DNA of 64,000 bases, taken from an uncultured Acidobacteriota bacterium. GTDB taxonomy: Bacteria > Acidobacteriota > Terriglobia > Terriglobales > Acidobacteriaceae. The position numbers and the translations under genes were made by a program. Under the pieces are notes generated by a model, which was not told the origin of the DNA, ran no database searches, and worked only from the letters and a program-made list of their open reading frames with translations. Below are positions 1 through 64,000 of this stretch, in pieces; the first letter of the stretch is position 1, and each line of letters starts with the position of its first letter. The stretch is taken from positions 1 to 64,000 of the forward strand of contig CAILAC010000003.1 in the NCBI GenBank assembly GCA_903832055.1. Direction: 5' to 3'.

Positions 1-1
1 C

Positions 2-931
2 CGCATGACCGACCACCTCGGCACCCAGGTCGGCACCCTCTCCTCAACAGGACTGCTGCTCAGCGCCACAGACTACGCCCCCTTCGGGCAGGTCTTCGCG
101 GGTGGCTCGACCGACCCGTATAAATTCACCGGCAAAGAACGCGATTCCGAATCAGGAAACGACTACTTCGGGGCTCGATACTCCAGCAGCGCGATGGGAA
201 GATGGATGAGCCCGGATCCGTCTGGCTTATTCTTTGCTGATCAATCGAATCCACAGAGCTTCAATCTGTATGGATACGTTCGCAACAACCCCGTCAACAG
301 CATAGATACTGACGGGCTTCTCACCATTATTCTGCCTGGAACGTATTGGGATTCTAAGGATTGGAATTACCAAAACCCACTCATAGGTGAGGCGACCGCA
401 CATTTTCACGAGCAGCATCAGACTTGGCTCGATGAGTGGACTCCTCATCGGGATCGCGACTCAGATCGTGAGGCTGCGGCCGAAGGACTGAGAGACTTTA
501 TCAATAATTATAATTTTGCGCCTGGAGAAACACTCAACATCGTTACGCATAGCCACGGAGGAACAGTCGCACTGCGGGCCGCAGACCTTGGACTCAAACA
601 CAAAATTGACATTCTCATCACTTTGGGCGCGCCTTTCGGATACGGAAGAATGAGCGCTGGAATCGGGGAGTGGTACAACGTGACCGGGTCCGGAAACGAT
701 GTTCAGCCAGCCGCATCCAAGGGGTGCTGGACCACGGCCGGATGTTCAACTCAACAAGGTGCGCACAACACAACAGTCCAGGCTGGTAGCCATACTGCAT
801 TATGGCAAAACAGTGACGTGAGGAATCTTTGGTGGAACTGGTTCCTGAATCAACAAGGGCAGACGCAGCCGAGGCCAAAGAACAGTTGCACAATTGTCGT
901 AACTCCGAACGGAAGCTCCGGAGATTGCTAA
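2..931 (+). CDS. RHS-repeat protein C-terminus with lipase-like toxin domain (5' partial)
   Basis: This is the 3' end of an rhs gene that begins before the window; the frame is open to the left edge. Residues about 1-105 from the first Met are the RHS-associated core: a DHLGT motif, TGKERDSESGNDYFGARYSS, then the PxxxxxDxDG boundary near residue 100, where RHS cores normally stop and variable toxin tips begin. The tip (about 200 residues) has a nucleophile-elbow sequence THSHGG and a late GSHTALW histidine, so I infer an alpha/beta-hydrolase (lipase or esterase-like) effector. RHS proteins form a shell that encloses a cleaved C-terminal toxin and are delivered by contact-dependent or secretion systems. 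The next gene, 7 bp away, is a candidate immunity gene. The RHS assignment is firm; the lipase activity of the tip is inferred from two short motifs. Confidence 0.85.
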   Translation, partial: RMTDHLGTQVGTLSSTGLLLSATDYAPFGQVFAGGSTDPYKFTGKERDSESGNDYFGARYSSSAMGRWMSPDPSGLFFADQSNPQSFNLYGYVRNNPVNSIDTDGLLTIILPGTYWDSKDWNYQNPLIGEATAHFHEQHQTWLDEWTPHRDRDSDREAAAEGLRDFINNYNFAPGETLNIVTHSHGGTVALRAADLGLKHKIDILITLGAPFGYGRMSAGIGEWYNVTGSGNDVQPAASKGCWTTAGCSTQQGAHNTTVQAGSHTALWQNSDVRNLWWNWFLNQQGQTQPRPKNSCTIVVTPNGSSGDC

Positions 932-938
932 TCAAGCG

Positions 939-1526
939 ATGCCATTTATCACTGATCGAGCAATATTCGGAGGATGGCGGTTCAAAACTATTGATCGGAG
1001 GCAAATCTTGGCTATTGAGCAGCATAGAATTCTGCGAAACATTACCATCGCAATCGTCTGGGGAGGCATGCTCATTTGCTGTACGTTAGCCATAAAGTAT
1101 TTCTATGGCCTGCATAGCACGGCAACGCTTTATCCATACAAGAACCAATTCGAACAAAATGTCGCCGTCGTGCGAACCGCATTGATCGCAACAGTCGCTT
1201 CTTCATGGGCGATCTGGTTTGGTATAGGGAAAGAGCACAGGGTGGTGATTGTCGCGTTAAGGACAGGATTGGCAAGCTTGCTTACGCTGACGATCTACGG
1301 GATAGCAGGATGTGGCGGGCTCCTAGGAGGCGACTCGATTGTCGGAGGTTGGCACCGGTCAACCGATGCTATTTTTCCTTCCACATTCTTTTCGGAATAC
1401 AACTGGCTCACATTTGTCTTAGAAGTCGCCCCGACAACTTCTCTCTTTGCGGCTCTGCTTGTGTATGCGTTGTTTCGTCTTCAACGATATGGCAAAACGC
1501 GTACGACGCGAGGTGAGCATCTATGA
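939..1526 (+). CDS. Multi-pass membrane protein, candidate immunity to the RHS toxin
   Basis: A 195-residue protein with no family I recognise. It has about four hydrophobic segments (roughly residues 33-53, 77-97, 105-128 and 155-178) separated by short polar loops, and a basic C-terminus (RLQRYGKTRTTR). The ATG lies 7 bp after the rhs stop codon, the usual place for the cognate immunity gene of a polymorphic toxin. If the toxin is a phospholipase acting on membranes, a membrane-embedded immunity protein would make sense. That link rests on position only. An unrelated membrane protein is possible. Confidence 0.55.
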   Translation: MPFITDRAIFGGWRFKTIDRRQILAIEQHRILRNITIAIVWGGMLICCTLAIKYFYGLHSTATLYPYKNQFEQNVAVVRTALIATVASSWAIWFGIGKEHRVVIVALRTGLASLLTLTIYGIAGCGGLLGGDSIVGGWHRSTDAIFPSTFFSEYNWLTFVLEVAPTTSLFAALLVYALFRLQRYGKTRTTRGEHL

Positions 1527-1574
1527 CGGTTGCATCCGCATATGCAACCGAAGTGTTTTCTACGATCCCGTTCT

Positions 1575-1640
1575 ACCGGCAAAGAATGAGACCAACAGTC
1601 CGGCAATGACTACTTCGGGGCTAGGTACTATGGGCGGGTG
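1575..1640 (+). pseudogene. Decayed copy of the RHS core motif
   Basis: Translated in this frame the stretch reads TGKE-stop-DQQSGNDYFGARYYG. It aligns without gaps to TGKERDSESGNDYFGAR of the intact rhs core at 128-181. The arginine codon is replaced by TGA. The two copies share an uninterrupted 15-base block (gactacttcggggct). It is a leftover of a second rhs tip, as expected where displaced C-terminal cassettes accumulate downstream of rhs genes. It is too short to encode anything functional. Confidence 0.7.
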
Positions 1641-1730
1641 GCCCTCGATAAGGTCGAAGGCTTTGTCAAGGCACAGATTTGCTGTGCGGTGCGTGAGCGG
1701 CGCGAACACCCGGAAGCATCCGCCACACCC

Positions 1731-1755
1731 ACCCTTCCCAAAATCGGGGAAGGGT
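1731..1755. repeat. Extragenic palindrome (REP-like hairpin)
   Basis: ACCCTTCCC pairs with GGGAAGGGT around a short loop, in non-coding sequence between the rhs remnant and doxX. It resembles the short G/C-rich extragenic palindromes scattered in acidobacterial genomes. It could also terminate transcription from either side, but no T-run follows. Nothing else is visible in 1641-1811. Confidence 0.4.
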
Positions 1756-1811
1756 AGGGCATCCAGCTTCGTATTAACTTGAGGAGAAAACAAGGGTGGG
1801 GTAACCTGCGG

Positions 1812-2300
1812 CTAATTATCGCTAAGGGAGTTGGACTTTGGGAGGAGGAGGGTGATGAGGGAGTCGAGGGCCCATTGGCCGGGTCCGAAGATGAGGACCA
1901 TGAGGGCGGCGAACCAGAAGGTGTAGGGGTCGGCGGCGTAGAACTTGCCCGGGTCAGAGAGGATTTGGCCGAGGGCTTCGCGGTCGGCGGTCCAATAGGC
2001 GACGGACATGTTGAGGAACAGGACAAGCCCGATGATGCGGCTGCCGAGGCCGAGAGCGAGCAGGATGCCGCCGACGAATTCGACGAGTGAGACGAAGATG
2101 GCGGTGAGGTGGGGCTGGGGGAGGCCGAGTGAGGTGAAGAAATCAGTCACCTGGGCGATGCGGTGGAGTTTGCCCCAGCCGGTCTGGGCGAACTGCCATC
2201 CCCAGTAGAGGCGGACGGCAAGCAGGAGCGGGCTTTGGCCGTAGTTGAGCAGGTTGACAGCGGAGAGGTAGAGGGCGCGGAGGCGAGCGAGCAGGGACAT
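1812..2300 (-). CDS. DoxX family membrane protein of the bufferin operon
   Basis: A 162-residue integral membrane protein of the DoxX family (four predicted helices, with the WGWQFAQTGWGKL and GLGSRIIGLVLFLNM segments typical of it). The ATG at 2300 is preferred over a longer reading because the family sequence starts there and an AAAGG sequence sits just upstream. DoxX proteins are the usual fourth member (BufD/HvfD) of operons that make cysteine-modified metal-binding peptides. Here it is the last gene after precursor, MNIO enzyme and partner protein. A 130-bp gap precedes it, so it may have its own promoter. Its role in the pathway is not established; a redox or membrane-partner role is inferred. 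Confidence 0.8.
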   Translation of the reverse strand: MSLLARLRALYLSAVNLLNYGQSPLLLAVRLYWGWQFAQTGWGKLHRIAQVTDFFTSLGLPQPHLTAIFVSLVEFVGGILLALGLGSRIIGLVLFLNMSVAYWTADREALGQILSDPGKFYAADPYTFWFAALMVLIFGPGQWALDSLITLLLPKSNSLSDN

Positions 2301-2430
2301 GGTGGTGCCTTTCGGAATTAAAGTACGAGTGTGAGTGTGAAGTGCAAGGGCTAACAGCAGATTCCCTGCGGGAATGACAGACAAAAAGGCAAATTCAAGG
2401 GCAACAGCAACTGCTGGTTCTTTGCTTCGT

Positions 2431-3336
2431 TCAGGATGACAAAGGCTCTGGAACGGGGGAGCAGAGCCAGCCGAGTTCGGCCCAGTTGGTGAACCATTGC
2501 TGGACGAGAGCCAATTGTTTGGGGGCAGCGATGCGAGCGCCTGCGAAACCTGTCTGCAGGGCTTCGGGGAGGGTTGCTCCGGCGCGCAGGGCGGTGAGGG
2601 TTTGATATTCAGGCCGGGTGAGTGGTTTGTAGTAGAGCGAGTCGTCGGCGCGGTGGATGGCCAGCCATGTCGACTTTTTGCGCATGCGGAGAGGCTGGAT
2701 ATTTTCCGTGGCGGCGTGGTCAGCCCGGGAACCCGCTTCAGAGGATTCGCGCTTCTGGCGCTGGTGCATCTGGAGGACGAAGTCGTCTGCTGGATAGCTG
2801 AGAGCGAGGAGTTGGACGTGAGGCTGGAGGCCTAGCCGGGAATCTGCGCCAAGGGCGGCGACTTCAGCAAGACTCAAGGGGGGGAGTTCGGCGTTGTCGA
2901 AGGCCTCGACGCATGCCCACTCGACCTGGATGACGTCAAGCGCAAGTGCGAATCTTGATCCTGCAAAGCTCGGGTTGGCGGTGAGCCAGGTGTGGAGGCG
3001 CGATCCGAGGTTGCGCAGGGTGAACGAGCGGCTGGGGTGGGCGGTGAGGTAGGCGTTCATCAGCGGTTCGAAGCGCGCAGGGCCGACGACGGCGCGGAGG
3101 GCCGGGAAATCTTCTGTGAAAGCGCTTCGCAGGCGGAACCAATACTGGCGGTTGTAGATTTCGAGGCGGTCGAAGGAGGTTAAGAGGCTGTTGGGTTGGA
3201 TGAATTCGGCAGCGACATCGGACATGAGGCGGCCGTCGGCATTGACCGGCTGCATGAGCTCGTCAGCAGTGAGGGGCTGCATGACGGCGGCGGCCATGGT
3301 GCGCTGGAGTTGTTCTAGAGACATGGTGGAATTCAT
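2431..3336 (-). CDS. BufC/HvfC-like partner protein of MNIO enzyme (DUF2063 domain)
   Basis: A 301-residue protein whose N-terminal ~100 residues carry the DUF2063 'putative DNA-binding' domain: LQRTMAAAVM, then LEIYNRQYWFRL and DFPALRAVVG. Despite the old name, this family acts as the precursor-binding partner of DUF692 enzymes in bufferin and HvfA maturation. The start overlaps the stop of the upstream MNIO gene by an ATGA sequence, so translation is probably coupled, as expected for two subunits of one complex. The C-terminal half (from about residue 170) is variable and probably contacts the peptide. The family assignment is strong; the partner role comes from the known operon architecture. 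Confidence 0.85.
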   Translation of the reverse strand: MNSTMSLEQLQRTMAAAVMQPLTADELMQPVNADGRLMSDVAAEFIQPNSLLTSFDRLEIYNRQYWFRLRSAFTEDFPALRAVVGPARFEPLMNAYLTAHPSRSFTLRNLGSRLHTWLTANPSFAGSRFALALDVIQVEWACVEAFDNAELPPLSLAEVAALGADSRLGLQPHVQLLALSYPADDFVLQMHQRQKRESSEAGSRADHAATENIQPLRMRKKSTWLAIHRADDSLYYKPLTRPEYQTLTALRAGATLPEALQTGFAGARIAAPKQLALVQQWFTNWAELGWLCSPVPEPLSS

Positions 3337-4211
3337 AGTGCGACTCCGGCCAGGAGCGTATGTTCATCGGGCGAGGGCTGCTGGGGTTGGAGGTAGCGCT
3401 CGGCTTTGCGGGCCTCGGCCCAGACTTCGTCGAAGGTGGGGATGAGATCGTCCCATTCGAGGAGGGTGGGGGTGGGGCCGCAACGTTCGATGGCGCGGGC
3501 GTAGAGCTGCCAGACGGGCTCGATGACAGGGTGATCGTGGGTGTCGAGAATGTATTTTTCGTAGCGGGTATGGCCTGCGATGTGGATCTGAGCGACGCGC
3601 TCGGCGGGGATGGCGTTGACGTAATCCATGGGGGCGAAGTCGTGATTGACGCTGGAAACGTAGATATTGTTGACGTCAAGGAGGATGCCGCAGTCGGCGC
3701 GTTCGACGACCTCGTTGAGGAACTCCCACTCGGTCATCTGGGAGTCGGTGAAGGCGGCGTAGCTGGAGACGTTCTCGACGGCTACGGGGATTTCGAGGAA
3801 GTCCTGGACAAGGCGGATGCGGGCGGCGGTTTTCTCGACGGCCTCCCAGGTGTAGGGCAAGGGGAGCAGGTCGTGGGAGTAGGTGCCGTCGATGGAACCC
3901 CAGCAGAGGTGGTCAGAGAGCCAGGGGGTTTGGGTACGGCGAACCAGGGTCTTGAGACGGCGGAGATGTTCGCGGTCGGGGGCCTGGGAGGAACCGAAGT
4001 ACATGCTGACGCCGTGCTGGACAACTTTGTACTGGTCCATTATGCGATCAAGCATGCGGAGTGGGCGGCCGCCGTCGACCATGTAGTTTTCTGAGATGAT
4101 TTCGAACCAGTCGACGGCCGGTTTATGGGCGAAGATGTGGTCGTAGTGGGGGATGCGCAGGCCGATTCCGACGCCGTGAGTTTGGAATGCGTTGAAGCGA
4201 TTGGCGGCCAT
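3333..4211 (-). CDS. MNIO (DUF692) iron-dependent peptide-modifying oxidase, BufB/HvfB-like
   Basis: A 292-residue DUF692 protein, a TIM-barrel multinuclear non-heme iron oxidase. Seen in the sequence: GIGLRIPHYDHI at the start, FEIISENYM, VVQHGVSMYFGS, LSDHLCWG, VENVSSYA, LLDVNNIYVSS and QIHIAGHT, which supply the His/Asp/Glu iron ligands of the family. These enzymes convert cysteines of small precursor peptides into oxazolone/thioamide or thiooxazole groups. The Cys-rich precursor gene lies 104 bp upstream and the partner gene overlaps downstream. An ATG six bases earlier (4217) is possible, but AGGA is better spaced for 4211. Confidence 0.92.
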   Translation of the reverse strand: MAANRFNAFQTHGVGIGLRIPHYDHIFAHKPAVDWFEIISENYMVDGGRPLRMLDRIMDQYKVVQHGVSMYFGSSQAPDREHLRRLKTLVRRTQTPWLSDHLCWGSIDGTYSHDLLPLPYTWEAVEKTAARIRLVQDFLEIPVAVENVSSYAAFTDSQMTEWEFLNEVVERADCGILLDVNNIYVSSVNHDFAPMDYVNAIPAERVAQIHIAGHTRYEKYILDTHDHPVIEPVWQLYARAIERCGPTPTLLEWDDLIPTFDEVWAEARKAERYLQPQQPSPDEHTLLAGVAL

Positions 4212-4315
4212 GCGCATTTCCTTTTTGGAGGGTCAGGGTTGGATCGGTTGAGTTATAGGCAGGGACCGGGGTGGAATAATCGGTTGAGTTATCCACCCCA
4301 GGCTGCGGAGTGGAG

Positions 4316-4615
4316 TTAGATAACTGAAGGTGGCTTGGAGCCGTCGGTGGCGCATCCGCCCTTGCCCTTGCAATCATTCTTGCCCTTGCAGCCGTTGGCG
4401 CTGGACTTGCAGCCGCCCTGGCCCTTGCAATCGTTCTTTCCCTTACAGGAATGCTTGCCTTTGTCCTGATCCTGGCTGGCGAGGCGCATGCCGGCAACAG
4501 CAGAGACGCGGGTTTTGGCGGAAGTGTGGTTGGTGGGCTGAGCAGCGGCCATAGTGCCGCCAACGAGTCCGGTGAGAGCGGCGCTGAGCAGGAGGGCATT
4601 GATGGAGTTCTTCAT
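4316..4615 (-). CDS. Bufferin/HvfA-type Cys-rich precursor peptide
   Basis: A 99-residue secreted peptide. Residues 1-24 form a Sec signal peptide (KNS, hydrophobic stretch, cleavage near AAA-QP). The C-terminal third is Lys/Gly-rich with six cysteines in two near-identical 13-residue units, CKGKNDCKGQGGC and CKGKNDCKGKGGC, separated by a short KSSANG linker. Such repeats are the substrate of the DUF692 enzyme encoded next door, and the product is a periplasmic copper-binding metallophore in characterised members. The ATG at 4615 is chosen because GAGGAAA sits 6 bases upstream; an in-frame ATG at 4630 lacks this. A promoter-like motif shared with the neighbouring ECF sigma gene lies about 105-140 bp upstream. 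Confidence 0.85.
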   Translation of the reverse strand: MKNSINALLLSAALTGLVGGTMAAAQPTNHTSAKTRVSAVAGMRLASQDQDKGKHSCKGKNDCKGQGGCKSSANGCKGKNDCKGKGGCATDGSKPPSVI

Positions 4616-4720
4616 GGGTGATTTCCTCATTTTGGATTTGTGAGCGGAATCAATCCGCTGGGTTGATGCACGGCAGAAGCTGAGAATCTCTCGTTTGCCT
4701 CTGCAGGGAAGACTTACGCT

Positions 4721-4753
4721 GTGTAGGAGTGGGGGCCGGACGCAAAGGTTACA
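4721..4753 (-). promoter_or_regulatory. Putative ECF promoter of the bufferin operon
   Basis: Read on the minus strand, TGTAACC (rc of 4747-4753) is followed after about 18 bases by TCCTACA (4722-4728). The same pair, TGTAACC and ATCTACA, occurs upstream of the ECF sigma gene. GTAACC-type -35 boxes are known for ECF factors that control such operons in other phyla. The rest of 4631-4843 holds no gene. Confidence 0.5.
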
Positions 4754-4843
4754 AGGTGCTCCAAAAAAAATCTGAGACTAAGATTTTAGGGAGTCATACG
4801 CATGCCTTGGAGAAGGACAGGGCGTTGCGATAGGCTGTGACCT

Positions 4844-5308
4844 GTGGCGAATCAAGAGACCTTAGCTGTTACAACTGCACGGCCGTCGCGGCGAGTTCGG
4901 ATTGCTGCGCTCACAGGATTTGCATTTGCGATATTGCAGAGCTTGTGCACAGCGGTGATTGCGATCAGTAGCATCCGCGTGGCGATTGGGTTGACTGCGC
5001 TGGCGGCGGCCGGGGGCATTTATGCGCCGGCGCGGGGTTTTCACCAGGACGCGATACGGATTCCAATGCTGATTCTGGGGGGATTGGGTGCGGTGATCAA
5101 TCTGGCTGTGCTGGCGCGTGTGTGGCGACTGCGGGCGCGTGCCTCAGCGGGCTGGCGGCGCAGGGAAATCACGGCAAAAGAGCGCCGTTCAGAGCGATTG
5201 CAACTGGCGTTGGCGCTGCTGACGCTGGTGCTGATTGGGGCAGAAAGCTGGACGCATTCAATGGTGCATCGGACAGGCCCGCCGCCCACACAAACACATA
5301 GCGGATAG
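4844..5308 (+). CDS. Small membrane protein of unknown function
   Basis: A 154-residue protein starting at GTG, divergent from the bufferin precursor gene. Hydrophobic stretches at about residues 20-42, 46-58, 73-93 and 119-137 suggest three or four membrane helices. The segment between (about 95-118) is strongly basic and arginine-rich (RLRARASAGWRRREIT), probably cytoplasmic. No recognisable family motif. It sits between the bufferin operon and the sigma/anti-sigma pair but on the opposite strand, so any link to metal handling is only positional. Confidence 0.5.
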   Translation: MANQETLAVTTARPSRRVRIAALTGFAFAILQSLCTAVIAISSIRVAIGLTALAAAGGIYAPARGFHQDAIRIPMLILGGLGAVINLAVLARVWRLRARASAGWRRREITAKERRSERLQLALALLTLVLIGAESWTHSMVHRTGPPPTQTHSG

Positions 5309-5363
5309 AGCAGGCGGGAAGTGGACATCTCACGCGAGTGAGGTTTTTGGTCGCGCGGCGGAT

Positions 5364-5609
5364 CTAGACGCGCGGTTCATTGAGGACTTCCTGAAGTCGC
5401 TCATGCAGCCGTTCGCTGTAGCCGCGGGGGATTTCGAAGATGCGTTCGTCGGCCATGAGGACGACGACGTTGCGCGTAGAGTCCATGACGGCTGAGCAGA
5501 TTTCGCAGTGCTCGAGGTGGCGGTCGATTTCGGCGCGCAACATCGGCTCTACATCCCCATCGATGTAGTCGGAGATGTGATCCCAGACATGTTTGCAATC
5601 AATTTTCAT
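5364..5609 (-). CDS. Zinc-finger anti-sigma factor (ZAS type)
   Basis: An 81-residue soluble protein with the zinc-binding anti-sigma signature HLEHCEIC (H31, C35, C38), preceded by a helix starting DCKHVWDHISDYIDGD. There is no membrane helix, so it should sequester its sigma factor in the cytoplasm. Its ATG overlaps the stop of the sigma gene (ATGA), giving translational coupling and roughly matched amounts. Zinc or thiol oxidation is the usual release signal for this fold; the actual signal here is unknown. Confidence 0.85.
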   Translation of the reverse strand: MKIDCKHVWDHISDYIDGDVEPMLRAEIDRHLEHCEICSAVMDSTRNVVVLMADERIFEIPRGYSERLHERLQEVLNEPRV

Positions 5610-6250
5610 ACGCGCCTCCCAAAAAGCCCTCGCTTTGGCGTGGCAAAGCTCTTGAGCAGTGGAACCAACTCCTTTTGCAACATGGTGCGCGCCCTGTGCA
5701 GTCTTACTTTGACTGATCCGGCGGTGATGCCTAATACATCGGCAGTTTCCTGAACGTCCATTTCGTCGATATCTCTGAGTTGCACTACGTCGCGGTAAAT
5801 CGGGGGCAGATTCAGAATGGCCCGACAGAGGCATTCGCGGAGTTCCTTGCGTTCCAGGGCCTCCAGAGGAACTTCGCGCCAGTCGGTGAGCATGGCGGGG
5901 GTAAAGTCGCCTTTGGGAGCCTCGCCGTCCAGGTCTGGCTCGAGGGGCTCCTCGGGCCGGGAACTGCGTTTGCGCAGCAGGCCGAGACCTTCGTTACGCG
6001 CGATGGAGATGACCCAGGTGCTGAATTTGGCGTCGCCGCGGAAGTTGTGGAGGTTGCGGTAGACCTTGATGAATGCTTCCTGGGCTGCGTCTTCAGCGTC
6101 GGTTTCATTGCGCAGCAGGCTGAAGAGCATGACGAAGACGGCGCGTTCAAGGGGCCGGATAAGGTCGTGAAAGAGATGCTTTTCTCCAGCAAGAATCTTC
6201 GCGATGATTTGCGCGGTTGCTTCGGCGGACATGCTGGGTTGGGGAGTCAT
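5606..6250 (-). CDS. ECF-family RNA polymerase sigma factor
   Basis: A 214-residue sigma-70 family factor with only regions 2 and 4. Region 2 contains DAEDAAQEAFIKVYRNLHNF and FSTWVISIARN (core binding and -10 recognition); region 4 contains LPPIYRDVVQLRDIDEMDV followed by an HTH ending in SVKVRLHRAR (-35 recognition). It overlaps the ZAS anti-sigma gene. A TGTAACC-containing element upstream of it also occurs in front of the bufferin precursor gene about 1.6 kb away, which suggests autoregulation and control of the metallophore operon. The target assignment is inferred. Confidence 0.92.
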   Translation of the reverse strand: MTPQPSMSAEATAQIIAKILAGEKHLFHDLIRPLERAVFVMLFSLLRNETDAEDAAQEAFIKVYRNLHNFRGDAKFSTWVISIARNEGLGLLRKRSSRPEEPLEPDLDGEAPKGDFTPAMLTDWREVPLEALERKELRECLCRAILNLPPIYRDVVQLRDIDEMDVQETADVLGITAGSVKVRLHRARTMLQKELVPLLKSFATPKRGLFGRRV

Positions 6251-6332
6251 GCCTGCCTACAGGCTCCTTGCCGCGAACTCTCAGAGTTGCTGATTGGTGG
6301 AGGTCGGCGCATGCGCGCATCCTCATCAAAGC

Positions 6333-6363
6333 TGTAGATGGCTGAAAGATGCAGAAGGTTACA
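6333..6363 (-). promoter_or_regulatory. Putative autoregulated ECF promoter
   Basis: On the minus strand TGTAACC (rc of 6357-6363) is followed after 17 bases by ATCTACA (6333-6339), in front of the sigma gene. This matches the element upstream of the bufferin precursor gene. Confidence 0.5.
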
Positions 6364-6392
6364 GGAAACAATTTTTGACGGTGGATCGGGAA

Positions 6393-7667
6393 TCAACGGG
6401 CGAAGAGACTGAGGGGAATGGTCTCGGCCATGGCTTTGTATCCGGCGGGGGAGGGGTGCAGGTGGTCGCCGCAGTCAAAAGCCGGGAGCAACTGATCGGG
6501 GTGGGCGGGGTCGCGGAGTGTTGCGTCGAAATCAATGACGGCGTCGAAGTTGCCGGGGGTGCGAATCCATTGGTTGACGGCCAGGCGATCTGCTTCGCTG
6601 AGGGGCGAGGGGTGATAGTAGTTCGAGCCGACATAGGGAGTGATGGTAGCACCGTAGACGCGGAGACCGTGGGCATGGGCGCGAGTGACGATCTGCAAAT
6701 AGGCGGCGATGACTCGGGCGACGAGGGCTTTGTGGTCTGCGGGTGGAACTTCGCCGTCGCGGGCCAGGCCGCCTAGATCGTTGACGCCTTCAAAGACAAT
6801 CAGCCACCGGACCGCTGCCGGGGCAAGGACGTCGCGGTCAAAGCGGGCAAGGACGTTGGGACCGAGGCCGTCTGTGAGCAGGTGGTTGCCGCCGATGCCT
6901 TGATTTGAAACGCCGATGGTGCGGGTTTCAGGAGCCGCCTGCAGGCGTCGCGCGAGGATATCGGTCCAGCGGTCGTTGCCGTTGGTGGTGGCTCCGTGAC
7001 CGTCAGTGATGGAGTCGCCGAGGGCTACGATGGAGGCTGCATCGGGAGCGGCTTGCACGTCAATCGCGCCGACCTGGTACCAGTGGTCAATGTGTTTGGG
7101 TTCGACAAAAGTGGCGGCGCTGACCTGGTCGCCGTGAAGGTACCAGGTGGTCGCGCGGGAACCGGGATGTCCGGTCTGGCGGGCCGGAGGCCGATCGACC
7201 TGGAAGGAGACAGCCAGATCAGAAAGAGGTGCGATGGGGTAGTCGAGGGGGTCTGAGATGAATTCAGCGCCGGGGGGGATGGTGACCTCGGTCAAACCGG
7301 CAAACATGAGCGACCGGTCGGTCTTGACGTCGACGTCTGGAGCTGACGGCGACAAGGGTTTGGCCACGTGGACGCTGCTGATGTGGAGCGCATCGGTTCC
7401 GAAGACGTTAGAGAGATGCACACGGAGGGCTGTGCCACCGACGGAGAGGTGAAAGATCTGGCGGAGGGTGACGTCGTGGAGGTCTTCAGGTGGCAGAGCA
7501 TTTTGTGGCTCGGGGATTTGCTGGGATGCTCCCCAAGTGGCGACCCATGTTCCGGATCTGGTTTCGGGCCTGGCTGAAGGCGTGGTCGCGGGCTGGGCGC
7601 AGAGAGAGACGGCGAGCACCAGACAGCTAGTGGCAGCAGCGAATTTTGGTGCATGTTTCGTCAGCAT
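6393..7667 (-). CDS. Secreted SGNH/GDSL-family hydrolase
   Basis: A 424-residue exported esterase. Residues 1-25 form a signal peptide (LVLAVSLCAQ). An N-terminal beta-rich region (about 40-200) precedes the SGNH domain: block I IVALGDSITDG (nucleophile Ser), block II NQGIGGN (Gly), block III FEGVNDLG (Asn) and block V DHLHPSPAGY (Asp and His). All four catalytic blocks are present. The substrate cannot be read from the sequence. The divergent CE15 glucuronoyl esterase gene suggests acetyl or other ester groups on plant cell-wall polysaccharides. Confidence 0.88.
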   Translation of the reverse strand: MLTKHAPKFAAATSCLVLAVSLCAQPATTPSARPETRSGTWVATWGASQQIPEPQNALPPEDLHDVTLRQIFHLSVGGTALRVHLSNVFGTDALHISSVHVAKPLSPSAPDVDVKTDRSLMFAGLTEVTIPPGAEFISDPLDYPIAPLSDLAVSFQVDRPPARQTGHPGSRATTWYLHGDQVSAATFVEPKHIDHWYQVGAIDVQAAPDAASIVALGDSITDGHGATTNGNDRWTDILARRLQAAPETRTIGVSNQGIGGNHLLTDGLGPNVLARFDRDVLAPAAVRWLIVFEGVNDLGGLARDGEVPPADHKALVARVIAAYLQIVTRAHAHGLRVYGATITPYVGSNYYHPSPLSEADRLAVNQWIRTPGNFDAVIDFDATLRDPAHPDQLLPAFDCGDHLHPSPAGYKAMAETIPLSLFAR

Positions 7668-7731
7668 GGGTTTACCATTGGTCCCGAAGTAAATCGCTTT
7701 TCAAAGCGAGAAAAGCATACCAGTCTGGAGC

Positions 7732-9324
7732 GTGCCCGTGCCATTTCAATTCAAAACTCGTTTGCTGTTGAACGGACTTATTGGCGTACTTGCCATGACT
7801 GTAACGGGAGCAGCACAGACGCCCATTGCTCTGGCGCCAATGACGCTGACGGCGGAGCAGGACCACCAGAACATGATGGACCAACTGGGCATCAAGGTAT
7901 TGCGCGATGGGCCGAGCGGCGACGAGAAGGCTCCCAATCACGCCAACTATGATGAAGCGCTTGCGAATCCTTATCCACGTCTGCCCGATCCTCTGACGAT
8001 GAATGACGGCACCAAAGTGGCGACGGCAAAGCAGTGGTGGGAAAGACGCAGGCCGGAACTGGCAGAGTTGCTCTCGAAGTATGTGTACGGACGGGTGCCG
8101 CGGCATGTGCCAAAGGTGACGTGGACGGTGACGGCTGTGGATCACGAGATGATCGGCTTTACGCCGGTGATTGCCAAGGACCTGATTGGGCAGGTGGATA
8201 ACGCGGCATACCCGGCGATCGATGTGCGGATTCACATGACGCTGGTTACGCCGGCGAATGCGAAAGGGCCGGTGCCGGTGCTGATGATGTTTGGGAGAGC
8301 CGGGTTCCCTGCTCCGCATGAGCCCTCGGCGGATGAACTGGAGCGAATCAACAGCGCGTGGAAGGCAGTGCTGGCGCAGCAGGACTCTTCGCTGAAAGAA
8401 GTGTTTGCGCAGCATCCGGCATGGCAGCCGGTGAAAGCAACGCCGTTTCAGTTTCCGCAGATGAACGAGGATGGCGACCTGCCGAACACGTGGCAGCTGG
8501 TGGCGGCGGGATGGGGCTTCGTTCAATTTGACCCGGCCAGTGTGCAGGCCGACGATGGCGCGGGGCTGACGCGCGGAATTATCGGGCTGGTGAACAAGGG
8601 GCAACCTCGTACCCCGGAGGACTGGGGCGCGCTGCGCGCGTGGGCGTGGGGCGCAGGGCGGGGACTGGATTACCTCGAATCTGACCCGAGCGTGGACGCA
8701 AAGCGCGTGGGGATTGATGGGGTTTCGCGGTACGGCAAGGCGGCGCTGGTGACGATGGCGTTTGACGAGAGATTTGCGATGGCGCTGGTGGGTTCGTCGG
8801 GCAAGGGCGGAGCGACGCTGCTGCGGCGGAACTTTGGCGAAGCGGTAGAAAGCCTGACGGGTGGCGAGTACTACTGGATGGCTGGCAACTTCATGAAATA
8901 TGGGGCTTCGGAGGCAACGTTTGGCAGCAAGACGCCGGAGGATATTCCTGTGGACTCAAATGCACTGATTGCGCTTTGCGCGCCGCGACTGACGTTTATC
9001 AGCTACGGCATTCCAGAAAAGGGTGATGCGAAGTGGCTGGATCATGAAGGCAGCTTCATGGCGACGGTGGATGCAAGCCGTGTCTTTACCCTGCTGGGAG
9101 CGAAAGGACTGGGCGTGGAGGGCGACAATCGGACAGCGAAAATGCCTGCGGTGAACCAGGGCCTGCTGGATGGGCAGCTCGCCTGGCGGCAGCATGATGG
9201 AGGACATACAGATGCGCCGAATATGAAGTGGTTCATTCAATGGGCAAACAAGCAATGGGCGGACAGGCATGGGGCGGACCATTTGAATGGGCAGAGCTTG
9301 AATGGGCAAAGCGGCGCAAAGTAA
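7732..9324 (+). CDS. CE15 glucuronoyl esterase-like secreted alpha/beta hydrolase
   Basis: A 530-residue exported protein (signal peptide about 1-28, ending TGAAQ). The nucleophile motif GVSRYGKAAL (Ser in GxSRxGK) is diagnostic of carbohydrate esterase family 15, and HEGSF near residue 443 plus a late HDGGHTDAPN histidine region fit the family. CE15 enzymes cleave the ester between lignin alcohols and 4-O-methyl-glucuronic acid of xylan. The start codon is GTG; a second GTG six bases on (7738) is better spaced from GGAG. It is divergent from the SGNH hydrolase and followed by a TetR regulator. Confidence 0.87.
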   Translation: MPVPFQFKTRLLLNGLIGVLAMTVTGAAQTPIALAPMTLTAEQDHQNMMDQLGIKVLRDGPSGDEKAPNHANYDEALANPYPRLPDPLTMNDGTKVATAKQWWERRRPELAELLSKYVYGRVPRHVPKVTWTVTAVDHEMIGFTPVIAKDLIGQVDNAAYPAIDVRIHMTLVTPANAKGPVPVLMMFGRAGFPAPHEPSADELERINSAWKAVLAQQDSSLKEVFAQHPAWQPVKATPFQFPQMNEDGDLPNTWQLVAAGWGFVQFDPASVQADDGAGLTRGIIGLVNKGQPRTPEDWGALRAWAWGAGRGLDYLESDPSVDAKRVGIDGVSRYGKAALVTMAFDERFAMALVGSSGKGGATLLRRNFGEAVESLTGGEYYWMAGNFMKYGASEATFGSKTPEDIPVDSNALIALCAPRLTFISYGIPEKGDAKWLDHEGSFMATVDASRVFTLLGAKGLGVEGDNRTAKMPAVNQGLLDGQLAWRQHDGGHTDAPNMKWFIQWANKQWADRHGADHLNGQSLNGQSGAK

Positions 9325-9383
9325 TAATGGAAGAGCGCGCTGCAACGGCGTGCAATGATGCTTTTGCAGGATGCCAGGATTTG

Positions 9384-9995
9384 ATGGTTGAAACGACACC
9401 GAACCGCGGAACCGATCACCAGAAGCGCATAGTCGAGGCTGCCTCTGCGATTTTTCTTGAGCGCGGCTTTGAAATGACGAGTACGGCGGAGATCGCGAAG
9501 CGGGCGCGCGTGTCGAAGCGAGAGCTGTATGCGCACTTTGCTGACAAGGGCGCACTGCTGGCTGCTGTGATTGTCCAATTGCAGGACGACGTTCAGTCAC
9601 AGGTGAATATCAGCTGGTCATCGAGCGAGGATACGCGCGAGGTGCTGACGCGGGCAGGGTGCTCGATTCTGGAGTTTGTGAGTTCACAAAGATTTGGCAA
9701 ATTATTCAGGATTGTGGCGGCGGAATCGTTTCGAGACCCGGTGAGCGCGGAGAAGTTTTACCTGCTGGGGCCGGGCAGCGGGCGGAAGAATACAGCGGCT
9801 TTTATTGAGCGGGAAATGATTGCTGGATCACTGCGCAAAGCGGATGCTTTGAGGGCAGCGGATGACTTTCTGGATTTGATCATCAGTGCGCGATACCTGA
9901 CAGGAGTCGTCCTCGGGCAGGAAGATGAGGCGCCAAGAACGCGGACACATGTTGAACATGCGGTGGACGTATTTTTGCGGTTCTACGCACCTTAG
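9384..9995 (+). CDS. TetR/AcrR family transcriptional regulator
   Basis: A 203-residue regulator. The N-terminal HTH is clear: RIVEAASAIFLERGFEMTS, then AEIAKRARVSKRELYAHFADK, the classic TetR recognition helix region. The C-terminal ligand domain is of the TetR_C AefR-like kind (FGKLFRIVAAESFRDP). The start at 9384 has AGGA five bases upstream and gives the normal family length; an ATG at 9327, just after the CE15 stop, would add 19 residues. Its target is unknown. Candidates are the adjacent esterase genes or the aromatic catabolic genes that follow on the other strand. Confidence 0.85.
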   Translation: MVETTPNRGTDHQKRIVEAASAIFLERGFEMTSTAEIAKRARVSKRELYAHFADKGALLAAVIVQLQDDVQSQVNISWSSSEDTREVLTRAGCSILEFVSSQRFGKLFRIVAAESFRDPVSAEKFYLLGPGSGRKNTAAFIEREMIAGSLRKADALRAADDFLDLIISARYLTGVVLGQEDEAPRTRTHVEHAVDVFLRFYAP

Positions 9996-10042
9996 GCTGG
10001 TGAGCGAGTCGCTACGTTATCACCGCTGGCGGAATCGACCAA

Positions 10043-11575
10043 TCATGCCCTGAGTCGAAGCCGCAGTTCTTCGCAGGCTTTTTGAATCTCATTGACGGTT
10101 CGGAGGCCGCAGTAGACGTAGTGGTCTGGCCGCACGATGGCGGCAGCACACGCGTGCCGGTCAAACCAGGCGGCTGCGACGCCTTCTGTTTCAGGATTGC
10201 CATTGCCACCGAGGATGAAGACGGAAAGGCCGAGTTCGTCTGAGTCCAACGCCACGCTGCTGCTTCTTCCGTCGATGAAGAGATGCCAGCCATCTGCTGC
10301 GAGGTCGTCGAGACGCACGGGGCCACGCGGGGTGGAGATGGTCGGCTGGGGGAAAAGGACGCCCGCTGCGGGGCCATGCTGTGGGGCGATCAGGCCGGTT
10401 TGCAGCGGGGGTACGATTTCCTGACGGGTGACTTCGAGCGCCTGGCCGCCACCCTGGCGGATGAGAGCTTCGTCGCGGAGGCGGGCTGCCTCGGGGTCTC
10501 GTTCGCAGATGGCGGCACCGATGTTTTTGATGCGTGAGGTGAGGGTGCGGACGTGGTCGCTGCGCTCCTGCTCGTAGGAGTGGAGAATGGCATCCCTGGT
10601 TGTGCCGCGCAGGACTGAGACGAGCTTCCAGCAGAGATTGGTGACGTCGCGCACGCCCTGACACATGCCCTGGCCAACGAAGGGCGGCTGCTGGTGGGCT
10701 GCGTCGCCGGCGAGGAAAACACGGCCATCGCGCCACTTGCTTGCGACGAGAGCGTGGAAGCGATAGCTGCTGGCGCGCCAGAGTTTTCCATCGGTGGGAT
10801 TGAGCCAGCGGGAGAGGAGGGGCCACACGTTTGCTTCCATTTCCATCTGCCGGGGATCTTCACCGGGAAGGAGCATAATCTCCCACCGGCGGTGATTGCC
10901 GGGGCCGATGATGTAGGTACAGGGACGGGACGGGTCACAGAACTGCGCGCATGTAGCGGGCAGATTTTGGATGGCATCCTCGTTGACGATCACGTCGACA
11001 ACCAGCCAGGGTTCGTCGAAACCGAGGTCGTCGAGGACGAGGCCGAGCATCTGCCGCGTGTTGCTGGAGGCTCCGTCGCAGGCAATGACGTATTTTGCGG
11101 CGAAACTCTCAGACTGGCCCCGGTCGGTTTCGGTGGAGATTAGCACGCCATCGTGCTGGTGCTTGAGGGCGGTGACTTTGCTGCCGAGTTTCAGAGTGAC
11201 TGAGGTATGGCTCGCGGCGCGATTGCGCAGAATGGCCTCGACGGGTGGCTGGGTGAAGACCATGTTGGGCAGATAGCCCATGGGGTAAGGGGGGTCGACC
11301 ACGCCGATGCGGCGAATCAGCTGGCCGGCGGCACCGAAATGCTCTGATGCACCAAAGGGGGCCGTAAAGGGCAGGATTTCTTCGACGACGCCAAGGTTTT
11401 GGAAGACGCGGAGGATTTCGTGATCGAGCGCGATTGCGCGGGGGATTTCCCAGATGGTGTGGCTTTTTTCGAGAACCAGGGTGCGGACGCCGGCCTGGCC
11501 CAGCCAGCAGGCGGCTACTGCCCCGGCGGGACCAAAGCCCACGATTGCTACATCAAATTCAGCGATGGGCTGCAT
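10043..11575 (-). CDS. MhpA-like FAD-dependent aromatic-ring monooxygenase
   Basis: A 510-residue class A flavoprotein monooxygenase. It has an N-terminal Rossmann motif GFGPAGAVAACWLG, a central CDGASSNTRQMLG, and GRVFLAGDAAHQQPPFVGQG, the FAD-ribityl motif, followed by a C-terminal thioredoxin-like region without catalytic cysteines, as in 3-(3-hydroxyphenyl)propionate and resorcinol hydroxylases. It hydroxylates a phenolic ring to give a catechol-type product. The ATG at 11575, 34 bp after the preceding dioxygenase stop, is preferred; an earlier in-frame start would overlap that gene. It is the last gene of an FAH hydrolase, extradiol dioxygenase, monooxygenase operon. Confidence 0.88.
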   Translation of the reverse strand: MQPIAEFDVAIVGFGPAGAVAACWLGQAGVRTLVLEKSHTIWEIPRAIALDHEILRVFQNLGVVEEILPFTAPFGASEHFGAAGQLIRRIGVVDPPYPMGYLPNMVFTQPPVEAILRNRAASHTSVTLKLGSKVTALKHQHDGVLISTETDRGQSESFAAKYVIACDGASSNTRQMLGLVLDDLGFDEPWLVVDVIVNEDAIQNLPATCAQFCDPSRPCTYIIGPGNHRRWEIMLLPGEDPRQMEMEANVWPLLSRWLNPTDGKLWRASSYRFHALVASKWRDGRVFLAGDAAHQQPPFVGQGMCQGVRDVTNLCWKLVSVLRGTTRDAILHSYEQERSDHVRTLTSRIKNIGAAICERDPEAARLRDEALIRQGGGQALEVTRQEIVPPLQTGLIAPQHGPAAGVLFPQPTISTPRGPVRLDDLAADGWHLFIDGRSSSVALDSDELGLSVFILGGNGNPETEGVAAAWFDRHACAAAIVRPDHYVYCGLRTVNEIQKACEELRLRLRA

Positions 11576-11609
11576 TGGTTCCGGACACCTTCGTGGTTTG
11601 TATTCGGGG

Positions 11610-12509
11610 TCATTTGGCAGAGGCAAAACGAATGGCGAGTTGAGCATCTTTTACGTATGCGGGCTTGGGAGGAGCGATGCCCCAGTGATCTGACCGGCCG
11701 GGCGGCCATACCCAGTAATCGGGGCCATGGGGCTGGTAGCCGTCAGCAATCTGCATCACTTCGGCGGTGTACTCGATGACGAAGCCGAACGGGTCGACGA
11801 AGTAGGCAAAGACATTGTCGCCGGGACCGTGGCGGCCGACGCCCCATCCGATGGAATGACCGTGGTCGATCATGCGACCGGAGCCGCGCATGACGGATTC
11901 GAGATCGGGCATCATGAAGGCGACGTGGTTGAGCCCGTCGAGGCCAGAGTCTGCGAGAACGACGGCATGGTGGTCCTGATTGCAGCTGAGGAAGGCCATG
12001 GCCTTTGAACGGTCGGTCAGCTCAAATCCGAGGATCTTTTGGAAGAAGCTGCTGGTGGCTTCGATATCTTTGCAGTTCAGATTGACGTGTGACAGGCGAT
12101 AGGGCAGATTAGCCGGGATGCTGGCGGAGGGGTGTTGGGCATCGCCGTGATGGAAGTGGAGGATGTAACCCTCTGGGCTGGTGACTTTGAGGACCATGCC
12201 GCCACCTGGCTCTGAATTGGGAGCGCTGGGGGCGATGATCGTGCCGCCGGCGGCGGCGACGGATGCGGCAATCGAATACAGGTGCTGCTGTGCGGAGACG
12301 CGAAAGCTGACGGAGAGAATCTCAGCGGTGGGGTGGGGTTGCAGGGCGAGGACGTGATAGTCCTGGCCGGTGGCGCGGAGGTACACCGTCACACCCTGCC
12401 GGGCTGCAACGGTGAGTCCCCAGGTGCCAGTGTAGAAGGCCTCAGCGTGAGCGAGGTCGGGCACGCCAAGAAGCACGCTGCGGATGGCTGCTACGGGAAA
12501 CTCGCGCAT
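11610..12509 (-). CDS. Extradiol ring-cleavage dioxygenase (VOC superfamily)
   Basis: A 299-residue two-domain vicinal-oxygen-chelate protein. The second domain carries the metal triad: His in LSHVNLN, His in LNHVAFM and Glu in FVIEYTAEV. The first domain (residues about 5-115) is the structural repeat, as in type I extradiol dioxygenases. It should open a catechol ring next to the hydroxyls using Fe(II) and O2. It lies between the FAH-type hydrolase and the FAD monooxygenase, a complete hydroxylate, cleave, hydrolyse set. The exact aromatic substrate is not readable. Confidence 0.87.
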   Translation of the reverse strand: MREFPVAAIRSVLLGVPDLAHAEAFYTGTWGLTVAARQGVTVYLRATGQDYHVLALQPHPTAEILSVSFRVSAQQHLYSIAASVAAAGGTIIAPSAPNSEPGGGMVLKVTSPEGYILHFHHGDAQHPSASIPANLPYRLSHVNLNCKDIEATSSFFQKILGFELTDRSKAMAFLSCNQDHHAVVLADSGLDGLNHVAFMMPDLESVMRGSGRMIDHGHSIGWGVGRHGPGDNVFAYFVDPFGFVIEYTAEVMQIADGYQPHGPDYWVWPPGRSDHWGIAPPKPAYVKDAQLAIRFASAK

Positions 12510-12575
12510 TTGGGCACTCCTGTTGACATGTTGATTTTGAAAGGCGGAGGAAGCGGCCCTGCCGTTACTCCTGTG

Positions 12576-13427
12576 CTACTGGACTTCGTCGGCGATGGTG
12601 TTGCGGAGCAGACCGACGCCATCGATTTCGACCTCGACGATGTCGCCGGGTTTCATCCACAAGGGCGGGGTACGCTTGGCGCCGACTCCGCCGGGGGTTC
12701 CGGTGACGATGACGTCGCCAGCCTCAAGATGGCTGAAGGACGAGCAATACTCGATGATTGTGGGGATGTCGAAGATCATCTGGCCTAGGCTGGCCTGCTG
12801 CACAATCTCCCCGTTGAGGCGAGTGGTCAAGGTGCGCTCATCCATGCTGGGCAATTCATCCGGGGTAACAAGGCAAGGGCCAAAGCTGCCGGTGTGGGGG
12901 AAATTTTTGCCCGGGGTGAACTGATGGGTATGAGCCTGCCAGTCGCGGATGCTGCCGTCGTTGAAGCAGGCATAGCCAGCGACGTGGTCGAGGGCTTGAT
13001 CCCGGGAGATGTAGCGGCCTGGTTTGCCGATAACAAGGGCCAACTCGCCCTCGAAATCGAGCTTGGTGGACACTTTCGGGCGGACAATATCGGAGAGATG
13101 GCCGGTTTGTGAATTTGCGAATCGAGCGAAGATGGTTGGGTGCGCAACTTCAGTCCGTCCGGTCTCTTTGCGATGCATTTCGTAGTTGAGGCCGACGCAG
13201 AAGATTTTGTCAGGATTCGGCACTACGGGCAGCCATTCAATGAGAGCAACCGAGTAGCTGGGGGCCGACGGGATCTCGGCCTTTGCTGCGGCGAAGCCCT
13301 CTGACGCGATCAGAGACTTCAAGTCGGGGTAGCGGTCTTTGAGGACGGACCCCAGATCGATGGCGGTTTCGCCCTCAATCACGCCCCAGGTCACGCGGTT
13401 TTCAATCTTGAACGTAGCGAATTTCAT
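12576..13427 (-). CDS. Fumarylacetoacetate hydrolase family protein
   Basis: A 283-residue FAH-family protein: IFCVGLNYEMH, the metal-binding core KLDFEGELALVIGKPGR, and GDVIVTGTPGGVG near the C-terminus. Family members hydrolyse or decarboxylate diketo acids formed after meta-cleavage of aromatic rings. The ATG at 13427 is preferred over an in-frame TTG six bases earlier; GGAAGG lies upstream. It is the first gene of the minus-strand catabolic operon and faces a divergent bicupin gene across a 320-bp region with paired palindromes. Confidence 0.9.
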   Translation of the reverse strand: MKFATFKIENRVTWGVIEGETAIDLGSVLKDRYPDLKSLIASEGFAAAKAEIPSAPSYSVALIEWLPVVPNPDKIFCVGLNYEMHRKETGRTEVAHPTIFARFANSQTGHLSDIVRPKVSTKLDFEGELALVIGKPGRYISRDQALDHVAGYACFNDGSIRDWQAHTHQFTPGKNFPHTGSFGPCLVTPDELPSMDERTLTTRLNGEIVQQASLGQMIFDIPTIIEYCSSFSHLEAGDVIVTGTPGGVGAKRTPPLWMKPGDIVEVEIDGVGLLRNTIADEVQ

Positions 13428-13524
13428 TTCCAATCCTTCCAGCCTCAGCGAGACTTCCTATTCTGGCATTCAGGTATTGAACCACGTACCAGAGTTTAAG
13501 TCTCGCAGGTACCCCACCGTGAAA

Positions 13525-13542
13525 TGGTACTCGTGCGTACCG
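13525..13542. promoter_or_regulatory. Operator-like palindrome, copy 1 (GGTAC-N6-GTACC)
   Basis: GGTAC (13526-13530), six bases, GTACC (13537-13541), flanked by AAT on the left and GCA on the right. It lies about 100 bp upstream of the FAH gene. It matches copy 2 in inverted orientation at 19 of 22 positions including flanks. Probable binding site of the regulator of both divergent catabolic operons. Confidence 0.6.
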
Positions 13543-13635
13543 CAACTTTGTCAATGGGATTATCGGTAGTGTGCCAGTGCAATTTTTCGGCCTTTACAAC
13601 CGTATCTCGCGTTTGCTATCTATCCAAATGTTGAG

Positions 13636-13653
13636 CGGTACGCTACAGTACCA
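13636..13653. promoter_or_regulatory. Operator-like palindrome, copy 2 (GGTAC-N6-GTACC)
   Basis: GGTAC (13637-13641), six bases, GTACC (13648-13652). Centre-to-centre distance from copy 1 is 111 bp, and the site is about 100 bp upstream of the bicupin gene, so each divergent operon has one copy at a similar distance. Single GTACC/GGTAC half-sites also occur near 13485 and 13509. Nothing else is seen in 13434-13751. Confidence 0.6.
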
Positions 13654-13751
13654 TTCCCAAATTCTGTGCCGGCTGGATTGTCCCAATCAAGGCCTGCCGC
13701 AGAGTCAACAAGCAAAGCATATTCAGTCAATGACCTGAGGGTCAGCGACTC

Positions 13752-14792
13752 ATGAAAACGAGGTCGGTCACGATGATTGTGAATGAACTGCCAGCCAGCC
13801 TGGTTCCCTACAAAATCGATGCAGGTGAAGGACTTCGCTATGCTTTCGGCAGCCATCTCGCGACGATGATTGCGCGACCGGAAGGACTTGGTCAACAGGT
13901 ATCGGGTGTAATTCTCAGTGGGGCAAAGGGCGCTGCTTTCCCGCTGCACAGCCATGCGGCAACGCATGAGGCAATTTTTGTTGTCGACGGCGTCATCGCG
14001 CTCTCGCTTGCAGGCAAAACTTATCAGCTTACGCCTGGAGACTACGTCAACATTCCCCCGGGGACGCCACATGGATATGAGTATGCAGATCACCGCGGCA
14101 AGATGCTGACCTGGAGATTTGGTGGAAACGCAGCCGACGGCTATGCACGGGTGGGCAAGCCGTTTGCAGGGATTGTGTACCCGGAAAGAAGTGAGCCCAT
14201 CGACTGGACAGTGCTGGATAGTTCAGTGGATACGGAGTTGCTTGGGTCAGCCGGGGTTATGGATGGAGCAGTTGCCGCCAAACTTACGACAGCTCCTGAT
14301 GGCCCTGTGCCGTTTGTGCTGGCTGCCAGCGAGGGCGAGCGAATGATCGCTGGCGACCAGGTGTACACACTCCTCGGCAATCAGGGCCATAGCAGCGGCG
14401 CTTTTATCGCGCTGCTGACAGAGGGACCGATTGGTTATCCTATCCCGCGACACCAGCACGAGAAGGTGACGGAGCTTTTCTACTGCCTGAACGGTGAGAT
14501 GCAGATGTATGCAGGAGACGGGTACCTCGCGCTGGAACCGGGAGACTTTCTTCACGTGCCGCCGAAGACCCCTCACTCTTTTCAGTTGAAGAAACACGAC
14601 ACGCGCTTCATCGGGTTCGTCACTCCGGGACACTTTGAGCCTTTCTTCAGGTACCTGTGTGTGCCATTTGAAGGCTATCGTTATCCTCTGGTACCGCCTC
14701 CATTTCGCTTTGACCGGGTGATTCAGCATCTCTCTGAGCTTGATCTCACGCTTTTGGAGCGACCGGGTGGACCTCCGCCGCAGGCGGGCTAA
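13752..14792 (+). CDS. Bicupin quercetin 2,3-dioxygenase-like protein
   Basis: A 346-residue protein with two cupin domains. Domain 1 (about 50-125): PLHSHAATHEAIFVVDG and GDYVNIPPGTPHGYE. Domain 2 (about 215-290): PRHQHEKVTELFYCLNGEM and GDFLHVPPKTPHSFQ. Both carry the HxH, E and H metal ligands. Bacterial quercetinases have this layout and open the flavonol C-ring with release of CO. The next gene is an alpha/beta hydrolase that could split the resulting depside ester, and the divergent operon handles catechol-type rings. An in-frame ATG at 13773 is an alternative start. The substrate is inferred. Confidence 0.82.
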   Translation: MKTRSVTMIVNELPASLVPYKIDAGEGLRYAFGSHLATMIARPEGLGQQVSGVILSGAKGAAFPLHSHAATHEAIFVVDGVIALSLAGKTYQLTPGDYVNIPPGTPHGYEYADHRGKMLTWRFGGNAADGYARVGKPFAGIVYPERSEPIDWTVLDSSVDTELLGSAGVMDGAVAAKLTTAPDGPVPFVLAASEGERMIAGDQVYTLLGNQGHSSGAFIALLTEGPIGYPIPRHQHEKVTELFYCLNGEMQMYAGDGYLALEPGDFLHVPPKTPHSFQLKKHDTRFIGFVTPGHFEPFFRYLCVPFEGYRYPLVPPPFRFDRVIQHLSELDLTLLERPGGPPPQAG

Positions 14793-14810
14793 GTTGAACA
14801 GAGGCCGACA

Positions 14811-15773
14811 ATGAGTGATTCAGCACCGGGGGTTCATGTCGTTTCCGACCAGGTATACAGTTGCGCCGGTGGGGTTCAGAGATTGGCGGACGTCTACCTG
14901 CCAGCTTCAAGCGAGGGCCCTTTTCCGGTAGTGATCTGGCTGCATGGCGGGGGCTGGCGTTTTGGAGACAGGCGGATGGCGCCGGACCTGGCGCTCTTTG
15001 CGCAAGGAGCGGGCGTGGCAGTTGTCAGCATCGACTACAGGCTGAGCGATGAGGCCAAGTTCCCTGCCCCGGTGGAGGATGTGAAGACTGCGGTGCGCTG
15101 GGTGCGCAGTGTAGCGGAGCAGTTCAAGTTTAACCGGGAGCGCATTGGCCTTTGGGGGTCGTCGGCGGGAGCACATCTGGCGGCGATGGTGGCGTTGTCA
15201 CCTCACGAGATGTTTGCGACGGACGAACATGCGGGCTTTTCGAATGCGGTACAGGCTGTGGTGGACGGCTATGGACCGATGGATTTTTCGCGCATCGACG
15301 CGGATCGGGCGGCGGTTCAAAAGCTGGATACGGATGCGGAGAGCTTTGTGATTCGTGATCTGCTGCCAGCAGGCGACCCTGATTCTTTCGAATCGCGGTT
15401 GATTGGAGCGCCTGTGGGGAGTTCGCAGCAGTTGGTGGAGGCTGCGAATCCTGTTCGCTATGTGCGCGCTGGGAATCCACCATTTCTCATTCTGCATGGA
15501 GAAGCGGACACGGCGATGCCGTGGCAGCAGAGCGGACTACTCTTTGAAGCGCTCGACTCAGTCGGGGATGATGCGACGCTCGTATTGTTTGAGAAGTTGA
15601 CGCATGGTTTTTTCAACAATCGCCAACTGGATGAAGTGGACTGCGGCGCGGTGACTGTGCGGCGCAGTCGGACGGATAAGTCTTCGCGCGAGCGCTGGAG
15701 TTGCGATGCGCAACAGAATATCCCAGGCATGGTGGAGGATTTCTTGCGCGCTCATCTGGCTGGACGCGGCTGA
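14811..15773 (+). CDS. Alpha/beta hydrolase, HSL/carboxylesterase family
   Basis: A 320-residue cytoplasmic esterase with the HSL-type oxyanion motif HGGGW (about residue 46), the nucleophile motif GSSAGAHLAAM (Ser in GxSAG), Asp in LHGEADTAMP and a late His in LTHGFF. The ATG has AGAGG seven bases upstream and lies 18 bp after the bicupin gene, so the two are probably co-transcribed. A depside or phenolic-ester hydrolase following quercetinase action would fit; this is inferred from context only. Confidence 0.85.
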   Translation: MSDSAPGVHVVSDQVYSCAGGVQRLADVYLPASSEGPFPVVIWLHGGGWRFGDRRMAPDLALFAQGAGVAVVSIDYRLSDEAKFPAPVEDVKTAVRWVRSVAEQFKFNRERIGLWGSSAGAHLAAMVALSPHEMFATDEHAGFSNAVQAVVDGYGPMDFSRIDADRAAVQKLDTDAESFVIRDLLPAGDPDSFESRLIGAPVGSSQQLVEAANPVRYVRAGNPPFLILHGEADTAMPWQQSGLLFEALDSVGDDATLVLFEKLTHGFFNNRQLDEVDCGAVTVRRSRTDKSSRERWSCDAQQNIPGMVEDFLRAHLAGRG

Positions 15774-15979
15774 AAACGGGGCAAAGGAAAGAGCAACCCG
15801 ATTTGCTGCGAGGTACGCTGGCTGCAGAGATGCCTCAGCTCACTGCTGGTGCCTGGATAGAGTCATGCCGCGGAATTGAGCAACCGCAAGAGATGATGCA
15901 GCGAAGACAGCGGACCTGCATTGGATCTCTGCATACTTATTCGGTGTGACTTACCTTTTCCTGTCGTCTGAGTGTTAGT

Positions 15980-17185
15980 TCACTGAAACAGGCGGGGCGC
16001 GAATTCGTGCAAATAATCACGCCAGTTGTTCCATGCGTGGAAACCTTCGCTGGGGTGAAATTCGGTGGTGTAGCCGTACTTCTTTACGAGGTCGATCGTA
16101 GGCCCGGTGTTGGGCATGGCGATGTCGTACTTGCCAGAGGCGAACCAGAATAGCTTGACCTTGCTCTTGTCAGGACTTTGCAATGATGCTTTGTTGATTT
16201 GCTCAAATTGCACGAGGGTCGGGCCAAACCAACCTGAGCTGAATACGCCCAGATAGGAGAAGAAACCAGGGTGAGTGAGAGCTACATTCAGAGTCTGGAT
16301 GCCGCCCATCGACAAGCCGGCGAGGGCGCGGTGCTGCGGGTCAGCGATGGTTCGATAATGATGCTCGACGAATGGAATGACATCATTGATGAAGTCGTTT
16401 GAAAATGGATCGGAAGCTACATCGGCTCCCATTGAACGCATATCCATGTGGGTACTGACGTGGCCCGCCGGCATCACGACGATCATGCTTTTGGCCTTTC
16501 CGGCGGCAATCAGGTTATCGAGGATGAAGTTCGCGCGGCCTACCGAGGTCCACGAATCGTCGCTGTCTCCACCACCGTGCAGCAGATAGAGTACCGGATA
16601 CTGTGCGCTGCCCGACTCATAGCCGGGAGGGAAATAGATGTGCATACGCCGCAGTCTGCCAAGCGTTTTGGATTGGTAATAGATGGTAGACACAGCTCCG
16701 TGCGGCACATCTGTCGCATCAGAGAAATTGCCCGGAATGACGAATACGCTGCGAACAGCTGACAGGGATTCGCTGGATGCTGCGTTTTTCGGATCGGTTG
16801 CGCTTACGCCATCAATAGTGAATGTGTAGCGATACGCCCCGGCGGGATAGGGACCTACTGTCAATGACCAGATGCCGTCTTCGGCCCTGGACATTGAAGC
16901 ACCTTTCATGGCGGCCGTGACGTGGTCTGGAGTTGCCCCTGGGACGGATTCTTCACCTTCGGAGCTTAACTTGACGTCTTTGGCGTCAGGCGCCCATAGA
17001 CGCAGAGTAACGGTTCCATCCGGATGTATTTCAGGCGAAACGAGGTTGGTATTTGGAGTAACTTGCATGACAGGTATCGGCGGCGGGGCGGAGGCTGGCT
17101 GTTGAGCGCTGGCCATGGTTCCGACGATTGAAATCAGAACGCCTGAGACCAAGATTGTTAGTGTTGTGGAAACGCTATTTCTCAT
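15980..17185 (-). CDS. Secreted CE1-like esterase (feruloyl esterase/XynZ type)
   Basis: A 401-residue exported protein. It has a signal peptide at 1-28 (ending MASAQ), an N-terminal immunoglobulin-like E-set domain similar to glycogen-binding modules (TVTLRLWAPDAKDV to AYRYTFTIDG), then an esterase-D-type alpha/beta hydrolase: VLYLLHGGGDSDDSW, nucleophile GLSMGG, and a final His in GFHAWNNWRDYL. The ATG at 17185 is preferred because AAAGGTG lies upstream and the signal peptide starts there. It probably removes feruloyl or acetyl groups from hemicellulose. The 206 bp before the bicupin/hydrolase pair (15774-15979) shows nothing. Confidence 0.86.
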   Translation of the reverse strand: MRNSVSTTLTILVSGVLISIVGTMASAQQPASAPPPIPVMQVTPNTNLVSPEIHPDGTVTLRLWAPDAKDVKLSSEGEESVPGATPDHVTAAMKGASMSRAEDGIWSLTVGPYPAGAYRYTFTIDGVSATDPKNAASSESLSAVRSVFVIPGNFSDATDVPHGAVSTIYYQSKTLGRLRRMHIYFPPGYESGSAQYPVLYLLHGGGDSDDSWTSVGRANFILDNLIAAGKAKSMIVVMPAGHVSTHMDMRSMGADVASDPFSNDFINDVIPFVEHHYRTIADPQHRALAGLSMGGIQTLNVALTHPGFFSYLGVFSSGWFGPTLVQFEQINKASLQSPDKSKVKLFWFASGKYDIAMPNTGPTIDLVKKYGYTTEFHPSEGFHAWNNWRDYLHEFAPRLFQ

Positions 17186-17324
17186 AAATACACCTTTCAA
17201 ACCAGAAGTATTGTGATTTATTGCCAGGAAGGATGCCTCAATCGACAATCAACCGCGGAGCCCTGCGATGGAGACCGGTGTCATACCTCGCGAACAGAGA
17301 AGCGTATGCATGTGACAATTGCTC

Positions 17325-17762
17325 CTACTGAAGCCTCTTGGCGAGATGTAAATGATTGAGGCTGCCTTCTCTTGCATAGGCAATTCGGTCCATTGTTCGA
17401 TGGATGATATCCAGTCCCCTTCCCGTCTCCATAACCGCTGTCAGATCAAACTGCTTTGAATCTGGAGTATCTGCCCCTTGCACCAATCGCTTTGCGTGGC
17501 TGTCGGTCATAGGTGTGCCTGAATCGTAGAGATCGAATTCAACCACTCCGTCTAAGTGAGTGACTACGAGGCTTATCTGATGCTGTGATTGGCGATGATA
17601 GCCATGTCTGATCACGTTTGTCAAAGCCTCGACAAGAGATAGTTCGACCTGATCCGCTCTTTGCTTATCCATACCGGCATGGCAACAGATCGCGTTGACC
17701 GAAACGCCAACCAGCGATACATCGCGCAACTCACTCTTGATCGCGAGTGTGACGCGTTCCAT
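17325..17762 (-). CDS. RsbW-like anti-sigma serine kinase (HATPase)
   Basis: A 145-residue GHKL ATPase of the HATPase_c_2 type: N-box VEALTNVIRHGY, G1 box LYDSGTPM, G2 box ETGRGLDIIHRTMD. Such kinases phosphorylate a STAS antagonist and sequester a sigma factor or other partner. The STAS gene is 16 bp upstream and the PP2C phosphatase before it, so all three elements of a partner-switching circuit are co-transcribed. GGAG stands seven bases before the ATG. No cognate sigma gene is adjacent. Confidence 0.88.
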   Translation of the reverse strand: MERVTLAIKSELRDVSLVGVSVNAICCHAGMDKQRADQVELSLVEALTNVIRHGYHRQSQHQISLVVTHLDGVVEFDLYDSGTPMTDSHAKRLVQGADTPDSKQFDLTAVMETGRGLDIIHRTMDRIAYAREGSLNHLHLAKRLQ

Positions 17763-17778
17763 GATTTTCTCCAGTGCG

Positions 17779-18114
17779 CTAGGAAATGGCCAGCGCTGCT
17801 TCTTCGGGAGTTCCGAAAATAAGGAAGACTTTATCCATGCGGGTTAGCTTGAGCATATTGATGACAGCATCGCAGGCACTGCAAAGAACGAGCTGTCCTT
17901 CTCCGCCCATCGCCTTTAAGCTTCCGATCAGCGCTCCGAGACCACTCGAGTCGATAAAGGTAACATCTCCAAGATCAAGAACAATCTTCTTGTGTCCCTG
18001 ATTAATGCATGCTACAAGAGCTTCTTTGAACTCTGAGGCTACACCCGCTACGACGCGACTAACCTGGATTTTAACAATCAACGCACTGGCGATCATGCTC
18101 TGTTCAAATTGCAT
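17779..18114 (-). CDS. STAS-domain anti-sigma factor antagonist
   Basis: A 111-residue single STAS domain. The phosphorylation site is in DVTFIDSSGLGALIGSLK, the conserved D-SSGL motif. The unphosphorylated form would bind the HATPase kinase and free its target. It has a strong ribosome-binding site (GGAGGG) before the ATG and sits 12 bp after the phosphatase gene. Confidence 0.9.
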   Translation of the reverse strand: MQFEQSMIASALIVKIQVSRVVAGVASEFKEALVACINQGHKKIVLDLGDVTFIDSSGLGALIGSLKAMGGEGQLVLCSACDAVINMLKLTRMDKVFLIFGTPEEAALAIS

Positions 18115-18126
18115 CTTCCCTCCGAT

Positions 18127-19335
18127 TTACGATTGGGTGATTTCGATGGCCAATAAAGAGATGTCATCTGAAAAGTCTGAACGGCCACTCCAGACTGAGA
18201 CTTCTTCAACGAGATCATTTACTAAATCTCCGAGTGATTTTGATTCGTTGCCGGCAAGGGCAGCAAGGAGCCGTCTCTCGCCAAATGCTTCCCCATCGCT
18301 CTTTGTACATTCGGTAACTCCATCAGAGTAAAGCAAGAGCCGGTCTCCTGGCGAAGCGGAGGAATCGAAGCAATCGAATTCGATTTCTGGCCAGAGGCCG
18401 ATGGGCATGCCGCCATTGCCAAGGAGAATTGGCTCCTGTCCTTTCTTGATGAGGATCGGACTTGGATGCCCTGCCTGCGCTAAATGAAAACTGGAAGATT
18501 CGGAATCAAAAATGCCGTAGACCATGGTGAAATATCGGTCGTCCTTCGATTGGAAACGCCGGTTGAGTTCGCGAACTGCTTCACTCGGAGGCAGGACGTG
18601 CGATTGACCCGTGGCGGAATCGAAGCGCTTCAAGGGGCTCCCCTGGGTTGCATCGGGGGTCAGAAGCATGCTGAGCGTCATCGACAACATGGCAGCCGGG
18701 ACTCCATGACCGGCCACATCGAGCAAATAGAAGCCGATTTTGGCGGAATCCAGCGGAAACACATTGAAAATATCCCCGGCAATATAGCCGGAGGGTTTCA
18801 AGTACCAGGCAGACCGGATGCCAAGGACCTGCTGGGCAGGCTGCGGAAGAAGCCTCTTCTGCATCCATGCGGCAGCCTTTAGATCATCTTCGACGAGCCT
18901 GTGCGCTGATCGCAATTGAGAATTGATGCTGGCCAGCTCCTGATTTTTACTGGCGAGTACTTGCTGAAGCTTGAGAATTCTCTCGCCCGCACGTACTTTA
19001 ACGCGTAGTTCCTCGGGGCTGATCGGCTTGACGAGGAAATCGTCGGCTCCAGCATCCATGCCTTCGATGAGATCAGCTTTGACACCTTTGGAAGTGCAAA
19101 GAATCACGTATACATAGTGCGCCAAGTTAGCTGATCTAATTCTGCGGCAAAGATCAACTCCTGGGAGATTGGGCATCATCCAATCACTGATGACGAAACT
19201 GATGTCGCTTGTCTGGATAACGTTCCACGCGAGCTCACCATCGGCGGCTTCCACAACCTCATGCCCTTGCATCTGCAGGAGCATCGCGTGGACGGCTCGC
19301 GCAACCGGGTCGTCATCGACTAATAGAACTTTCAT
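18127..19335 (-). CDS. Response regulator with PP2C (SpoIIE/RsbU) phosphatase domain
   Basis: A 402-residue two-domain protein. Residues 1-120 are a receiver domain (VDDDPVA acidic patch, phospho-acceptor Asp in FVISDWMMP, Lys in LVKPIS). A coiled-coil linker (about 120-155) leads to the SpoIIE-like phosphatase with YIAGDIFNVF, LLDVAGHGVPAAM and YSDGVTEC metal-binding motifs. Phosphorylation of the receiver probably switches on dephosphorylation of the adjacent STAS protein. No sensor kinase is nearby. The upstream stretch 19336-19683 (about 350 bp) contains no gene that I can see. Confidence 0.92.
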   Translation of the reverse strand: MKVLLVDDDPVARAVHAMLLQMQGHEVVEAADGELAWNVIQTSDISFVISDWMMPNLPGVDLCRRIRSANLAHYVYVILCTSKGVKADLIEGMDAGADDFLVKPISPEELRVKVRAGERILKLQQVLASKNQELASINSQLRSAHRLVEDDLKAAAWMQKRLLPQPAQQVLGIRSAWYLKPSGYIAGDIFNVFPLDSAKIGFYLLDVAGHGVPAAMLSMTLSMLLTPDATQGSPLKRFDSATGQSHVLPPSEAVRELNRRFQSKDDRYFTMVYGIFDSESSSFHLAQAGHPSPILIKKGQEPILLGNGGMPIGLWPEIEFDCFDSSASPGDRLLLYSDGVTECTKSDGEAFGERRLLAALAGNESKSLGDLVNDLVEEVSVWSGRSDFSDDISLLAIEITQS

Positions 19336-19683
19336 TCAGCTGCTCTGACTTATCTCGCTGTGGAGCGTTTTAGTCAGCAACACAGAGTCAGCCTCTGTGC
19401 CACCGTGTCGATGAACTTATTCCTGCGTCTGAGCTGCACCTACCGGCTCAGTAAAACAAAAACGATTCTAGCATGATTCCCAACAATCGCATTGCGCAGC
19501 AGCGCCGGTCGAGCAGTCGGCAGATATCCCGCAGATGCATACTCAGATACCCTACGGCGAGGCAACGATCTGTTGGCAATACCCCGAATGGGTAAGACAA
19601 TCGATCAAATTTCAGGGGTATACTAAGCCGTCTATGGCTGTTAATCTGCAAGCATCAATTTCGAAGTACTATCGAGGCAAATT

Positions 19684-20370
19684 ATGATGGCAAATTCTGC
19701 GCAGCCCCTTTGGCAGTTGCTTGGCGTACTGTTTAAGCCACATCCCTGGCACGGCGTATCGCCGGGCACCCAGGTTCCGGAGGTGCTTCAATGCTTTATC
19801 GAGGTTGTCCCTTCGGACACCCTGAAGTATGAAATCGATAAGGTTTCGGGATATTTGAAGGTAGATCGTCCCCAAAAGTATTCCAACACCTGCCCTGCTC
19901 TCTACGGTTTTGTTCCTCAATCGTATTGCGGTGAGAGTGTCGCGGCGTATTCGACGGAGAAGACCCAGAGGACCTTGATGGGAGATGGCGATCCCCTCGA
20001 CATTTGCGTGCTGACTGAGCGGCCGATTCAACACGGAAATATTCTGGTGGAATGCATTCCAATCGGTGGCCTGCGGATGGTTGACGACAATGAAGCTGAT
20101 GACAAGATCATTGCCGTGCTCAAGAATGACGCTACTTACGGCGCCTGGACGGACATCAGCAGTGTGCCAAAGGCCATGCTTGATCGGCTGCAACACTACT
20201 TTCTGACATACAAGCAAGCGCCAGGTGCAACCTCTGCCGCATGTGAGATTACCCACGTTTACGGCGTCGAAGAGGCCCATGAAGTAATTCGGCGCAGCAT
20301 GGACGACTACGCTACTCGATTTGGCGACCTTGAACAAATCCTGGATGCGGCGTTAAGCCTTACGAAGTAG
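19684..20370 (+). CDS. Inorganic pyrophosphatase, family I
   Basis: A 228-residue soluble PPase that hydrolyses pyrophosphate to two phosphates. Motifs: the family signature GDGDPLDICVL with the Mg-binding aspartates, KVDRPQKYSNTCPALYGFVPQSYCG near the substrate pocket and ADDKIIAV. It is longer than the ~175-residue E. coli type and has an N-terminal extension (PHPWHGVSPG) like the eukaryote-type/Chlamydia subgroup. GAGG precedes the start; a second ATG follows immediately. A rho-independent terminator lies about 50 bp after it. Confidence 0.9.
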   Translation: MMANSAQPLWQLLGVLFKPHPWHGVSPGTQVPEVLQCFIEVVPSDTLKYEIDKVSGYLKVDRPQKYSNTCPALYGFVPQSYCGESVAAYSTEKTQRTLMGDGDPLDICVLTERPIQHGNILVECIPIGGLRMVDDNEADDKIIAVLKNDATYGAWTDISSVPKAMLDRLQHYFLTYKQAPGATSAACEITHVYGVEEAHEVIRRSMDDYATRFGDLEQILDAALSLTK

Positions 20371-20418
20371 ATCTGAAGATATTTTCCCTGCTACTTGTGC
20401 CTATTTCTGACCGTCGAG

Positions 20419-20448
20419 GCCGCGAAAACATCGCGGCTTTGACTTTTT
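20419..20448 (+). terminator. Rho-independent terminator after pyrophosphatase
   Basis: GCCGCGA (20419-20425), loop AAACA, TCGCGGC (20431-20437), then a T-rich tail. Only shadows are seen in the remaining 20449-20648. Confidence 0.7.
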
Positions 20449-20648
20449 GTGCCTTGAAATTCTTTGAGATCGATCTATGCTCAAGCAGCGGGACTCAAAG
20501 GCATGCAGGTCACCAATCGTTAAGTGCCACTATCCGTTATCAATGCAATCGATGAACGGAGCTGATTCATTTGACTCGCGCGTTGCCTCTGCTTCCGTCA
20601 CTGAAGCACACCGAGCGAAAATGATGGTGAACGATCGCCGATCCCAGC

Positions 20649-21557
20649 CTACGATATCGCAGAAAACTCGCCCAGGACATCCTCTTCGCGGCGTTTGAGC
20701 AGAGATCGCAGAACGGGCGATTGAAAGTGTCTTTTGACGGTGATGGCGTAGAAATCTTCAAATAACTGCGGTACAACGCAATACTCCACCAGAATTCCCG
20801 ACCGCAACTCATCCTGTACGACGACCGTCGGGACGAGTGCGATGGCGTCGGAATCCCGTGCCAGGAGTCGAAGCATCGCCATGTCATCAACCTCAGCGAG
20901 AATTCGATACGTGACCCGGTGCTGCTCACACAAGAGATCGAACGCTGCCCGAATTTCGCTTTCAACACTTGGCAGCAGGATTGCGTAGGCGCCCAGATCA
21001 TCCGGGAACATGAATCTTTTTTGGGTGCGGCGCGGCTTTCCAACCAGGCTCACGGGTTGTCTGGCAATCCGATGAGACTGCCAGGGATTCTGAGCATCAC
21101 GGTGGACTCTACGGTTCGATAGAACAAGGTCGATGCTGTGCACACTCAGGCGGGTGAGAAGGTCCGTCAGGGTTCCAGATTGAAGGACCATCTCGATGTC
21201 GTCGAGGCGTAGCAGGGGCCGTACAAAATTTTCCTGGAAATTTCGGGAGAGTGTTGCAACGGCACCGATCCTGACTGTCTGCCGCTTGCGAAACTGTCCG
21301 TCTCTCATCAAGGCGTAGAGTTCATTCCCCGCTGAAAAAATGGTCTCGGCATACGTCAAAGCGAGTCGCCCAGCCTCGGTGAGCTGAAGGCTTCTTCCCT
21401 CACGGAGGAATAGCTCCTGACCAAGATCCTCTTCGAGCGCTTTGATCTGTGACGATAGCGCCGACTGCGAAACGTGCAATTGCGCCGCAGTCCGGGTCAG
21501 GTTCCCATCCTTCGCGACGGCCCAGAAATAGTGCAGGTGGTGATAATTCAATCTCAC
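20649..21557 (-). CDS. LysR-type regulator (NhaR-like) of the dab operon
   Basis: A 302-residue LysR-family protein with an N-terminal winged HTH beginning LNYHHLHYFWAVAKDGNLTR and containing LHVSQSALSSQIKALEEDLG, closest in style to NhaR, and a C-terminal effector domain. The GTG at 21557 is chosen because family members start right there and AGGAG lies upstream; an ATG at 21584 would add nine residues. It is divergent from dabB with about 100 bp between, the usual arrangement for a LysR activator of its neighbour. Confidence 0.85.
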   Translation of the reverse strand: MRLNYHHLHYFWAVAKDGNLTRTAAQLHVSQSALSSQIKALEEDLGQELFLREGRSLQLTEAGRLALTYAETIFSAGNELYALMRDGQFRKRQTVRIGAVATLSRNFQENFVRPLLRLDDIEMVLQSGTLTDLLTRLSVHSIDLVLSNRRVHRDAQNPWQSHRIARQPVSLVGKPRRTQKRFMFPDDLGAYAILLPSVESEIRAAFDLLCEQHRVTYRILAEVDDMAMLRLLARDSDAIALVPTVVVQDELRSGILVEYCVVPQLFEDFYAITVKRHFQSPVLRSLLKRREEDVLGEFSAIS

Positions 21558-21588
21558 GCCTGATTCATCTCCTAAACAGAACATTTCC

Positions 21589-21612
21589 TTCTAAACAATG
21601 CATTTTACAGAA
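21589..21612. promoter_or_regulatory. Putative LysR binding site between lysR and dabB
   Basis: Imperfect 24-bp dyad with TTCT at one end and AGAA at the other, centred on ATGCAT, in the divergent promoter region. LysR regulators usually bind such interrupted dyads. No mutational support. Confidence 0.35.
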
Positions 21613-21656
21613 TTTAGAGAATGTATGAAAGTTGATAGAGCGAAAGGATTTCCGCA

Positions 21657-23318
21657 ATGGCTTACTTTCAGCACTTTTGGCCGTCTCAGAACGCCATTCT
21701 GCTTTGCGTTCCAGCGATTCTGTACTTTCTGGGAGGGGTAGCAGGGCCGCTTGCATCCGCGCAAAGACTCTTGGTTCCCAGGGCATGGAGTCTGGCTAGA
21801 ACAGCGAGCACCGCTTCATTTCTCTTTTCGATCGCATGCTGCGCTGATGCGCTTGTGCAGGCACAGTCTCTGGTTCGTCAACCGCAGATCGATTCGCTGG
21901 CCGCATTCGGCATGGTCCGTCTTAGCTTTCGCTTCGACATTGTGGATTCGCTCATGCTGTTGCTTGTGACTTTTCTCGGCTGGGTCATCGTCAGCTATTC
22001 GCGCGCATACATGGCAGGAGACACTCAACAACCTCAATATATTGGCTACCTTATGCGCACCCTCGCCGCAGTGAGCCTGCTGGTGGTGACGAACAGCCTA
22101 ATTCTGTTTCTCCTTGCGTGGGTTCTCACCAGCCTTTCGCTCCACGGCTTGCTGACGCTGTATCCCAACCGGCAGGCGGGAGTGATTGCGGCTCACAAGA
22201 AGTTTCTTGCAAGCCGGCTGGGGGATATCACTCTTCTATGCGGAGTCGGGCTGATCGGCTCACAGACAGGCAGCTTCGAGATGGACGAAGTAGTGCATCG
22301 AATCGCGGGGTATCATCCGGTCCCGGCATCCATTCATGTTGCAGCTTTACTGCTTGCCATAAGCGCCATGATTAAGTGCGCTCAACTTCCACTGCATGGT
22401 TGGCTAATTCAGGTGATGGAAGCTCCTACGCCAGTCTCCGCGCTGCTTCACGCGGGAGTCGTCAACCTCGGTGGGTTCATGCTCATTCGTCTTGCGCCAG
22501 TGATCAACACAACGCCAGTGGCACAGGACTTGCTGGTGATTGTTGGTTGCTTGACTGCGACTATCAGCTCGCTGGTGATGACCACGCGCATCAGCATCAA
22601 GGTCAATTTAGCCTGGTCTACCTGTGCCCAGATGGGATTCATGCTCATGGAATGTGGCCTTGGGTTCTACAGTCTTGCCTTTTTGCATCTGCTTGCGCAC
22701 TCGCTATACAAGGCGCATGCATTTCTCTGGTCAGGGGGAACAGTCAACCAGGCGAAGTTGAAGCGCATGATACCGCCGCGTCCGCAGTTCAGCTTTACCT
22801 CTCTGATCGGAAGCGGGTTTTGCGGACTCATCGTGGCAACTCTTGGAGCAATTCTTTGGCAGCCTGCTGCCGGCTTGGATGGTGCCTTGATTTTTTGCAT
22901 CACAATCGCCGGATTTGCGACGTCTGGAATTCTGGCGAACGCGCTCTCTGCACGCAACGTTGCAGCATCGATCATCCTTTCGATATCAGCTCTCGGAGTC
23001 ACCACACTCTATTTCGGCTACGACACTCTGTTCCACAAAATCCTGCCCGAAGCAACGGCCGACCTCGGGCAGCATCCGATGATTCTGATCTTTGCAACGG
23101 CGTGCTTCGTTCTGCTCTTCGGCATCCAGACAATCGTTCGTGTAAAACCTCTAGGACAGTTTGCCACCACGCTATATCCGTGGTTCTATGCCGGGCTCTA
23201 TCTGGATGAGGTCTTCACGCGGGCAACGTTTCGAATATGGCCAGCAAATCAGTCAACGAAAATGCCTCTCGGTCGGGATGCTTCGCAACCATTCAAAGTT
23301 GAAGGAGTGAGTCTATGA
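21657..23318 (+). CDS. dabB: DabB, proton-conducting membrane subunit of the DAB inorganic-carbon transporter
   Basis: A 553-residue polytopic protein of the NuoL/MrpA antiporter-like family. Typical segments are YLMRTLAAVSLLVVTNSLILF, the Lys/His-containing helix AMIKCAQLPLHGWL, APTPVSALLHAGVVNLGG, and HLLAHSLYKAHAFLWSG. It is shorter than NuoL and has no other complex I genes around it. The next gene overlaps by ATGA and encodes the DUF2309 partner DabA. Together they use the proton gradient to drive one-way CO2 hydration to bicarbonate in the cytoplasm. AAAGGA precedes the start. Confidence 0.9.
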   Translation: MAYFQHFWPSQNAILLCVPAILYFLGGVAGPLASAQRLLVPRAWSLARTASTASFLFSIACCADALVQAQSLVRQPQIDSLAAFGMVRLSFRFDIVDSLMLLLVTFLGWVIVSYSRAYMAGDTQQPQYIGYLMRTLAAVSLLVVTNSLILFLLAWVLTSLSLHGLLTLYPNRQAGVIAAHKKFLASRLGDITLLCGVGLIGSQTGSFEMDEVVHRIAGYHPVPASIHVAALLLAISAMIKCAQLPLHGWLIQVMEAPTPVSALLHAGVVNLGGFMLIRLAPVINTTPVAQDLLVIVGCLTATISSLVMTTRISIKVNLAWSTCAQMGFMLMECGLGFYSLAFLHLLAHSLYKAHAFLWSGGTVNQAKLKRMIPPRPQFSFTSLIGSGFCGLIVATLGAILWQPAAGLDGALIFCITIAGFATSGILANALSARNVAASIILSISALGVTTLYFGYDTLFHKILPEATADLGQHPMILIFATACFVLLFGIQTIVRVKPLGQFATTLYPWFYAGLYLDEVFTRATFRIWPANQSTKMPLGRDASQPFKVEGVSL

Positions 23319-25855
23319 GAATGCGAGATATATCCGGGGCGTCAGCACCCATGACCAGGTCGATCAAGGAAGCTGTGGAGACAGCTTGCAAGCGTATTGC
23401 TCCGACATGGCCGCTTGACCAGTTCATCGCCGTGAATCCTTACTGGGGGTTTGTTGACAACCCGGTCAACACCGTCGCCCATCAAATCGAAAGCTACTCC
23501 GGCTCACGCATGCTCATGCCGCGCAGTTTTTATCGAGATCAATGGAAAGCGGGATCATTTTGCACGGAGCACCTGCAGGAGGCATTGCATCGGTCGGGGA
23601 CAGGTATCTCGATGACGAACCTTCTAGGCCAACTTGAAAGCGAGCCACCGTCCGCTCCACGGGTTCCTCTCGTCACATCGATAGCTGACTCTCAACGTGA
23701 TCTGGTGCACGGCATGTCGATCAGTGACTTCGTCACGCACAATGTGAGCCAGCACTGCGCTTCTTACTTTGACCACTGCCAGTCCTCCTGGGAGACTCAA
23801 CACAAGCGGGACCTTTATCAGAGTTGGCTGGTCCACGCCCGTGCAGACATGAGTCCGTGGCTTCTGATGGGCATCCACAAAGTGCGTCACCATGCGCGTT
23901 TGCTGCCGGATGACCCTCTCGCGCTGATCAATGAAGCGCTGCAAGCACTACCCGTCCCGCGGCAGGAATGGGTGAACTACCTGACGGCGCTCTTGATGAG
24001 CATCAACGGCTGGGCATCGTGGTGCGCCTATGAGCGTTGGCAGGCGCAACTTGCTCAGATGGACGATGACCATATCGTCCATCTATTAGCCATCCGGCTG
24101 GCCTGGGAGCAATTTGCGTTTGTTCAACTGCTCGAATCTCAAGAGAGTGCCGCGTGGAAGAGAGCGTGGGAAGAACTGCTTGAGTGGCGGAAGGGGGTTG
24201 AACAGCAATTATCCGTTGACTGGATCTTTCAGGAGGCTCTGGAGATCGCTTACCAGAATGAATTGTGCCAGGCACTGAAGCGCGATCCGCTCCTTTCAGC
24301 CTCAAGAGTTCAAGGCACGCCTGCAATTCAGGCCGTCTTTTGCATCGACGTCCGCTCTGAGGTATTCCGACGCTCCTTTGAGGGCTGTTCGGATGTGATT
24401 CAGACGCTCGGCTTTGCCGGATTCTTTGGCCTGCCTATCTCTTACGCGCCACTCGGAATCGACGCTGAGCGGCCTCAATTGCCGGGTCTCCTTGCCCCCA
24501 AACTCTGCGTATCAGAAAGCACTGGATCAGAAATCACCGATCAGCAGGCGATACACAAAAAGCAGCGGAGCCTGTTCTTCAAGTCGATTTGGAAAGACTT
24601 TCGGTCGTCGGCAACCTCCACATTTACGTTTGTCGAATCGTGTGGGCTCTTCTATGCAAATTCACTGCTGAAAAGCACACTTCATAGCCCGAACCGAAAG
24701 GACGAAAGACGCGATTCAAACCCCGGCCAAGCTCCATCCCTGCGCCCTTGCCTCACTCAAGGCAAGGGCCATGACCTGCCGTCGAACGAAAGCCTGTGTG
24801 ATTTAGTTGCCGGAATCCTTACCAACATGAGCCTCACTTCATACTTTGCGCGTCTGGTTCTGATTGCGGGTCACGGTAGCCAAACTGTCAATAATCCTCA
24901 TGCTGCGGGACTCGATTGTGGAGCCTGCGGTGGTCAGACTGGTGAAGTCAACGCGCGGATTCTTGCTGGACTTCTTAACGACACGACGATTCGAACTGGA
25001 CTCTCAGTGCGAGGAATCAGGCTTCCAGACACAACGTATGTACTCGCCGCACTGCACAACACGACAACAGATGAAGTCACGATCTTTGACACAGATTTAG
25101 TGCCACAGAGCCACGCTTCCGACCTCTTGCGTTTGCAAGACTGGCTGCGACAGGCAGGCCACCGGGCGCGCGCGGAAAGGGCGGAATTTCTTGGAATCAG
25201 TGGATACGAAGCCGCTTCGGCTGAAACTCTGCTGAATCAATTCCTGATTCGCAGCCGCGATTGGTCTCAGGTGAGGCCCGAGTGGGGGCTTGCCAACAAT
25301 GCTGCTTTCGTGATCGCCCCACGCACACGCAGCCACGACATCAACCTGCGAGGTCGCGTGTTCCTGCATGAGTACCAGAGCGCTCTCGACCCGGAAGGCG
25401 GCGTACTTGAGGCCATCATGACCGCTCCTATGCTTGTCACAAACTGGATCAATATGCAGTATTACGCTTCCACGGTCGACAATCGCCTCTATGGAAGCGG
25501 TAATAAAGTGCTGCATAACGTAGTGGGTGGACGACTCGGCGTCTTTGAAGGCAATGGCGGCGATCTTCGCATTGGACTGCCACTCCAGTCTCTGCATGAC
25601 GGACACACATTGCGCCATACGCCTCTGCGGTTGAGTGTCTTCATCGAGGCGCCGCAGAGTGCCATTGCCGCAATCATTCGGAAGCATGAGGTTGTGAGAA
25701 ACCTCATCCATAATTCCTGGATACATCTATTCCAGATAGTGCCTGGATCGGGGACCCTGTCTCGGTATCGGAATGGAATGTGGGAACCGGTTCAAGTCGA
25801 TGACCGCAATGCGAGTGAGGAAATCCCTGTTCTCACCGGAGGAACACCTGCGTAA
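23315..25855 (+). CDS. dabA: DabA (DUF2309), zinc-dependent inorganic-carbon transporter subunit
   Basis: An 846-residue DUF2309 protein. The beta-carbonic-anhydrase-like zinc site is intact: C343 and D345 in FCIDVRSE, H520 in GHGSQT and C535 in LDCGACGGQTGE, matching the four essential positions of characterised DabA. Other family blocks are PLDQFIAVNPYWGF near the start and NWINMQYYASTVDN near residue 710. It acts at the inner face of the membrane with DabB. The start overlaps dabB by ATGA. Downstream, only 21 bp after the stop codon, begins sequence homologous to the middle of SelB, which marks a recombination junction. Confidence 0.92.
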   Translation: MRMRDISGASAPMTRSIKEAVETACKRIAPTWPLDQFIAVNPYWGFVDNPVNTVAHQIESYSGSRMLMPRSFYRDQWKAGSFCTEHLQEALHRSGTGISMTNLLGQLESEPPSAPRVPLVTSIADSQRDLVHGMSISDFVTHNVSQHCASYFDHCQSSWETQHKRDLYQSWLVHARADMSPWLLMGIHKVRHHARLLPDDPLALINEALQALPVPRQEWVNYLTALLMSINGWASWCAYERWQAQLAQMDDDHIVHLLAIRLAWEQFAFVQLLESQESAAWKRAWEELLEWRKGVEQQLSVDWIFQEALEIAYQNELCQALKRDPLLSASRVQGTPAIQAVFCIDVRSEVFRRSFEGCSDVIQTLGFAGFFGLPISYAPLGIDAERPQLPGLLAPKLCVSESTGSEITDQQAIHKKQRSLFFKSIWKDFRSSATSTFTFVESCGLFYANSLLKSTLHSPNRKDERRDSNPGQAPSLRPCLTQGKGHDLPSNESLCDLVAGILTNMSLTSYFARLVLIAGHGSQTVNNPHAAGLDCGACGGQTGEVNARILAGLLNDTTIRTGLSVRGIRLPDTTYVLAALHNTTTDEVTIFDTDLVPQSHASDLLRLQDWLRQAGHRARAERAEFLGISGYEAASAETLLNQFLIRSRDWSQVRPEWGLANNAAFVIAPRTRSHDINLRGRVFLHEYQSALDPEGGVLEAIMTAPMLVTNWINMQYYASTVDNRLYGSGNKVLHNVVGGRLGVFEGNGGDLRIGLPLQSLHDGHTLRHTPLRLSVFIEAPQSAIAAIIRKHEVVRNLIHNSWIHLFQIVPGSGTLSRYRNGMWEPVQVDDRNASEEIPVLTGGTPA

Positions 25856-25894
25856 ACCCTGAAGGTCGAGGAGTGAGCCGGTTGCGTCGACGCT

Positions 25895-27529
25895 GTGCTG
25901 CTCGTTATATCAGCCCAGGAAGGCGTGAAGCCACAGACGGAAGAGCATCTTGCCATTTGCAACCTACTCGGCGTGCGACGCGGAGTCGTCGCCGTCACAA
26001 AGGTCGATACAGTTTCTCAAGAGCAACTGGAAGCAACTCTTGCCCAAATCCAATCCTTGCTAGGCGAATCGTTTCTGGGTCGAAGCAACGCCGCGACTGT
26101 GACTGTGAGTGCAAGAACAGGAGCTGGGCTTGATGATCTGCGCAGCGAACTTAAATCCCTTGCCATGGGTACCAGATGCAATCAGGACCATGGGTTGCGC
26201 CTACCCATCGATCGCGCATTTATCATGAAGGGTTTCGGAACAGTCGTCACAGGCACGCTGCTCTCCGGATCAATTGAAACTGGACAGTCTCTTGCGCTCG
26301 AACCGGGTGGCCTGATCGCGCGTGTGCGCGGCGTCCAGGTCCACAATCGCCCCGAAACTCAGGCAAACGGGCGCTGTCGAGTGGCGCTGAACCTCGCAGG
26401 AATCGATGTTTCCGAGATTTCACGGGGCCAGACGCTTGTTGACGGTCAGTCATTTGGCGCGGTGACTAACATCGATGTGGAAGTAACTTTACTCCCCAGT
26501 TGTTCTGGATTGAAACATCGTGCCCGAGTGCACTTTCATGCCTTCACCTCAGACGCGATGGCAGCCGTCTCGCTTTACGGATACAAGGGCATGGAAGCGG
26601 GAGAGTCTCGACTGTTGCGACTCAAGCTTGCCAAGCCCATGGTGCTGGTACCCGGTGATCGCTTCGTCCTGAGACAAGCTTCGCCGGCTGTCACCATCGG
26701 TGGCGGCAGGATACTCGGTGCCCATCCAATAGCGAATCTGCGCAAATCGAATTGCCTGCAATGGCTGGATCAGTTACGAAACTCGTCCCTGGAAAATGAG
26801 TTGCTTCTTCGTGTTTCGCGGCGTGGTATTTCAGGCATGGAAATGCGCCAATTGATGACCGAAACCGGGCTCAGCCGGGATGTACTGCTGAGAGCCACCA
26901 AAGAAGCACTTAAAAATGGAAGCTTGATCCAAATTCCCTGCGGAACTTTCATCGCACGGGAACATGTGGACTCAAGCACGGCGCGCATTACAGCACTTCT
27001 GAATACTGACGTTCATGGCACCGGCCTGAAGAGGTCTGCGCTGAAGAGCCGACTGAATCTGCACGCGGAGGTGCTTGATTTCGTCATTGAAATGCTCGCT
27101 GGCCAACAGAAGTTGGTAATCAAAGGCGAAGTTATCCATGACCTTCGAATTGAAAGCCCAATATCGAGCGCCGAACAAAACGCGCTCGCTGCGATTGAGA
27201 ATGCATTTCGATCCGCGGGCCTGGCAACGCCATCCGTCGCGGAGGTTGCGGCAAAGCTCCAACTTGCTGGCCCTGAAATGCGCCGGCTTATGACGCTTCT
27301 GCTGCGTGAAAAAACTCTTCTCAAAATGGGGCATGAAGAGGTGTATTTGCATCGGGATGCGGTCGAGGCACTCCGCCGGCAGCTATCCCAGCTTAGTGGC
27401 CAAAGCATCGACGTTGCCGGATTCAAGCAAATGACAGGTGTTTCAAGAAAGTATGCAATCCCCCTTCTGGAGTTTCTGGATCGTGAAAGGGTTACCCGAA
27501 AGGTGGAGGACAGGCGAATTGTTCTTTGA
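25895..27529 (+). CDS. selB: SelB, selenocysteine-specific elongation factor, N-terminally truncated
   Basis: A 544-residue open frame homologous to SelB from the middle of the GTPase domain onward. Present: G4 TKVD (35-38), G5 SAR, EF-Tu-like domains 2 and 3 (RAFIMKGFGTVVTGTLLSGS) and the C-terminal winged helices ending VSRKYAIPLLEFLDRE, which bind the SECIS RNA. Missing: the P-loop GHVDHGKT, switch 1 and the DxPGHE motif, about 85 residues. Homology starts at about 25880 (GCVDAVLLVI), directly behind an in-frame TGA and 21 bp after dabA. Without a P-loop it cannot bind GTP normally. It is probably a recombination remnant, unless an intact start lies elsewhere. The two genes that follow contain in-frame TGA codons of selenoprotein type. 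Confidence 0.85.
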   Translation: MLLVISAQEGVKPQTEEHLAICNLLGVRRGVVAVTKVDTVSQEQLEATLAQIQSLLGESFLGRSNAATVTVSARTGAGLDDLRSELKSLAMGTRCNQDHGLRLPIDRAFIMKGFGTVVTGTLLSGSIETGQSLALEPGGLIARVRGVQVHNRPETQANGRCRVALNLAGIDVSEISRGQTLVDGQSFGAVTNIDVEVTLLPSCSGLKHRARVHFHAFTSDAMAAVSLYGYKGMEAGESRLLRLKLAKPMVLVPGDRFVLRQASPAVTIGGGRILGAHPIANLRKSNCLQWLDQLRNSSLENELLLRVSRRGISGMEMRQLMTETGLSRDVLLRATKEALKNGSLIQIPCGTFIAREHVDSSTARITALLNTDVHGTGLKRSALKSRLNLHAEVLDFVIEMLAGQQKLVIKGEVIHDLRIESPISSAEQNALAAIENAFRSAGLATPSVAEVAAKLQLAGPEMRRLMTLLLREKTLLKMGHEEVYLHRDAVEALRRQLSQLSGQSIDVAGFKQMTGVSRKYAIPLLEFLDRERVTRKVEDRRIVL

Positions 27530-27633
27530 TCTGCGCTTGCGGCGCTTCCAAAAAATCCTGGTGACTCGCACTTGAGAACAGTGCTAATCTGTTTTTCTGA
27601 AATCAGCTTTCAGATTCGAACACTGGCCTAAGC

Positions 27634-28218
27634 ATGATGAGTGAACACAAGAACAAAATCGAAGTAATTGAAGACGCGCATGCCACCGGTGATGTGGCAC
27701 AAGTGTATGAGGCGTGGCGCGCGCAATCGGGTCGCCAGATGATGCCCGGAATTCTGAAGTGCTTCAGTCACCGACCCGATTTCCTGCAGGAAGTGATCAG
27801 CTTCAGTAATACGGTGCATTTTTCTGAAGGGCACCTGACCCGCCGAACCAAGGAAGCCATTGCAAGCTGGGTCTCCTGGCTTAACCGCTGCCCCTATTGA
27901 CTGGACTCACATGCCTACTTCCTGCGTGTTCAGGGAGCCGAAGAAGATACAGTCAACGCAATCGCAGAGGGTAACCTCGACGATGCGAAGCTCAGTCGGT
28001 CAGAACGGGCACTCCTTGAGTATGTAACCAAGGTTACCGAGGCTGCTTATCGCACGTCAGCGGAAGATGTGCAGGTGCTCAGGGAGCATGGCTGGACAGA
28101 GCCGCAGATTGCGGAAGCGGTGTACATCACAGCGATGTTCGCCTTCTTTAATCGAGTCGCTGACGCATTCGGAATTGCTTCCCAGGGCTATCTTGAAATG
28201 GGCGGACCAGCCAAGTAG
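27634..28218 (+). CDS. AhpD-like (carboxymuconolactone decarboxylase family) selenoprotein with CPYU
   Basis: Read through an in-frame TGA at 27898-27900 this is one 194-residue alkylhydroperoxidase-like protein. Before the TGA: GHLTRRTKEAIASWVSWLNRCPY. After it: LDSHAYFLRVQGAEEDTVNA, through to EAVYITAMFAFFNRVADAFGI, the usual helical end. In AhpD the active site is CxxCxxxH; here it reads C86-P-Y-U89-L-D-S-H93, so the TGA falls exactly on the resolving/peroxidatic cysteine. Coding character is the same on both sides. A hairpin lies 18 to 37 bases after the TGA. I infer a selenocysteine-containing peroxidase or peroxiredoxin-like enzyme. Standard gene finding would split it into two fragments. 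Confidence 0.85.
27918..27937 (+). promoter_or_regulatory. Candidate bacterial SECIS hairpin in the AhpD-like selenoprotein gene
   Basis: CTTCCTG (27918-27924), loop CGTGTT, CAGGGAG (27931-27937): seven pairs with one G-U. The loop starts 24 bases after the TGA and has G as its second base. Stem length, distance and an early loop G agree with the general bacterial SECIS model, though there is no GGU as in E. coli fdhF. Confidence 0.55.
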
Positions 28219-28229
28219 AGTTGCAAACG

Positions 28230-28952
28230 ATGAAGTTGAAGAAGACGACAAAGCGATGGTTCGTTGTCACGAGTGTGCCACTGTTCTGTCTGTGGCTCGG
28301 TTTCGTAGGTTATATCGACTGGGCCATGCATCAGCCACCGGAAGTGTTCGGGCGGGTGATGTCGAACATGCCTATGCCTGCCTACTTCCTCTTCCCTTTC
28401 GAGACCATGTGGTCGGAGGCACGCAAGGGCACTCTAAATGTCGGAGACACTGCGCCAAGCTTTACCGTAACGAATCTTGAAGGCCAGTTACCGGTGCAAT
28501 TGGCGGGTCTTTGGGCAGAGAAGCCAGTCGTCCTGGTATTTGGAAGCTATACTTGACCACCATTTCGGCGGGAGGTTCCCGCCTTGAACAAACTGGCTGA
28601 CGAGTACAAGGGTAAGGTTGATTTCTATGCCATCTATATCCTGGAAGCTCATCCAACCGATGTGTGGCAGATGCAAAGCAATGTTCGAGATAATGTCCTG
28701 TTCCGCAGTCCCCGCGACGAGGCGGAACGAGCCATGGTTGCTGGATCTTGCGTTCGAAAGCTACACATCAAGTTTCCTGCTCTGATTGATGGCTTCGACA
28801 ACCAGGTTGAATCAAAATACACAGGCTGGCCTGACCGAATGTATCTGATTCAACCCGGCGGACGTATCGCCTTCAAGAGCAAGCCTGGACCTTTCGGTTT
28901 TCACCCCGATGAACTGGCTTCGGCATTGCGGAATACTGTTGGACACAATTGA
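28230..28952 (+). CDS. Iodothyronine deiodinase-like selenoprotein (thioredoxin fold, TUPPF)
   Basis: One 240-residue protein if the in-frame TGA at 28554-28556 is read as selenocysteine (residue 109). An N-terminal membrane anchor (about 10-30, FVVTSVPLFCLWLGFVGYI) is followed by a thioredoxin fold. The active site reads VVLVFGSYTU-PPFRREVPALNKL, matching the FGSCTUPPF motif of animal deiodinases, and DFYAIYILEAHPTDVW matches their YIEEAHPSDGW segment. The rest (LHIKFPALIDGFDN, YLIQPGGRIAFK) completes the fold. The gene starts 11 bp after the AhpD-like gene. Substrate unknown: bacterial members need not act on thyroid hormones, so a peroxidase or dehalogenase role is open. Confidence 0.87.
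28567..28583 (+). promoter_or_regulatory. Bacterial SECIS hairpin in the deiodinase-like gene
   Basis: GGCGGGA (28567-28573), loop GGT, TCCCGCC (28577-28583): a perfect 7-bp stem whose apical loop is GGU. The GGU begins 17 bases after the TGA codon, very close to the spacing in E. coli fdhF. This is the element SelB reads to insert selenocysteine. Confidence 0.85.
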
Positions 28953-29061
28953 TCGACCGCTCTCAAACCCCTTGTTTCTATCGGTCTGCAATCCTAAGGA
29001 CCGCGACGCAGTGAATGATGGATCGCCCTTCGCTGGGGTGATATCGATTGTAAGTTCCATT

Positions 29062-29561
29062 AGACCAACGTCACGCATTCCGTCTGGCGCAACCTGGAAT
29101 GCGACACAACAACAGAATCGTCACGAAGACCTTTACCACTGCACCCGATTGTCGTTGCGGAATTAAAGCAATGGAAACTGGTCACCCTTTGCGAATCTGC
29201 CCAAGACTATTTCTTTCCTTCTATCGTGAAAAATAGAGGACAGACTCTTCAGAGAGACGTGATTCTGAAGCGCCGTATCCGACCAGCTTTGAGGCGAATT
29301 GGAGTTGATAAACCAATCGGGTGGAATTCATTCAGGCGAGGTCTTGGGAGCATGCTGGGAGCCATCGGTATTGAACTCAGAGTAGCTCAAGAATTACTTC
29401 GCCGAGCTCATCCCCGCATCACGATGGAGACTTATCAATCGGCTGTGATTGGAAGAAAATGGATGCCCAGAATCTGGTCTTCAGGGGTCTACTGGGAGCA
29501 GGCACCACTGAGCACCCGCGAAGACCCTATGAAGGAAGATGTCACTGTCATAAACCATTGA
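29062..29561 (+). pseudogene. C-terminal remnant of a tyrosine recombinase/integrase
   Basis: The frame from about 29062 reads THSVWRNLECDTTTESSRR, PLPLHPIVVAELKQW, then GWNSFRRGLGSMLGAIG and HPRITMETYQSAVI. These are the catalytic-domain arginine box (RRG) and tyrosine helix (ETY) of phage-type integrases. The N-terminal half is missing and a stop lies just upstream. It points toward, and nearly abuts, tRNA-Asp, a common attachment site, so it is likely the relic of an element once integrated there. The remaining sequence 28953-29061 shows nothing. Confidence 0.7.
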
Positions 29562-29575
29562 CTCTATCAGGTTTA

Positions 29576-29652
<77 letters not shown>

Positions 29653-29774
29653 GGCTTGGGCTTGGTAACCCAATCGGTTGCAACTTCGTAAGTTTAGCAG
29701 AAGAGACCGTTCCGATGCACCCCCTGCGCGGGAAAAATGGCGCGTCGGCACGGTCTCCGTTGAAATAAAACAGC

Positions 29775-30590
29775 TTACGCGTGGCTCAGACTCGATCTTG
29801 GTTGACGTGATGCGGGTACAAATCCCATGTCAGCCGAGATGCCACGTACGCATTGAAGCAGGTGATTGGCGATTGCCGGAAGCTTCTGGGCGGTCACGCG
29901 GAACGACGGACCGGAAATGCTGACTGCCGCAACTGGGAGCCGTTGGGCGTCCAGTACGGGAACCGCTATGCAGCGGAGGCCCTCTTCCAGTTCCTCGTCA
30001 TCGACAGCGTAACCACGACGGCGCGTCTTTTCGATCTCAGTACGCAACGCTTCAGCAGAACCGATGGTGCGGTGAGTGAAACGCTCAAAGCGGGTGCGGC
30101 GGATGACTTCTGCAATGCGCTCTTCTGGAAGAAAGGCAAGGATAGCCTTGCCCACAGAGGTGCAATGGACCGGATTGCTAGCGCCGACACGGGTGATCAT
30201 GCGCACTGAGCGAGCTGGCTCGATCTTGTCCAGATAAATAATGTGGGCCTGCTCAAGAATGCAGAGGTGAGCTGTTTCTTCAGTCTCCATGACGAGCTTG
30301 CGGAGGTGTGGTTGGGCGCGGTCACGGAGGTCGTACTGCTCAATTGCTCGATTACCAAAATCAAAAAGACGCAATCCGAGACGGAATTTTCCATTCACGG
30401 TACGTTCGACCATGTGATGTCGTTCAAGAACCATGAGAAAGCGATGGGCTGTGCTTTTATGAAGAGCCAGGGAGGAAGCAACCTGGGCAAGTCCCAGGGG
30501 AACATCGCTTTCGCCCAGGAGATCGAGGACAGCAAAAGCGCGGTCCAGGGCTTGAACCTTGTACGTTCCTTGAGGTGGCGTATCTCGCAA
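29775..30590 (-). CDS. IclR family transcriptional regulator
   Basis: A 271-residue regulator. Residues about 10-75 are the winged HTH (ALDRAFAVLDLLGE, LAQVASSLALHKSTAHRFLMVLE); residues 85-255 form the IclR effector domain (NPVHCTSVGKAILAFLPEE, GYAVDDEELEEGLRCIAVPV). Such proteins control catabolism of aromatic or sugar-derived compounds. It lies next to a GH29 fucosidase gene on the same strand. Its upstream region contains a GTACCATT half-site resembling the palindromes at 13.5 kb, but one half-site is weak evidence of a link. Confidence 0.9.
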   Translation of the reverse strand: MRDTPPQGTYKVQALDRAFAVLDLLGESDVPLGLAQVASSLALHKSTAHRFLMVLERHHMVERTVNGKFRLGLRLFDFGNRAIEQYDLRDRAQPHLRKLVMETEETAHLCILEQAHIIYLDKIEPARSVRMITRVGASNPVHCTSVGKAILAFLPEERIAEVIRRTRFERFTHRTIGSAEALRTEIEKTRRRGYAVDDEELEEGLRCIAVPVLDAQRLPVAAVSISGPSFRVTAQKLPAIANHLLQCVRGISADMGFVPASRQPRSSLSHA

Positions 30591-30715
30591 TATGAACTCC
30601 TATCTCACTGAATGAACCTGATACAAGTTTGCAATCAAAACAGCGGCGTGTCAACATCTAAGACGCCGTACCATTTTTATGAGATGAAGTTCTTCCCTTT
30701 GCTGAATTTTCGGGC

Positions 30716-32077
30716 TTATTGAGAGCTCTTGGAGGTAAATCGATAGAGCTGAAACTCGCGAATATGGGCAGGGCCGGTGCTGGAAAGAATATTCAGACGG
30801 ACCTGACTCGTGGTGACCAGGGGAAAGCTGTCAATTTTCTTGTGGCCAACGGCCTGTCCCTCGGCGACCGACTTCCATCCCCCATTGATCAAGACTTCGA
30901 TCGAGTACTTTTGGACGTTCTGGCCATCATTGAGCCACTCCATCGTTAGAGCATGGTCGAAGGAAATGGGCTTCGGGAAGTTGACCAGCAGAGTAGCGTG
31001 ATGGGATCCTGGGGCGGCAGACCAGAAGGTATCGGGATTTCCGTCAAGTGCGAGGGAGCTTTCGCCGTTGGGGACATGGCTGAGAGCCAAATTGGGCGAA
31101 AATCGCTTGTGAAGTGCCTCGCCGAACTCTCGCAAGCGGGACGCATCGGAGGTAGGCAGAAGACCGCGATTATCCGGCGCTACGCCGAGCATCAACTGCG
31201 CACCACGCCCGACAGTCTCATCGTAGGTGGTCAGAAGTTCGGAGACACTCTTGAGCGACGACTCGTCGTTGGGGTGCCAGAACCAGTGGTCTTTGCGGAG
31301 AGGTGTATCGGCCTCGACCGGGCGCCAGCGCAGGTAGCCGTGGCGGTCGATGACGTTCCAGTTTTCATAGCCGACAGTACCTGATTCGGTGCCGACCCAG
31401 CGGGCATCGCCGTATTCAAAGAGACCGGTGTCAGCGAAAACGATGGCGTTTGGCTGATATGTTCGCAAGGTTTCAATGATTTTAGGAAAGTTGTAAACAT
31501 GGCCTGCGCTGCCGGCACCATCGAGCCAGAATTCGACGAGGTCGCCGTAGCGGGTAGCCAATTCTTCTAACTCGGCGAGGTAGTACTGGTCATAGGAGGC
31601 AGGAACTGCGTATTTGGGCTCATGCCGGTCCCAGGGGGAGAGATAGACTCCGAATTTGAGCCCGAATTTGCGCGCGGAACGGGCTACATCGCCTACCAGG
31701 TCACCTTTGCCCCCCTTCCATGGGCTGCTCTTGATACTGTAGGCGGTCTGCTCGGTAGGCCACAGGCAGAATCCATCGTGATGCTTGGCCACAAGCACGA
31801 CATACTTTGCTCCTGAATCGCGAATGGCGCTCATCCACTGGTCGGGGTCGAACTGGGTCGGATTGAACGTACTCGGCGCGGCTGTGCCGTCTCCCCATTC
31901 TCGATCGAGGAACGTATTGGTGGAGAAGTGGAGGATGACGCCGAATTCGAGATCCTGCCAGGCGGTCTGCTGGGCCGTGGGCTTGATGTCGGCAAAGTTC
32001 TGGGCGGCGAGCGAAGCACACAGAGCGCTTGCGAGAATCAGCGCGGCGGTCGGGAGCTTGATGAGCGAGATGTTCAT
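30716..32077 (-). CDS. Secreted GH29 alpha-L-fucosidase with C-terminal F5/8-type domain
   Basis: A 453-residue exported enzyme (signal peptide about 1-26, ending SLAAQ). The GH29 catalytic domain is clear: FGVILHFSTNTF, YVVLVAKHHDGFCLWPT, FGVYLSPWDRHEP, and the nucleophile region LVEFWLDGAGSAG with the conserved Asp. From about residue 340 a discoidin-like (F5/8 C, CBM32) sugar-binding domain follows. It removes alpha-linked fucose from plant or microbial glycans. The ATG at 32077 has GGAG eight bases upstream and starts the signal peptide. It lies 37 bp after the MetX-like hydrolase gene, probably in one operon. Confidence 0.9.
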   Translation of the reverse strand: MNISLIKLPTAALILASALCASLAAQNFADIKPTAQQTAWQDLEFGVILHFSTNTFLDREWGDGTAAPSTFNPTQFDPDQWMSAIRDSGAKYVVLVAKHHDGFCLWPTEQTAYSIKSSPWKGGKGDLVGDVARSARKFGLKFGVYLSPWDRHEPKYAVPASYDQYYLAELEELATRYGDLVEFWLDGAGSAGHVYNFPKIIETLRTYQPNAIVFADTGLFEYGDARWVGTESGTVGYENWNVIDRHGYLRWRPVEADTPLRKDHWFWHPNDESSLKSVSELLTTYDETVGRGAQLMLGVAPDNRGLLPTSDASRLREFGEALHKRFSPNLALSHVPNGESSLALDGNPDTFWSAAPGSHHATLLVNFPKPISFDHALTMEWLNDGQNVQKYSIEVLINGGWKSVAEGQAVGHKKIDSFPLVTTSQVRLNILSSTGPAHIREFQLYRFTSKSSQ

Positions 32078-32114
32078 TGCGGATCTCCGAAGAAAACTGA
32101 GGTGGCTCGCGGCG

Positions 32115-33176
32115 TTATTGGCCGGCAATCAGGAAGGCGCGAACGCGGGATGACACGGCTGCTGCATCGCAACTCATGATGAGATGCGCGCAGTCGCCGT
32201 GAGAAATATAGGTTGGCGCCCCCAATGCAGCGGCCCAATCAAGAGCCGGTTGGGGATTAACGAGGTGATCTTCGGCGCTGACGATGACAAGGAAGTGGGC
32301 AGCAGTGGCGCGGGCAGCTTCGGCAATGGTGCGGTTGCCGACTACGTCTTGATGCATGATCGCGCGAAGTTGCCAGAGTCGATCATTGGCATCGATTGAC
32401 TGGGGCGCCTCAGCCTGCGCAATAAAGTCGGTGAACTTGTCGCGGGGCGTCGCGCGGTTCCTAAACTCTGGGCTGGTTACGACCAAGGTGCCGACCAGAT
32501 TGGCGAGTTTGAGCGCAGGCTCAGTTGCGTAGTGGCCCTGTGCGTATTCGGGGTCAGTGGTGATGGTTTCGACCTGGATCTGTTTTACGTGCAGATCATA
32601 GCTGGTAAGGCGTGGCGTTCCCAGGATGGGGACTGCAAGGTCGAAAAATTTGGGATAGAGAACGGACCAGACGAAAGTCTGTTCTCCCCCCATCGAGAGG
32701 CCGACTACCGCGCGCAGATGCTGCACATGCAGGACTTCAGTGAGTACTCGGTATTGAGCGCGGACGCTGTCCTGAGGGGTGAGGCTGGGAAAGTCCGTAG
32801 CGTGCTGACGGGGACTGTTCGAAGGCGACGATGAGATTCCGTTGCCGAAGGCGTCGATGGCGATGCCGAAGAATCTGCTGGTGTCGACCAAGTGCTGGGG
32901 GGAGGAGCCATCGCCAAAAAGAGAGACAAGATCGGCGCTTGTCCCATAGAGCCAGGTGGGCATAAGCACAGCGTTGTCTCCGGCGGCATTGAGTTTGCCA
33001 AATGTTCGGTAGCCGACGCGGCAATCCTGAATCGTAAGACCGCTTTCGAGCTTGCATTGGCCCAGGTTGGCGAATTGGAGCTGACCGGATTGAGCACCGG
33101 CACAGCACGTCGCCAGCAGGAAAAGGCAGGGTTGAGACAGGGCGCGAAGTCGACGCAGTGCGTCAGCCAAAATCAT
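32115..33176 (-). CDS. MetX-like alpha/beta hydrolase (homoserine O-acetyltransferase family), exported
   Basis: A 353-residue alpha/beta hydrolase. The fold and blocks follow the MetX family (YRTFGKLNAAGDNAVLMPTW, nucleophile in VVGLSMGGEQTF, Asp in VSAEDHLVNP, His in HGDCAHLI). It has a signal peptide (LLATCCAGAQ), unlike cytoplasmic MetX, and there are no methionine genes nearby. So it is more likely an exported esterase or acyltransferase than a biosynthetic enzyme. Confidence 0.82.
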   Translation of the reverse strand: MILADALRRLRALSQPCLFLLATCCAGAQSGQLQFANLGQCKLESGLTIQDCRVGYRTFGKLNAAGDNAVLMPTWLYGTSADLVSLFGDGSSPQHLVDTSRFFGIAIDAFGNGISSSPSNSPRQHATDFPSLTPQDSVRAQYRVLTEVLHVQHLRAVVGLSMGGEQTFVWSVLYPKFFDLAVPILGTPRLTSYDLHVKQIQVETITTDPEYAQGHYATEPALKLANLVGTLVVTSPEFRNRATPRDKFTDFIAQAEAPQSIDANDRLWQLRAIMHQDVVGNRTIAEAARATAAHFLVIVSAEDHLVNPQPALDWAAALGAPTYISHGDCAHLIMSCDAAAVSSRVRAFLIAGQ

Positions 33177-33300
33177 GGAGTTTCCTCTGTGGGCCTTTAT
33201 ACATGGAATGCCGGAGTTCTTCCCAATAAGCCGTCACTGAAAGGGAATTTTTCTGGCTGTTGGTCAGTGAGAACAACAAAAAGTTTTCCACAGGACCGCT

Positions 33301-33316
33301 AACTAATCCTTTAGTT
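33301..33316. promoter_or_regulatory. Putative BlaI operator
   Basis: AACTAA-TCCT-TTAGTT, a perfect 6-bp inverted repeat about 48 bp upstream of the blaI-like gene. BlaI/MecI repressors bind short A/T-rich dyads of this kind in their own promoters. A second small dyad (ATAG-T-CTAT) follows at about 33318. Confidence 0.5.
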
Positions 33317-33363
33317 GATAGTCTATGGTGCGTAGGGAATAGACCACAAGGAGCAAACGCCGA

Positions 33364-33780
33364 ATGCCGCCAAAGAAATCAATCACGTTGACAGAAGCCG
33401 AGCTCAGGCTGATGAAGCTGCTCTGGCTGCGTGGTGAATCGGCGGTTGGCGACCTGGTGTCTGCCATGCCGGAGGGCGAAACACTGGCGTACAACTCGGT
33501 GTTGACGACGATCCGGATTCTGGAGCAAAAGGGCTACGTGGAGCACCGTCAGGAGGGCCGGGCATTTGTCTACTGGCCCTGCGTGGCGGAGCATGAGGCA
33601 AGCCGGTCAGAAGTGCGACATGTGCTGAGCCGGTTCTTTGGTAATTCGCGGGAACGGTTGCTGCTCTCACTGCTGGGGGATGAAGAGATTTCTGCTGAGG
33701 AATTGCAGCGGCTCAAGGACGCCATCCAAAGTGCAGGCGAGGATGATGTCGTGGAGAGCGGAAAGGAAATCCAGGCGTGA
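33364..33780 (+). CDS. BlaI/MecI/CopY family transcriptional repressor
   Basis: A 138-residue winged-helix repressor: LTEAELRLMKLLWLRGE, VGDLVSAMP, TLAYNSVLTTIRILEQKGYVEHRQEGRAFVYWP. Family members are cleaved by a partner BlaR1 metalloprotease to induce target genes. The stop overlaps the start of that partner (blaR1-like) gene. AAGGAG precedes the ATG. No beta-lactamase is nearby; the induced gene may be the HtrA protease that follows. Confidence 0.92.
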   Translation: MPPKKSITLTEAELRLMKLLWLRGESAVGDLVSAMPEGETLAYNSVLTTIRILEQKGYVEHRQEGRAFVYWPCVAEHEASRSEVRHVLSRFFGNSRERLLLSLLGDEEISAEELQRLKDAIQSAGEDDVVESGKEIQA

Positions 33781-35273
33781 TTGTGAACTGGAATTTCGAC
33801 GACATTGCGCAGATGGTCCTGAGCGTTGGAGATCCTCTTCAGGCCTTTTCAAAAGCCGCCGCGCCAGTTCTTGTGACCTCGTTATGGCAGGGCGGTCTTG
33901 TTGCACTCTGCCTCGCCGTGTGCCTGCGGCTCACGCCTCGTACGGCGGCCTCCCTGCGTTTCGCCTTGTGGGCAATGGCCTTTGTGCTTCTAGTTGCGCT
34001 GGGGTTCCTGCCAGGATTGATGCACTTGACCGGTCTGCGGAATGTTCACGAGTCTTCGGGTTTGGAGTCTGCCGCAGCTGCTGTCGGTAACAAGCCCTGG
34101 CTTGAATTTGATATTCGATGGAGCGTTGTGCTGGTAGGGCTGTGGGCTTCGGCTTCAGTTTACCGGGCTGCCGATCTCCTCTTTCATGGCTGGATTCTGA
34201 GGAAGCTCTGGAAGACTGCACGACCGGTCGCAGATGAGAGTTGCAATGCAGTCGCTTCACTGTGCGCGGAGACCAGAAGAGCGCAACTGTGCATGACAGA
34301 CGAGATTGAGCGACCAAGCGTGATTGGGTTCCTGGCTCCCCGAGTATTGATTCCGTCCTGGCTCATGGAGCGGCTGACGCCCGTGGAACTCGAGCAAGTC
34401 GTGCTCCATGAAACGGAGCATCTGCGCCGGGGAGACGACTGGACAAATCTGTTCCAAAAGCTGGCCCTGGTGGTTTTCCCGCTCAATCCGGCATTGATTT
34501 GGATGGACCGAAAGCTCTGCCTGGAGCGTGAGATGGCCTGTGACGAAGGCGTAGTCGCACGAACCCGTGCTCCGAGGGCCTATGCTGCATGCCTGACACG
34601 GCTGGCAGAGAGAGGCGTTGAGCGAAGAGCGGGGAGATTCGCGCGCGTTGCCCTGTCTCTGGGTGCCTGGCAACGCCGCCCTGAGTTGGTGGAGCGAATT
34701 CATAGCATTCTGCGCGGAAAAACTGTACTTGGCCCATGGATTCGAAACGGCATCATGGCGGTGGCTGGATGCGGTCTGATCGTGGGATCGGTGGAGCTGG
34801 CGCGATGCCCCCAGCTTGTTTCATTTGAGCGAAATACTCACACCATAGCGACGTCGGCTGCGGTGACTGGGACTCAACAACAGGTTGAAGTTGCATCGTT
34901 GCATCGTTCGGAGCTGAAACCCGTTTCCGCGCGGAATTCGGCTAATCCGCAACATCGACCCAACGTGCAGGTCCGGACAAACGGACGCGAAGTCGAACCA
35001 GTTGTAGAGGCTTCACAGGGTGGGTACTTCACTCAACTGTCAGCGGCTCAAACACTCAACAGCGAGGATGATGGAGCAGGCGCGACAAGCTGGATTGTGC
35101 TGACTTCTGCGGAGCAGCCGTCGATGGCTGATGTTTACAGCGACTACAGTAACGAAACCGAATTTCAGGAGAGAAGGACGCGCCTGTTGCTGCGCGTTTC
35201 GCCTCAGGGCCAGGTTTATCCCGCGCTCGCCGCCGTGCCAACGCGCACAGGCTGGCTCATCATCAAACTTTAA
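33777..35273 (+). CDS. BlaR1/MecR1-like M56 membrane metallopeptidase
   Basis: A 498-residue membrane sensor-protease. The N-terminal ~230 residues hold membrane helices; the zinc motif HETEH (in VVLHETEHLRRGDD) is the HExxH of M56 peptidases, followed by an Asp/Glu-containing region (LCLEREMACDEGVV). After one more helix (about 320-340) the C-terminal ~150 residues form an outside region of low complexity, lacking a penicillin-binding domain. So the inducer is probably not a beta-lactam but another envelope signal. Overlaps blaI by ATGA. Confidence 0.88.
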   Translation: MIVNWNFDDIAQMVLSVGDPLQAFSKAAAPVLVTSLWQGGLVALCLAVCLRLTPRTAASLRFALWAMAFVLLVALGFLPGLMHLTGLRNVHESSGLESAAAAVGNKPWLEFDIRWSVVLVGLWASASVYRAADLLFHGWILRKLWKTARPVADESCNAVASLCAETRRAQLCMTDEIERPSVIGFLAPRVLIPSWLMERLTPVELEQVVLHETEHLRRGDDWTNLFQKLALVVFPLNPALIWMDRKLCLEREMACDEGVVARTRAPRAYAACLTRLAERGVERRAGRFARVALSLGAWQRRPELVERIHSILRGKTVLGPWIRNGIMAVAGCGLIVGSVELARCPQLVSFERNTHTIATSAAVTGTQQQVEVASLHRSELKPVSARNSANPQHRPNVQVRTNGREVEPVVEASQGGYFTQLSAAQTLNSEDDGAGATSWIVLTSAEQPSMADVYSDYSNETEFQERRTRLLLRVSPQGQVYPALAAVPTRTGWLIIKL

Positions 35274-35303
35274 CCATCAATCCAATTCAAAGGCGAGGTA
35301 ATT

Positions 35304-36866
35304 ATGACCGTTGCAACTAATTCATTAGTCGTTAAGTTCAAGAAATTCTCTGTTCCTGCTGCAGGTGCTGCAGCCATGCTTTTGGCAGTTTGCTTTGCGC
35401 TTGGGCGCACGACAGTGCATGCTGCAAGTGCTGCTTCACCACTCGATGACAGCAGTGTTTCGTCCTTGGTGGCGCTTGATAGCGCTGTCGAATCGGTGGC
35501 GGCGAAGGTCACTCCAGCAGTCGTCAATGTTTCGGTCACATCACGGGGTTCCTCTGAACAGGCCATGACGGAAGACGGTCAGGAGTTCGGCATTGCCCCG
35601 GGCGCCATACCGCCGGGCTTTGAGAGATTCTTTGGCCCTCAAGGGCCGAAGGGTCAGCGCATGCAGCCCCAACAGCGAGTGGAACACGGCATTGGCAGCG
35701 GAATCATCATCTCTCCAGACGGCTACATCGTCACTAACAATCACGTGGTCGACGGAGCGGTGCAGATGCGGGTGACACTGAATGACCGCCGCGTACTTCC
35801 TGCCAAGCTGATTGGCGTAGACAAGTTGACCGACCTCGCGGTCATCAAGATTGACGCGAAGGATCTGCCCAGCATCGCCTGGGGCGACTCGACGAAGTTG
35901 CATCCGGGGCAGACGGTTCTGGCCTTTGGCAGCCCGTTTGGATACTTCCAGTTCTCGGTAACCAGAGGCATTGTGAGCGCACTGAACCGGCCCAACCCCT
36001 ATACGGATGACCCGCGCAAGCCCGGAGCCTATATCCAAACCGATGCGGCGATCAATCAGGGCAACTCCGGCGGGCCGCTGGTGAATGCGCACGGTGAATT
36101 GGTGGGTATCAATACATTCATCATTTCAAACAGCGGTTCGTTCGCTGGCGCGGGCTTTGCTATCCCATCGCAGATTGTGAAGGCAACGGTCGACGCACTC
36201 ATCAAGGATGGCGCAGTGCATCATGGCTACCTCGGCATTGCCATGAACGATGTCACTCCAGACAATGCAGGGTTCTTCAATCTTCCAGATGCCTCTGGAG
36301 CGATTATCAGTCAGGTCACGCCTGAATCGCCTGCTGGCCGTGCGGGATTGAAGAGCGGCGATGTGTTGCGCGCTTTGAACGGAAACAAGATCGTCAATGG
36401 CAGCGCGTTGCAGGTAGCCGTCAGTCAGATTTCACCCGGCAACACGATTGCACTCGGAGTACTGCGCGACGGCAAGGATGAGACAATCAAAGTGAAAGTG
36501 GGCGAGTTCCACGCCGACGCTGAGGTTGCTGAGAACGCTGACTCCCCATCAAAGAAAGGAGGACGCATCGGCGTGGCTGTCAATGACCTGACGCCGGAGT
36601 TACGCGATCAACTGAACGTGCCAACGCAGGTGAACGGTGCCGCAATTGAAAGCGTCAAGCCAGCAAGTCCGGCTGAGGATGCTGGGCTTGCTCCGGGCGA
36701 TGTCATTCTTGAGGTCAATCGTCATCCTGTAGCCAGCGCCGAGAAGTTTGTGAGCGAAGTCCACTCGACGCCAGCCGGAAAGGACATTTTGTTGCTGGTC
36801 TGGTCGCATGGCAACTCCACCTATCGAGTAGTACATACCGACCAGAGCAGCCAAAGCGGGCTGTAA
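35304..36866 (+). CDS. DegP/HtrA-family periplasmic serine protease
   Basis: A 520-residue Do-type protease. It has an N-terminal signal/anchor (about 18-40), then a trypsin-like domain with catalytic His in NNHVVDGA, Asp in LTDLAVIKID and Ser in QGNSGGPLVN, then two PDZ domains (about 300-395 and 415-505, each ending in a GDVIL/GDVLR-type loop). It degrades or refolds damaged envelope proteins. It lies 30 bp after the blaR1-like gene and GAGG precedes the ATG, so envelope-stress induction through BlaI/BlaR1 is likely. A strong terminator follows. Confidence 0.93.
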   Translation: MTVATNSLVVKFKKFSVPAAGAAAMLLAVCFALGRTTVHAASAASPLDDSSVSSLVALDSAVESVAAKVTPAVVNVSVTSRGSSEQAMTEDGQEFGIAPGAIPPGFERFFGPQGPKGQRMQPQQRVEHGIGSGIIISPDGYIVTNNHVVDGAVQMRVTLNDRRVLPAKLIGVDKLTDLAVIKIDAKDLPSIAWGDSTKLHPGQTVLAFGSPFGYFQFSVTRGIVSALNRPNPYTDDPRKPGAYIQTDAAINQGNSGGPLVNAHGELVGINTFIISNSGSFAGAGFAIPSQIVKATVDALIKDGAVHHGYLGIAMNDVTPDNAGFFNLPDASGAIISQVTPESPAGRAGLKSGDVLRALNGNKIVNGSALQVAVSQISPGNTIALGVLRDGKDETIKVKVGEFHADAEVAENADSPSKKGGRIGVAVNDLTPELRDQLNVPTQVNGAAIESVKPASPAEDAGLAPGDVILEVNRHPVASAEKFVSEVHSTPAGKDILLLVWSHGNSTYRVVHTDQSSQSGL

Positions 36867-36886
36867 GACCACAAATGTTGATGGGC

Positions 36887-36927
36887 GGCCGCTGGTTCAT
36901 GCAAGGTTCCAGCGGCCTTTTCTTTTT
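36887..36927 (+). terminator. Rho-independent terminator after HtrA gene
   Basis: GGCCGCTGG (36887-36895) pairs perfectly with CCAGCGGCC (36909-36917), followed by a T-run. The stretch 36928-37226 upstream of the next operon holds no gene and presumably its promoter. Confidence 0.9.
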
Positions 36928-37226
36928 ACTCGCGCTGAGAATGGAATAAGTCCGGTCAGAGCCAGTCTCGAGAAATGGGCACTTGAATTTCCAGCGAATG
37001 ACTCGAGCGGGCTGGGACATTTCATGGCTACAGTGTTGCGTGTGGGCGTGCGCTGTTAATGGACAGTGGTATTCTTTTCGCTTAGAGCGGCCAGACATGC
37101 ATTCTGGGTATTACACATCTGCGGAAACCGGAAGACAGGCTTATTGCCTTGCCTCGTCTACCGTTATCCACTATCATCGCGAAAATCTGCTTTCACCCAA
37201 ATTCATTTCCGGCGAGTCTTATCCTG

Positions 37227-38306
37227 ATGACAATTGAGAAGGTTGTAGTCAGCGCCGAAGAAGTCGGTGAAATCAAAGCCATCCCAGACGCGCCCCCGAC
37301 ATCATCATCGTTCGGAAAACTTCCCCCGCCCGTTCCGTGGTGGGCAAAGGTTGGCTTGTCGGGGTTGGTTCTCGTTCTGCCTGTGCTCTGCATCGTCACG
37401 ATCATCCTGAGAATTGCTTTTCGGTCAGAGACACCACGCGTTAAGTACGCATGGGTATCTTTTTTATCGACATTGCTGGTAATCAGCGGCTTTCTGACGG
37501 TGGGTGCTGCCGTGGTTATGTTCTCTTTTGTGCCCATCCCAGCGATGGTGAATACCGGGCTACCTGAACTTGACGAGCGTCTTCAGTTCCCTTCTCTTCC
37601 CTCCACTACTGACCTGACGAGCGCAGATATTTCAGCCAAATTCAAACCGCTGGTGATCGTTGTCTCACCGGTTGCGCGGTTATGGAACCACCAGGAAGTT
37701 GCGTCGAACGCTTTCGGTGCGGGAGTCCTGCTCGAAGCAGACAAAGATGGATATTTGTTCGCGACGGCGAATCATGTGACCAACGGCGAAAGACTGGGTT
37801 CAGATGCGACACCTGAGCATGCCATGGTGGCCACGGCTACCGGCATGTGGGCGTCTGCCGATGTCGTGGCGCAAGCGCCAAATCTTGACCTGGCATTGCT
37901 GTGGATTCCCCGAAACTCCAAAGGAGCCAATTTCGTGCAGCCAGTCGGGACTGCTCACGATGGCGCGGATATCTTTGTCATCGGGCATCCTGAGGGGTTG
38001 CGGTATACCCTGAGCACGGGCATTGTTTCAGGATTGCGCGATCAGTCGATTCAGATTTCCGCAGCGGTCAGCCCTGGCAACAGCGGCGGTCCGGTGTACG
38101 ATAACCGGGGAAATCTGGTGGGCATTGTCAGTTCAAAATTTGACCACAACCGCGACTCTAACGCTGAAAACCTGAGCTTTGCAGCCAAGGCTGACTCATT
38201 TTTACAGCCAGCAAACTGGGTCTTTCACGCCAACGGCAAGGAGCGGTTTGACCGCTATATTCAAGCCGCTGCATCCAGCAATAGCGGTAAACTATCCACC
38301 AAATAA
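37227..38306 (+). CDS. Membrane-anchored trypsin-like serine protease, first gene of the ubiquitin-like operon
   Basis: A 359-residue protein with two membrane helices (about 45-65 and 75-100) and an outside trypsin-like domain: His in TANHVTNG, Asp in NLDLALLWI, Ser in SPGNSGGPVYDN. It lacks PDZ domains, unlike the HtrA gene upstream. The ATG at 37227 is chosen because the conserved part begins after it. It is 21 bp upstream of the ubiquitin-like gene on the same strand, so it belongs to that operon. Its target there is unknown. Confidence 0.75.
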   Translation: MTIEKVVVSAEEVGEIKAIPDAPPTSSSFGKLPPPVPWWAKVGLSGLVLVLPVLCIVTIILRIAFRSETPRVKYAWVSFLSTLLVISGFLTVGAAVVMFSFVPIPAMVNTGLPELDERLQFPSLPSTTDLTSADISAKFKPLVIVVSPVARLWNHQEVASNAFGAGVLLEADKDGYLFATANHVTNGERLGSDATPEHAMVATATGMWASADVVAQAPNLDLALLWIPRNSKGANFVQPVGTAHDGADIFVIGHPEGLRYTLSTGIVSGLRDQSIQISAAVSPGNSGGPVYDNRGNLVGIVSSKFDHNRDSNAENLSFAAKADSFLQPANWVFHANGKERFDRYIQAAASSNSGKLSTK

Positions 38307-38327
38307 GCTGATTCACAGGATTGATTC

Positions 38328-38597
38328 ATGGCCTACATCAACGTAACCGTGTATGACTCGACGGAGAACAAGCGCGTTCCGGCGGAGTTGCCGGATGACG
38401 CACCGTGCAACAAGATTGTCGCCGTTCTCGTACAGAAGCTTCAGTTGCCAGTGAATGGGCCGGATGGCGCGCCCTTGAGCTACAAGTTCCACCATAAGAA
38501 CTCGGGCCGGCAGATTCAAGACGCGCAAACACTGTCCGACGCCAACGTGAAGGATGGCGACATCTTGCGGCTGCAACCGGAAATTACAGCAGGATAA
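38328..38597 (+). CDS. Ubiquitin-like beta-grasp protein (bacterial Ubl)
   Basis: An 89-residue beta-grasp protein: NVTVYDSTENKRVPAELPD, VLVQKLQLP, LSYKFHHKNSGRQIQDAQTL and VKDGDILRLQPE, the layout of ubiquitin (strand-strand-helix-strand, TLxDxxVxDGDxLxL). It ends ITAG, so it has a free C-terminal glycine without trimming, but Ala-Gly rather than Gly-Gly. The E1 gene starts two bases later. It is the probable modifier of a bacterial ubiquitin-like conjugation system. AGGA precedes the ATG. Confidence 0.87.
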   Translation: MAYINVTVYDSTENKRVPAELPDDAPCNKIVAVLVQKLQLPVNGPDGAPLSYKFHHKNSGRQIQDAQTLSDANVKDGDILRLQPEITAG

Positions 38598-38599
38598 CC

Positions 38600-39817
38600 A
38601 TGTTGCCCGAGACCATCCACGTCGATGCGACCGCAGAAGACGACCGCTATAGTCGCTTCCGCCTGATCCCCTGGTGGGACCAGGAGAAGATTCGCGCCGC
38701 GCGAGTGCTGGTGATTGGTGCAGGAGCGCTGGGCAACGAAATTCTCAAAAACCTCGCGTTGCTGGGATTCCTCAATATCGTCGTGGTCGATCTGGACCAC
38801 ATTGAGCTTTCGAATCTCTCCCGCGCCATCCTCTTTCGCCCCAGCGATGTGGGACGATCCAAAGCGGAAGCCGTAGTCAGCGCTTATCGTGAACTACTAC
38901 CTGAAGCCACAGTTCAGGCGCTGACCGCCAATGTCATGCAGGATTGTGGTCTCGGGCTTTTTGCTTGGGCAGACATCATCATCGCCGGCCTCGATAATCG
39001 CGAGGCCCGCCTGTGGATCAACCGGGCCGCATGGAAGACAAACCGTCCCTGGATCGACGGCGCTATCGAGGGTATCAACGGAGTCGCGCGGGTGTTCATG
39101 CCCGGACAGGCACCATGCTATGAGTGCACGCTGGGCGCAACCGACTGGGCCATTCTGGAGAGGCGCATGTCGTGTAACCTGCTCCTGCATGAGGCCAATC
39201 CGCAGGGGCGCGTCCCGACAACTCCCACGATCTCATCGATTATCGGCGGCATTCAGGCGCAGGAGGCCGTCAAGGCACTGCATGGATTGCCGACGCTGGC
39301 CAGCAAGGGGTTTGTCTTTGAAGGGCTGCTGCATTCCTCCTATGTCGTTGAATACACTGAGAATCCAGATTGCATGAGCCACTATGTGCTTGAGAATGTC
39401 GTGCAGCTTCCGCAGGCTTCGAGCGAAGTGACGCTTGCGCAACTGCTCGAACGCGCAAGCGTTGACCTGGGAACTGCGGATGTAGTGCTTGAGTTTAGTC
39501 GCGACATCATTCACAAGCTTGTATGCCCGGCTTGCGGTGCAGAAGAAGAATGCTTTGTCCCCGTCGGTGCCCTGCGCTACCAGCAAGGAATTTGCCCGCG
39601 CGATGGACGCATGCGCGTAGTTCAGACGCTCTCAGGGTTCCGTCCTGGCAACGATGCCGCTCCTGAACTCGGCTCGCGGCACCTGAGTGATCTGGGACTG
39701 CCGTCGTATGACATATTCACCGCGCGCGCTGGAGAAGTTGAAATCTCGTACTGCATGGCTGGAGATGCGTCGGCTGTTATAGGACCGCTGGCTGCGGCCT
39801 CTGAGGTCTCGCAATGA
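38600..39817 (+). CDS. E1-like ubiquitin-activating enzyme (ThiF/UBA family)
   Basis: A 405-residue adenylation enzyme. It has the nucleotide loop GAGALG (40-45), VVVDLDHIELSNLSRAILF with the ribose-binding Asp and the catalytic Arg, and RSKAEAV. A middle segment, ECTLGATDWAIL then MSCNLLLHEANPQ, offers candidate thioester cysteines, followed by TTPTISSIIGGIQAQEAVK. A zinc-ribbon-like CPAC and CPRD pair lies in the C-terminal part. It should activate the Ubl encoded just upstream and pass it to the E2 encoded by the last gene. The stop overlaps the JAMM gene by ATGA. Confidence 0.9.
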   Translation: MLPETIHVDATAEDDRYSRFRLIPWWDQEKIRAARVLVIGAGALGNEILKNLALLGFLNIVVVDLDHIELSNLSRAILFRPSDVGRSKAEAVVSAYRELLPEATVQALTANVMQDCGLGLFAWADIIIAGLDNREARLWINRAAWKTNRPWIDGAIEGINGVARVFMPGQAPCYECTLGATDWAILERRMSCNLLLHEANPQGRVPTTPTISSIIGGIQAQEAVKALHGLPTLASKGFVFEGLLHSSYVVEYTENPDCMSHYVLENVVQLPQASSEVTLAQLLERASVDLGTADVVLEFSRDIIHKLVCPACGAEEECFVPVGALRYQQGICPRDGRMRVVQTLSGFRPGNDAAPELGSRHLSDLGLPSYDIFTARAGEVEISYCMAGDASAVIGPLAAASEVSQ

Positions 39818-40620
39818 GCAAGAAGCCCAATTCCAAGCCGGGAGCTGGACCGCGGCTCCACTTTGATAACGAAGTGGCGCGGTGCATTCGTCAGCATGCC
39901 CGCGCTCACATGAAGACCGAAGTCTGCGGCGTCCTCATCGGCGAAAACGTCAACGGCGTCGTCGAAGTACGGGCATCCATCGAAGCCTCCAATGCGGCTC
40001 AGGCCGGCACACACGTGACATTCACTCAGGATGCCTGGGAGACAATTTATCGCGTCAAAGATGAAAACTATCCTGATGACCGAATTGTCGGCTGGTATCA
40101 CTCCCACCCAGGCTTTGGTGTCTTCCTCTCTGAGCACGACACATTCATCCAGCGAAACTTCTTCTCTTCTCCTGACCAGGTGGCCTGGGTCTACGATCCC
40201 CACACAGATGAGGAAGGCTGCTTTGGCTGGATCGACGGCGAGATTCATCGCATACCGTCCTACATAATTTTGGACAATAACGGCGACGGAGTCGAGCGGA
40301 CTCCGAAGAGTTCTGAGAATTCCCGGCCGGATATAGACGACGAATCGCAGATGAAATACGGAGATCAGAGCCGCGAAAGACCTCCTGCGCGGTGGCTGCA
40401 ATGGACTTTCTACGCACTCTCGTATCTTTCGATGCTCTTGCTGGGCTTCATGGTGGCATATTTGCTTTTTCCCAGGCTGGTTGCGATCCCGGTTGACCCA
40501 GTCACAGGGGAACCTTTGCTTCGTCTACCCAGTGCGCGGCCTGCAATCACGGCTCCGCCGCCAACTTCATCGCAGACGGTAAATCCACCACCCGCAGACA
40601 AGCAAGGGAGTACCAAATGA
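39814..40620 (+). CDS. JAMM/MPN-type deubiquitinase-like metallopeptidase, membrane anchored
   Basis: A 268-residue protein with a complete JAMM site: E36, H96 and H98 in WYHSHPGFG, S106 and D109 in LSEHD, so the zinc peptidase should be active. Residues about 195-220 (FYALSYLSMLLLGFMVAYLLF) form one membrane helix, followed by a proline-rich tail. It should cleave Ubl from targets or process the precursor, near the membrane. It overlaps both neighbouring genes by ATGA. Confidence 0.9.
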   Translation: MSKKPNSKPGAGPRLHFDNEVARCIRQHARAHMKTEVCGVLIGENVNGVVEVRASIEASNAAQAGTHVTFTQDAWETIYRVKDENYPDDRIVGWYHSHPGFGVFLSEHDTFIQRNFFSSPDQVAWVYDPHTDEEGCFGWIDGEIHRIPSYIILDNNGDGVERTPKSSENSRPDIDDESQMKYGDQSRERPPARWLQWTFYALSYLSMLLLGFMVAYLLFPRLVAIPVDPVTGEPLLRLPSARPAITAPPPTSSQTVNPPPADKQGSTK

Positions 40621-41681
40621 GCAGCAATCCTGAGCAGGAGACGGTGAGGATCACCCTGGAGGATCTGACCGCGGCCGATCGATCCCAGCCGACTGAGTTT
40701 GCCCCAGCCGGAACTGCCTCAACTACAACGGGCGGCAAGAGCTATGGCAACGTGAATGCCATGCCGGACGCTCCCGAGATCGTTCAAGAGAAAGGCAGCA
40801 TCCTGCTGCAGGCCTGGCTGTATCTCGGAGTTGCGGGGCTGGTTGGCGCCATGGCTGGCTGGGCAATAGCGGAGCCTGGTTTTGTCGATGGCGGTGAGCA
40901 TCGCTGGGGCAACATCTGGCTGCTCCCGATGATCGTGACGCTCATGTGCGTCGGCTTTGCGGTTGCCGAAAGCATTGTGGAGCGATCAGTAAAGAAAGCA
41001 CTTGTGCGCGCGGGGCTGGCATTGCCTTTGGGTATTGTCCTGGGCTTTATCTTCAACTCACTGGCCAACATTTTCTATAACATCGGTCTCGGTATTTGCT
41101 ATCAGGCAGGGGTCCAGTCCTACCACAACCCGGCCGTGTGGATTGTGCGCGGGCTGGCGTGGGCTGTCTTTGGCGCGGCTGGCGGAGTCGTCTACGGCAT
41201 CATTGGCCGGTCGATGAGGAAAACAGGCTACGGTGTGCTGGGCGGCGCAATCGGCGCGGCCATAGGCGGTATGGTCTTTGACCCGATTTCTTTTGCGACG
41301 CATGGCGGCGCAACCAGCCGGGCGATCGGCTTTTGCCTGCTGGGAACAGCTACCGGCATCGCCATGGGCCTGGTTGAAAGCGCGCTCAAAGATCGCTGGC
41401 TGTATGTCACTGCCGGTCCTTTGGCGGGCAAGCAATTCATTCTCTACAAGCCGCAGACCGCGATGGGAAGCTCTCAGAGCTGCGATATCTACCTCTTCAA
41501 AGATGCGGAGATTTTGCCCCAGCATGCAGTTCTCCAGCTCAAAGGATCGAAAGTCCATCTAATAGCGAGCGGCCTGGCGTACGTTGCCGGACAGCCTGTA
41601 CGCGGCATGCGAGTGCTTGAAAGCGGCTCGATGGTGCAACTGGGCCGGTACACATTCCGCTATCAGGAGAGGCAGCGCTGA
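40617..41681 (+). CDS. Polytopic membrane protein with C-terminal FHA domain
   Basis: A 354-residue protein. A polar N-terminus (1-60) is followed by about six hydrophobic, glycine-rich helices (65-255; GLVGAMAGWAI, GAIGAAIGGMVF). Residues about 268-354 form an FHA-like beta sandwich: AMGSSQSCDIYLFKDAEILPQHAVLQL, with the GSSxxCDI and HA motifs of phospho-threonine recognition. It overlaps the JAMM gene and the RING-like gene. A phospho-dependent scaffold of the Ubl system at the membrane is plausible but inferred. Confidence 0.75.
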   Translation: MSSNPEQETVRITLEDLTAADRSQPTEFAPAGTASTTTGGKSYGNVNAMPDAPEIVQEKGSILLQAWLYLGVAGLVGAMAGWAIAEPGFVDGGEHRWGNIWLLPMIVTLMCVGFAVAESIVERSVKKALVRAGLALPLGIVLGFIFNSLANIFYNIGLGICYQAGVQSYHNPAVWIVRGLAWAVFGAAGGVVYGIIGRSMRKTGYGVLGGAIGAAIGGMVFDPISFATHGGATSRAIGFCLLGTATGIAMGLVESALKDRWLYVTAGPLAGKQFILYKPQTAMGSSQSCDIYLFKDAEILPQHAVLQLKGSKVHLIASGLAYVAGQPVRGMRVLESGSMVQLGRYTFRYQERQR

Positions 41682-42349
41682 TGGCCGTCACATGTCCCTA
41701 CTGCCGAACCGCGTTTGAAGCGGACGAAGAAATCGTTCAGTGCGCCAGCTGCGGCACAAGCCACCACGCCGATTGCCTGGCCGAAAACGGCGGCTGTACC
41801 GTCTTTGGCTGTGCGGAAGCACCCAAGGACGAGGCAAAGGTCAGCGTAAGCAACCAGGATCTTCGTTTTCCAGGCACTCAGATTCCTTCGGCACAACCCG
41901 CCGCACCTACGTCTTTCCTGAATCTTCAAACCGCCCCGGTTGCATTGCCTCCCTCGATTCCATCGGTAACTCCTCCCCCACCCATGCCCGAGGGCGCAGT
42001 GCCAGCGCCGGTACCGCCTCCGCCCATGCCATGGCCTTCGTCCGGGCCAGCTTACGCAGCCAATTTCAACCCACCATACTCGCCGACTTTTTCAGGACAT
42101 GCGCCCGCTCCGTTTCAGATCAATCCTGGCTACATTCCTCGCAAGAGTCGCGTCGTCTTTGTGCTGCTTGCAGTGTTCATGGGCGTTTTTGGTGCGCACA
42201 ATTTCTACGCTGGCTATAACAAGAGGGGCGTGATTCAGCTTTGCATTACGGTGCTTACGTGTTTTTTCGGTTCCATCATCACCGGGATATGGGCCATAGT
42301 GGAAGCCTGTATCATTGACCACGATAATGACGGCATCACATTCATTTAG
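41681..42349 (+). CDS. RING-like zinc-finger protein with TM2 domain, candidate E3
   Basis: A 222-residue protein. N-terminal 45 residues form a RING-type zinc finger: C5, C8, C21, C24, H28/H29, C32, C39, C44. Then a long proline-rich linker (about 70-145) and a C-terminal TM2 domain (SRVVFVLLAVFMGVFGAHNFY to WAIVEACII). RING-TM2 proteins occur in other bacterial Ubl operons and may be the E3 partner that brings the E2 to the membrane. The start overlaps the preceding stop (TGATG). Confidence 0.8.
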   Translation: MAVTCPYCRTAFEADEEIVQCASCGTSHHADCLAENGGCTVFGCAEAPKDEAKVSVSNQDLRFPGTQIPSAQPAAPTSFLNLQTAPVALPPSIPSVTPPPPMPEGAVPAPVPPPPMPWPSSGPAYAANFNPPYSPTFSGHAPAPFQINPGYIPRKSRVVFVLLAVFMGVFGAHNFYAGYNKRGVIQLCITVLTCFFGSIITGIWAIVEACIIDHDNDGITFI

Positions 42350-42364
42350 CTTTGGAGAGCCTGC

Positions 42365-43012
42365 ATGAACTACTTCATTACGCGCGACGGACAGGACTAC
42401 GGCCCCTATTCCCTGGGTGACCTGCAACGCTATGTTGCCTCAGGCCAGATTTTGCTTACGGACATGGCACGCAGCGAAGGCATGACAGAGCCCATGCTGG
42501 TTTCCCAGATCATCGGGACCATTCCCGTTCCCATGCAGGCTCCGCAGGGTTTTGCCGCACCCGCGATGCCTGACTATCCTGACCCACCAAACCTGCATTG
42601 GGGATTGGTGCTGCTCTTCGCGATCCTCAGTTGCGGAATTTTCAGTGCCGTCTGGAATCTCGTCTTGGCTGCGTGGATGAAGAAGGTGAAACCTCAGAGC
42701 ACGGCGATTTACTACTACATCGCCGCGGCCGGAATGCTCGTTGTCGTATTCTTTACCAGCTTTGCGTTGTCTCTGAATCACACCAAAGAACCCTATTCTG
42801 GTTTGCTCAACCTGGTCTATGGAATCCTCTCGCTCATCGGCCGATTCAGCCTGCGCAGTTCGATTGAAGACCACTACAACTCAGAGGAGCCAATGGGGGT
42901 TTCGCTGAGCGGCGTCATGACCTTCTTCTTCGGCACAACGTACATTCAATACCACTTGAATGACATTGTTAGGCGCAAGAACCAGGCCCGGATGGGTCTC
43001 TACCAGCCATGA
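42365..43012 (+). CDS. GYF_2 (DUF4339) domain membrane protein
   Basis: A 215-residue protein whose first ~50 residues are a GYF_2 domain (YFITRDGQDYGPYSLGDLQRYVASGQI), usually a binder of proline-rich segments. Four hydrophobic helices follow (about 80-105, 115-140, 150-165, 180-195). The proline-rich linker of the preceding RING-TM2 protein is an attractive ligand. Member of the Ubl operon by spacing (15 bp before, ATGA overlap after). Confidence 0.75.
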   Translation: MNYFITRDGQDYGPYSLGDLQRYVASGQILLTDMARSEGMTEPMLVSQIIGTIPVPMQAPQGFAAPAMPDYPDPPNLHWGLVLLFAILSCGIFSAVWNLVLAAWMKKVKPQSTAIYYYIAAAGMLVVVFFTSFALSLNHTKEPYSGLLNLVYGILSLIGRFSLRSSIEDHYNSEEPMGVSLSGVMTFFFGTTYIQYHLNDIVRRKNQARMGLYQP

Positions 43013-43395
43013 GTTACGCGGGCCGCCGATGGGTCGCGAATGGCGCCGCGTTCGGTGGCCTCGCAGCCGCGTTTCTTCTGCTGCGGTTTCCTCCAGAGAA
43101 GAGCGCATTTTACCCGCGCTGCCCGGTGTTCAGTCTCTTCCACGTTCTTTGCCCTGGCTGCGGCGGCACCAGGGCCCTTGCAGCATTGCTTCATGGCGAC
43201 CTGGCTGGAGCGCTGCACTGGAATGCGCTCATCGTGCTTCTGCTTCCGTTTGCCTGCTGGTTCTTTTCGGTATGCTACTGGAGAGCAAACTTCAGGAAAG
43301 AGTTTTCCTGGCCAGCTATCCCCGGGTCTTGGATCGTAGTGTGTCAGGCTCTGGCGCTGATATTTGCCGTTGCGAGAAACCTCTATCCAATTTAG
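43009..43395 (+). CDS. DUF2752 membrane protein
   Basis: A 128-residue protein with three hydrophobic segments and the DUF2752 signature VLCPGCGGTRALAALLHGDL, then ALHWNALIVLLLPF. The CPGCG motif could bind metal or be redox active. Function unknown in this family. It overlaps the preceding gene by ATGA, so it is part of the Ubl operon. Confidence 0.78.
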   Translation: MSYAGRRWVANGAAFGGLAAAFLLLRFPPEKSAFYPRCPVFSLFHVLCPGCGGTRALAALLHGDLAGALHWNALIVLLLPFACWFFSVCYWRANFRKEFSWPAIPGSWIVVCQALALIFAVARNLYPI

Positions 43396-43410
43396 AAAGC
43401 AGGGCAATGT

Positions 43411-43944
43411 ATGGCCTCTCCTCGCACACGAAGACTCAAGATTGACCATGAATTGCTGCTTAGCCGCTTTGCTGATTGGCCGACAATCAAGATCAGCGCC
43501 ACAGCGGGAATGCCCCCGGAGCTCTATCGCTTCACTTATGCATTGAAAGGCTTGTACGTGAATGCGGCGGGAGAGATACTCGAGCGCGACAGCCATGTTC
43601 TCGAAGTCAATCTGTCCCTCGACTATCCCCGACGCTCTCCGCAGTGCCGCATGCTGACGCCGGTTTTTCACCCCAATTTCGATGAAGCTACAGTCTGCAT
43701 CGGCGATTTCTGGGCCGCATCAGAAGGGCTCGATGACCTGATTATCCGCATCGGGAGAATGATCGCTTACCAGGAATACAACACACGCAGCCCTCTCAAC
43801 GGACTTGCAGCCAGATGGGCTGCCGAACACACGAACATGCTGCCAATTGACAGCCGCATCGTCGCCCCGCCTCACGACAAGGGTGAACTGGAAATAGCAA
43901 CGGATACCACTCCAATTGAAGTCTCTGATGTCGATTTAGATTGA
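43411..43944 (+). CDS. E2-like ubiquitin-conjugating enzyme (UBC fold)
   Basis: A 177-residue UBC-like protein. LEVNLSLDYPRRSPQCRMLTP leads to the HPN motif (87-89) and the putative catalytic C96 in VCIGDFW, then W101 and NTRSPLNGLAARW, matching the eukaryotic HPN...C...W...SPLN pattern. Residues 1-30 and the acidic tail (155-177) are additional. It completes E1-E2-Ubl-JAMM. AGGG lies seven bases before the ATG. Last gene of the operon. Confidence 0.9.
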   Translation: MASPRTRRLKIDHELLLSRFADWPTIKISATAGMPPELYRFTYALKGLYVNAAGEILERDSHVLEVNLSLDYPRRSPQCRMLTPVFHPNFDEATVCIGDFWAASEGLDDLIIRIGRMIAYQEYNTRSPLNGLAARWAAEHTNMLPIDSRIVAPPHDKGELEIATDTTPIEVSDVDLD

Positions 43945-44552
43945 TTGGGATGAGGGGTAGTATCGAACGTGAAGATCGATAAGTAATATGAATTGAGCGC
44001 TTTAGAGGCTCGATCACAGGGCTTTGCGAACCATCATTTTTGCGTGCGACTTACGAATACAAGGCCGATGCAGGATCATCCATGTTTAATGAAGGTTTGC
44101 GCCCACTGCTTGACTTCCAGAGGGCAGGTTGGTGTTCAATCGAAAGCAACAAATTGCTGAATTTTACTTAACTATAAGCAACATCCTGAGACATCCGCTT
44201 TGAGGCTTCGGAAGTGCGAGAATAACCATGCTTCTAACGAACGCTCTGCCGAGTACGATCAAGCCATATTCGACTCAGGCAATCTTTGAGGATTTTCTTG
44301 ATCTTGATCTGAATTGAGAGGAAACTCAACCCAAGAACATGATTTGAATCGGCTTCCCAGTCCACGCCCGTTTCCATCACTTTTGCCGCGCCTGAGGGTG
44401 TTGTTCATCCGTTTGCGCAGACTCAGGTGAACCTCTTTTTTGCACCACAAATCAAACTGCGCCTGGGCAAGTGAAGTTCCAGCACCCGCTCTGTGAGCGT
44501 GCTCTTGTCCGGACATGAAGACCCGATACAAGGAAAGGAATTCAGGAATATC
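43945..44552. other. 600-bp gap without recognisable gene
   Basis: Between the Ubl operon and the S53 protease gene. A 103-codon frame on the minus strand is open here but shows no family features and I do not accept it. A/T-rich in the first half. It presumably contains the promoter of the protease gene. Confidence 0.4.
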
Positions 44553-47500
44553 ATGACGGGCTATCAACACCGCATTACTGTCACTCTCGCCATCCTCTCA
44601 GCGGTATGTTCGCCCGTCACTTTGCCCAGGCTCTTCGCCCAGGAAGCTGCCGTTGCCGTGCGCATCGTCGAATCCATCGATGAAGGCCGCCTTGTCTCGT
44701 TGCCGGGCAACACACATCCACTCGCCCGCGCCACCTTTGATCGCGGCCGCGTCTCCCGCGGCCTGAACATGGGCGATCTCATCCTCGTCCTCCGCCGTTC
44801 CCCGGAGCAGCAGGCGGCCTTCGACGCCTTTGTTGCCAGCCAATATGAGCCAAAATCGCCCAACTACCATCAGTGGCTCACACCCGCGCAGGTTGGCGAA
44901 CGCTTTGGTCCCGCCTCATCCGATATTGAACTCATCGCTAACTGGCTGCGTAACCACGGCTTCACCATTGACGAAATCAGCCCGGACCACCTCTCAGTCC
45001 GCTTTGACGGCACCGCCTCCCAGGTTGAATCTGCGTTCCATACCGAGATCCACCACTACGAAGTCCCCAGCCTCAAAACCTCGCGCTCCGAGGCCGCCGT
45101 ACCGGAATCCCACATCGCCAACGTGAGCGACCCCCAGATCCCGGCTGCACTTTCCCCGGTGGTTGTCGGCATCAAAGCACTCCATAACTACTTCCCACGT
45201 CCCCTCCACCAACTCGGTGCGCAGGTCTCCCTGGATCATGCCTCCGGTACCCGCCGACGGCTCGGACCACGTCCTACAGTAGCCACTCAAGTCCCCGGCC
45301 TCGTCGTTCCAACCGGCGTCCATCCGCAATTTGGTACATTGAACGGCTATGGCAACACGATCGAAGACGTTACTCCCTACGACTTTGCCACCATCTACAA
45401 TGTGCTCCCGCTCTGGAAGGCCGCTGCCCCGATCGATGGCACCGGTCAAACCATCGCGATCGCCGGCACCAGTAATATCAACCTCGCTGACGTGGCCGCG
45501 TTCCGCGCAGCCTTCGGTCTGCCGGTCAAAGCCCCCAACGTCCTGATTACCAACAGTGACCCCGGCAAATGCCCTGGCTTCAACAGCACCTGCGCCGGAG
45601 ATCTCGTTGAAAACACCCTCGATGTCGAATGGTCCGGAGCCGTAGCCAAGGGTGCCAACATCACTCTCGTAACGTCGAGCGCACCCACGCCTACCACGGA
45701 CGCCCTTTACCTCTCAGAAAGTTACATCGTCCAGCACAAGACTGCCGCCATCATGAACGTGAGTTATGGTGAGTGCGAATTAGCCCTCGGTAACGCCGGC
45801 AACAGCCTGTACAACAACCTCTGGCAAACCGCCGCCACCGAAGGCATAGCCGTCTTCGTCGCGAGTGGAGACTCCGGCTCGCCGGCCTGTGACCAAGGCT
45901 TCGACGCTACCAATGGCGTGCCATACGGTGCCCAGTTCGGCCTTTCCGTGAGCGGGATTGCCTCAACGGCTTACGACACTGCCGTCGGCGGCACCGATTT
46001 CAACTGGGGCACCAGCCCCGCCCCCTACTGGAGTTCAGCCAACACCACGGGAGCCTCTGCTCTTGGCTACATTCCTGAAGTTCCCTGGAACTCCACCTGC
46101 GCCAACCCGCTCATACTGCCAAGCCTGGCATCAGACGCTGCCTACGTCGGCGTCTCTGGTGTCATCGATGCGGAGTCTGCCTGCAACTTCGTCATCGAAA
46201 GCGGCAATTACATCGCCACTAATTACGGCGTGGTCTTGTCGACACAATCGGCGGCGGAGGCGGTGCGAGCAACTGCACCATCAGCAGCGGCGGCAACCCG
46301 CTCACCTGTTCAGGTGGCTACTCCAAGCCTGGCTTTCAATCCGGTGTCCCCGGCATCCCTGCCGATGCCCGCCGTGACATTCCGGACGTCTCATTCTTTG
46401 CCTCCAACGGATTCCTCGGCTCCTCCTATCTGATATGTGTCACCGGTATTGGCCCCTGCACTTACTCGGCATCCACCGAACCAGTCGCCCAGGAAGTCGG
46501 TGGCACCTCGGTCGCCTCGCCTGCCATGGCCGGCGTAATGGCCCTCATCAATCAAAAATCTGCCGCCGCCCAGGGTAATCCGAACAAACTCCTTTACACT
46601 CTCGCCGCAGAGCAATCCTGGGCCAGTTGCAGCGCTAAGACCGTGAAAGCAACCAGCAATTGCGTATTCAATGACATCAATTCTGGCGGCAATGCCATGC
46701 CATGCGTTAGCGGCTCGCCCTATTGCACCACGCTCTATTCCGGAGACCCCGCGGGCATTCTCCCCGGCTATAGCGCAAATGTCGGCTATGATGCCGCCAC
46801 CGGACTGGGCTCTCTCAATGTAGCCAACGTCGTCAATCTCTGGCCCACTTCCACAAACTCGCCGGTTGTCAGCCTAGCTCCGACCAACCTCAGCTATGCC
46901 GCCACAACGGTCGCCATCGCGGCACCAACTCAGTCAGTCACGCTCAAGAACACCGGTAAATCTGCCCTCACATTGAACGGAACCGGGCAAGGAATCAGCA
47001 TCACGGGAGCCAACTCGACATCCTTCAGCCAGAACAATACTTGCGGAGCCAGTGTCGCCGCCGGGTCCTCCTGCGTCATTACTGTCACCTTCAAACCCGC
47101 AGCCGCTGGGGCCCTCGTTGCATCTCTTCGCGTCGCGGACAACGCCTTCGGCTCGCCGCAATCTGTCGGCCTGGCCGGTACCGGCACGGCCGCTGCACCC
47201 GTAGTAACCCTGAGTGCAACCGCGCTCACCTTTGGCAGCACAATCGTCGGCTCATCCAACACCGCCCCTGCCGTTACCCTTACGAATTCCGGCTCCGGAA
47301 CCCTCACCATTTCGAGCATCGCTATCACTGGCACCAACGCCGGCTCATTTTCTCAGACCAACAACTGCGGATCCTCCATCGCCAAGGGCGCTTCCTGCTC
47401 CATCACCCTCACGTTCAAACCCCTTGCGGTTGGCGCGCTGACTGCCTCGCTCGGCGTCACAGACAACGCCGCTGGATCCCCACAGAAGATATCCCTCTCC

Positions 47501-47845
47501 GGTACCGGAGCCACCGCCGCCAGCACTACTGCGACGTACTCACCCACATCACTTACTTTTGCGGCCACCAATGTCGGAACCACCTCTACCGCACAGACTG
47601 TCACCCTCAAAAATACCGGCACCGCTGCACTCAGCGTCACCTCCATTGGCCTTGCTGGTGCCAACATCACTTCGTTCAACGCATCGTTTGGCACTTGCAC
47701 AGCCCCGGTCCCTGCTGGCTCCACCTGCCAGCTCAGTATCTCCTTCGCCCCGAGTGCCAAAGGCGCAGCCTCCGCAACCTTGTCCATCACTGACAACGCC
47801 ACCGGGTCCCCACAGAAGATCACTCTCAGCGGCACGGGACAGTAA
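44553..47845 (+). pseudogene. S53 peptidase (pro-kumamolisin type) with choice-of-anchor repeats, broken by a frameshift
   Basis: One gene of about 1,095 codons, split by a single -1 shift near 46238. Before it: signal peptide, activation domain (FDAFVASQYEPKSPNYHQWLTPAQVG), and the first half of the catalytic domain with Glu/Asp in ENTLDVEWSGAVAKGA and Asp-bearing VASGDSGSPAC. In the shifted frame: DTIGGGGGASNCTISSGG, PDVSFFASNG and the Ser motif GGTSVASPAMAG. After that, three ~100-residue choice-of-anchor D repeats (each with CG.S...GSSC.I..TFKP and ending GTG). S53 enzymes are secreted acid proteases. The start has AGGA eight bases upstream. It is a pseudogene unless the shift is a sequence error. 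Confidence 0.82.
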
Positions 47846-47895
47846 GCATGAAAGCCCCCATGAACTTCAACATTCGCGCCAATAAAGGGAACCGC

Positions 47896-50800
47896 ATGAA
47901 CGACATCACCGGCCAATCCAACAGCCCGCAGCAACTCCTGATCTCTTCATCCCTCTCCATGCGATCCCTGCTATTCGGCTTGCTCATCGTCGCCGCAATT
48001 CACTCTGCAGCCTCCGCTGAGGCGCCGCAGCTACCGAAGCAGGCTACGGTTGCCCGTGACTACGGCCACCTACCACTTCGGTTTGAAGCAAGCCCCGCGC
48101 CTTCCAGCGATGCCCAGGCTGTCCAGTTCTCTGCGCGTGGCGCAGGTTATGCACTCTCTCTCTCCCATCAAGAAGCCGCACTCGCACTGCGCTCCTCCGT
48201 CTCCGGTCAACCCGCTGACGTCATTCGCATGCAACTGAGAGACTCGAACCCCCACGCCAGGATCGAGGGTTTAGAAAAGCTGAGCGGCTCCTCAAACTAC
48301 CTGCTCGGCAACGACCCTGGCCAATGGCGCACCAACGTCCCAGCCTACGCCCGGGTGCAATATACCGGCGTCTATGAAGGCATTGACCTGGTGTACTACG
48401 GCAACCAGGGCCAGCTCGAATATGACTTCATCGTCGCCCCACATGCCGACCCAAAGCCCATCCGCTTCAACTTTGCCGGTGCCCAGTCTCTCTCACTCGA
48501 TGCTTCCGGCGACCTCGTCATCCAGGGTGTTTCGGGTCAGGCCGCCTTCCACAAGCCCGTCGTATACCAGTTGAAGGGCGGGCAACGTTATCCCGTCAAA
48601 GGCAGATTCCAGCTTCTCGCCGACAACTCTGTCGGATTCACGCTCGGCCGCTACGACCATGCCCAGCCCTTGGTGATCGACCCCACTCTGGTGTATTCCA
48701 CTTATCTCGGCGGCACTAACTCCGACACCATGAACGCCATTGCAGTCGACTCCTCCGGCAACGCCTACATCACTGGCACCACGGCCTCGACCGACTATCC
48801 AGTTACGACCGGTGCCTTCCAAACCAAGTTCAGCACCGCCTTCGTTACCAAGCTCAACGCCACCGGCACCGCAGTTCTCTACTCAACTTTTCTAGGTGGC
48901 AGCGGCAGTTCTTCTGGAGGGGATACGGCGTGGGCCATCGCAGTCGACTCCGCAGGCGATGCCTACGTAGGCGGCAGTACTTTCTCTAAGGACTTCCCCG
49001 TCTCCACCGGTGCCCTACAGACCACCAACAAAACCGGTGCTGGAAGCTCTACAGCCTTCGTCTCCAAACTCAACCCCGCAGGTACCGCCCTGCTCTACTC
49101 CACCTATCTTGGAGGAACTCGCACCGACACGGCTTATTCGCTGGTGATCGACGCAGCCGGGAACGCTTACATCGGAGGCGCAGCGTATTCAGGAGATTTT
49201 CCCGTCACGACAGGGGTCTTCCAATCCACCAACAAGTCCTTCTCGTCGTATGGCTGGAACGAATTTGTTACCAAACTGAACCCCGCCGGTTCTGCGCTGC
49301 TCTACTCCACCTACATTGGCGGCAGCGGCAACTATGGCTCGCCCACGACTGTCCGCCTGGCCATCGACGCGGCAGGTGATGCCTTCGTCGCATCGACCGT
49401 CCTCTCCACTGATTTCCCGGTCACGACCGGTGCCTATCAGATTACAAACAAGGCCACCGGACGCGGCAACATGACACTCGCCAAGCTGAACCCCACCGCA
49501 ACCAAACTCACGTACGCCACCTACCTCGGCGGAGCCAGCAGCCCGTACGGTGACGACATCCCCTTTGGCCTGGCTGTCGACACCGCTGGCAACGCATATC
49601 TCTCGGGCACCACATGGGAAACCAACTATCCCACGACTACCGGCGCGCTCCAGACCACCAACAAGACGGGTGGCAATGGCCTCTCCGCCGGCTTCGTTAC
49701 CAAAATGAATCCGGCCGGATCGGCGCTGGTCTTCTCCTCCTATCTCAGCGGCACCGGCAGCGATCGCACGACCGCCCTTGCTATCGATTCCTCTGGAGAC
49801 GTCTTCCTCACTGGGTCGGTCCATTCAACTGATTTCCCGGTCACCACCGGTGCATTTCAGGCGACCAACCCGGCTGGCAACCACGGTGCAGTCGTATTTC
49901 TCTCTGAACTCAACCCGGCGGGCTCGGCGCTTCTTTATTCGACCTACTTTGGGGGCGCAAACTCCTTCTCCGACACCGGTCTTGGCATCGCCCTCGGCGC
50001 CAACGGAACCGTCTATCTGACCGGAACAACCGGTGCTTCCAATTTCCCAACCACTCCGGCTGCCTACAAGACCGTCTTTAATTCGACCAACTTGACCACC
50101 GGTTTCGTCTCTGAATTCACCTTTGGAACGGTCGTCAAAACGACACCCACCGGTACCACCCTCACCTCAAACGCAAACCCCGCCGCAACCGGAAGCAACG
50201 TTACGTTTACCGCCGCAGTCGTGCCCACCACCGGTACAGGCATCCCCACTGGCAGCGTCGTCTTCAGCGTTGATCTGGTCACCGTCGCCACCATTCCGCT
50301 CAACGGCAGCGGCTTCGCCGCGTTTACAACCAGTACTCCCCTTGCCCTTGGGACCCACAACATCCTCGCCAGCTACCAGGGATCGAGCACGTATGGAGCC
50401 AGCGGCGGCAACCTCAGCGAATCCATTACCCCAGCCAGCCCCGTCATCTCACCAGCTTCCGGGGTCCACTCCGCTGCCTTCCTTGTAACTCTCGCCGACT
50501 CCACTGCCGGATCCGTCTTGTACTACACACTCAACGGCAGCCTGCCCACCGCATCCTCGACAAAGTATGTGGCTCCCTTTCTGGTCAGCTCCAACGTCAG
50601 TGTGAACGCAATCGCCATTGTCACTGGCAAGCCCGGGAGCAAGATTGTCCGCGCCAACTACACCGTCATCAGTTCGCCTTATGCCCTGGCCGTTCCACCA
50701 ACGCTGATCACCACCAGCGGAGCAACATTGAATGGTCTCGTGAACCCATACGGCATGGCGGGTTCCTATCTCTTCCATTACGGAACCAGCGCAACCGCCC

Positions 50801-50988
50801 TCACTCGCTCCACCGTCAAGACGGCACTTCCCTCCGGTGGAATCGGTGGACTCATCAACATCGCCCCCATTCCTGTCAGTGCCACCATCATCGGCCTCAC
50901 GACCAAGACCACCTACTATTTCCAGGTCGTCGTTACCACTCCCGCCGGAACCAGTTCAGGCGAAGTGCTCAGTTTCACAACGAATTGA
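47896..50988 (+). CDS. Large secreted SBBP-repeat beta-propeller protein with Ig-like and chitobiase-like domains
   Basis: About 1,030 residues. Signal peptide at roughly 22-42 (MRSLLFGLLIVAAIHSAASA). An N-terminal beta domain (ARVQYTGVYEGIDLVYYGNQ) is followed by about eight SBBP repeats, each with AVDSSGNAYITG, DFPVTTGAFQ and FVTKLNPAGSALLYSTYLGG. Then a bacterial Ig-like domain (about 755-850), a CHB_HEX_C-type segment with SVLYYTLNGSLP, and a fibronectin-like end. AAAGGGAA precedes this ATG; an in-frame ATG at 47848 is possible. Role unknown; a surface or secreted binding protein. Paralogous with the next gene. Confidence 0.85.
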   Translation: MNDITGQSNSPQQLLISSSLSMRSLLFGLLIVAAIHSAASAEAPQLPKQATVARDYGHLPLRFEASPAPSSDAQAVQFSARGAGYALSLSHQEAALALRSSVSGQPADVIRMQLRDSNPHARIEGLEKLSGSSNYLLGNDPGQWRTNVPAYARVQYTGVYEGIDLVYYGNQGQLEYDFIVAPHADPKPIRFNFAGAQSLSLDASGDLVIQGVSGQAAFHKPVVYQLKGGQRYPVKGRFQLLADNSVGFTLGRYDHAQPLVIDPTLVYSTYLGGTNSDTMNAIAVDSSGNAYITGTTASTDYPVTTGAFQTKFSTAFVTKLNATGTAVLYSTFLGGSGSSSGGDTAWAIAVDSAGDAYVGGSTFSKDFPVSTGALQTTNKTGAGSSTAFVSKLNPAGTALLYSTYLGGTRTDTAYSLVIDAAGNAYIGGAAYSGDFPVTTGVFQSTNKSFSSYGWNEFVTKLNPAGSALLYSTYIGGSGNYGSPTTVRLAIDAAGDAFVASTVLSTDFPVTTGAYQITNKATGRGNMTLAKLNPTATKLTYATYLGGASSPYGDDIPFGLAVDTAGNAYLSGTTWETNYPTTTGALQTTNKTGGNGLSAGFVTKMNPAGSALVFSSYLSGTGSDRTTALAIDSSGDVFLTGSVHSTDFPVTTGAFQATNPAGNHGAVVFLSELNPAGSALLYSTYFGGANSFSDTGLGIALGANGTVYLTGTTGASNFPTTPAAYKTVFNSTNLTTGFVSEFTFGTVVKTTPTGTTLTSNANPAATGSNVTFTAAVVPTTGTGIPTGSVVFSVDLVTVATIPLNGSGFAAFTTSTPLALGTHNILASYQGSSTYGASGGNLSESITPASPVISPASGVHSAAFLVTLADSTAGSVLYYTLNGSLPTASSTKYVAPFLVSSNVSVNAIAIVTGKPGSKIVRANYTVISSPYALAVPPTLITTSGATLNGLVNPYGMAGSYLFHYGTSATALTRSTVKTALPSGGIGGLINIAPIPVSATIIGLTTKTTYYFQVVVTTPAGTSSGEVLSFTTN

Positions 50989-51132
50989 ACGCAATGCTCG
51001 GGGAAGTTGGCCGTCCTGAGCTCCCAGCGCACCCGTTAACAGAACCACGGCCTGCACGGTGAAGATGCGAAGTGAATGCTTCACCAGCCGACAGCAAAGT
51101 AGCAACGAATCAGTTAGCTTCAGGAGAATCAG

Positions 51133-54100
51133 ATGTCGAATTGGGCAATCCGCACTCGGCGAACCACCTCAAGGCTTTTGCTCCTTACCAGCGTGCTCGC
51201 GGCCCTTCCGGCATTCGCCGCCGCGCCCCCGACTCTTGCCTCCAAAGCACGCCTTATGCAGAACTTCGGCAACCTGCCTCTGAGCTTCGAAGCCAATCGC
51301 GGCCAGGCCGACCCTTCCGTCCAGTTCCTCAGCCGCGGTGCTGGTTACGGCCTGTACTTCTCCGGCCAGGGGGCCGTCCTTGCTCTTCGCAAGCACACTG
51401 AGAAGTCTTCCCGCCTCCTGCCAGCCCCGAGGCGACCCAGCTTCTTTGGCATCGGACTTCCTGCCCCTGGCACCCCAACCGCTCTTGATCAGGAAGGCAC
51501 GGAATCCGCCGATGCGAATCCGGCTGTAAATACCGACATCCTCCGCATGCAGCTCGTCGGAGCCGATCCGCATGCAACGATTCAGGGTCTTGAAGACCTG
51601 CCCGGAACTGCAAACTACATACTTGGCAACGACCCCGCCCAATGGCACACAGCCATCCCCACGTTCGCCAGGGTGCAATATTCGGCCGTTTACAAAGGCA
51701 TCGACCTCGTTTACTACGGTGACCAGCAACGCCTGGAATATGACTTCGTCATCGCTCCCCATGCAGATCCCAAGCCCATCCGTCTCCACTTCGACGGCGC
51801 ATCCTCGCTCAGCCTTGACGCCGACGGCAATCTGGCCATTCACGCCCCGGACGGCACCGTAGCCTTCCGCAAACCAACGGTCTACCAGCCCATCCGAGGA
51901 GTCCGTCGTCCGATCCGCGGCGCATTCCAACTGCTCGCTGACAACACCGTCAGCTTCGCTTTGGGCAGCTATGACCGTAATCAGCCGCTGGTCATCGACC
52001 CAATCTTGTCCTACTCTACGTTCCTCGGCGGCTCTGTCGATGAATACGCAGTCTCGGTAAACTCTGATTCAGCAGGGAACATTTATATCTGCGGTCTCAC
52101 CTTTTCCGGTGATTTTCCGCTGACCGCCGGAGCTTTCCAGGCGATCAACTACGCGCAGGCCCAGAACTCTGTTTCTACCGCCTTTATTTCCAAACTCAAC
52201 CCGTCTGGCACCGCACTTCTCTATTCGACATACCTCGGTGGCATCGGCATCCCAAACACCCCCCATTTACAAGGCGACTACGCAAAGAGTATTGCCATCG
52301 ACTCTGCCGGGAACGCCTACGTCACCGGATACACCTTTTCCTCCAACTTTCCCATCACCAGCGGAGCTTTCCAAACCTCAGACCGGTCAGTCAGCGCCTC
52401 CCTCGCCACCGGCTTTGTTTCCAAGTTGAATCCCGCCGGAACTGGACTCGTATACTCCACGTACCTTGGCGGCGAATCGCTGGATGAGCCTACTGCCATC
52501 AAGGTTGATTCAACTGGTAACGCCTATATTTCCGGTTTGACTTTTTCCTCCAGTTTCCCCACCACTCCTGGTGCCTTTCAAAGTGTCAACAATTCTGCAG
52601 GATCGAACGGTTTCAACGCCTTCGTCACCAAGCTCAATCCCACCGGCAGTGCCCTGGTCTACTCCACTTACCTTGGCGGAGCCAGCAGCGACGGCTCCAC
52701 ACTGAGCAGCATCTATGAGACCAATCCGATCGTTGTCGACAAGTCCGGCAACGCCTATGTTGCCGGATTCACTGCCTCCGGCAACTTCCCTGTCACTGCC
52801 AATGCCTTCCAGAAGGTATCCCATGCCAGCGGCTACGCCGTCACTGTCACCAAGCTCAATCCGACCGGCAGCGGATTGATCTTCTCCACCTACCTTGGCG
52901 GAAGCACCACCTCAATTTGCGAAGGCTTGGCTGTCGATTCTGGCGGCAACGTTTATGTCGCCGGCTACACTTCCGACCACGATTTCCCCGTCACCGTTGG
53001 AGCCTTCCAGACCAGCAACAAGGGCAATACGAGCATCGTGACATCAGCTGACGCACCCAACAATGGCTTCATCACCAAACTCAATCCCACTGGCTCAGCC
53101 CTCGTCTTCTCGACCTATCTCGGCGGCACAACCGGCCCCTGGGGCGGAGACCATATCTATGGCTTGGCGATCGATGCAGCGAATAATGTCTATGTCGCCG
53201 GCGGCGCCATGTCCGCAGATTTCCCGGTTACTGCCAATGCGTTCCAGTTAAAGAATCGTGGCGCCACCCACTGCTGTGACTACCTCACCTACACCAGCAA
53301 CGGCTTCCTCACGGAACTCAACCCCTCCGGAAGTGCCCTCCTCTACTCCACCTTCATCGGTGGCAGCGGCACCCAGAATCCCAATGGCCCTGGCGGCTGG
53401 GGCGACGAGGCAATCAACCTCGCCCTCGGCCGCAACTCCAGCGTCTACCTGGTCGGGTACACCAGTTCACCTAACTTCCCGGTCAGCGCCGGAGCCTTCC
53501 AAACCAAGTATCATGCGATTCAAAGCACCGGCTTCGCCGCCGCTTTTGATCTCGGCGCAGCTCCGGTAGCCAAAGAGACTTCTACTACGCTGAGTGCGAG
53601 TGGCAACCCGGTCGTTCCCGGCACTGCCGTAACGTTCACCGCTGTGGTCGCTCTGACGACCGGCACAGGAACACCCAGCGGCAGCGTGACCTTCTCGATC
53701 GACGAAGCTACGGTAGCCACTGTCAGCCTCAACACGGCGGGCAAGGCCACTTACACCACAGCCAGCCTCCCCGCCGGAGCCCATTACGTACTTGCCACTT
53801 ACACCGGCAACGCGACGTATGCCTCCAGCGGCGACGGTTTCAATGAATTCATCAATCCGGCCAAGCCTCTCATCACCCCTGTCGCTGGAATCTACAACGA
53901 CCAGCAGACTGTCACCATCACCGCTCCGACCGCAGGCTCTGTGCTCTACTACACCCTCGACGGCACAGTGCCCTCGGTCTTCTCACCGACCTACACAGCA
54001 CCACTGATCGTGAACAAGACGACGACCGTAAGCGCCGTCGCGGTCTCACAGCACGACGCTACCAGCGCCGAGGCCACCAACGCCTACACCATCATCGGCT

Positions 54101-54393
54101 CCCCTTCCGTGCTCATCGGCCCAGCTACCGCTGTAGCCACTCCCAAAGCTACCCTCAATGCCTTTGTGAACGACCTCGGCGAAGCTGGCACCTATTACTT
54201 TCAGTACGGAACCAGCCCCACCGGACTGACCACTATCACCACCAAGACTGCCCTCGCCGCATCCACAACCCGCTCCCAGATTGCTGTCACGCTCACTACG
54301 CTGGCCGCGAAGACCACCTACTATTACCAACTCGTTATCAGCACGCCAGGCGGTACGAGCACAAGCGCCATTACCGCCTTCACCACCAACTAA
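51133..54393 (+). CDS. Second large SBBP-repeat beta-propeller protein
   Basis: A 1,086-residue paralogue of the preceding gene with the same domain order. Signal peptide 1-29 (LLLLTSVLAALPAFAA). N-terminal domain starts with the conserved NFGNLPLSFEANRGQADPSV block and VQYSAVYKGIDLVYYGDQQ. About nine SBBP repeats are followed by an Ig-like domain (TLSASGNPVVPGTAVTFTAVV), a SVLYYTLDGTVP CHB_HEX_C segment and a fibronectin-like end. The ATG has AGGAG seven bases upstream. A hairpin without T-run (CACTTTG...CAAAGTG) follows the stop. The pair probably arose by tandem duplication. Confidence 0.87.
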   Translation: MSNWAIRTRRTTSRLLLLTSVLAALPAFAAAPPTLASKARLMQNFGNLPLSFEANRGQADPSVQFLSRGAGYGLYFSGQGAVLALRKHTEKSSRLLPAPRRPSFFGIGLPAPGTPTALDQEGTESADANPAVNTDILRMQLVGADPHATIQGLEDLPGTANYILGNDPAQWHTAIPTFARVQYSAVYKGIDLVYYGDQQRLEYDFVIAPHADPKPIRLHFDGASSLSLDADGNLAIHAPDGTVAFRKPTVYQPIRGVRRPIRGAFQLLADNTVSFALGSYDRNQPLVIDPILSYSTFLGGSVDEYAVSVNSDSAGNIYICGLTFSGDFPLTAGAFQAINYAQAQNSVSTAFISKLNPSGTALLYSTYLGGIGIPNTPHLQGDYAKSIAIDSAGNAYVTGYTFSSNFPITSGAFQTSDRSVSASLATGFVSKLNPAGTGLVYSTYLGGESLDEPTAIKVDSTGNAYISGLTFSSSFPTTPGAFQSVNNSAGSNGFNAFVTKLNPTGSALVYSTYLGGASSDGSTLSSIYETNPIVVDKSGNAYVAGFTASGNFPVTANAFQKVSHASGYAVTVTKLNPTGSGLIFSTYLGGSTTSICEGLAVDSGGNVYVAGYTSDHDFPVTVGAFQTSNKGNTSIVTSADAPNNGFITKLNPTGSALVFSTYLGGTTGPWGGDHIYGLAIDAANNVYVAGGAMSADFPVTANAFQLKNRGATHCCDYLTYTSNGFLTELNPSGSALLYSTFIGGSGTQNPNGPGGWGDEAINLALGRNSSVYLVGYTSSPNFPVSAGAFQTKYHAIQSTGFAAAFDLGAAPVAKETSTTLSASGNPVVPGTAVTFTAVVALTTGTGTPSGSVTFSIDEATVATVSLNTAGKATYTTASLPAGAHYVLATYTGNATYASSGDGFNEFINPAKPLITPVAGIYNDQQTVTITAPTAGSVLYYTLDGTVPSVFSPTYTAPLIVNKTTTVSAVAVSQHDATSAEATNAYTIIGSPSVLIGPATAVATPKATLNAFVNDLGEAGTYYFQYGTSPTGLTTITTKTALAASTTRSQIAVTLTTLAAKTTYYYQLVISTPGGTSTSAITAFTTN

Positions 54394-54687
54394 AGCGCAC
54401 TTTGCTGCAAAGTGAGGGGGTTTCCGCGCCTGGGAGTGTTGGCAAGAAAACACCGTGCATTGAGCGACGATGTCTGCTTGATCAGGTGGATAGCCTCAGG
54501 CGCGACTCTAGGCCAATGCGACTTTCGCCGCTGAGTCAGTCGCATTTTCCACCGGAACACTGGATTGGGCAGGCCATTTAGGCCATCTTTAGATACGTGT
54601 CTCTGAGCAGGAAGAGTTCCAGGGATAGCAATTTACAGGGCTTTTTGCATAATTTGAGTTGTGATTGCATGTCCAGGGACGCGGTCA

Positions 54688-54764
<77 letters not shown>

Positions 54765-55274
54765 GCATCCGTGCAATTCCGGGCCTTAAATGGCCTGTCT
54801 TCATCATAACAGCGTTTGCGAATCCAGAGTCATCCGTTGGCGGGTTGCCCGATGCAATCTGATGAAGCAAACGTCTGTTCCTGCGGTGCAAATAGCGCTC
54901 AAACGACTCCATCTCCTCTGAAAAGGGGGGGGGTGGGGTGTTTTTCGCGTAAATCTATAACTAAAGCACTTACCATCAATTACTTACAAGGTGGTTACCT
55001 GGTGCATTTTGTGCGTTTTTGTACCACTTTTTGCTTGAAACTGATGCCAAGGCGTGGTGAAGTCGGGGCGTGAAAGCACTTCCATACGCGATGCCTGTAC
55101 GCTTCTTTGAGTCTACGCGAACCGATGGAAATCATACGCAAGTGGTAAAAGGAGCATCGGAGGCGAACGGGTCTGGATGAGTGGTGCTCCCTATTCCTCG
55201 CCTGGCGGTGATTGCAATGCCGGCTTGTCCACCGATAGAGTGCCGCCTCAATTGAAGTTGATACACTCGACCGA
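54765..55274. other. 510-bp gap without recognisable gene
   Basis: Contains a run of nine or more G around 54928 and A/T-rich sequence after it. No convincing reading frame or RNA structure seen. Confidence 0.4.
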
Positions 55275-56147
55275 GTGAAGCGATTGATTCTCAACGCGGA
55301 TGACTTTGGGATGACGGCAGGGGTGAACCGCGCAGTCGTTGAGTTGAGCCTGTTGAAGCCGCAGTCCCGGCTGACCTCAACGACGCTGATGGCGAATGCG
55401 CCTGAAACTGGCGGGGCCGCTTTGCTGGCACAGCAGACGCTCGGGCTGGGTGTCGGTTGCCATGTAGTTCTCGTCGATGGATCACCCGTACTGCCCGCCG
55501 AGCAGTTGCCTACGCTGGTCAATGCAGCCACAGGCCGGTTCCGCGCGACGCTGGGCGTTTTCGTCCGCGACTTACTGCTGGGTCGCATCCGGGCGCGCGA
55601 AATTGAAGCAGAGGCCGAGGCGCAGATCGCTCGTCTACAGAATCTCGGGGTAAACCTGACCCACATCGACACGCACAAGCACACGCATATGTTTCCTGGA
55701 GTACTGCAACCTTTGCTGGTGGCTGCAAAGAGGCTGAATATCCCGGCGATCCGCAATCCTTTTGAACCGGGATGGAGCCTCGCTGCGACTCCCGGGGCAC
55801 CTGCACTGCGACGGGCGCAGGTGCGCGTACTCAACCGCTATCGGCCACGGTTTCTCAGGCAGGTGGCTCAATCTGGCCTGGCAACGACGGAGGGCGCTAT
55901 CGGGGTACTTGCCACAGGAACCCTGGATACTGCCACACTTGCTTCCCTGCTCAGTGCAATCCCTGAGGGCACCTGGGAACTCGTGACACATCCTGGGTAC
56001 AACGACGCTGCATTATCGCTCGCCGGAACACGCCTGTTGGCTTCGCGGGAGACCGAAATGCAGGCTTTAGGTTCGGCAAGTTTTCCCGCCGATATCGAAC
56101 TCATTCATTTTGGCCATCTGAGAGCATTTACCGGCCGCCAACCTTAA
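55275..56147 (+). CDS. ChbG/HpnK (YdjC) family carbohydrate deacetylase
   Basis: A 290-residue deacetylase of the YdjC family. The metal site is visible: LNADDFGMTAGVN (Asp pair near residue 8), GCHVVLVDG (His) and HIDTHKHTHMFPG (His pair). The C-terminal ELVTHPGYND supplies a further His. Family members remove N-acetyl groups from chitooligosaccharide or hopanoid sugars. GTG start. It lies 73 bp before bshA on the same strand; N-acetylglucosamine chemistry is a shared theme, but a bacillithiol deacetylase (BshB) role is only a guess, as BshB is usually of another family. Confidence 0.87.
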   Translation: MKRLILNADDFGMTAGVNRAVVELSLLKPQSRLTSTTLMANAPETGGAALLAQQTLGLGVGCHVVLVDGSPVLPAEQLPTLVNAATGRFRATLGVFVRDLLLGRIRAREIEAEAEAQIARLQNLGVNLTHIDTHKHTHMFPGVLQPLLVAAKRLNIPAIRNPFEPGWSLAATPGAPALRRAQVRVLNRYRPRFLRQVAQSGLATTEGAIGVLATGTLDTATLASLLSAIPEGTWELVTHPGYNDAALSLAGTRLLASRETEMQALGSASFPADIELIHFGHLRAFTGRQP

Positions 56148-56220
56148 CCCAGTATTCTCGTTATGAAGTGCAGGCTCACGCATCTTTGCGCCAAAGCCCG
56201 CATCCAAACAAGCAGGGCCT

Positions 56221-57402
56221 ATGCGCATTGGAATCACTTGTTATCCCACCTACGGCGGCAGTGGCGTAGTCGCCACCGAGTTGGGCATTGAACTCGCGGC
56301 CCTTGGCCACGAAGTGCACTTTATCAGCTACTCGCAGCCATTTCGCCTCACCGGGCGAGAAACTGGTATTTTCTATCACGAAGTCCCGGTTTCGAACTAT
56401 CCGCTCTTCGAGTTCCCGCCCTACGATCTGGCTCTTGCCTCGCGCATGGCCGAGGTGGCTGAGTACTATCATCTCGACATCCTGCATGTGCACTACGCCA
56501 TTCCGCACTCTGTAAGCGCCCTGCTGGCGCGCCAGATGCTGGCGGAGCAGGGCAAGCACTTGCCCTTTGTGACCACCCTGCATGGAACCGACATTACGCT
56601 GGTCGGCATGGACCACAGCTATCTGCCGATTACTCGCTATTCGATCCAGCAGAGTGATGGTGTCACGAGCATCTCGGCGTATCTCAAAGACGTGACCCTG
56701 GCGAACTTTGGCATAACGCGGCCAATCGAGGTGGTGCATAACTTTGTCAATTGCGATGTCTACAAGCCATTTGCCGAAAAAGATGACGATGCCCGTGCCA
56801 AGGCCCGTGCCCGATTCGCGGCGCCTGAGGAATTTCTCTTCATGCACTTGTCCAATTTTCGCCCGGTCAAGCGCATCGCTGACGTGGTGCAGATCTTTGC
56901 CCGGGTTGCAAAGCAGATCCCGGCCCGACTTGCGCTCATCGGCGACGGCCCGGACCGCTCTACTGCGGAGTGGCTGGCTCATTCGCTCGGAATCCATGAC
57001 CGCATTCACTTTCTTGGCAAGCAGGACCGGGTCAACGAGTTACTGCCTCTTGCGGACCTGATGCTGATGCCCAGCGAGATGGAGTCCTTTGGCCTCGCGG
57101 CACTTGAGGCCATGGCCTGCCAGACCCCGGCCATTGCGACGCGCGTAGGCGGCGTGCCCGAGTTGATTGATGATCAGGGCACAGGCGAATCGGCCACACA
57201 GGGGACCAACGGGCTGCTCTTCCCGGTTGGCGATGTTGAAGGGATGGCCGAGGCTTCCGTTGCGCTGCTGCGCGATCCGGAGAGGCACCGCGCGATGCGC
57301 TTAGCCGCGCGCAAGACGGCCCAGGACCGATTTTGCTCGACACGCATCCTGCCACGCTACGTCAGCTACTATGAGTCGCTGTTGAACAAGCCAAAGCTTT
57401 AG
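56221..57402 (+). CDS. bshA: BshA, N-acetyl-alpha-D-glucosaminyl L-malate synthase
   Basis: A 393-residue GT4 glycosyltransferase. The first step of bacillithiol synthesis joins GlcNAc from UDP-GlcNAc to malate. It has the BshA-specific N-terminus [20 protein letters not shown], then [29 protein letters not shown], and the donor-binding [19 protein letters not shown] (E-x7-E type). Acidobacteriota are among the groups that make bacillithiol instead of glutathione. The stop abuts the stop of the convergent histidine kinase gene. Confidence 0.9.
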
Positions 57403-58695
57403 CTAATGGACTTCCGCTGGAAGCTCAATCGATACCAGGGTTCCCCGCCCTGGCCGAGAAACGACTGTGAAGCGGGCGTCACTGCCATAGAGCACCTCGA
57501 GCCGCTCTTTTACATTTTTCATGCCGATACCTGCCCCTTCGCGACTGAGCGCGGAGGCTGGCTTGAGCATGATACCGACGCCATCGTCCTCCACCTCGAC
57601 TACCAGGCTTGAACCCTGCATTCGGCTTCGAATCGTGATTGTGCCGCCGTCAATGCGCGGCTCAAGGCCGTGCTTGATGCTGTTTTCAATCAGCGGCTGC
57701 AACAGGATACTGGGCACCAGGACCTCGAGTGTTTCAGGGTCCAGTTCCTTGACGACCCGTAACTTCTCGGCCCCGAAGCGTACCACTTCTATATCCAGAT
57801 AATCGTCGGTAAAACTCACTTCTTCTTTGAGGGGCACGTAGGTTCCGTAGTCCTTCAACAGGGCGCGCAAGAGATTTGCGAGCTTCACAATCATTTCGCG
57901 CGCCTGGTCAGGCCGACGCCGCACGAGCGAGGCAATGGAGTTGAGGGTATTGAATAGGAAATGGGGATTGATCTGCCGCTGAAGCGCATCCAGACGCGCT
58001 TCCAGCAGGAGGCGCTTCTGTTCTTCCAGCTTGATTTCAACGCGCAGAGCGTTCCAGATTTTCAAGCAGATGCCAACGACCACAGGCGCGCAAATCCAAA
58101 CCAGCGCACGCAACCACCATGCGTCGGTTTCGAGGGCAAAAAGCCGCCGGGGATACTGGTGAGCAACCCAGTCGCGCGCCATTTCCATGCAGGCGATGAG
58201 CATCAAGAGCAGGATCTGACGATCAAATTTGGGTTGACGCAGGTTGCGACGAACCCACCGGTAAATACTGAGATCAACGAAGGGAGTGAACGACCAGATT
58301 TCTTCTGGTTCTACCCAACTGCCAAAGACGCCCGAAACAAGGCCGACGGCTGCAAGAAAGAGCGGGGCGAGGTACTCTCCCCGCAACACGGCGGGCAACG
58401 CCATCACGAGCGCACTTAGAATTGCCCACCCAGGGCCGAGGAGCAAGCCCAGCAGCGTTACGGTTTCCAGTGAAATGTCTGCTGCGAGAAAGCTTGGCAC
58501 CGTGATGCGCACCCACACGCCGAGCGTCAGCGGCACCAGGAAAAAAGCCATCAGCGCCAGGGTTTGCCGGCTTTGCCGATGCTCGGCAAAGAGCAGTCGC
58601 TGGAAAACACGCGACCGCGCGAGGGCGCTCGAAACCGAGGCCGCTACACCCAGCTTGACCAGCAGCGTAATGAGAATGAGCTTTTGATCGGCCAC
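57403..58695 (-). CDS. LytS/YpdA-type sensor histidine kinase
   Basis: A 430-residue membrane kinase. The N-terminal half holds about six helices (5TM-5TMR LYT-like; LLLGPGWAILSALVMALP). Then a coiled segment, the His_kinase domain with the phospho-acceptor in INPHFLFNTLNSIASLVRRRP, and a HATPase with N-box PLIENSIKHGLEP and G-box EVEDDGVGIML. Such kinases pair with LytTR response regulators, but none is encoded within this window on either side. The signal is unknown. Confidence 0.9.
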   Translation of the reverse strand: MADQKLILITLLVKLGVAASVSSALARSRVFQRLLFAEHRQSRQTLALMAFFLVPLTLGVWVRITVPSFLAADISLETVTLLGLLLGPGWAILSALVMALPAVLRGEYLAPLFLAAVGLVSGVFGSWVEPEEIWSFTPFVDLSIYRWVRRNLRQPKFDRQILLLMLIACMEMARDWVAHQYPRRLFALETDAWWLRALVWICAPVVVGICLKIWNALRVEIKLEEQKRLLLEARLDALQRQINPHFLFNTLNSIASLVRRRPDQAREMIVKLANLLRALLKDYGTYVPLKEEVSFTDDYLDIEVVRFGAEKLRVVKELDPETLEVLVPSILLQPLIENSIKHGLEPRIDGGTITIRSRMQGSSLVVEVEDDGVGIMLKPASALSREGAGIGMKNVKERLEVLYGSDARFTVVSRPGRGTLVSIELPAEVH

Positions 58696-58757
58696 GCAAC
58701 CACTCTAGCAGTTGTGCCGCTGCAGCGTGAGCGCACACGGGCAGCGTAAAATAGGGT

Positions 58758-59411
58758 ATGCCGTTTGAAAAAGTCACAAAAGCAGCCGAGGCTGATTTCC
58801 CTACGCGCTGGGGACATTTCCGTATCTTTGGCTTTGAAGGAACACTGGCAGAGGTGCCGCAGAACTGCGAACACGGCGCCAATGAGGGCAAACAGGTTGA
58901 AGGCCTGGTGGCGCTGGTGATGGGCGATATTCACGCCGTACCGCCTGTTGTGCGCATCCACTCGCAGTGCCTGACCGGCGACGTTTTCCACTCGCTGCGC
59001 TGCGACTGCCGCCTGCAACTTGAGCTGGCGCTGGACAGAATCCGCACCGAAGGAACGGGTATTCTGCTCTACGAACAGCAGGAGGGGCGCGGGATAGGAC
59101 TGATGGCCAAGCTCAAGGCCTACGAACTGCAGGACCAGGGCATGGATACGGTTGAAGCCAATGTGGAGCTGGGATTTGCTGCGGATTGCCGCGGATATGA
59201 GCTGCCCGCTGAAGTGCTCAAGCTGCTGGGCGTCTCCGCGGTTCGCTTGATTACCAACAATCCCGAAAAGGTCGCGGCTCTCGAAGCCTCCGGAATTGCT
59301 GTTGTTGAACGGCTGTCAGCCGAAGTCGTTCCTGAAGAGTCTTTTGAAAAATATCTCAAGACCAAGCACGAAAAAATGGGCCATATCGTCGAGTCGCTGG
59401 TCACGGAGTAG
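58758..59411 (+). CDS. ribA: GTP cyclohydrolase II
   Basis: A 217-residue GTP cyclohydrolase II, the first committed step of riboflavin synthesis. Zinc cysteines are in SQCLTGDVFHSLRCDCRLQ; GTP binding and catalysis in YEQQEGRGIGLMAKLKAY; the NNPEKVAAL block follows. It is a stand-alone RibA without the RibB domain. The N-terminal extension (first ~20 residues) is slightly unusual. It is followed by a very strong palindromic terminator shared with the convergent gltB. Confidence 0.92.
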   Translation: MPFEKVTKAAEADFPTRWGHFRIFGFEGTLAEVPQNCEHGANEGKQVEGLVALVMGDIHAVPPVVRIHSQCLTGDVFHSLRCDCRLQLELALDRIRTEGTGILLYEQQEGRGIGLMAKLKAYELQDQGMDTVEANVELGFAADCRGYELPAEVLKLLGVSAVRLITNNPEKVAALEASGIAVVERLSAEVVPEESFEKYLKTKHEKMGHIVESLVTE

Positions 59412-59449
59412 TCTTCACTGCTCTGTCAGGGACTCTTCGCGGTAACCGC

Positions 59450-59496
59450 AAACGCCACCGGGGGGAACTCATGATGAGTTCCCCCCGGTGGCGTTT
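59450..59496. terminator. Perfect 22-bp palindrome, bidirectional terminator of ribA and gltB
   Basis: Left arm 59450-59471 (starting AAACGCCACC), loop TGA, right arm 59475-59496: 22 pairs without mismatch. The ends AAA/TTT give T-tails in both directions. It sits between convergent genes. Confidence 0.85.
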
Positions 59497-59533
59497 GTTG
59501 AGGTGGTGCCTGGTCCGAGAGCCCTTTTAAGCA

Positions 59534-62500
59534 CTAGGCTTTGGGGGTCAGGCGAATCAGGTTCCTGGCCAGCTTGTCCCATTGCGTGAGCAGAACGAGG
59601 CCGCAGGAGCTGCCTGTCTTGGCTACGTGCAGTTCAACGAGTTCGTAGATGGAGCGCTGTGCGGTGAAATCCAGATCGTTGAAACGCTCAGCGAGCAGGA
59701 ATTCCTCGTGATACATGCCCTTTTCGATGAACGCTGCCTTGTCGTCGTAGACCCAGGCCAGCCCGCCCGTCATTCCGGCTCCGAAGTTGATGCCCGTATC
59801 GCCCAGAACGACTACCAGGCCACCGGTCATATATTCGCAGCCGTGGTCGCCCACGCCCTCAACGATGGCCAACGCGCCGGAGTTGCGGACTGCGAAACGC
59901 TCGCCAGCCCGGCCTGAAGCAAACAGTGACCCGCTGGTGGCACCATACAGGGCTACGTTGCCGAGAATGGTGTGCTTGGTGCTTTCGCGCGCCGCACGAC
60001 CCTCTGCGCGCAGAATCAGTTCTCCGCCGCACAGGCCCTTGCCGACGAAATCATTGGCCTGCCCCGTCAGGGTAAGAGACATTCCAGGAACCGTAAAGGC
60101 GCCGAAAGACTGGCCGGCAATACCACGCATGTCGAACTTCAAGTCAGAGCCGGAGGCGGTCGGGTTGTTGGTCTTGAACTGGGCGATCTTGCCAGCAAGG
60201 CGAGCGCCCAGGGTGCGGTCTTCGTTGGTCACATGGGTGGTCAGCGAGTACGGCAGATTGGACTTGTAGGCCGCAAATGCTGGTTCAACCCAATCATCAT
60301 CAAGGGCCGGCTTCTCTTCGGGCCGGTCATTGCGTTCACCCAACCATCGAATTGGCGAATCATTCTTCTTCGCCAGCTCAGTTGCTCCCAGCACAGGGGC
60401 GAGGTTGAGGTTCCCATCGAAGCGTACCTGTTCCAGGAGGTCGGTGCGACCGGTGGCAGCAGCAAGCGAAGGCAATCCGAGCGAAGCAAGCAACTGCTGC
60501 AGCTCATGTGCCAGCTCGTCAAAGAAGCGAACCACATGCTCTGGCTTGCCGCGGAACTTTGCGCGCAGCTCAGGCCGCTGTGTCGCGATGCCTGTGGGAC
60601 AGGTATTCAAGTGGCACTGACGCGCCATGTCGCAACCAAGCGCGACCAGCACCGAGGTTCCAAAAGCAAACTCATCGGCACCGAGCAGCGCGGCGATCAG
60701 GATGTCGCGGGCGGTGCGCAAGCCGCCGTCTGTCCGGAGACGAATGCGTCCTCGGAGGCCATTGTGGATGAGCACCTGCTGGGCCTCTGCAAGTCCAAGC
60801 TCCCACGGATTGCCCGCGTACTTGATGCTTGAGAGCGCGGAAGCACCGGTGCCGCCCATGTGTCCGGCAATGACGATGTAGTCCGCGTAGGCCTTGGCAA
60901 CGCCGGCAGCAACGGTGCCGACGCCGGTTTCAGAAACCAGCTTGACGCCAACTGTCGCACGGGGATTCACGCGCTTGAGGTCATAAATCAACTGCGCGAG
61001 ATCTTCAATGGAATAGATGTCGTGATGCGGCGGCGGCGAAATCAGCTGCATGCCGGGCTGCGCGTGGCGCAGGCGAGCGATCAGTTCTGTGACCTTGTGG
61101 CCGGGCAGTTGACCACCCTCACCGGGCTTGGCGCCCTGTGCGATTTTGATTTCGATTTCTTCGGCGTGGATGAGGTACTCTGCTGTGACGCCAAAGCGAC
61201 CGCTGGCCACCTGCTTGATCTTGTTGTTCAGCAGCGAGGGAGCGCCGTTGACGTTGGCGTAGACTGCCGGGTCTTCTCCGCCTTCGCCGGTATTGGAGCG
61301 GCCGCCGAGCAGATTCATGGCCTGGGTAATTGTCTGATGAGCCTCTGGTGAGAGCGAACCAAAACTCATGGCCGAGGCAATGAATGTCTTGGCGAGGCTG
61401 CCGGGAGCCTCCACTGTTTCCACTGCGAGTTCCGGCCCAGCCGGGCGAATCTCCAGAAGATCCCGCAGAAAAGCAGGCTGCGGATCACTGGCCTGCGTGG
61501 CAAAAGAGGACCACGGAGCAAGAGCCAGCGCAGCGCCCTGCTTCGTTGAACCGATGGCGGCCTGCAGCGCGCGGATCGTCTGCGGTTGCCAGGCGTGCGA
61601 CTCAGCTTCGTCAGCCTTGCGGAAGCGGACAAAGCCGTAGTCAGGAAGGTCCTTGACGGGCGCTGGTGCGATGGCTGCCGCAGCAACCAGAACTCCAGTG
61701 TCACCCGCATCTGAGATCTCGGGGATAGCCAACTCTTCACGCCAGAAATGCCTGACGGATTTTTCCACCTCAGCGAAGCCGATGCCTGACAATGGCGACG
61801 GTGTTCCCACGAAGCACTTGTCGATTACCTCGTCTGCGAGGCCGATTGCGTCAAAGAGATGCGCGCCACGGTAGCTGTCAACCACACTGATGCCCATTTT
61901 GGACATCACCTTGGCCAATCCGAGCTCCAGAGCATGCAAGGTGTTCTTTTCGCCGCTTTCAGGATTCAGAGCTTGCGCGGTTTCAAGAGCCAGCCACGGA
62001 CAAACCGCTCCGGCACCCATCCCGAGCAGCACACAGAGGTGATGGATGTCGCGACAGTCCCCTGCCTCAACAGCCAGTCCAACCTCGGTGCGAACACCCT
62101 CGGAAATCAGTGTGCGATGAACCGCGCCCAGCGCCATGGCCATGGGGATGGGCAGTGCGCTGGATGACGCGGCACGATCGGTAAGCAGCAAGACCTTGGC
62201 GTGGTCAGAGATGAGTTCGACGGCACGGCGAGTGAGACGGTCCAGAGCGCCCTCAAGTGTCTCGTCGGGAGCAAATACACAATCCAGCACTTCCAGCGGC
62301 AACTCTGCTGCCAGAGGATGCTCTTGATATTTGAGCGCCTGCATCTCTGCCAGTGAGAGCAGCGGCGAGTGCAGTGAGAGGCCGGGAAGAGGCTCGCGCG
62401 GCTCAAAAATATGAGGCCAGGGACCAAGCCGGGTATGCATCTGCAGAACTACGGCCTCGCGCAGCGGATCAATGGGAGGATTGGTAACCTGGGCAAAGCG

Positions 62501-64000
62501 CTGACGGAAGAATGAGTAGACAGGGCGAGGCGCGCGGGCCAGGGGAGCCAGCGGTGTATCGTCGCCCATGGACCAGACAGCTTCTTTGCCCTCGTTGGCC
62601 ATCGGCGCGACGATCATCCGCACTTCTTCGCGGGTATAGCCAAAGCGATGCTGCAAACGATTGAGCTCAGCTGCAGACAGGGGGGCGGGCGTATTGGCTG
62701 AAGCAACGAGAGGGGTATCGCGGTGAATCAAATCCTCGTACTTGCCCTGACTATCGAAGCGGCAGAGAAGTTCATCATTTTCAAGAAACTCGTGGGTTTC
62801 GAGGTCGGCGAGAATCATCTGACCGGGCCCAAGGCGACCGGAGTGAATCGTGCGTTCAGGGTCCATGTCGACCAGACCGGCCTCTGAGCCGGCAACAACG
62901 AGACCATCTTCACTGACGGCAAAACGACAGGGACGAAGACCGTTTCGGTCGAGAATCGCTCCGACCTGGCGGCCATCGGCAAATGCCAGAGCTGCGGGAC
63001 CATCCCAGGGTTCAACGCAATCGCCAGTGTATTGCAGGAAAGAGGAAGTGTTCCCGTGATTTGCAGGCGGCACGAGCATCCGCAGTGCTTCGGCGACGGT
63101 GCGGCCATTCATCGCGAGCAGTTCGACCACTTCATCGAGCGAAGACGAGTCTGATCCGCCCTCGGTGAGTACCGGGTGCAGGTCGAGTGAAAGCGTGGCT
63201 GCGCGAGCGTCCATGCGCGAGCGATTGCCCCAGATGGTGTTGATTTCGCCATTGTGGGCCAGAGTCCGGCACGGCTGAGCGCGATCCCAACTGGGCAGAA
63301 CGTTGGTGGCATAGCGCTGGTGAAAGACAGCGAAAGGAGTGAGGAAGCCAGGATCGGCCAGGTCCGGGTAAAACTCCGGCAGCAAACGGCCGGCGCAAAG
63401 GGCTTTGTAAACAACCGTCGTCGACGAAATAGATGCAACGTAGCCGGGAAGTGCGGACCGTTCAAACTGCTTGCGAACGAGGTAGAGGCGGCGATCAAAG
63501 TCTGCCGTGTCCTCAGAATCGACCGGCGTGACCAGCACGTGCCAAATATCCGGAAGTGTAGAGGCGGCAATCGAACCCAGAATCTGCGGACAGATCGGGA
63601 CCGGACGCCAGGCCAGCACCTCGATCTGCTGAGCGGCAAATGCACCATTCAGTTCGTTCCGGGACGCCAGTTCCTCGCCGTCCAGAAAGACTACTGCGAT
63701 GCCGAGAGGCTTGTCATGATCCAGTTCAATGCCGAGCGGCGACAACAACAGTTCGCGAGGAATTGCCGTCATCACTCCAACGCCGTCGCTCGATTTACCG
63801 TCTGCCGCGACCGCGCCGCGATGCTCCAGGCGGGCAAGAGCCGTAAGCGCATGCTGCAGGATTTCGTGTGATGGCTCACCGGAGAGCTGCGCGACAAAGC
63901 CTACACCGCAGGACTCCGAATCAAACCGCGGGTCGAGTAGATTCGAACGGCCGCTTTGCTTTGATTGCAACGCAGATTGAGCGAGGCGCTCGCCGCCCTG
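59534..64000 (-). CDS. gltB: Glutamate synthase large subunit (5' end beyond the window)
   Basis: At least 1,478 residues of the GOGAT large subunit. Ntn amidotransferase domain: catalytic Cys in SESCGVGFVAQL, then YATNVLPSWDRAQP and HNGEINTIWGNR. The FMN domain has GEGGEDPAVY and GVKLVSETGVGTVAAGV, and the 3Fe-4S cysteines are in CDMARQCHLNTCPTGIATQ. The last part is the GXGXG beta-helix. The frame stays open to the window edge and the only in-window start would be a TTG at 63970 without a ribosome-binding site, so the real start is probably outside. It makes glutamate from glutamine and 2-oxoglutarate with a small subunit that is not in view. Confidence 0.95.
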   Translation of the reverse strand, partial: QGGERLAQSALQSKQSGRSNLLDPRFDSESCGVGFVAQLSGEPSHEILQHALTALARLEHRGAVAADGKSSDGVGVMTAIPRELLLSPLGIELDHDKPLGIAVVFLDGEELASRNELNGAFAAQQIEVLAWRPVPICPQILGSIAASTLPDIWHVLVTPVDSEDTADFDRRLYLVRKQFERSALPGYVASISSTTVVYKALCAGRLLPEFYPDLADPGFLTPFAVFHQRYATNVLPSWDRAQPCRTLAHNGEINTIWGNRSRMDARAATLSLDLHPVLTEGGSDSSSLDEVVELLAMNGRTVAEALRMLVPPANHGNTSSFLQYTGDCVEPWDGPAALAFADGRQVGAILDRNGLRPCRFAVSEDGLVVAGSEAGLVDMDPERTIHSGRLGPGQMILADLETHEFLENDELLCRFDSQGKYEDLIHRDTPLVASANTPAPLSAAELNRLQHRFGYTREEVRMIVAPMANEGKEAVWSMGDDTPLAPLARAPRPVYSFFRQRFAQVTNPPIDPLREAVVLQMHTRLGPWPHIFEPREPLPGLSLHSPLLSLAEMQALKYQEHPLAAELPLEVLDCVFAPDETLEGALDRLTRRAVELISDHAKVLLLTDRAASSSALPIPMAMALGAVHRTLISEGVRTEVGLAVEAGDCRDIHHLCVLLGMGAGAVCPWLALETAQALNPESGEKNTLHALELGLAKVMSKMGISVVDSYRGAHLFDAIGLADEVIDKCFVGTPSPLSGIGFAEVEKSVRHFWREELAIPEISDAGDTGVLVAAAAIAPAPVKDLPDYGFVRFRKADEAESHAWQPQTIRALQAAIGSTKQGAALALAPWSSFATQASDPQPAFLRDLLEIRPAGPELAVETVEAPGSLAKTFIASAMSFGSLSPEAHQTITQAMNLLGGRSNTGEGGEDPAVYANVNGAPSLLNNKIKQVASGRFGVTAEYLIHAEEIEIKIAQGAKPGEGGQLPGHKVTELIARLRHAQPGMQLISPPPHHDIYSIEDLAQLIYDLKRVNPRATVGVKLVSETGVGTVAAGVAKAYADYIVIAGHMGGTGASALSSIKYAGNPWELGLAEAQQVLIHNGLRGRIRLRTDGGLRTARDILIAALLGADEFAFGTSVLVALGCDMARQCHLNTCPTGIATQRPELRAKFRGKPEHVVRFFDELAHELQQLLASLGLPSLAAATGRTDLLEQVRFDGNLNLAPVLGATELAKKNDSPIRWLGERNDRPEEKPALDDDWVEPAFAAYKSNLPYSLTTHVTNEDRTLGARLAGKIAQFKTNNPTASGSDLKFDMRGIAGQSFGAFTVPGMSLTLTGQANDFVGKGLCGGELILRAEGRAARESTKHTILGNVALYGATSGSLFASGRAGERFAVRNSGALAIVEGVGDHGCEYMTGGLVVVLGDTGINFGAGMTGGLAWVYDDKAAFIEKGMYHEEFLLAERFNDLDFTAQRSIYELVELHVAKTGSSCGLVLLTQWDKLARNLIRLTPKA

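Follow-up and report, generated by a model that had tools for sequence, protein, structure and literature searches.

A truncated selB and two TGA-containing redox genes in an Acidobacteriaceae genome, the probable remnant of a selenocysteine cassette

Genes and features of the locus

The locus lies in a 64,000-nucleotide stretch of Acidobacteriaceae DNA, the whole of which is called the window here. Two adjacent genes on its forward strand each contain a single in-frame TGA at a conserved active site. The AhpD-like gene (27634-28218), recognized by translation, profile match and alignment, encodes 194 residues on readthrough, with the TGA at codon 89 (27898-27900) in the motif CPYU-LDSH. The deiodinase-like gene (28230-28952), recognized by the same means and by its solved relatives, encodes 240 residues on readthrough with its single internal TGA at codon 109 (28554-28556) in the motif FGSYTUPPF, and its own stop codon is TGA too. 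The original prediction of one in-frame TGA per gene, at the redox-active residue, was therefore confirmed. It had also given the deiodinase motif as FGSCTUPPF, which is the form found in animal deiodinases; the TUPPF part is present here but the residue before the threonine is a tyrosine.

Profile searches placed the deiodinase-like protein in the iodothyronine deiodinase family (PF00837, 104.3 bits vs. a cut-off of 27) and the AhpD-like protein, with the site CPYULDSH, in a peroxidase-related AhpD-like family (TIGR01926, 107.2 bits vs. a cut-off of 81.8), and in both cases the homology ran through the TGA without a change of frame, as had been predicted. Two other models stayed below their curated cut-offs: the NCBIfam model deiodinase_rel (NF038285) gave 191 bits vs. 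250 with the deiodinase-like protein, which matched only model positions 177-340 of 347, and the model for AhpD proper (TIGR00777) gave 20.2 bits vs. 191.95 with the AhpD-like protein. The best solved relatives were deiodinases 3 and 2 (4tr3, 9h48) for the deiodinase-like protein and an uncharacterised AhpD-core protein (2prr) for the AhpD-like protein. An enzymatic role of the former in taking iodine off iodothyronines is putative. Its N-terminus appears hydrophobic by eye, which suggests a membrane anchor.

When 14 deiodinase-like and 13 AhpD-like sequences were aligned, conservation around the two sites was strong and each gene had exactly one TGA; both TUPPF and EAHPTDVW were kept among the 14 deiodinase-like proteins. 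The codon at the deiodinase site was TGA in 35/35 close loci (L080-L114, which amount to 26 distinct places because nine named loci repeat loci already taken from the genome survey) and a Cys codon in 25/25 distant loci (L115-L139). At the AhpD site TGA was observed in each of the 27 loci that carry a close homologue, which represent 19 distinct places, and a Cys codon in all four distant matches (28%–31% identity; three in genome G160, one in G040). As TGA is uniform in close loci and Cys in distant ones, the codon can be explained neither by chance nor by an error of sequencing. The comparison with Cys homologues thus came out as anticipated, and stops or unrelated residues, which would have spoken against the prediction, were not seen among the homologues.

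Both TGA codons are followed by SECIS-like stretches on the same strand. In the deiodinase-like gene (28554-28583) a bacterial SECIS-like hairpin, GGCGGGA-GGT-TCCCGCC (28567-28583), starts 10 bases past the TGA codon and is predicted to form in 13 of 14 sequences. The stretch in the AhpD-like gene (27898-27940) has several possible folds, and its single-sequence prediction varies. We also determined, for codons of invariant residues, the share identical across 11 sequences within 13 codons downstream of the TGA and elsewhere. Identical codons made up 6/12 after the TGA vs. 2/85 elsewhere in the deiodinase-like gene (Fisher p 2e-5) and 7/13 vs. 1/97 in the AhpD-like gene (Fisher p 4e-7). A bacterial SECIS element is thus indicated by hairpin and codons for the deiodinase-like gene and by codons for the AhpD-like gene, with binding by SelB putative. 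Together, the catalytic-site TGA, the Cys found at that site in distant homologues and the SECIS-like pattern of conserved synonymous positions support the view that both are selenoprotein genes by descent.

Upstream of the pair on the forward strand lies a selB remnant (25877-27529) without the first ~75 to 98 residues, its first in-frame start codon being GTG at 25895. It gave 229.2 and 234.3 bits with TIGR00475, missing the cut-off of 242.25, and was matched from model position 72 of 581; GTP_EFTU was matched only from position 93 of 188. Alignment with four intact SelB relatives begins at GCVDAVLLVISAQEG, and the GTAGHIDHGKT P-loop, the DTDRLPEEKRRGITIDLGF stretch and DVPGH are missing, so that P-loop, G2 and G3 are all absent. 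Judged by the TIGR00475 cut-off and an intact GTPase domain, the remnant falls short of a whole SelB protein. It abuts dabB-dabA (21657-25855, forward strand), an inorganic carbon transporter locus whose DabA was identified at 864.9 bits with PF10070. An in-frame stop precedes the remnant, and the junction falls within 25856-25880. A second dabBA locus is present in this genome (G000:C6:44876-49937), with a DabA ~61% identical to that of the window; its LysR gene runs to the contig end, and contig C7 opens with a related LysR fragment.

Selenocysteine machinery in this genome and its relatives

The genome is a draft of 4,568,361 bases in 18 contigs, with a completeness of 98.83% and a contamination of 0.13%. 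As far as our searches reach, the genes for making and delivering selenocysteine (Sec) are absent from this assembly. No match to selA was found in the genome at E 0.001. The remnant was the only match of SelB length; other matches to the SelB model elsewhere in the genome reached at most 98.2 bits and were taken for other translational GTPases, those at two contig starts (C12:10-105, C16:10-105) being probable EF-Tu gene ends by their place. All eight matches to RF01852 in the genome were tRNA-Ser, tRNA-Cys, tRNA-Leu or tRNA-Tyr by ARAGORN. One tRNA-Sec candidate, at 50.2 bits above the Rfam cut-off of 47, was rejected since ARAGORN gave tRNA-Ser(tga); in the results given for 8 of 13 relatives' loci, the selC of six scored 66.5 to 72.4 bits. 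A relative's selC used as query found nothing in this genome, and as a positive control it found its target in 8/8 cassette genomes given. Likewise, a relative's SelD had no match in this genome and matched strongly in 10/11 other genomes given, the exception being G160 (59% complete), with a weak match only. A SelD candidate with a 60.5-bit match to the family model proved to be ThiL, thiamine-phosphate kinase (254.6 bits vs. 184.15).

The Sec-decoding trait, taken as presence of selA, selB, selC and selD, is therefore represented in this genome by a truncated selB only. A redox pathway served by the two selenoproteins had been suggested, with the absence of selA, selC and selD named as the finding that would speak against it. 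All three came out as absent in our searches and the SelB lacks its P-loop, so that a selenoprotein pathway at work in this organism is not supported. It follows that TGA-containing homologues are not to be annotated as working selenoproteins without a check for selA to selD.

The deiodinase-like gene with one TGA was found in 75 of 300 genomes surveyed in the family, a count that leaves out G293, whose copy has two TGA and one TAA. A strong selA match was present in 70 of the 75 (best E ~1e-170 to 4e-84). It was missing in this genome (98.83% complete), in G160 (59%, best E 5.6e-7) and in G073 (68%), G107 (69%) and G185 (83%), absence in the last three meaning that they were not among the matches listed. 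Within the 53 genomes at least 90% complete that carry the TGA-bearing gene, selA was missing in this genome only. The copy in G293 (G293:C5:1388-1949), a genome of 82% completeness that does not appear in the list of selA matches, is possibly an older decayed remnant.

Intact cassettes were found in relatives. In 9 of the 13 relatives' loci fetched (L082-L089, L091) the order is selD-selA-selB-ahpD-dio in one direction, where ahpD and dio denote the AhpD-like and deiodinase-like genes, and tRNA-Sec lies beside selD in the opposite direction in eight of those nine, the selC of G246 being on another contig. In L081 the contig end cuts the cassette inside selA, and in L080, L090 and L092 no sel genes were found within the stretch examined. 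The whole set occurs in Acidicapsa dinghuensis 4GSKX (L102), a soil bacterium of the same genus as this genome, in Acidobacteriaceae bacterium KBS 83 (L104) and in Acidobacteria bacterium AB60 (L103), and all but selC in the stretch examined of Occallatibacter savannae AB23 (L107). Other arrangements were also observed. In Edaphobacter lichenicola X5P2 (L096) selC separates the deiodinase-like gene from selD-selA-selB, which point away from it, and there is no AhpD-like match; L093 has selA-selB-dio without ahpD; and L099 and L101 have ahpD-dio with no SelB match in the upstream 1.5 and 9.4 kb.

The predicted operon pairing held in part. The two genes form the tail of the five-gene operon in relatives, but the stretches examined in six loci (L093, L096, L109-L112) contain the deiodinase-like gene and no AhpD-like match, which rules out a strict pairing and means that the link is not obligatory. 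In L080 (G160; L080:11174-12503) the TGA-bearing deiodinase-like gene is preceded, at a distance of 172 bases, by a distantly related AhpD-like gene (28% identity) whose site has Cys, so the pairing may persist there with a Cys partner.

Some further arrangements were recorded. In L090 (G217) and L092 (G032) the client genes have no adjoining sel genes, and each genome has its selA at another location; the client genes of G032 are ~5.9 kb apart and its SelD has an in-frame TGA. G072 has two selC copies (C1:401231-401325 and C1:5127276-5127370), 86% and 91% identical to that of A. dinghuensis.

Origin and age of the remnant

A decayed tyrosine-integrase fragment with two in-frame stops (28998-29459, forward strand) starts 45 bases past the deiodinase-like gene, beside a tRNA-Asp gene. 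It is 45% identical to residues 205-358 of a 419-aa integrase in G197, which adjoins the same tRNA-Asp. Comparison of shared flanks makes this tRNA-Asp(gtc) (29576-29652, reverse strand) the likely attachment site of inserted DNA. The right flank (tRNA-Asp, iclR onward) is common to genus members without the cassette there, and in A. dinghuensis the cassette and this flank are on different contigs. This genome, G183, G102 and G197 have the DNA to the right of the tRNA-Asp in common and differ in the DNA to its left, which makes the gene a likely insertion hot spot. In L085 a tRNA-Phe gene lies ~460 bases past the deiodinase-like gene. A search of a plasmid collection gave one weak match of 26.8% identity.

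A cassette tree was built from the joined SelB (3' part), AhpD-like and deiodinase-like proteins (11 rows, 958 columns). It separates this genome from A. dinghuensis, and a constraint that unites the pair carries a cost of 123 log units (AU p 0.00059); forcing four members of genus g9 into one clade costs 101 log units (AU p 1.6e-96). Both clade tests were run after a first tree had been seen. The trees reject grouping by genus and so support transfer; horizontal transfer of the cassette between genera is the simplest reading, and ancient duplicates followed by losses are a possible source of the same conflict.

Apart from the Sec TGAs the stranded frames contain no stop or length change. To gauge decay we took the sites that do not vary among the other ten sequences and counted those that differ in this genome, which gave 5/115 in SelB, 3/117 in AhpD and 3/110 in deiodinase, vs. 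ranges across the other ten rows of 0-8, 0-5 and 0-9, respectively. The stranded genes thus have no excess of private changes compared with ten intact relatives. Relaxed selection was considered and dropped: codon position 3 was saturated when its branch lengths were compared with those of positions 1+2, and there was no excess of private changes at otherwise invariant sites. Since the frames and SECIS-like stretches are still clean, the loss of the decoding genes was probably recent; the lack of decay would also be expected if the assembly were wrong at the junction. Loss of Sec decoding is usually inferred from absence, and here the step appears to have been caught midway, with clients and SECIS hairpins clean and the decoding genes gone.

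We consider it very probable that what remains at this locus is the 3' end of a once complete, horizontally acquired Sec cassette, stranded by a recent cut in which the machinery was lost. The order of events, the recency of the cut and the non-function of both genes are what we infer. The ancestral cassette would have comprised a divergent selC, then selD, selA and selB, which make and deliver Sec, and the AhpD-like and deiodinase-like clients. Moving between genera, it would here have landed beside the tRNA-Asp gene and the now decayed integrase, after which a rearrangement would have fused dabA to mid-selB, removing selC, selD, selA and the start of selB. With the decoding genes gone, translation should terminate at both TGAs, and the products would be fragments of 88 residues for AhpD and 108 residues for the deiodinase, each ending just before the catalytic residue.

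A second truncated selB is found in L098 (L098:1-2206), a 4,821-base metagenome contig of isolate JOPF197. This selB lacks everything before residue 274 of 650, and the ahpD and dio genes that come after it both have their TGA. The truncated gene begins 1,075 bases inside the contig, downstream of a tRNA-Leu and of what looks by eye like a CHAT-type reading frame. The breakpoints differ (~residue 99 here vs. 274 in L098), and L098 may be a second such cut of the cassette.

The stranded genes could also be explained by an assembly artefact, in which the whole cassette exists and a false dabA-selB join has dropped ~3 kb carrying selC, selD, selA and the start of selB. This would fit their lack of decay and the strong selA match in 70 of the 75 family genomes with this deiodinase gene, and the junction of this 18-contig draft is known from the assembly and not from reads. 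We nevertheless judge it unlikely. The junction lies 25.9 kb into a contig of 80,273 bases, there is no G+C step at it, and none of the repeat arms reported in a scan of 25600-29700 lies on it, all of which counts against a false join. The missing genes were found on no contig by family model or close relative despite the completeness of 98.83% and contamination of 0.13%, and L098, though a short metagenome contig, has a differently truncated selB before the same genes.

Two further explanations keep the genes in use. That the pieces serve some other end, as truncated products, by restart after the TGA (TTG at 28584) or by near-cognate readthrough, is very improbable in our view: no frame is lost, and the arrangement is not unique given the 5'-truncated selB before intact ahpD and dio in L098, but both fragments stop before the catalytic residue, a near-cognate tRNA would place another residue at the active site, and the differing selB breakpoints better fit chance breaks than a kept part. 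Working selenoproteins served by Sec machinery too diverged to find can hardly be credited, even with clean frames and conserved SECIS-like stretches, because the same queries readily find the machinery of relatives and the only SelB here lacks the P-loop, G2 and G3 motifs.

The stranded-cassette reading leaves the role of the pair to be judged from the relatives. AhpD proteins reduce peroxiredoxins. By analogy the AhpD-like CxxU protein may re-reduce the deiodinase-like enzyme, a proposal that the linked ahpD/dio pairs support, and in relatives the deiodinase-like thioredoxin-fold protein would use Sec to reduce peroxide or a similar substrate. The halogen or peroxide role put forward in the original prediction stays a suggestion. 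The linked partner provides a first context for the role of bacterial deiodinase-like selenoproteins. More tentatively, and with somewhat more doubt than belief, we propose that Acidobacteriaceae exchange a compact mobile Sec module (tRNA-Sec, SelD, SelA, SelB and two client redox enzymes) insertable beside tRNA genes, of which this locus would be a just-cut leftover with intact, dead clients. The intact cassettes in relatives offer a compact natural unit for testing gain of the 21st amino acid by one transfer.

Comparison with known systems

The papers compared here are cited from the portions of each that were available. No published description of this cassette or its remnant was found in the literature searched, a body from which subscription papers are mostly missing. 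According to these portions, it is already known that both families include selenoproteins, that Sec decoding can be lost when selB breaks and that the trait can be gained horizontally (PMC1088965, PMC1273633). Deiodinase-like (Pfam00837) and AhpD-like CxxU proteins were described in 2005 as bacterial selenoproteins with bacterial SECIS elements in the Sargasso Sea (PMC1088965). The two protein kinds are the same as here; they are listed there, in the part available, as separate families, whereas here they form the tail of a cassette in relatives and the decoding genes are missing in this genome.

Co-operonic selenoproteins are reported for a Prx-like with an AhpD-like protein (PMC13188914, available part), which likewise joins an AhpD-like selenoprotein to another redox selenoprotein in one operon. 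The partner at our locus is instead deiodinase-like, and selD-selA-selB head the operon in relatives. Three known selenoprotein genes are given for Occallatibacter riparius DSM 25168 in the accessible text of PMC12013277; G217, which by our inference is that strain, has both genes (L090), but its selA sits elsewhere.

Horizontal gain of the Sec trait is on record, e.g. for Photobacterium profundum (PMC1273633, in part), where, as in the cassette, the Sec-decoding genes were gained together. The same source has selD rarely adjoining selA-selB, whereas selC, selD, selA, selB and the two clients stand together in the cassette of the relatives. The excerpt also describes some Yersinia pestis strains in which Sec decoding was recently lost and selB is a pseudogene (PMC1273633), so that in both cases a broken selB marks recent loss of the trait. 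Those strains, however, keep selA, selC and selD with a frameshifted selB, whereas here those three genes and the 5' part of selB are gone and the two clients remain.
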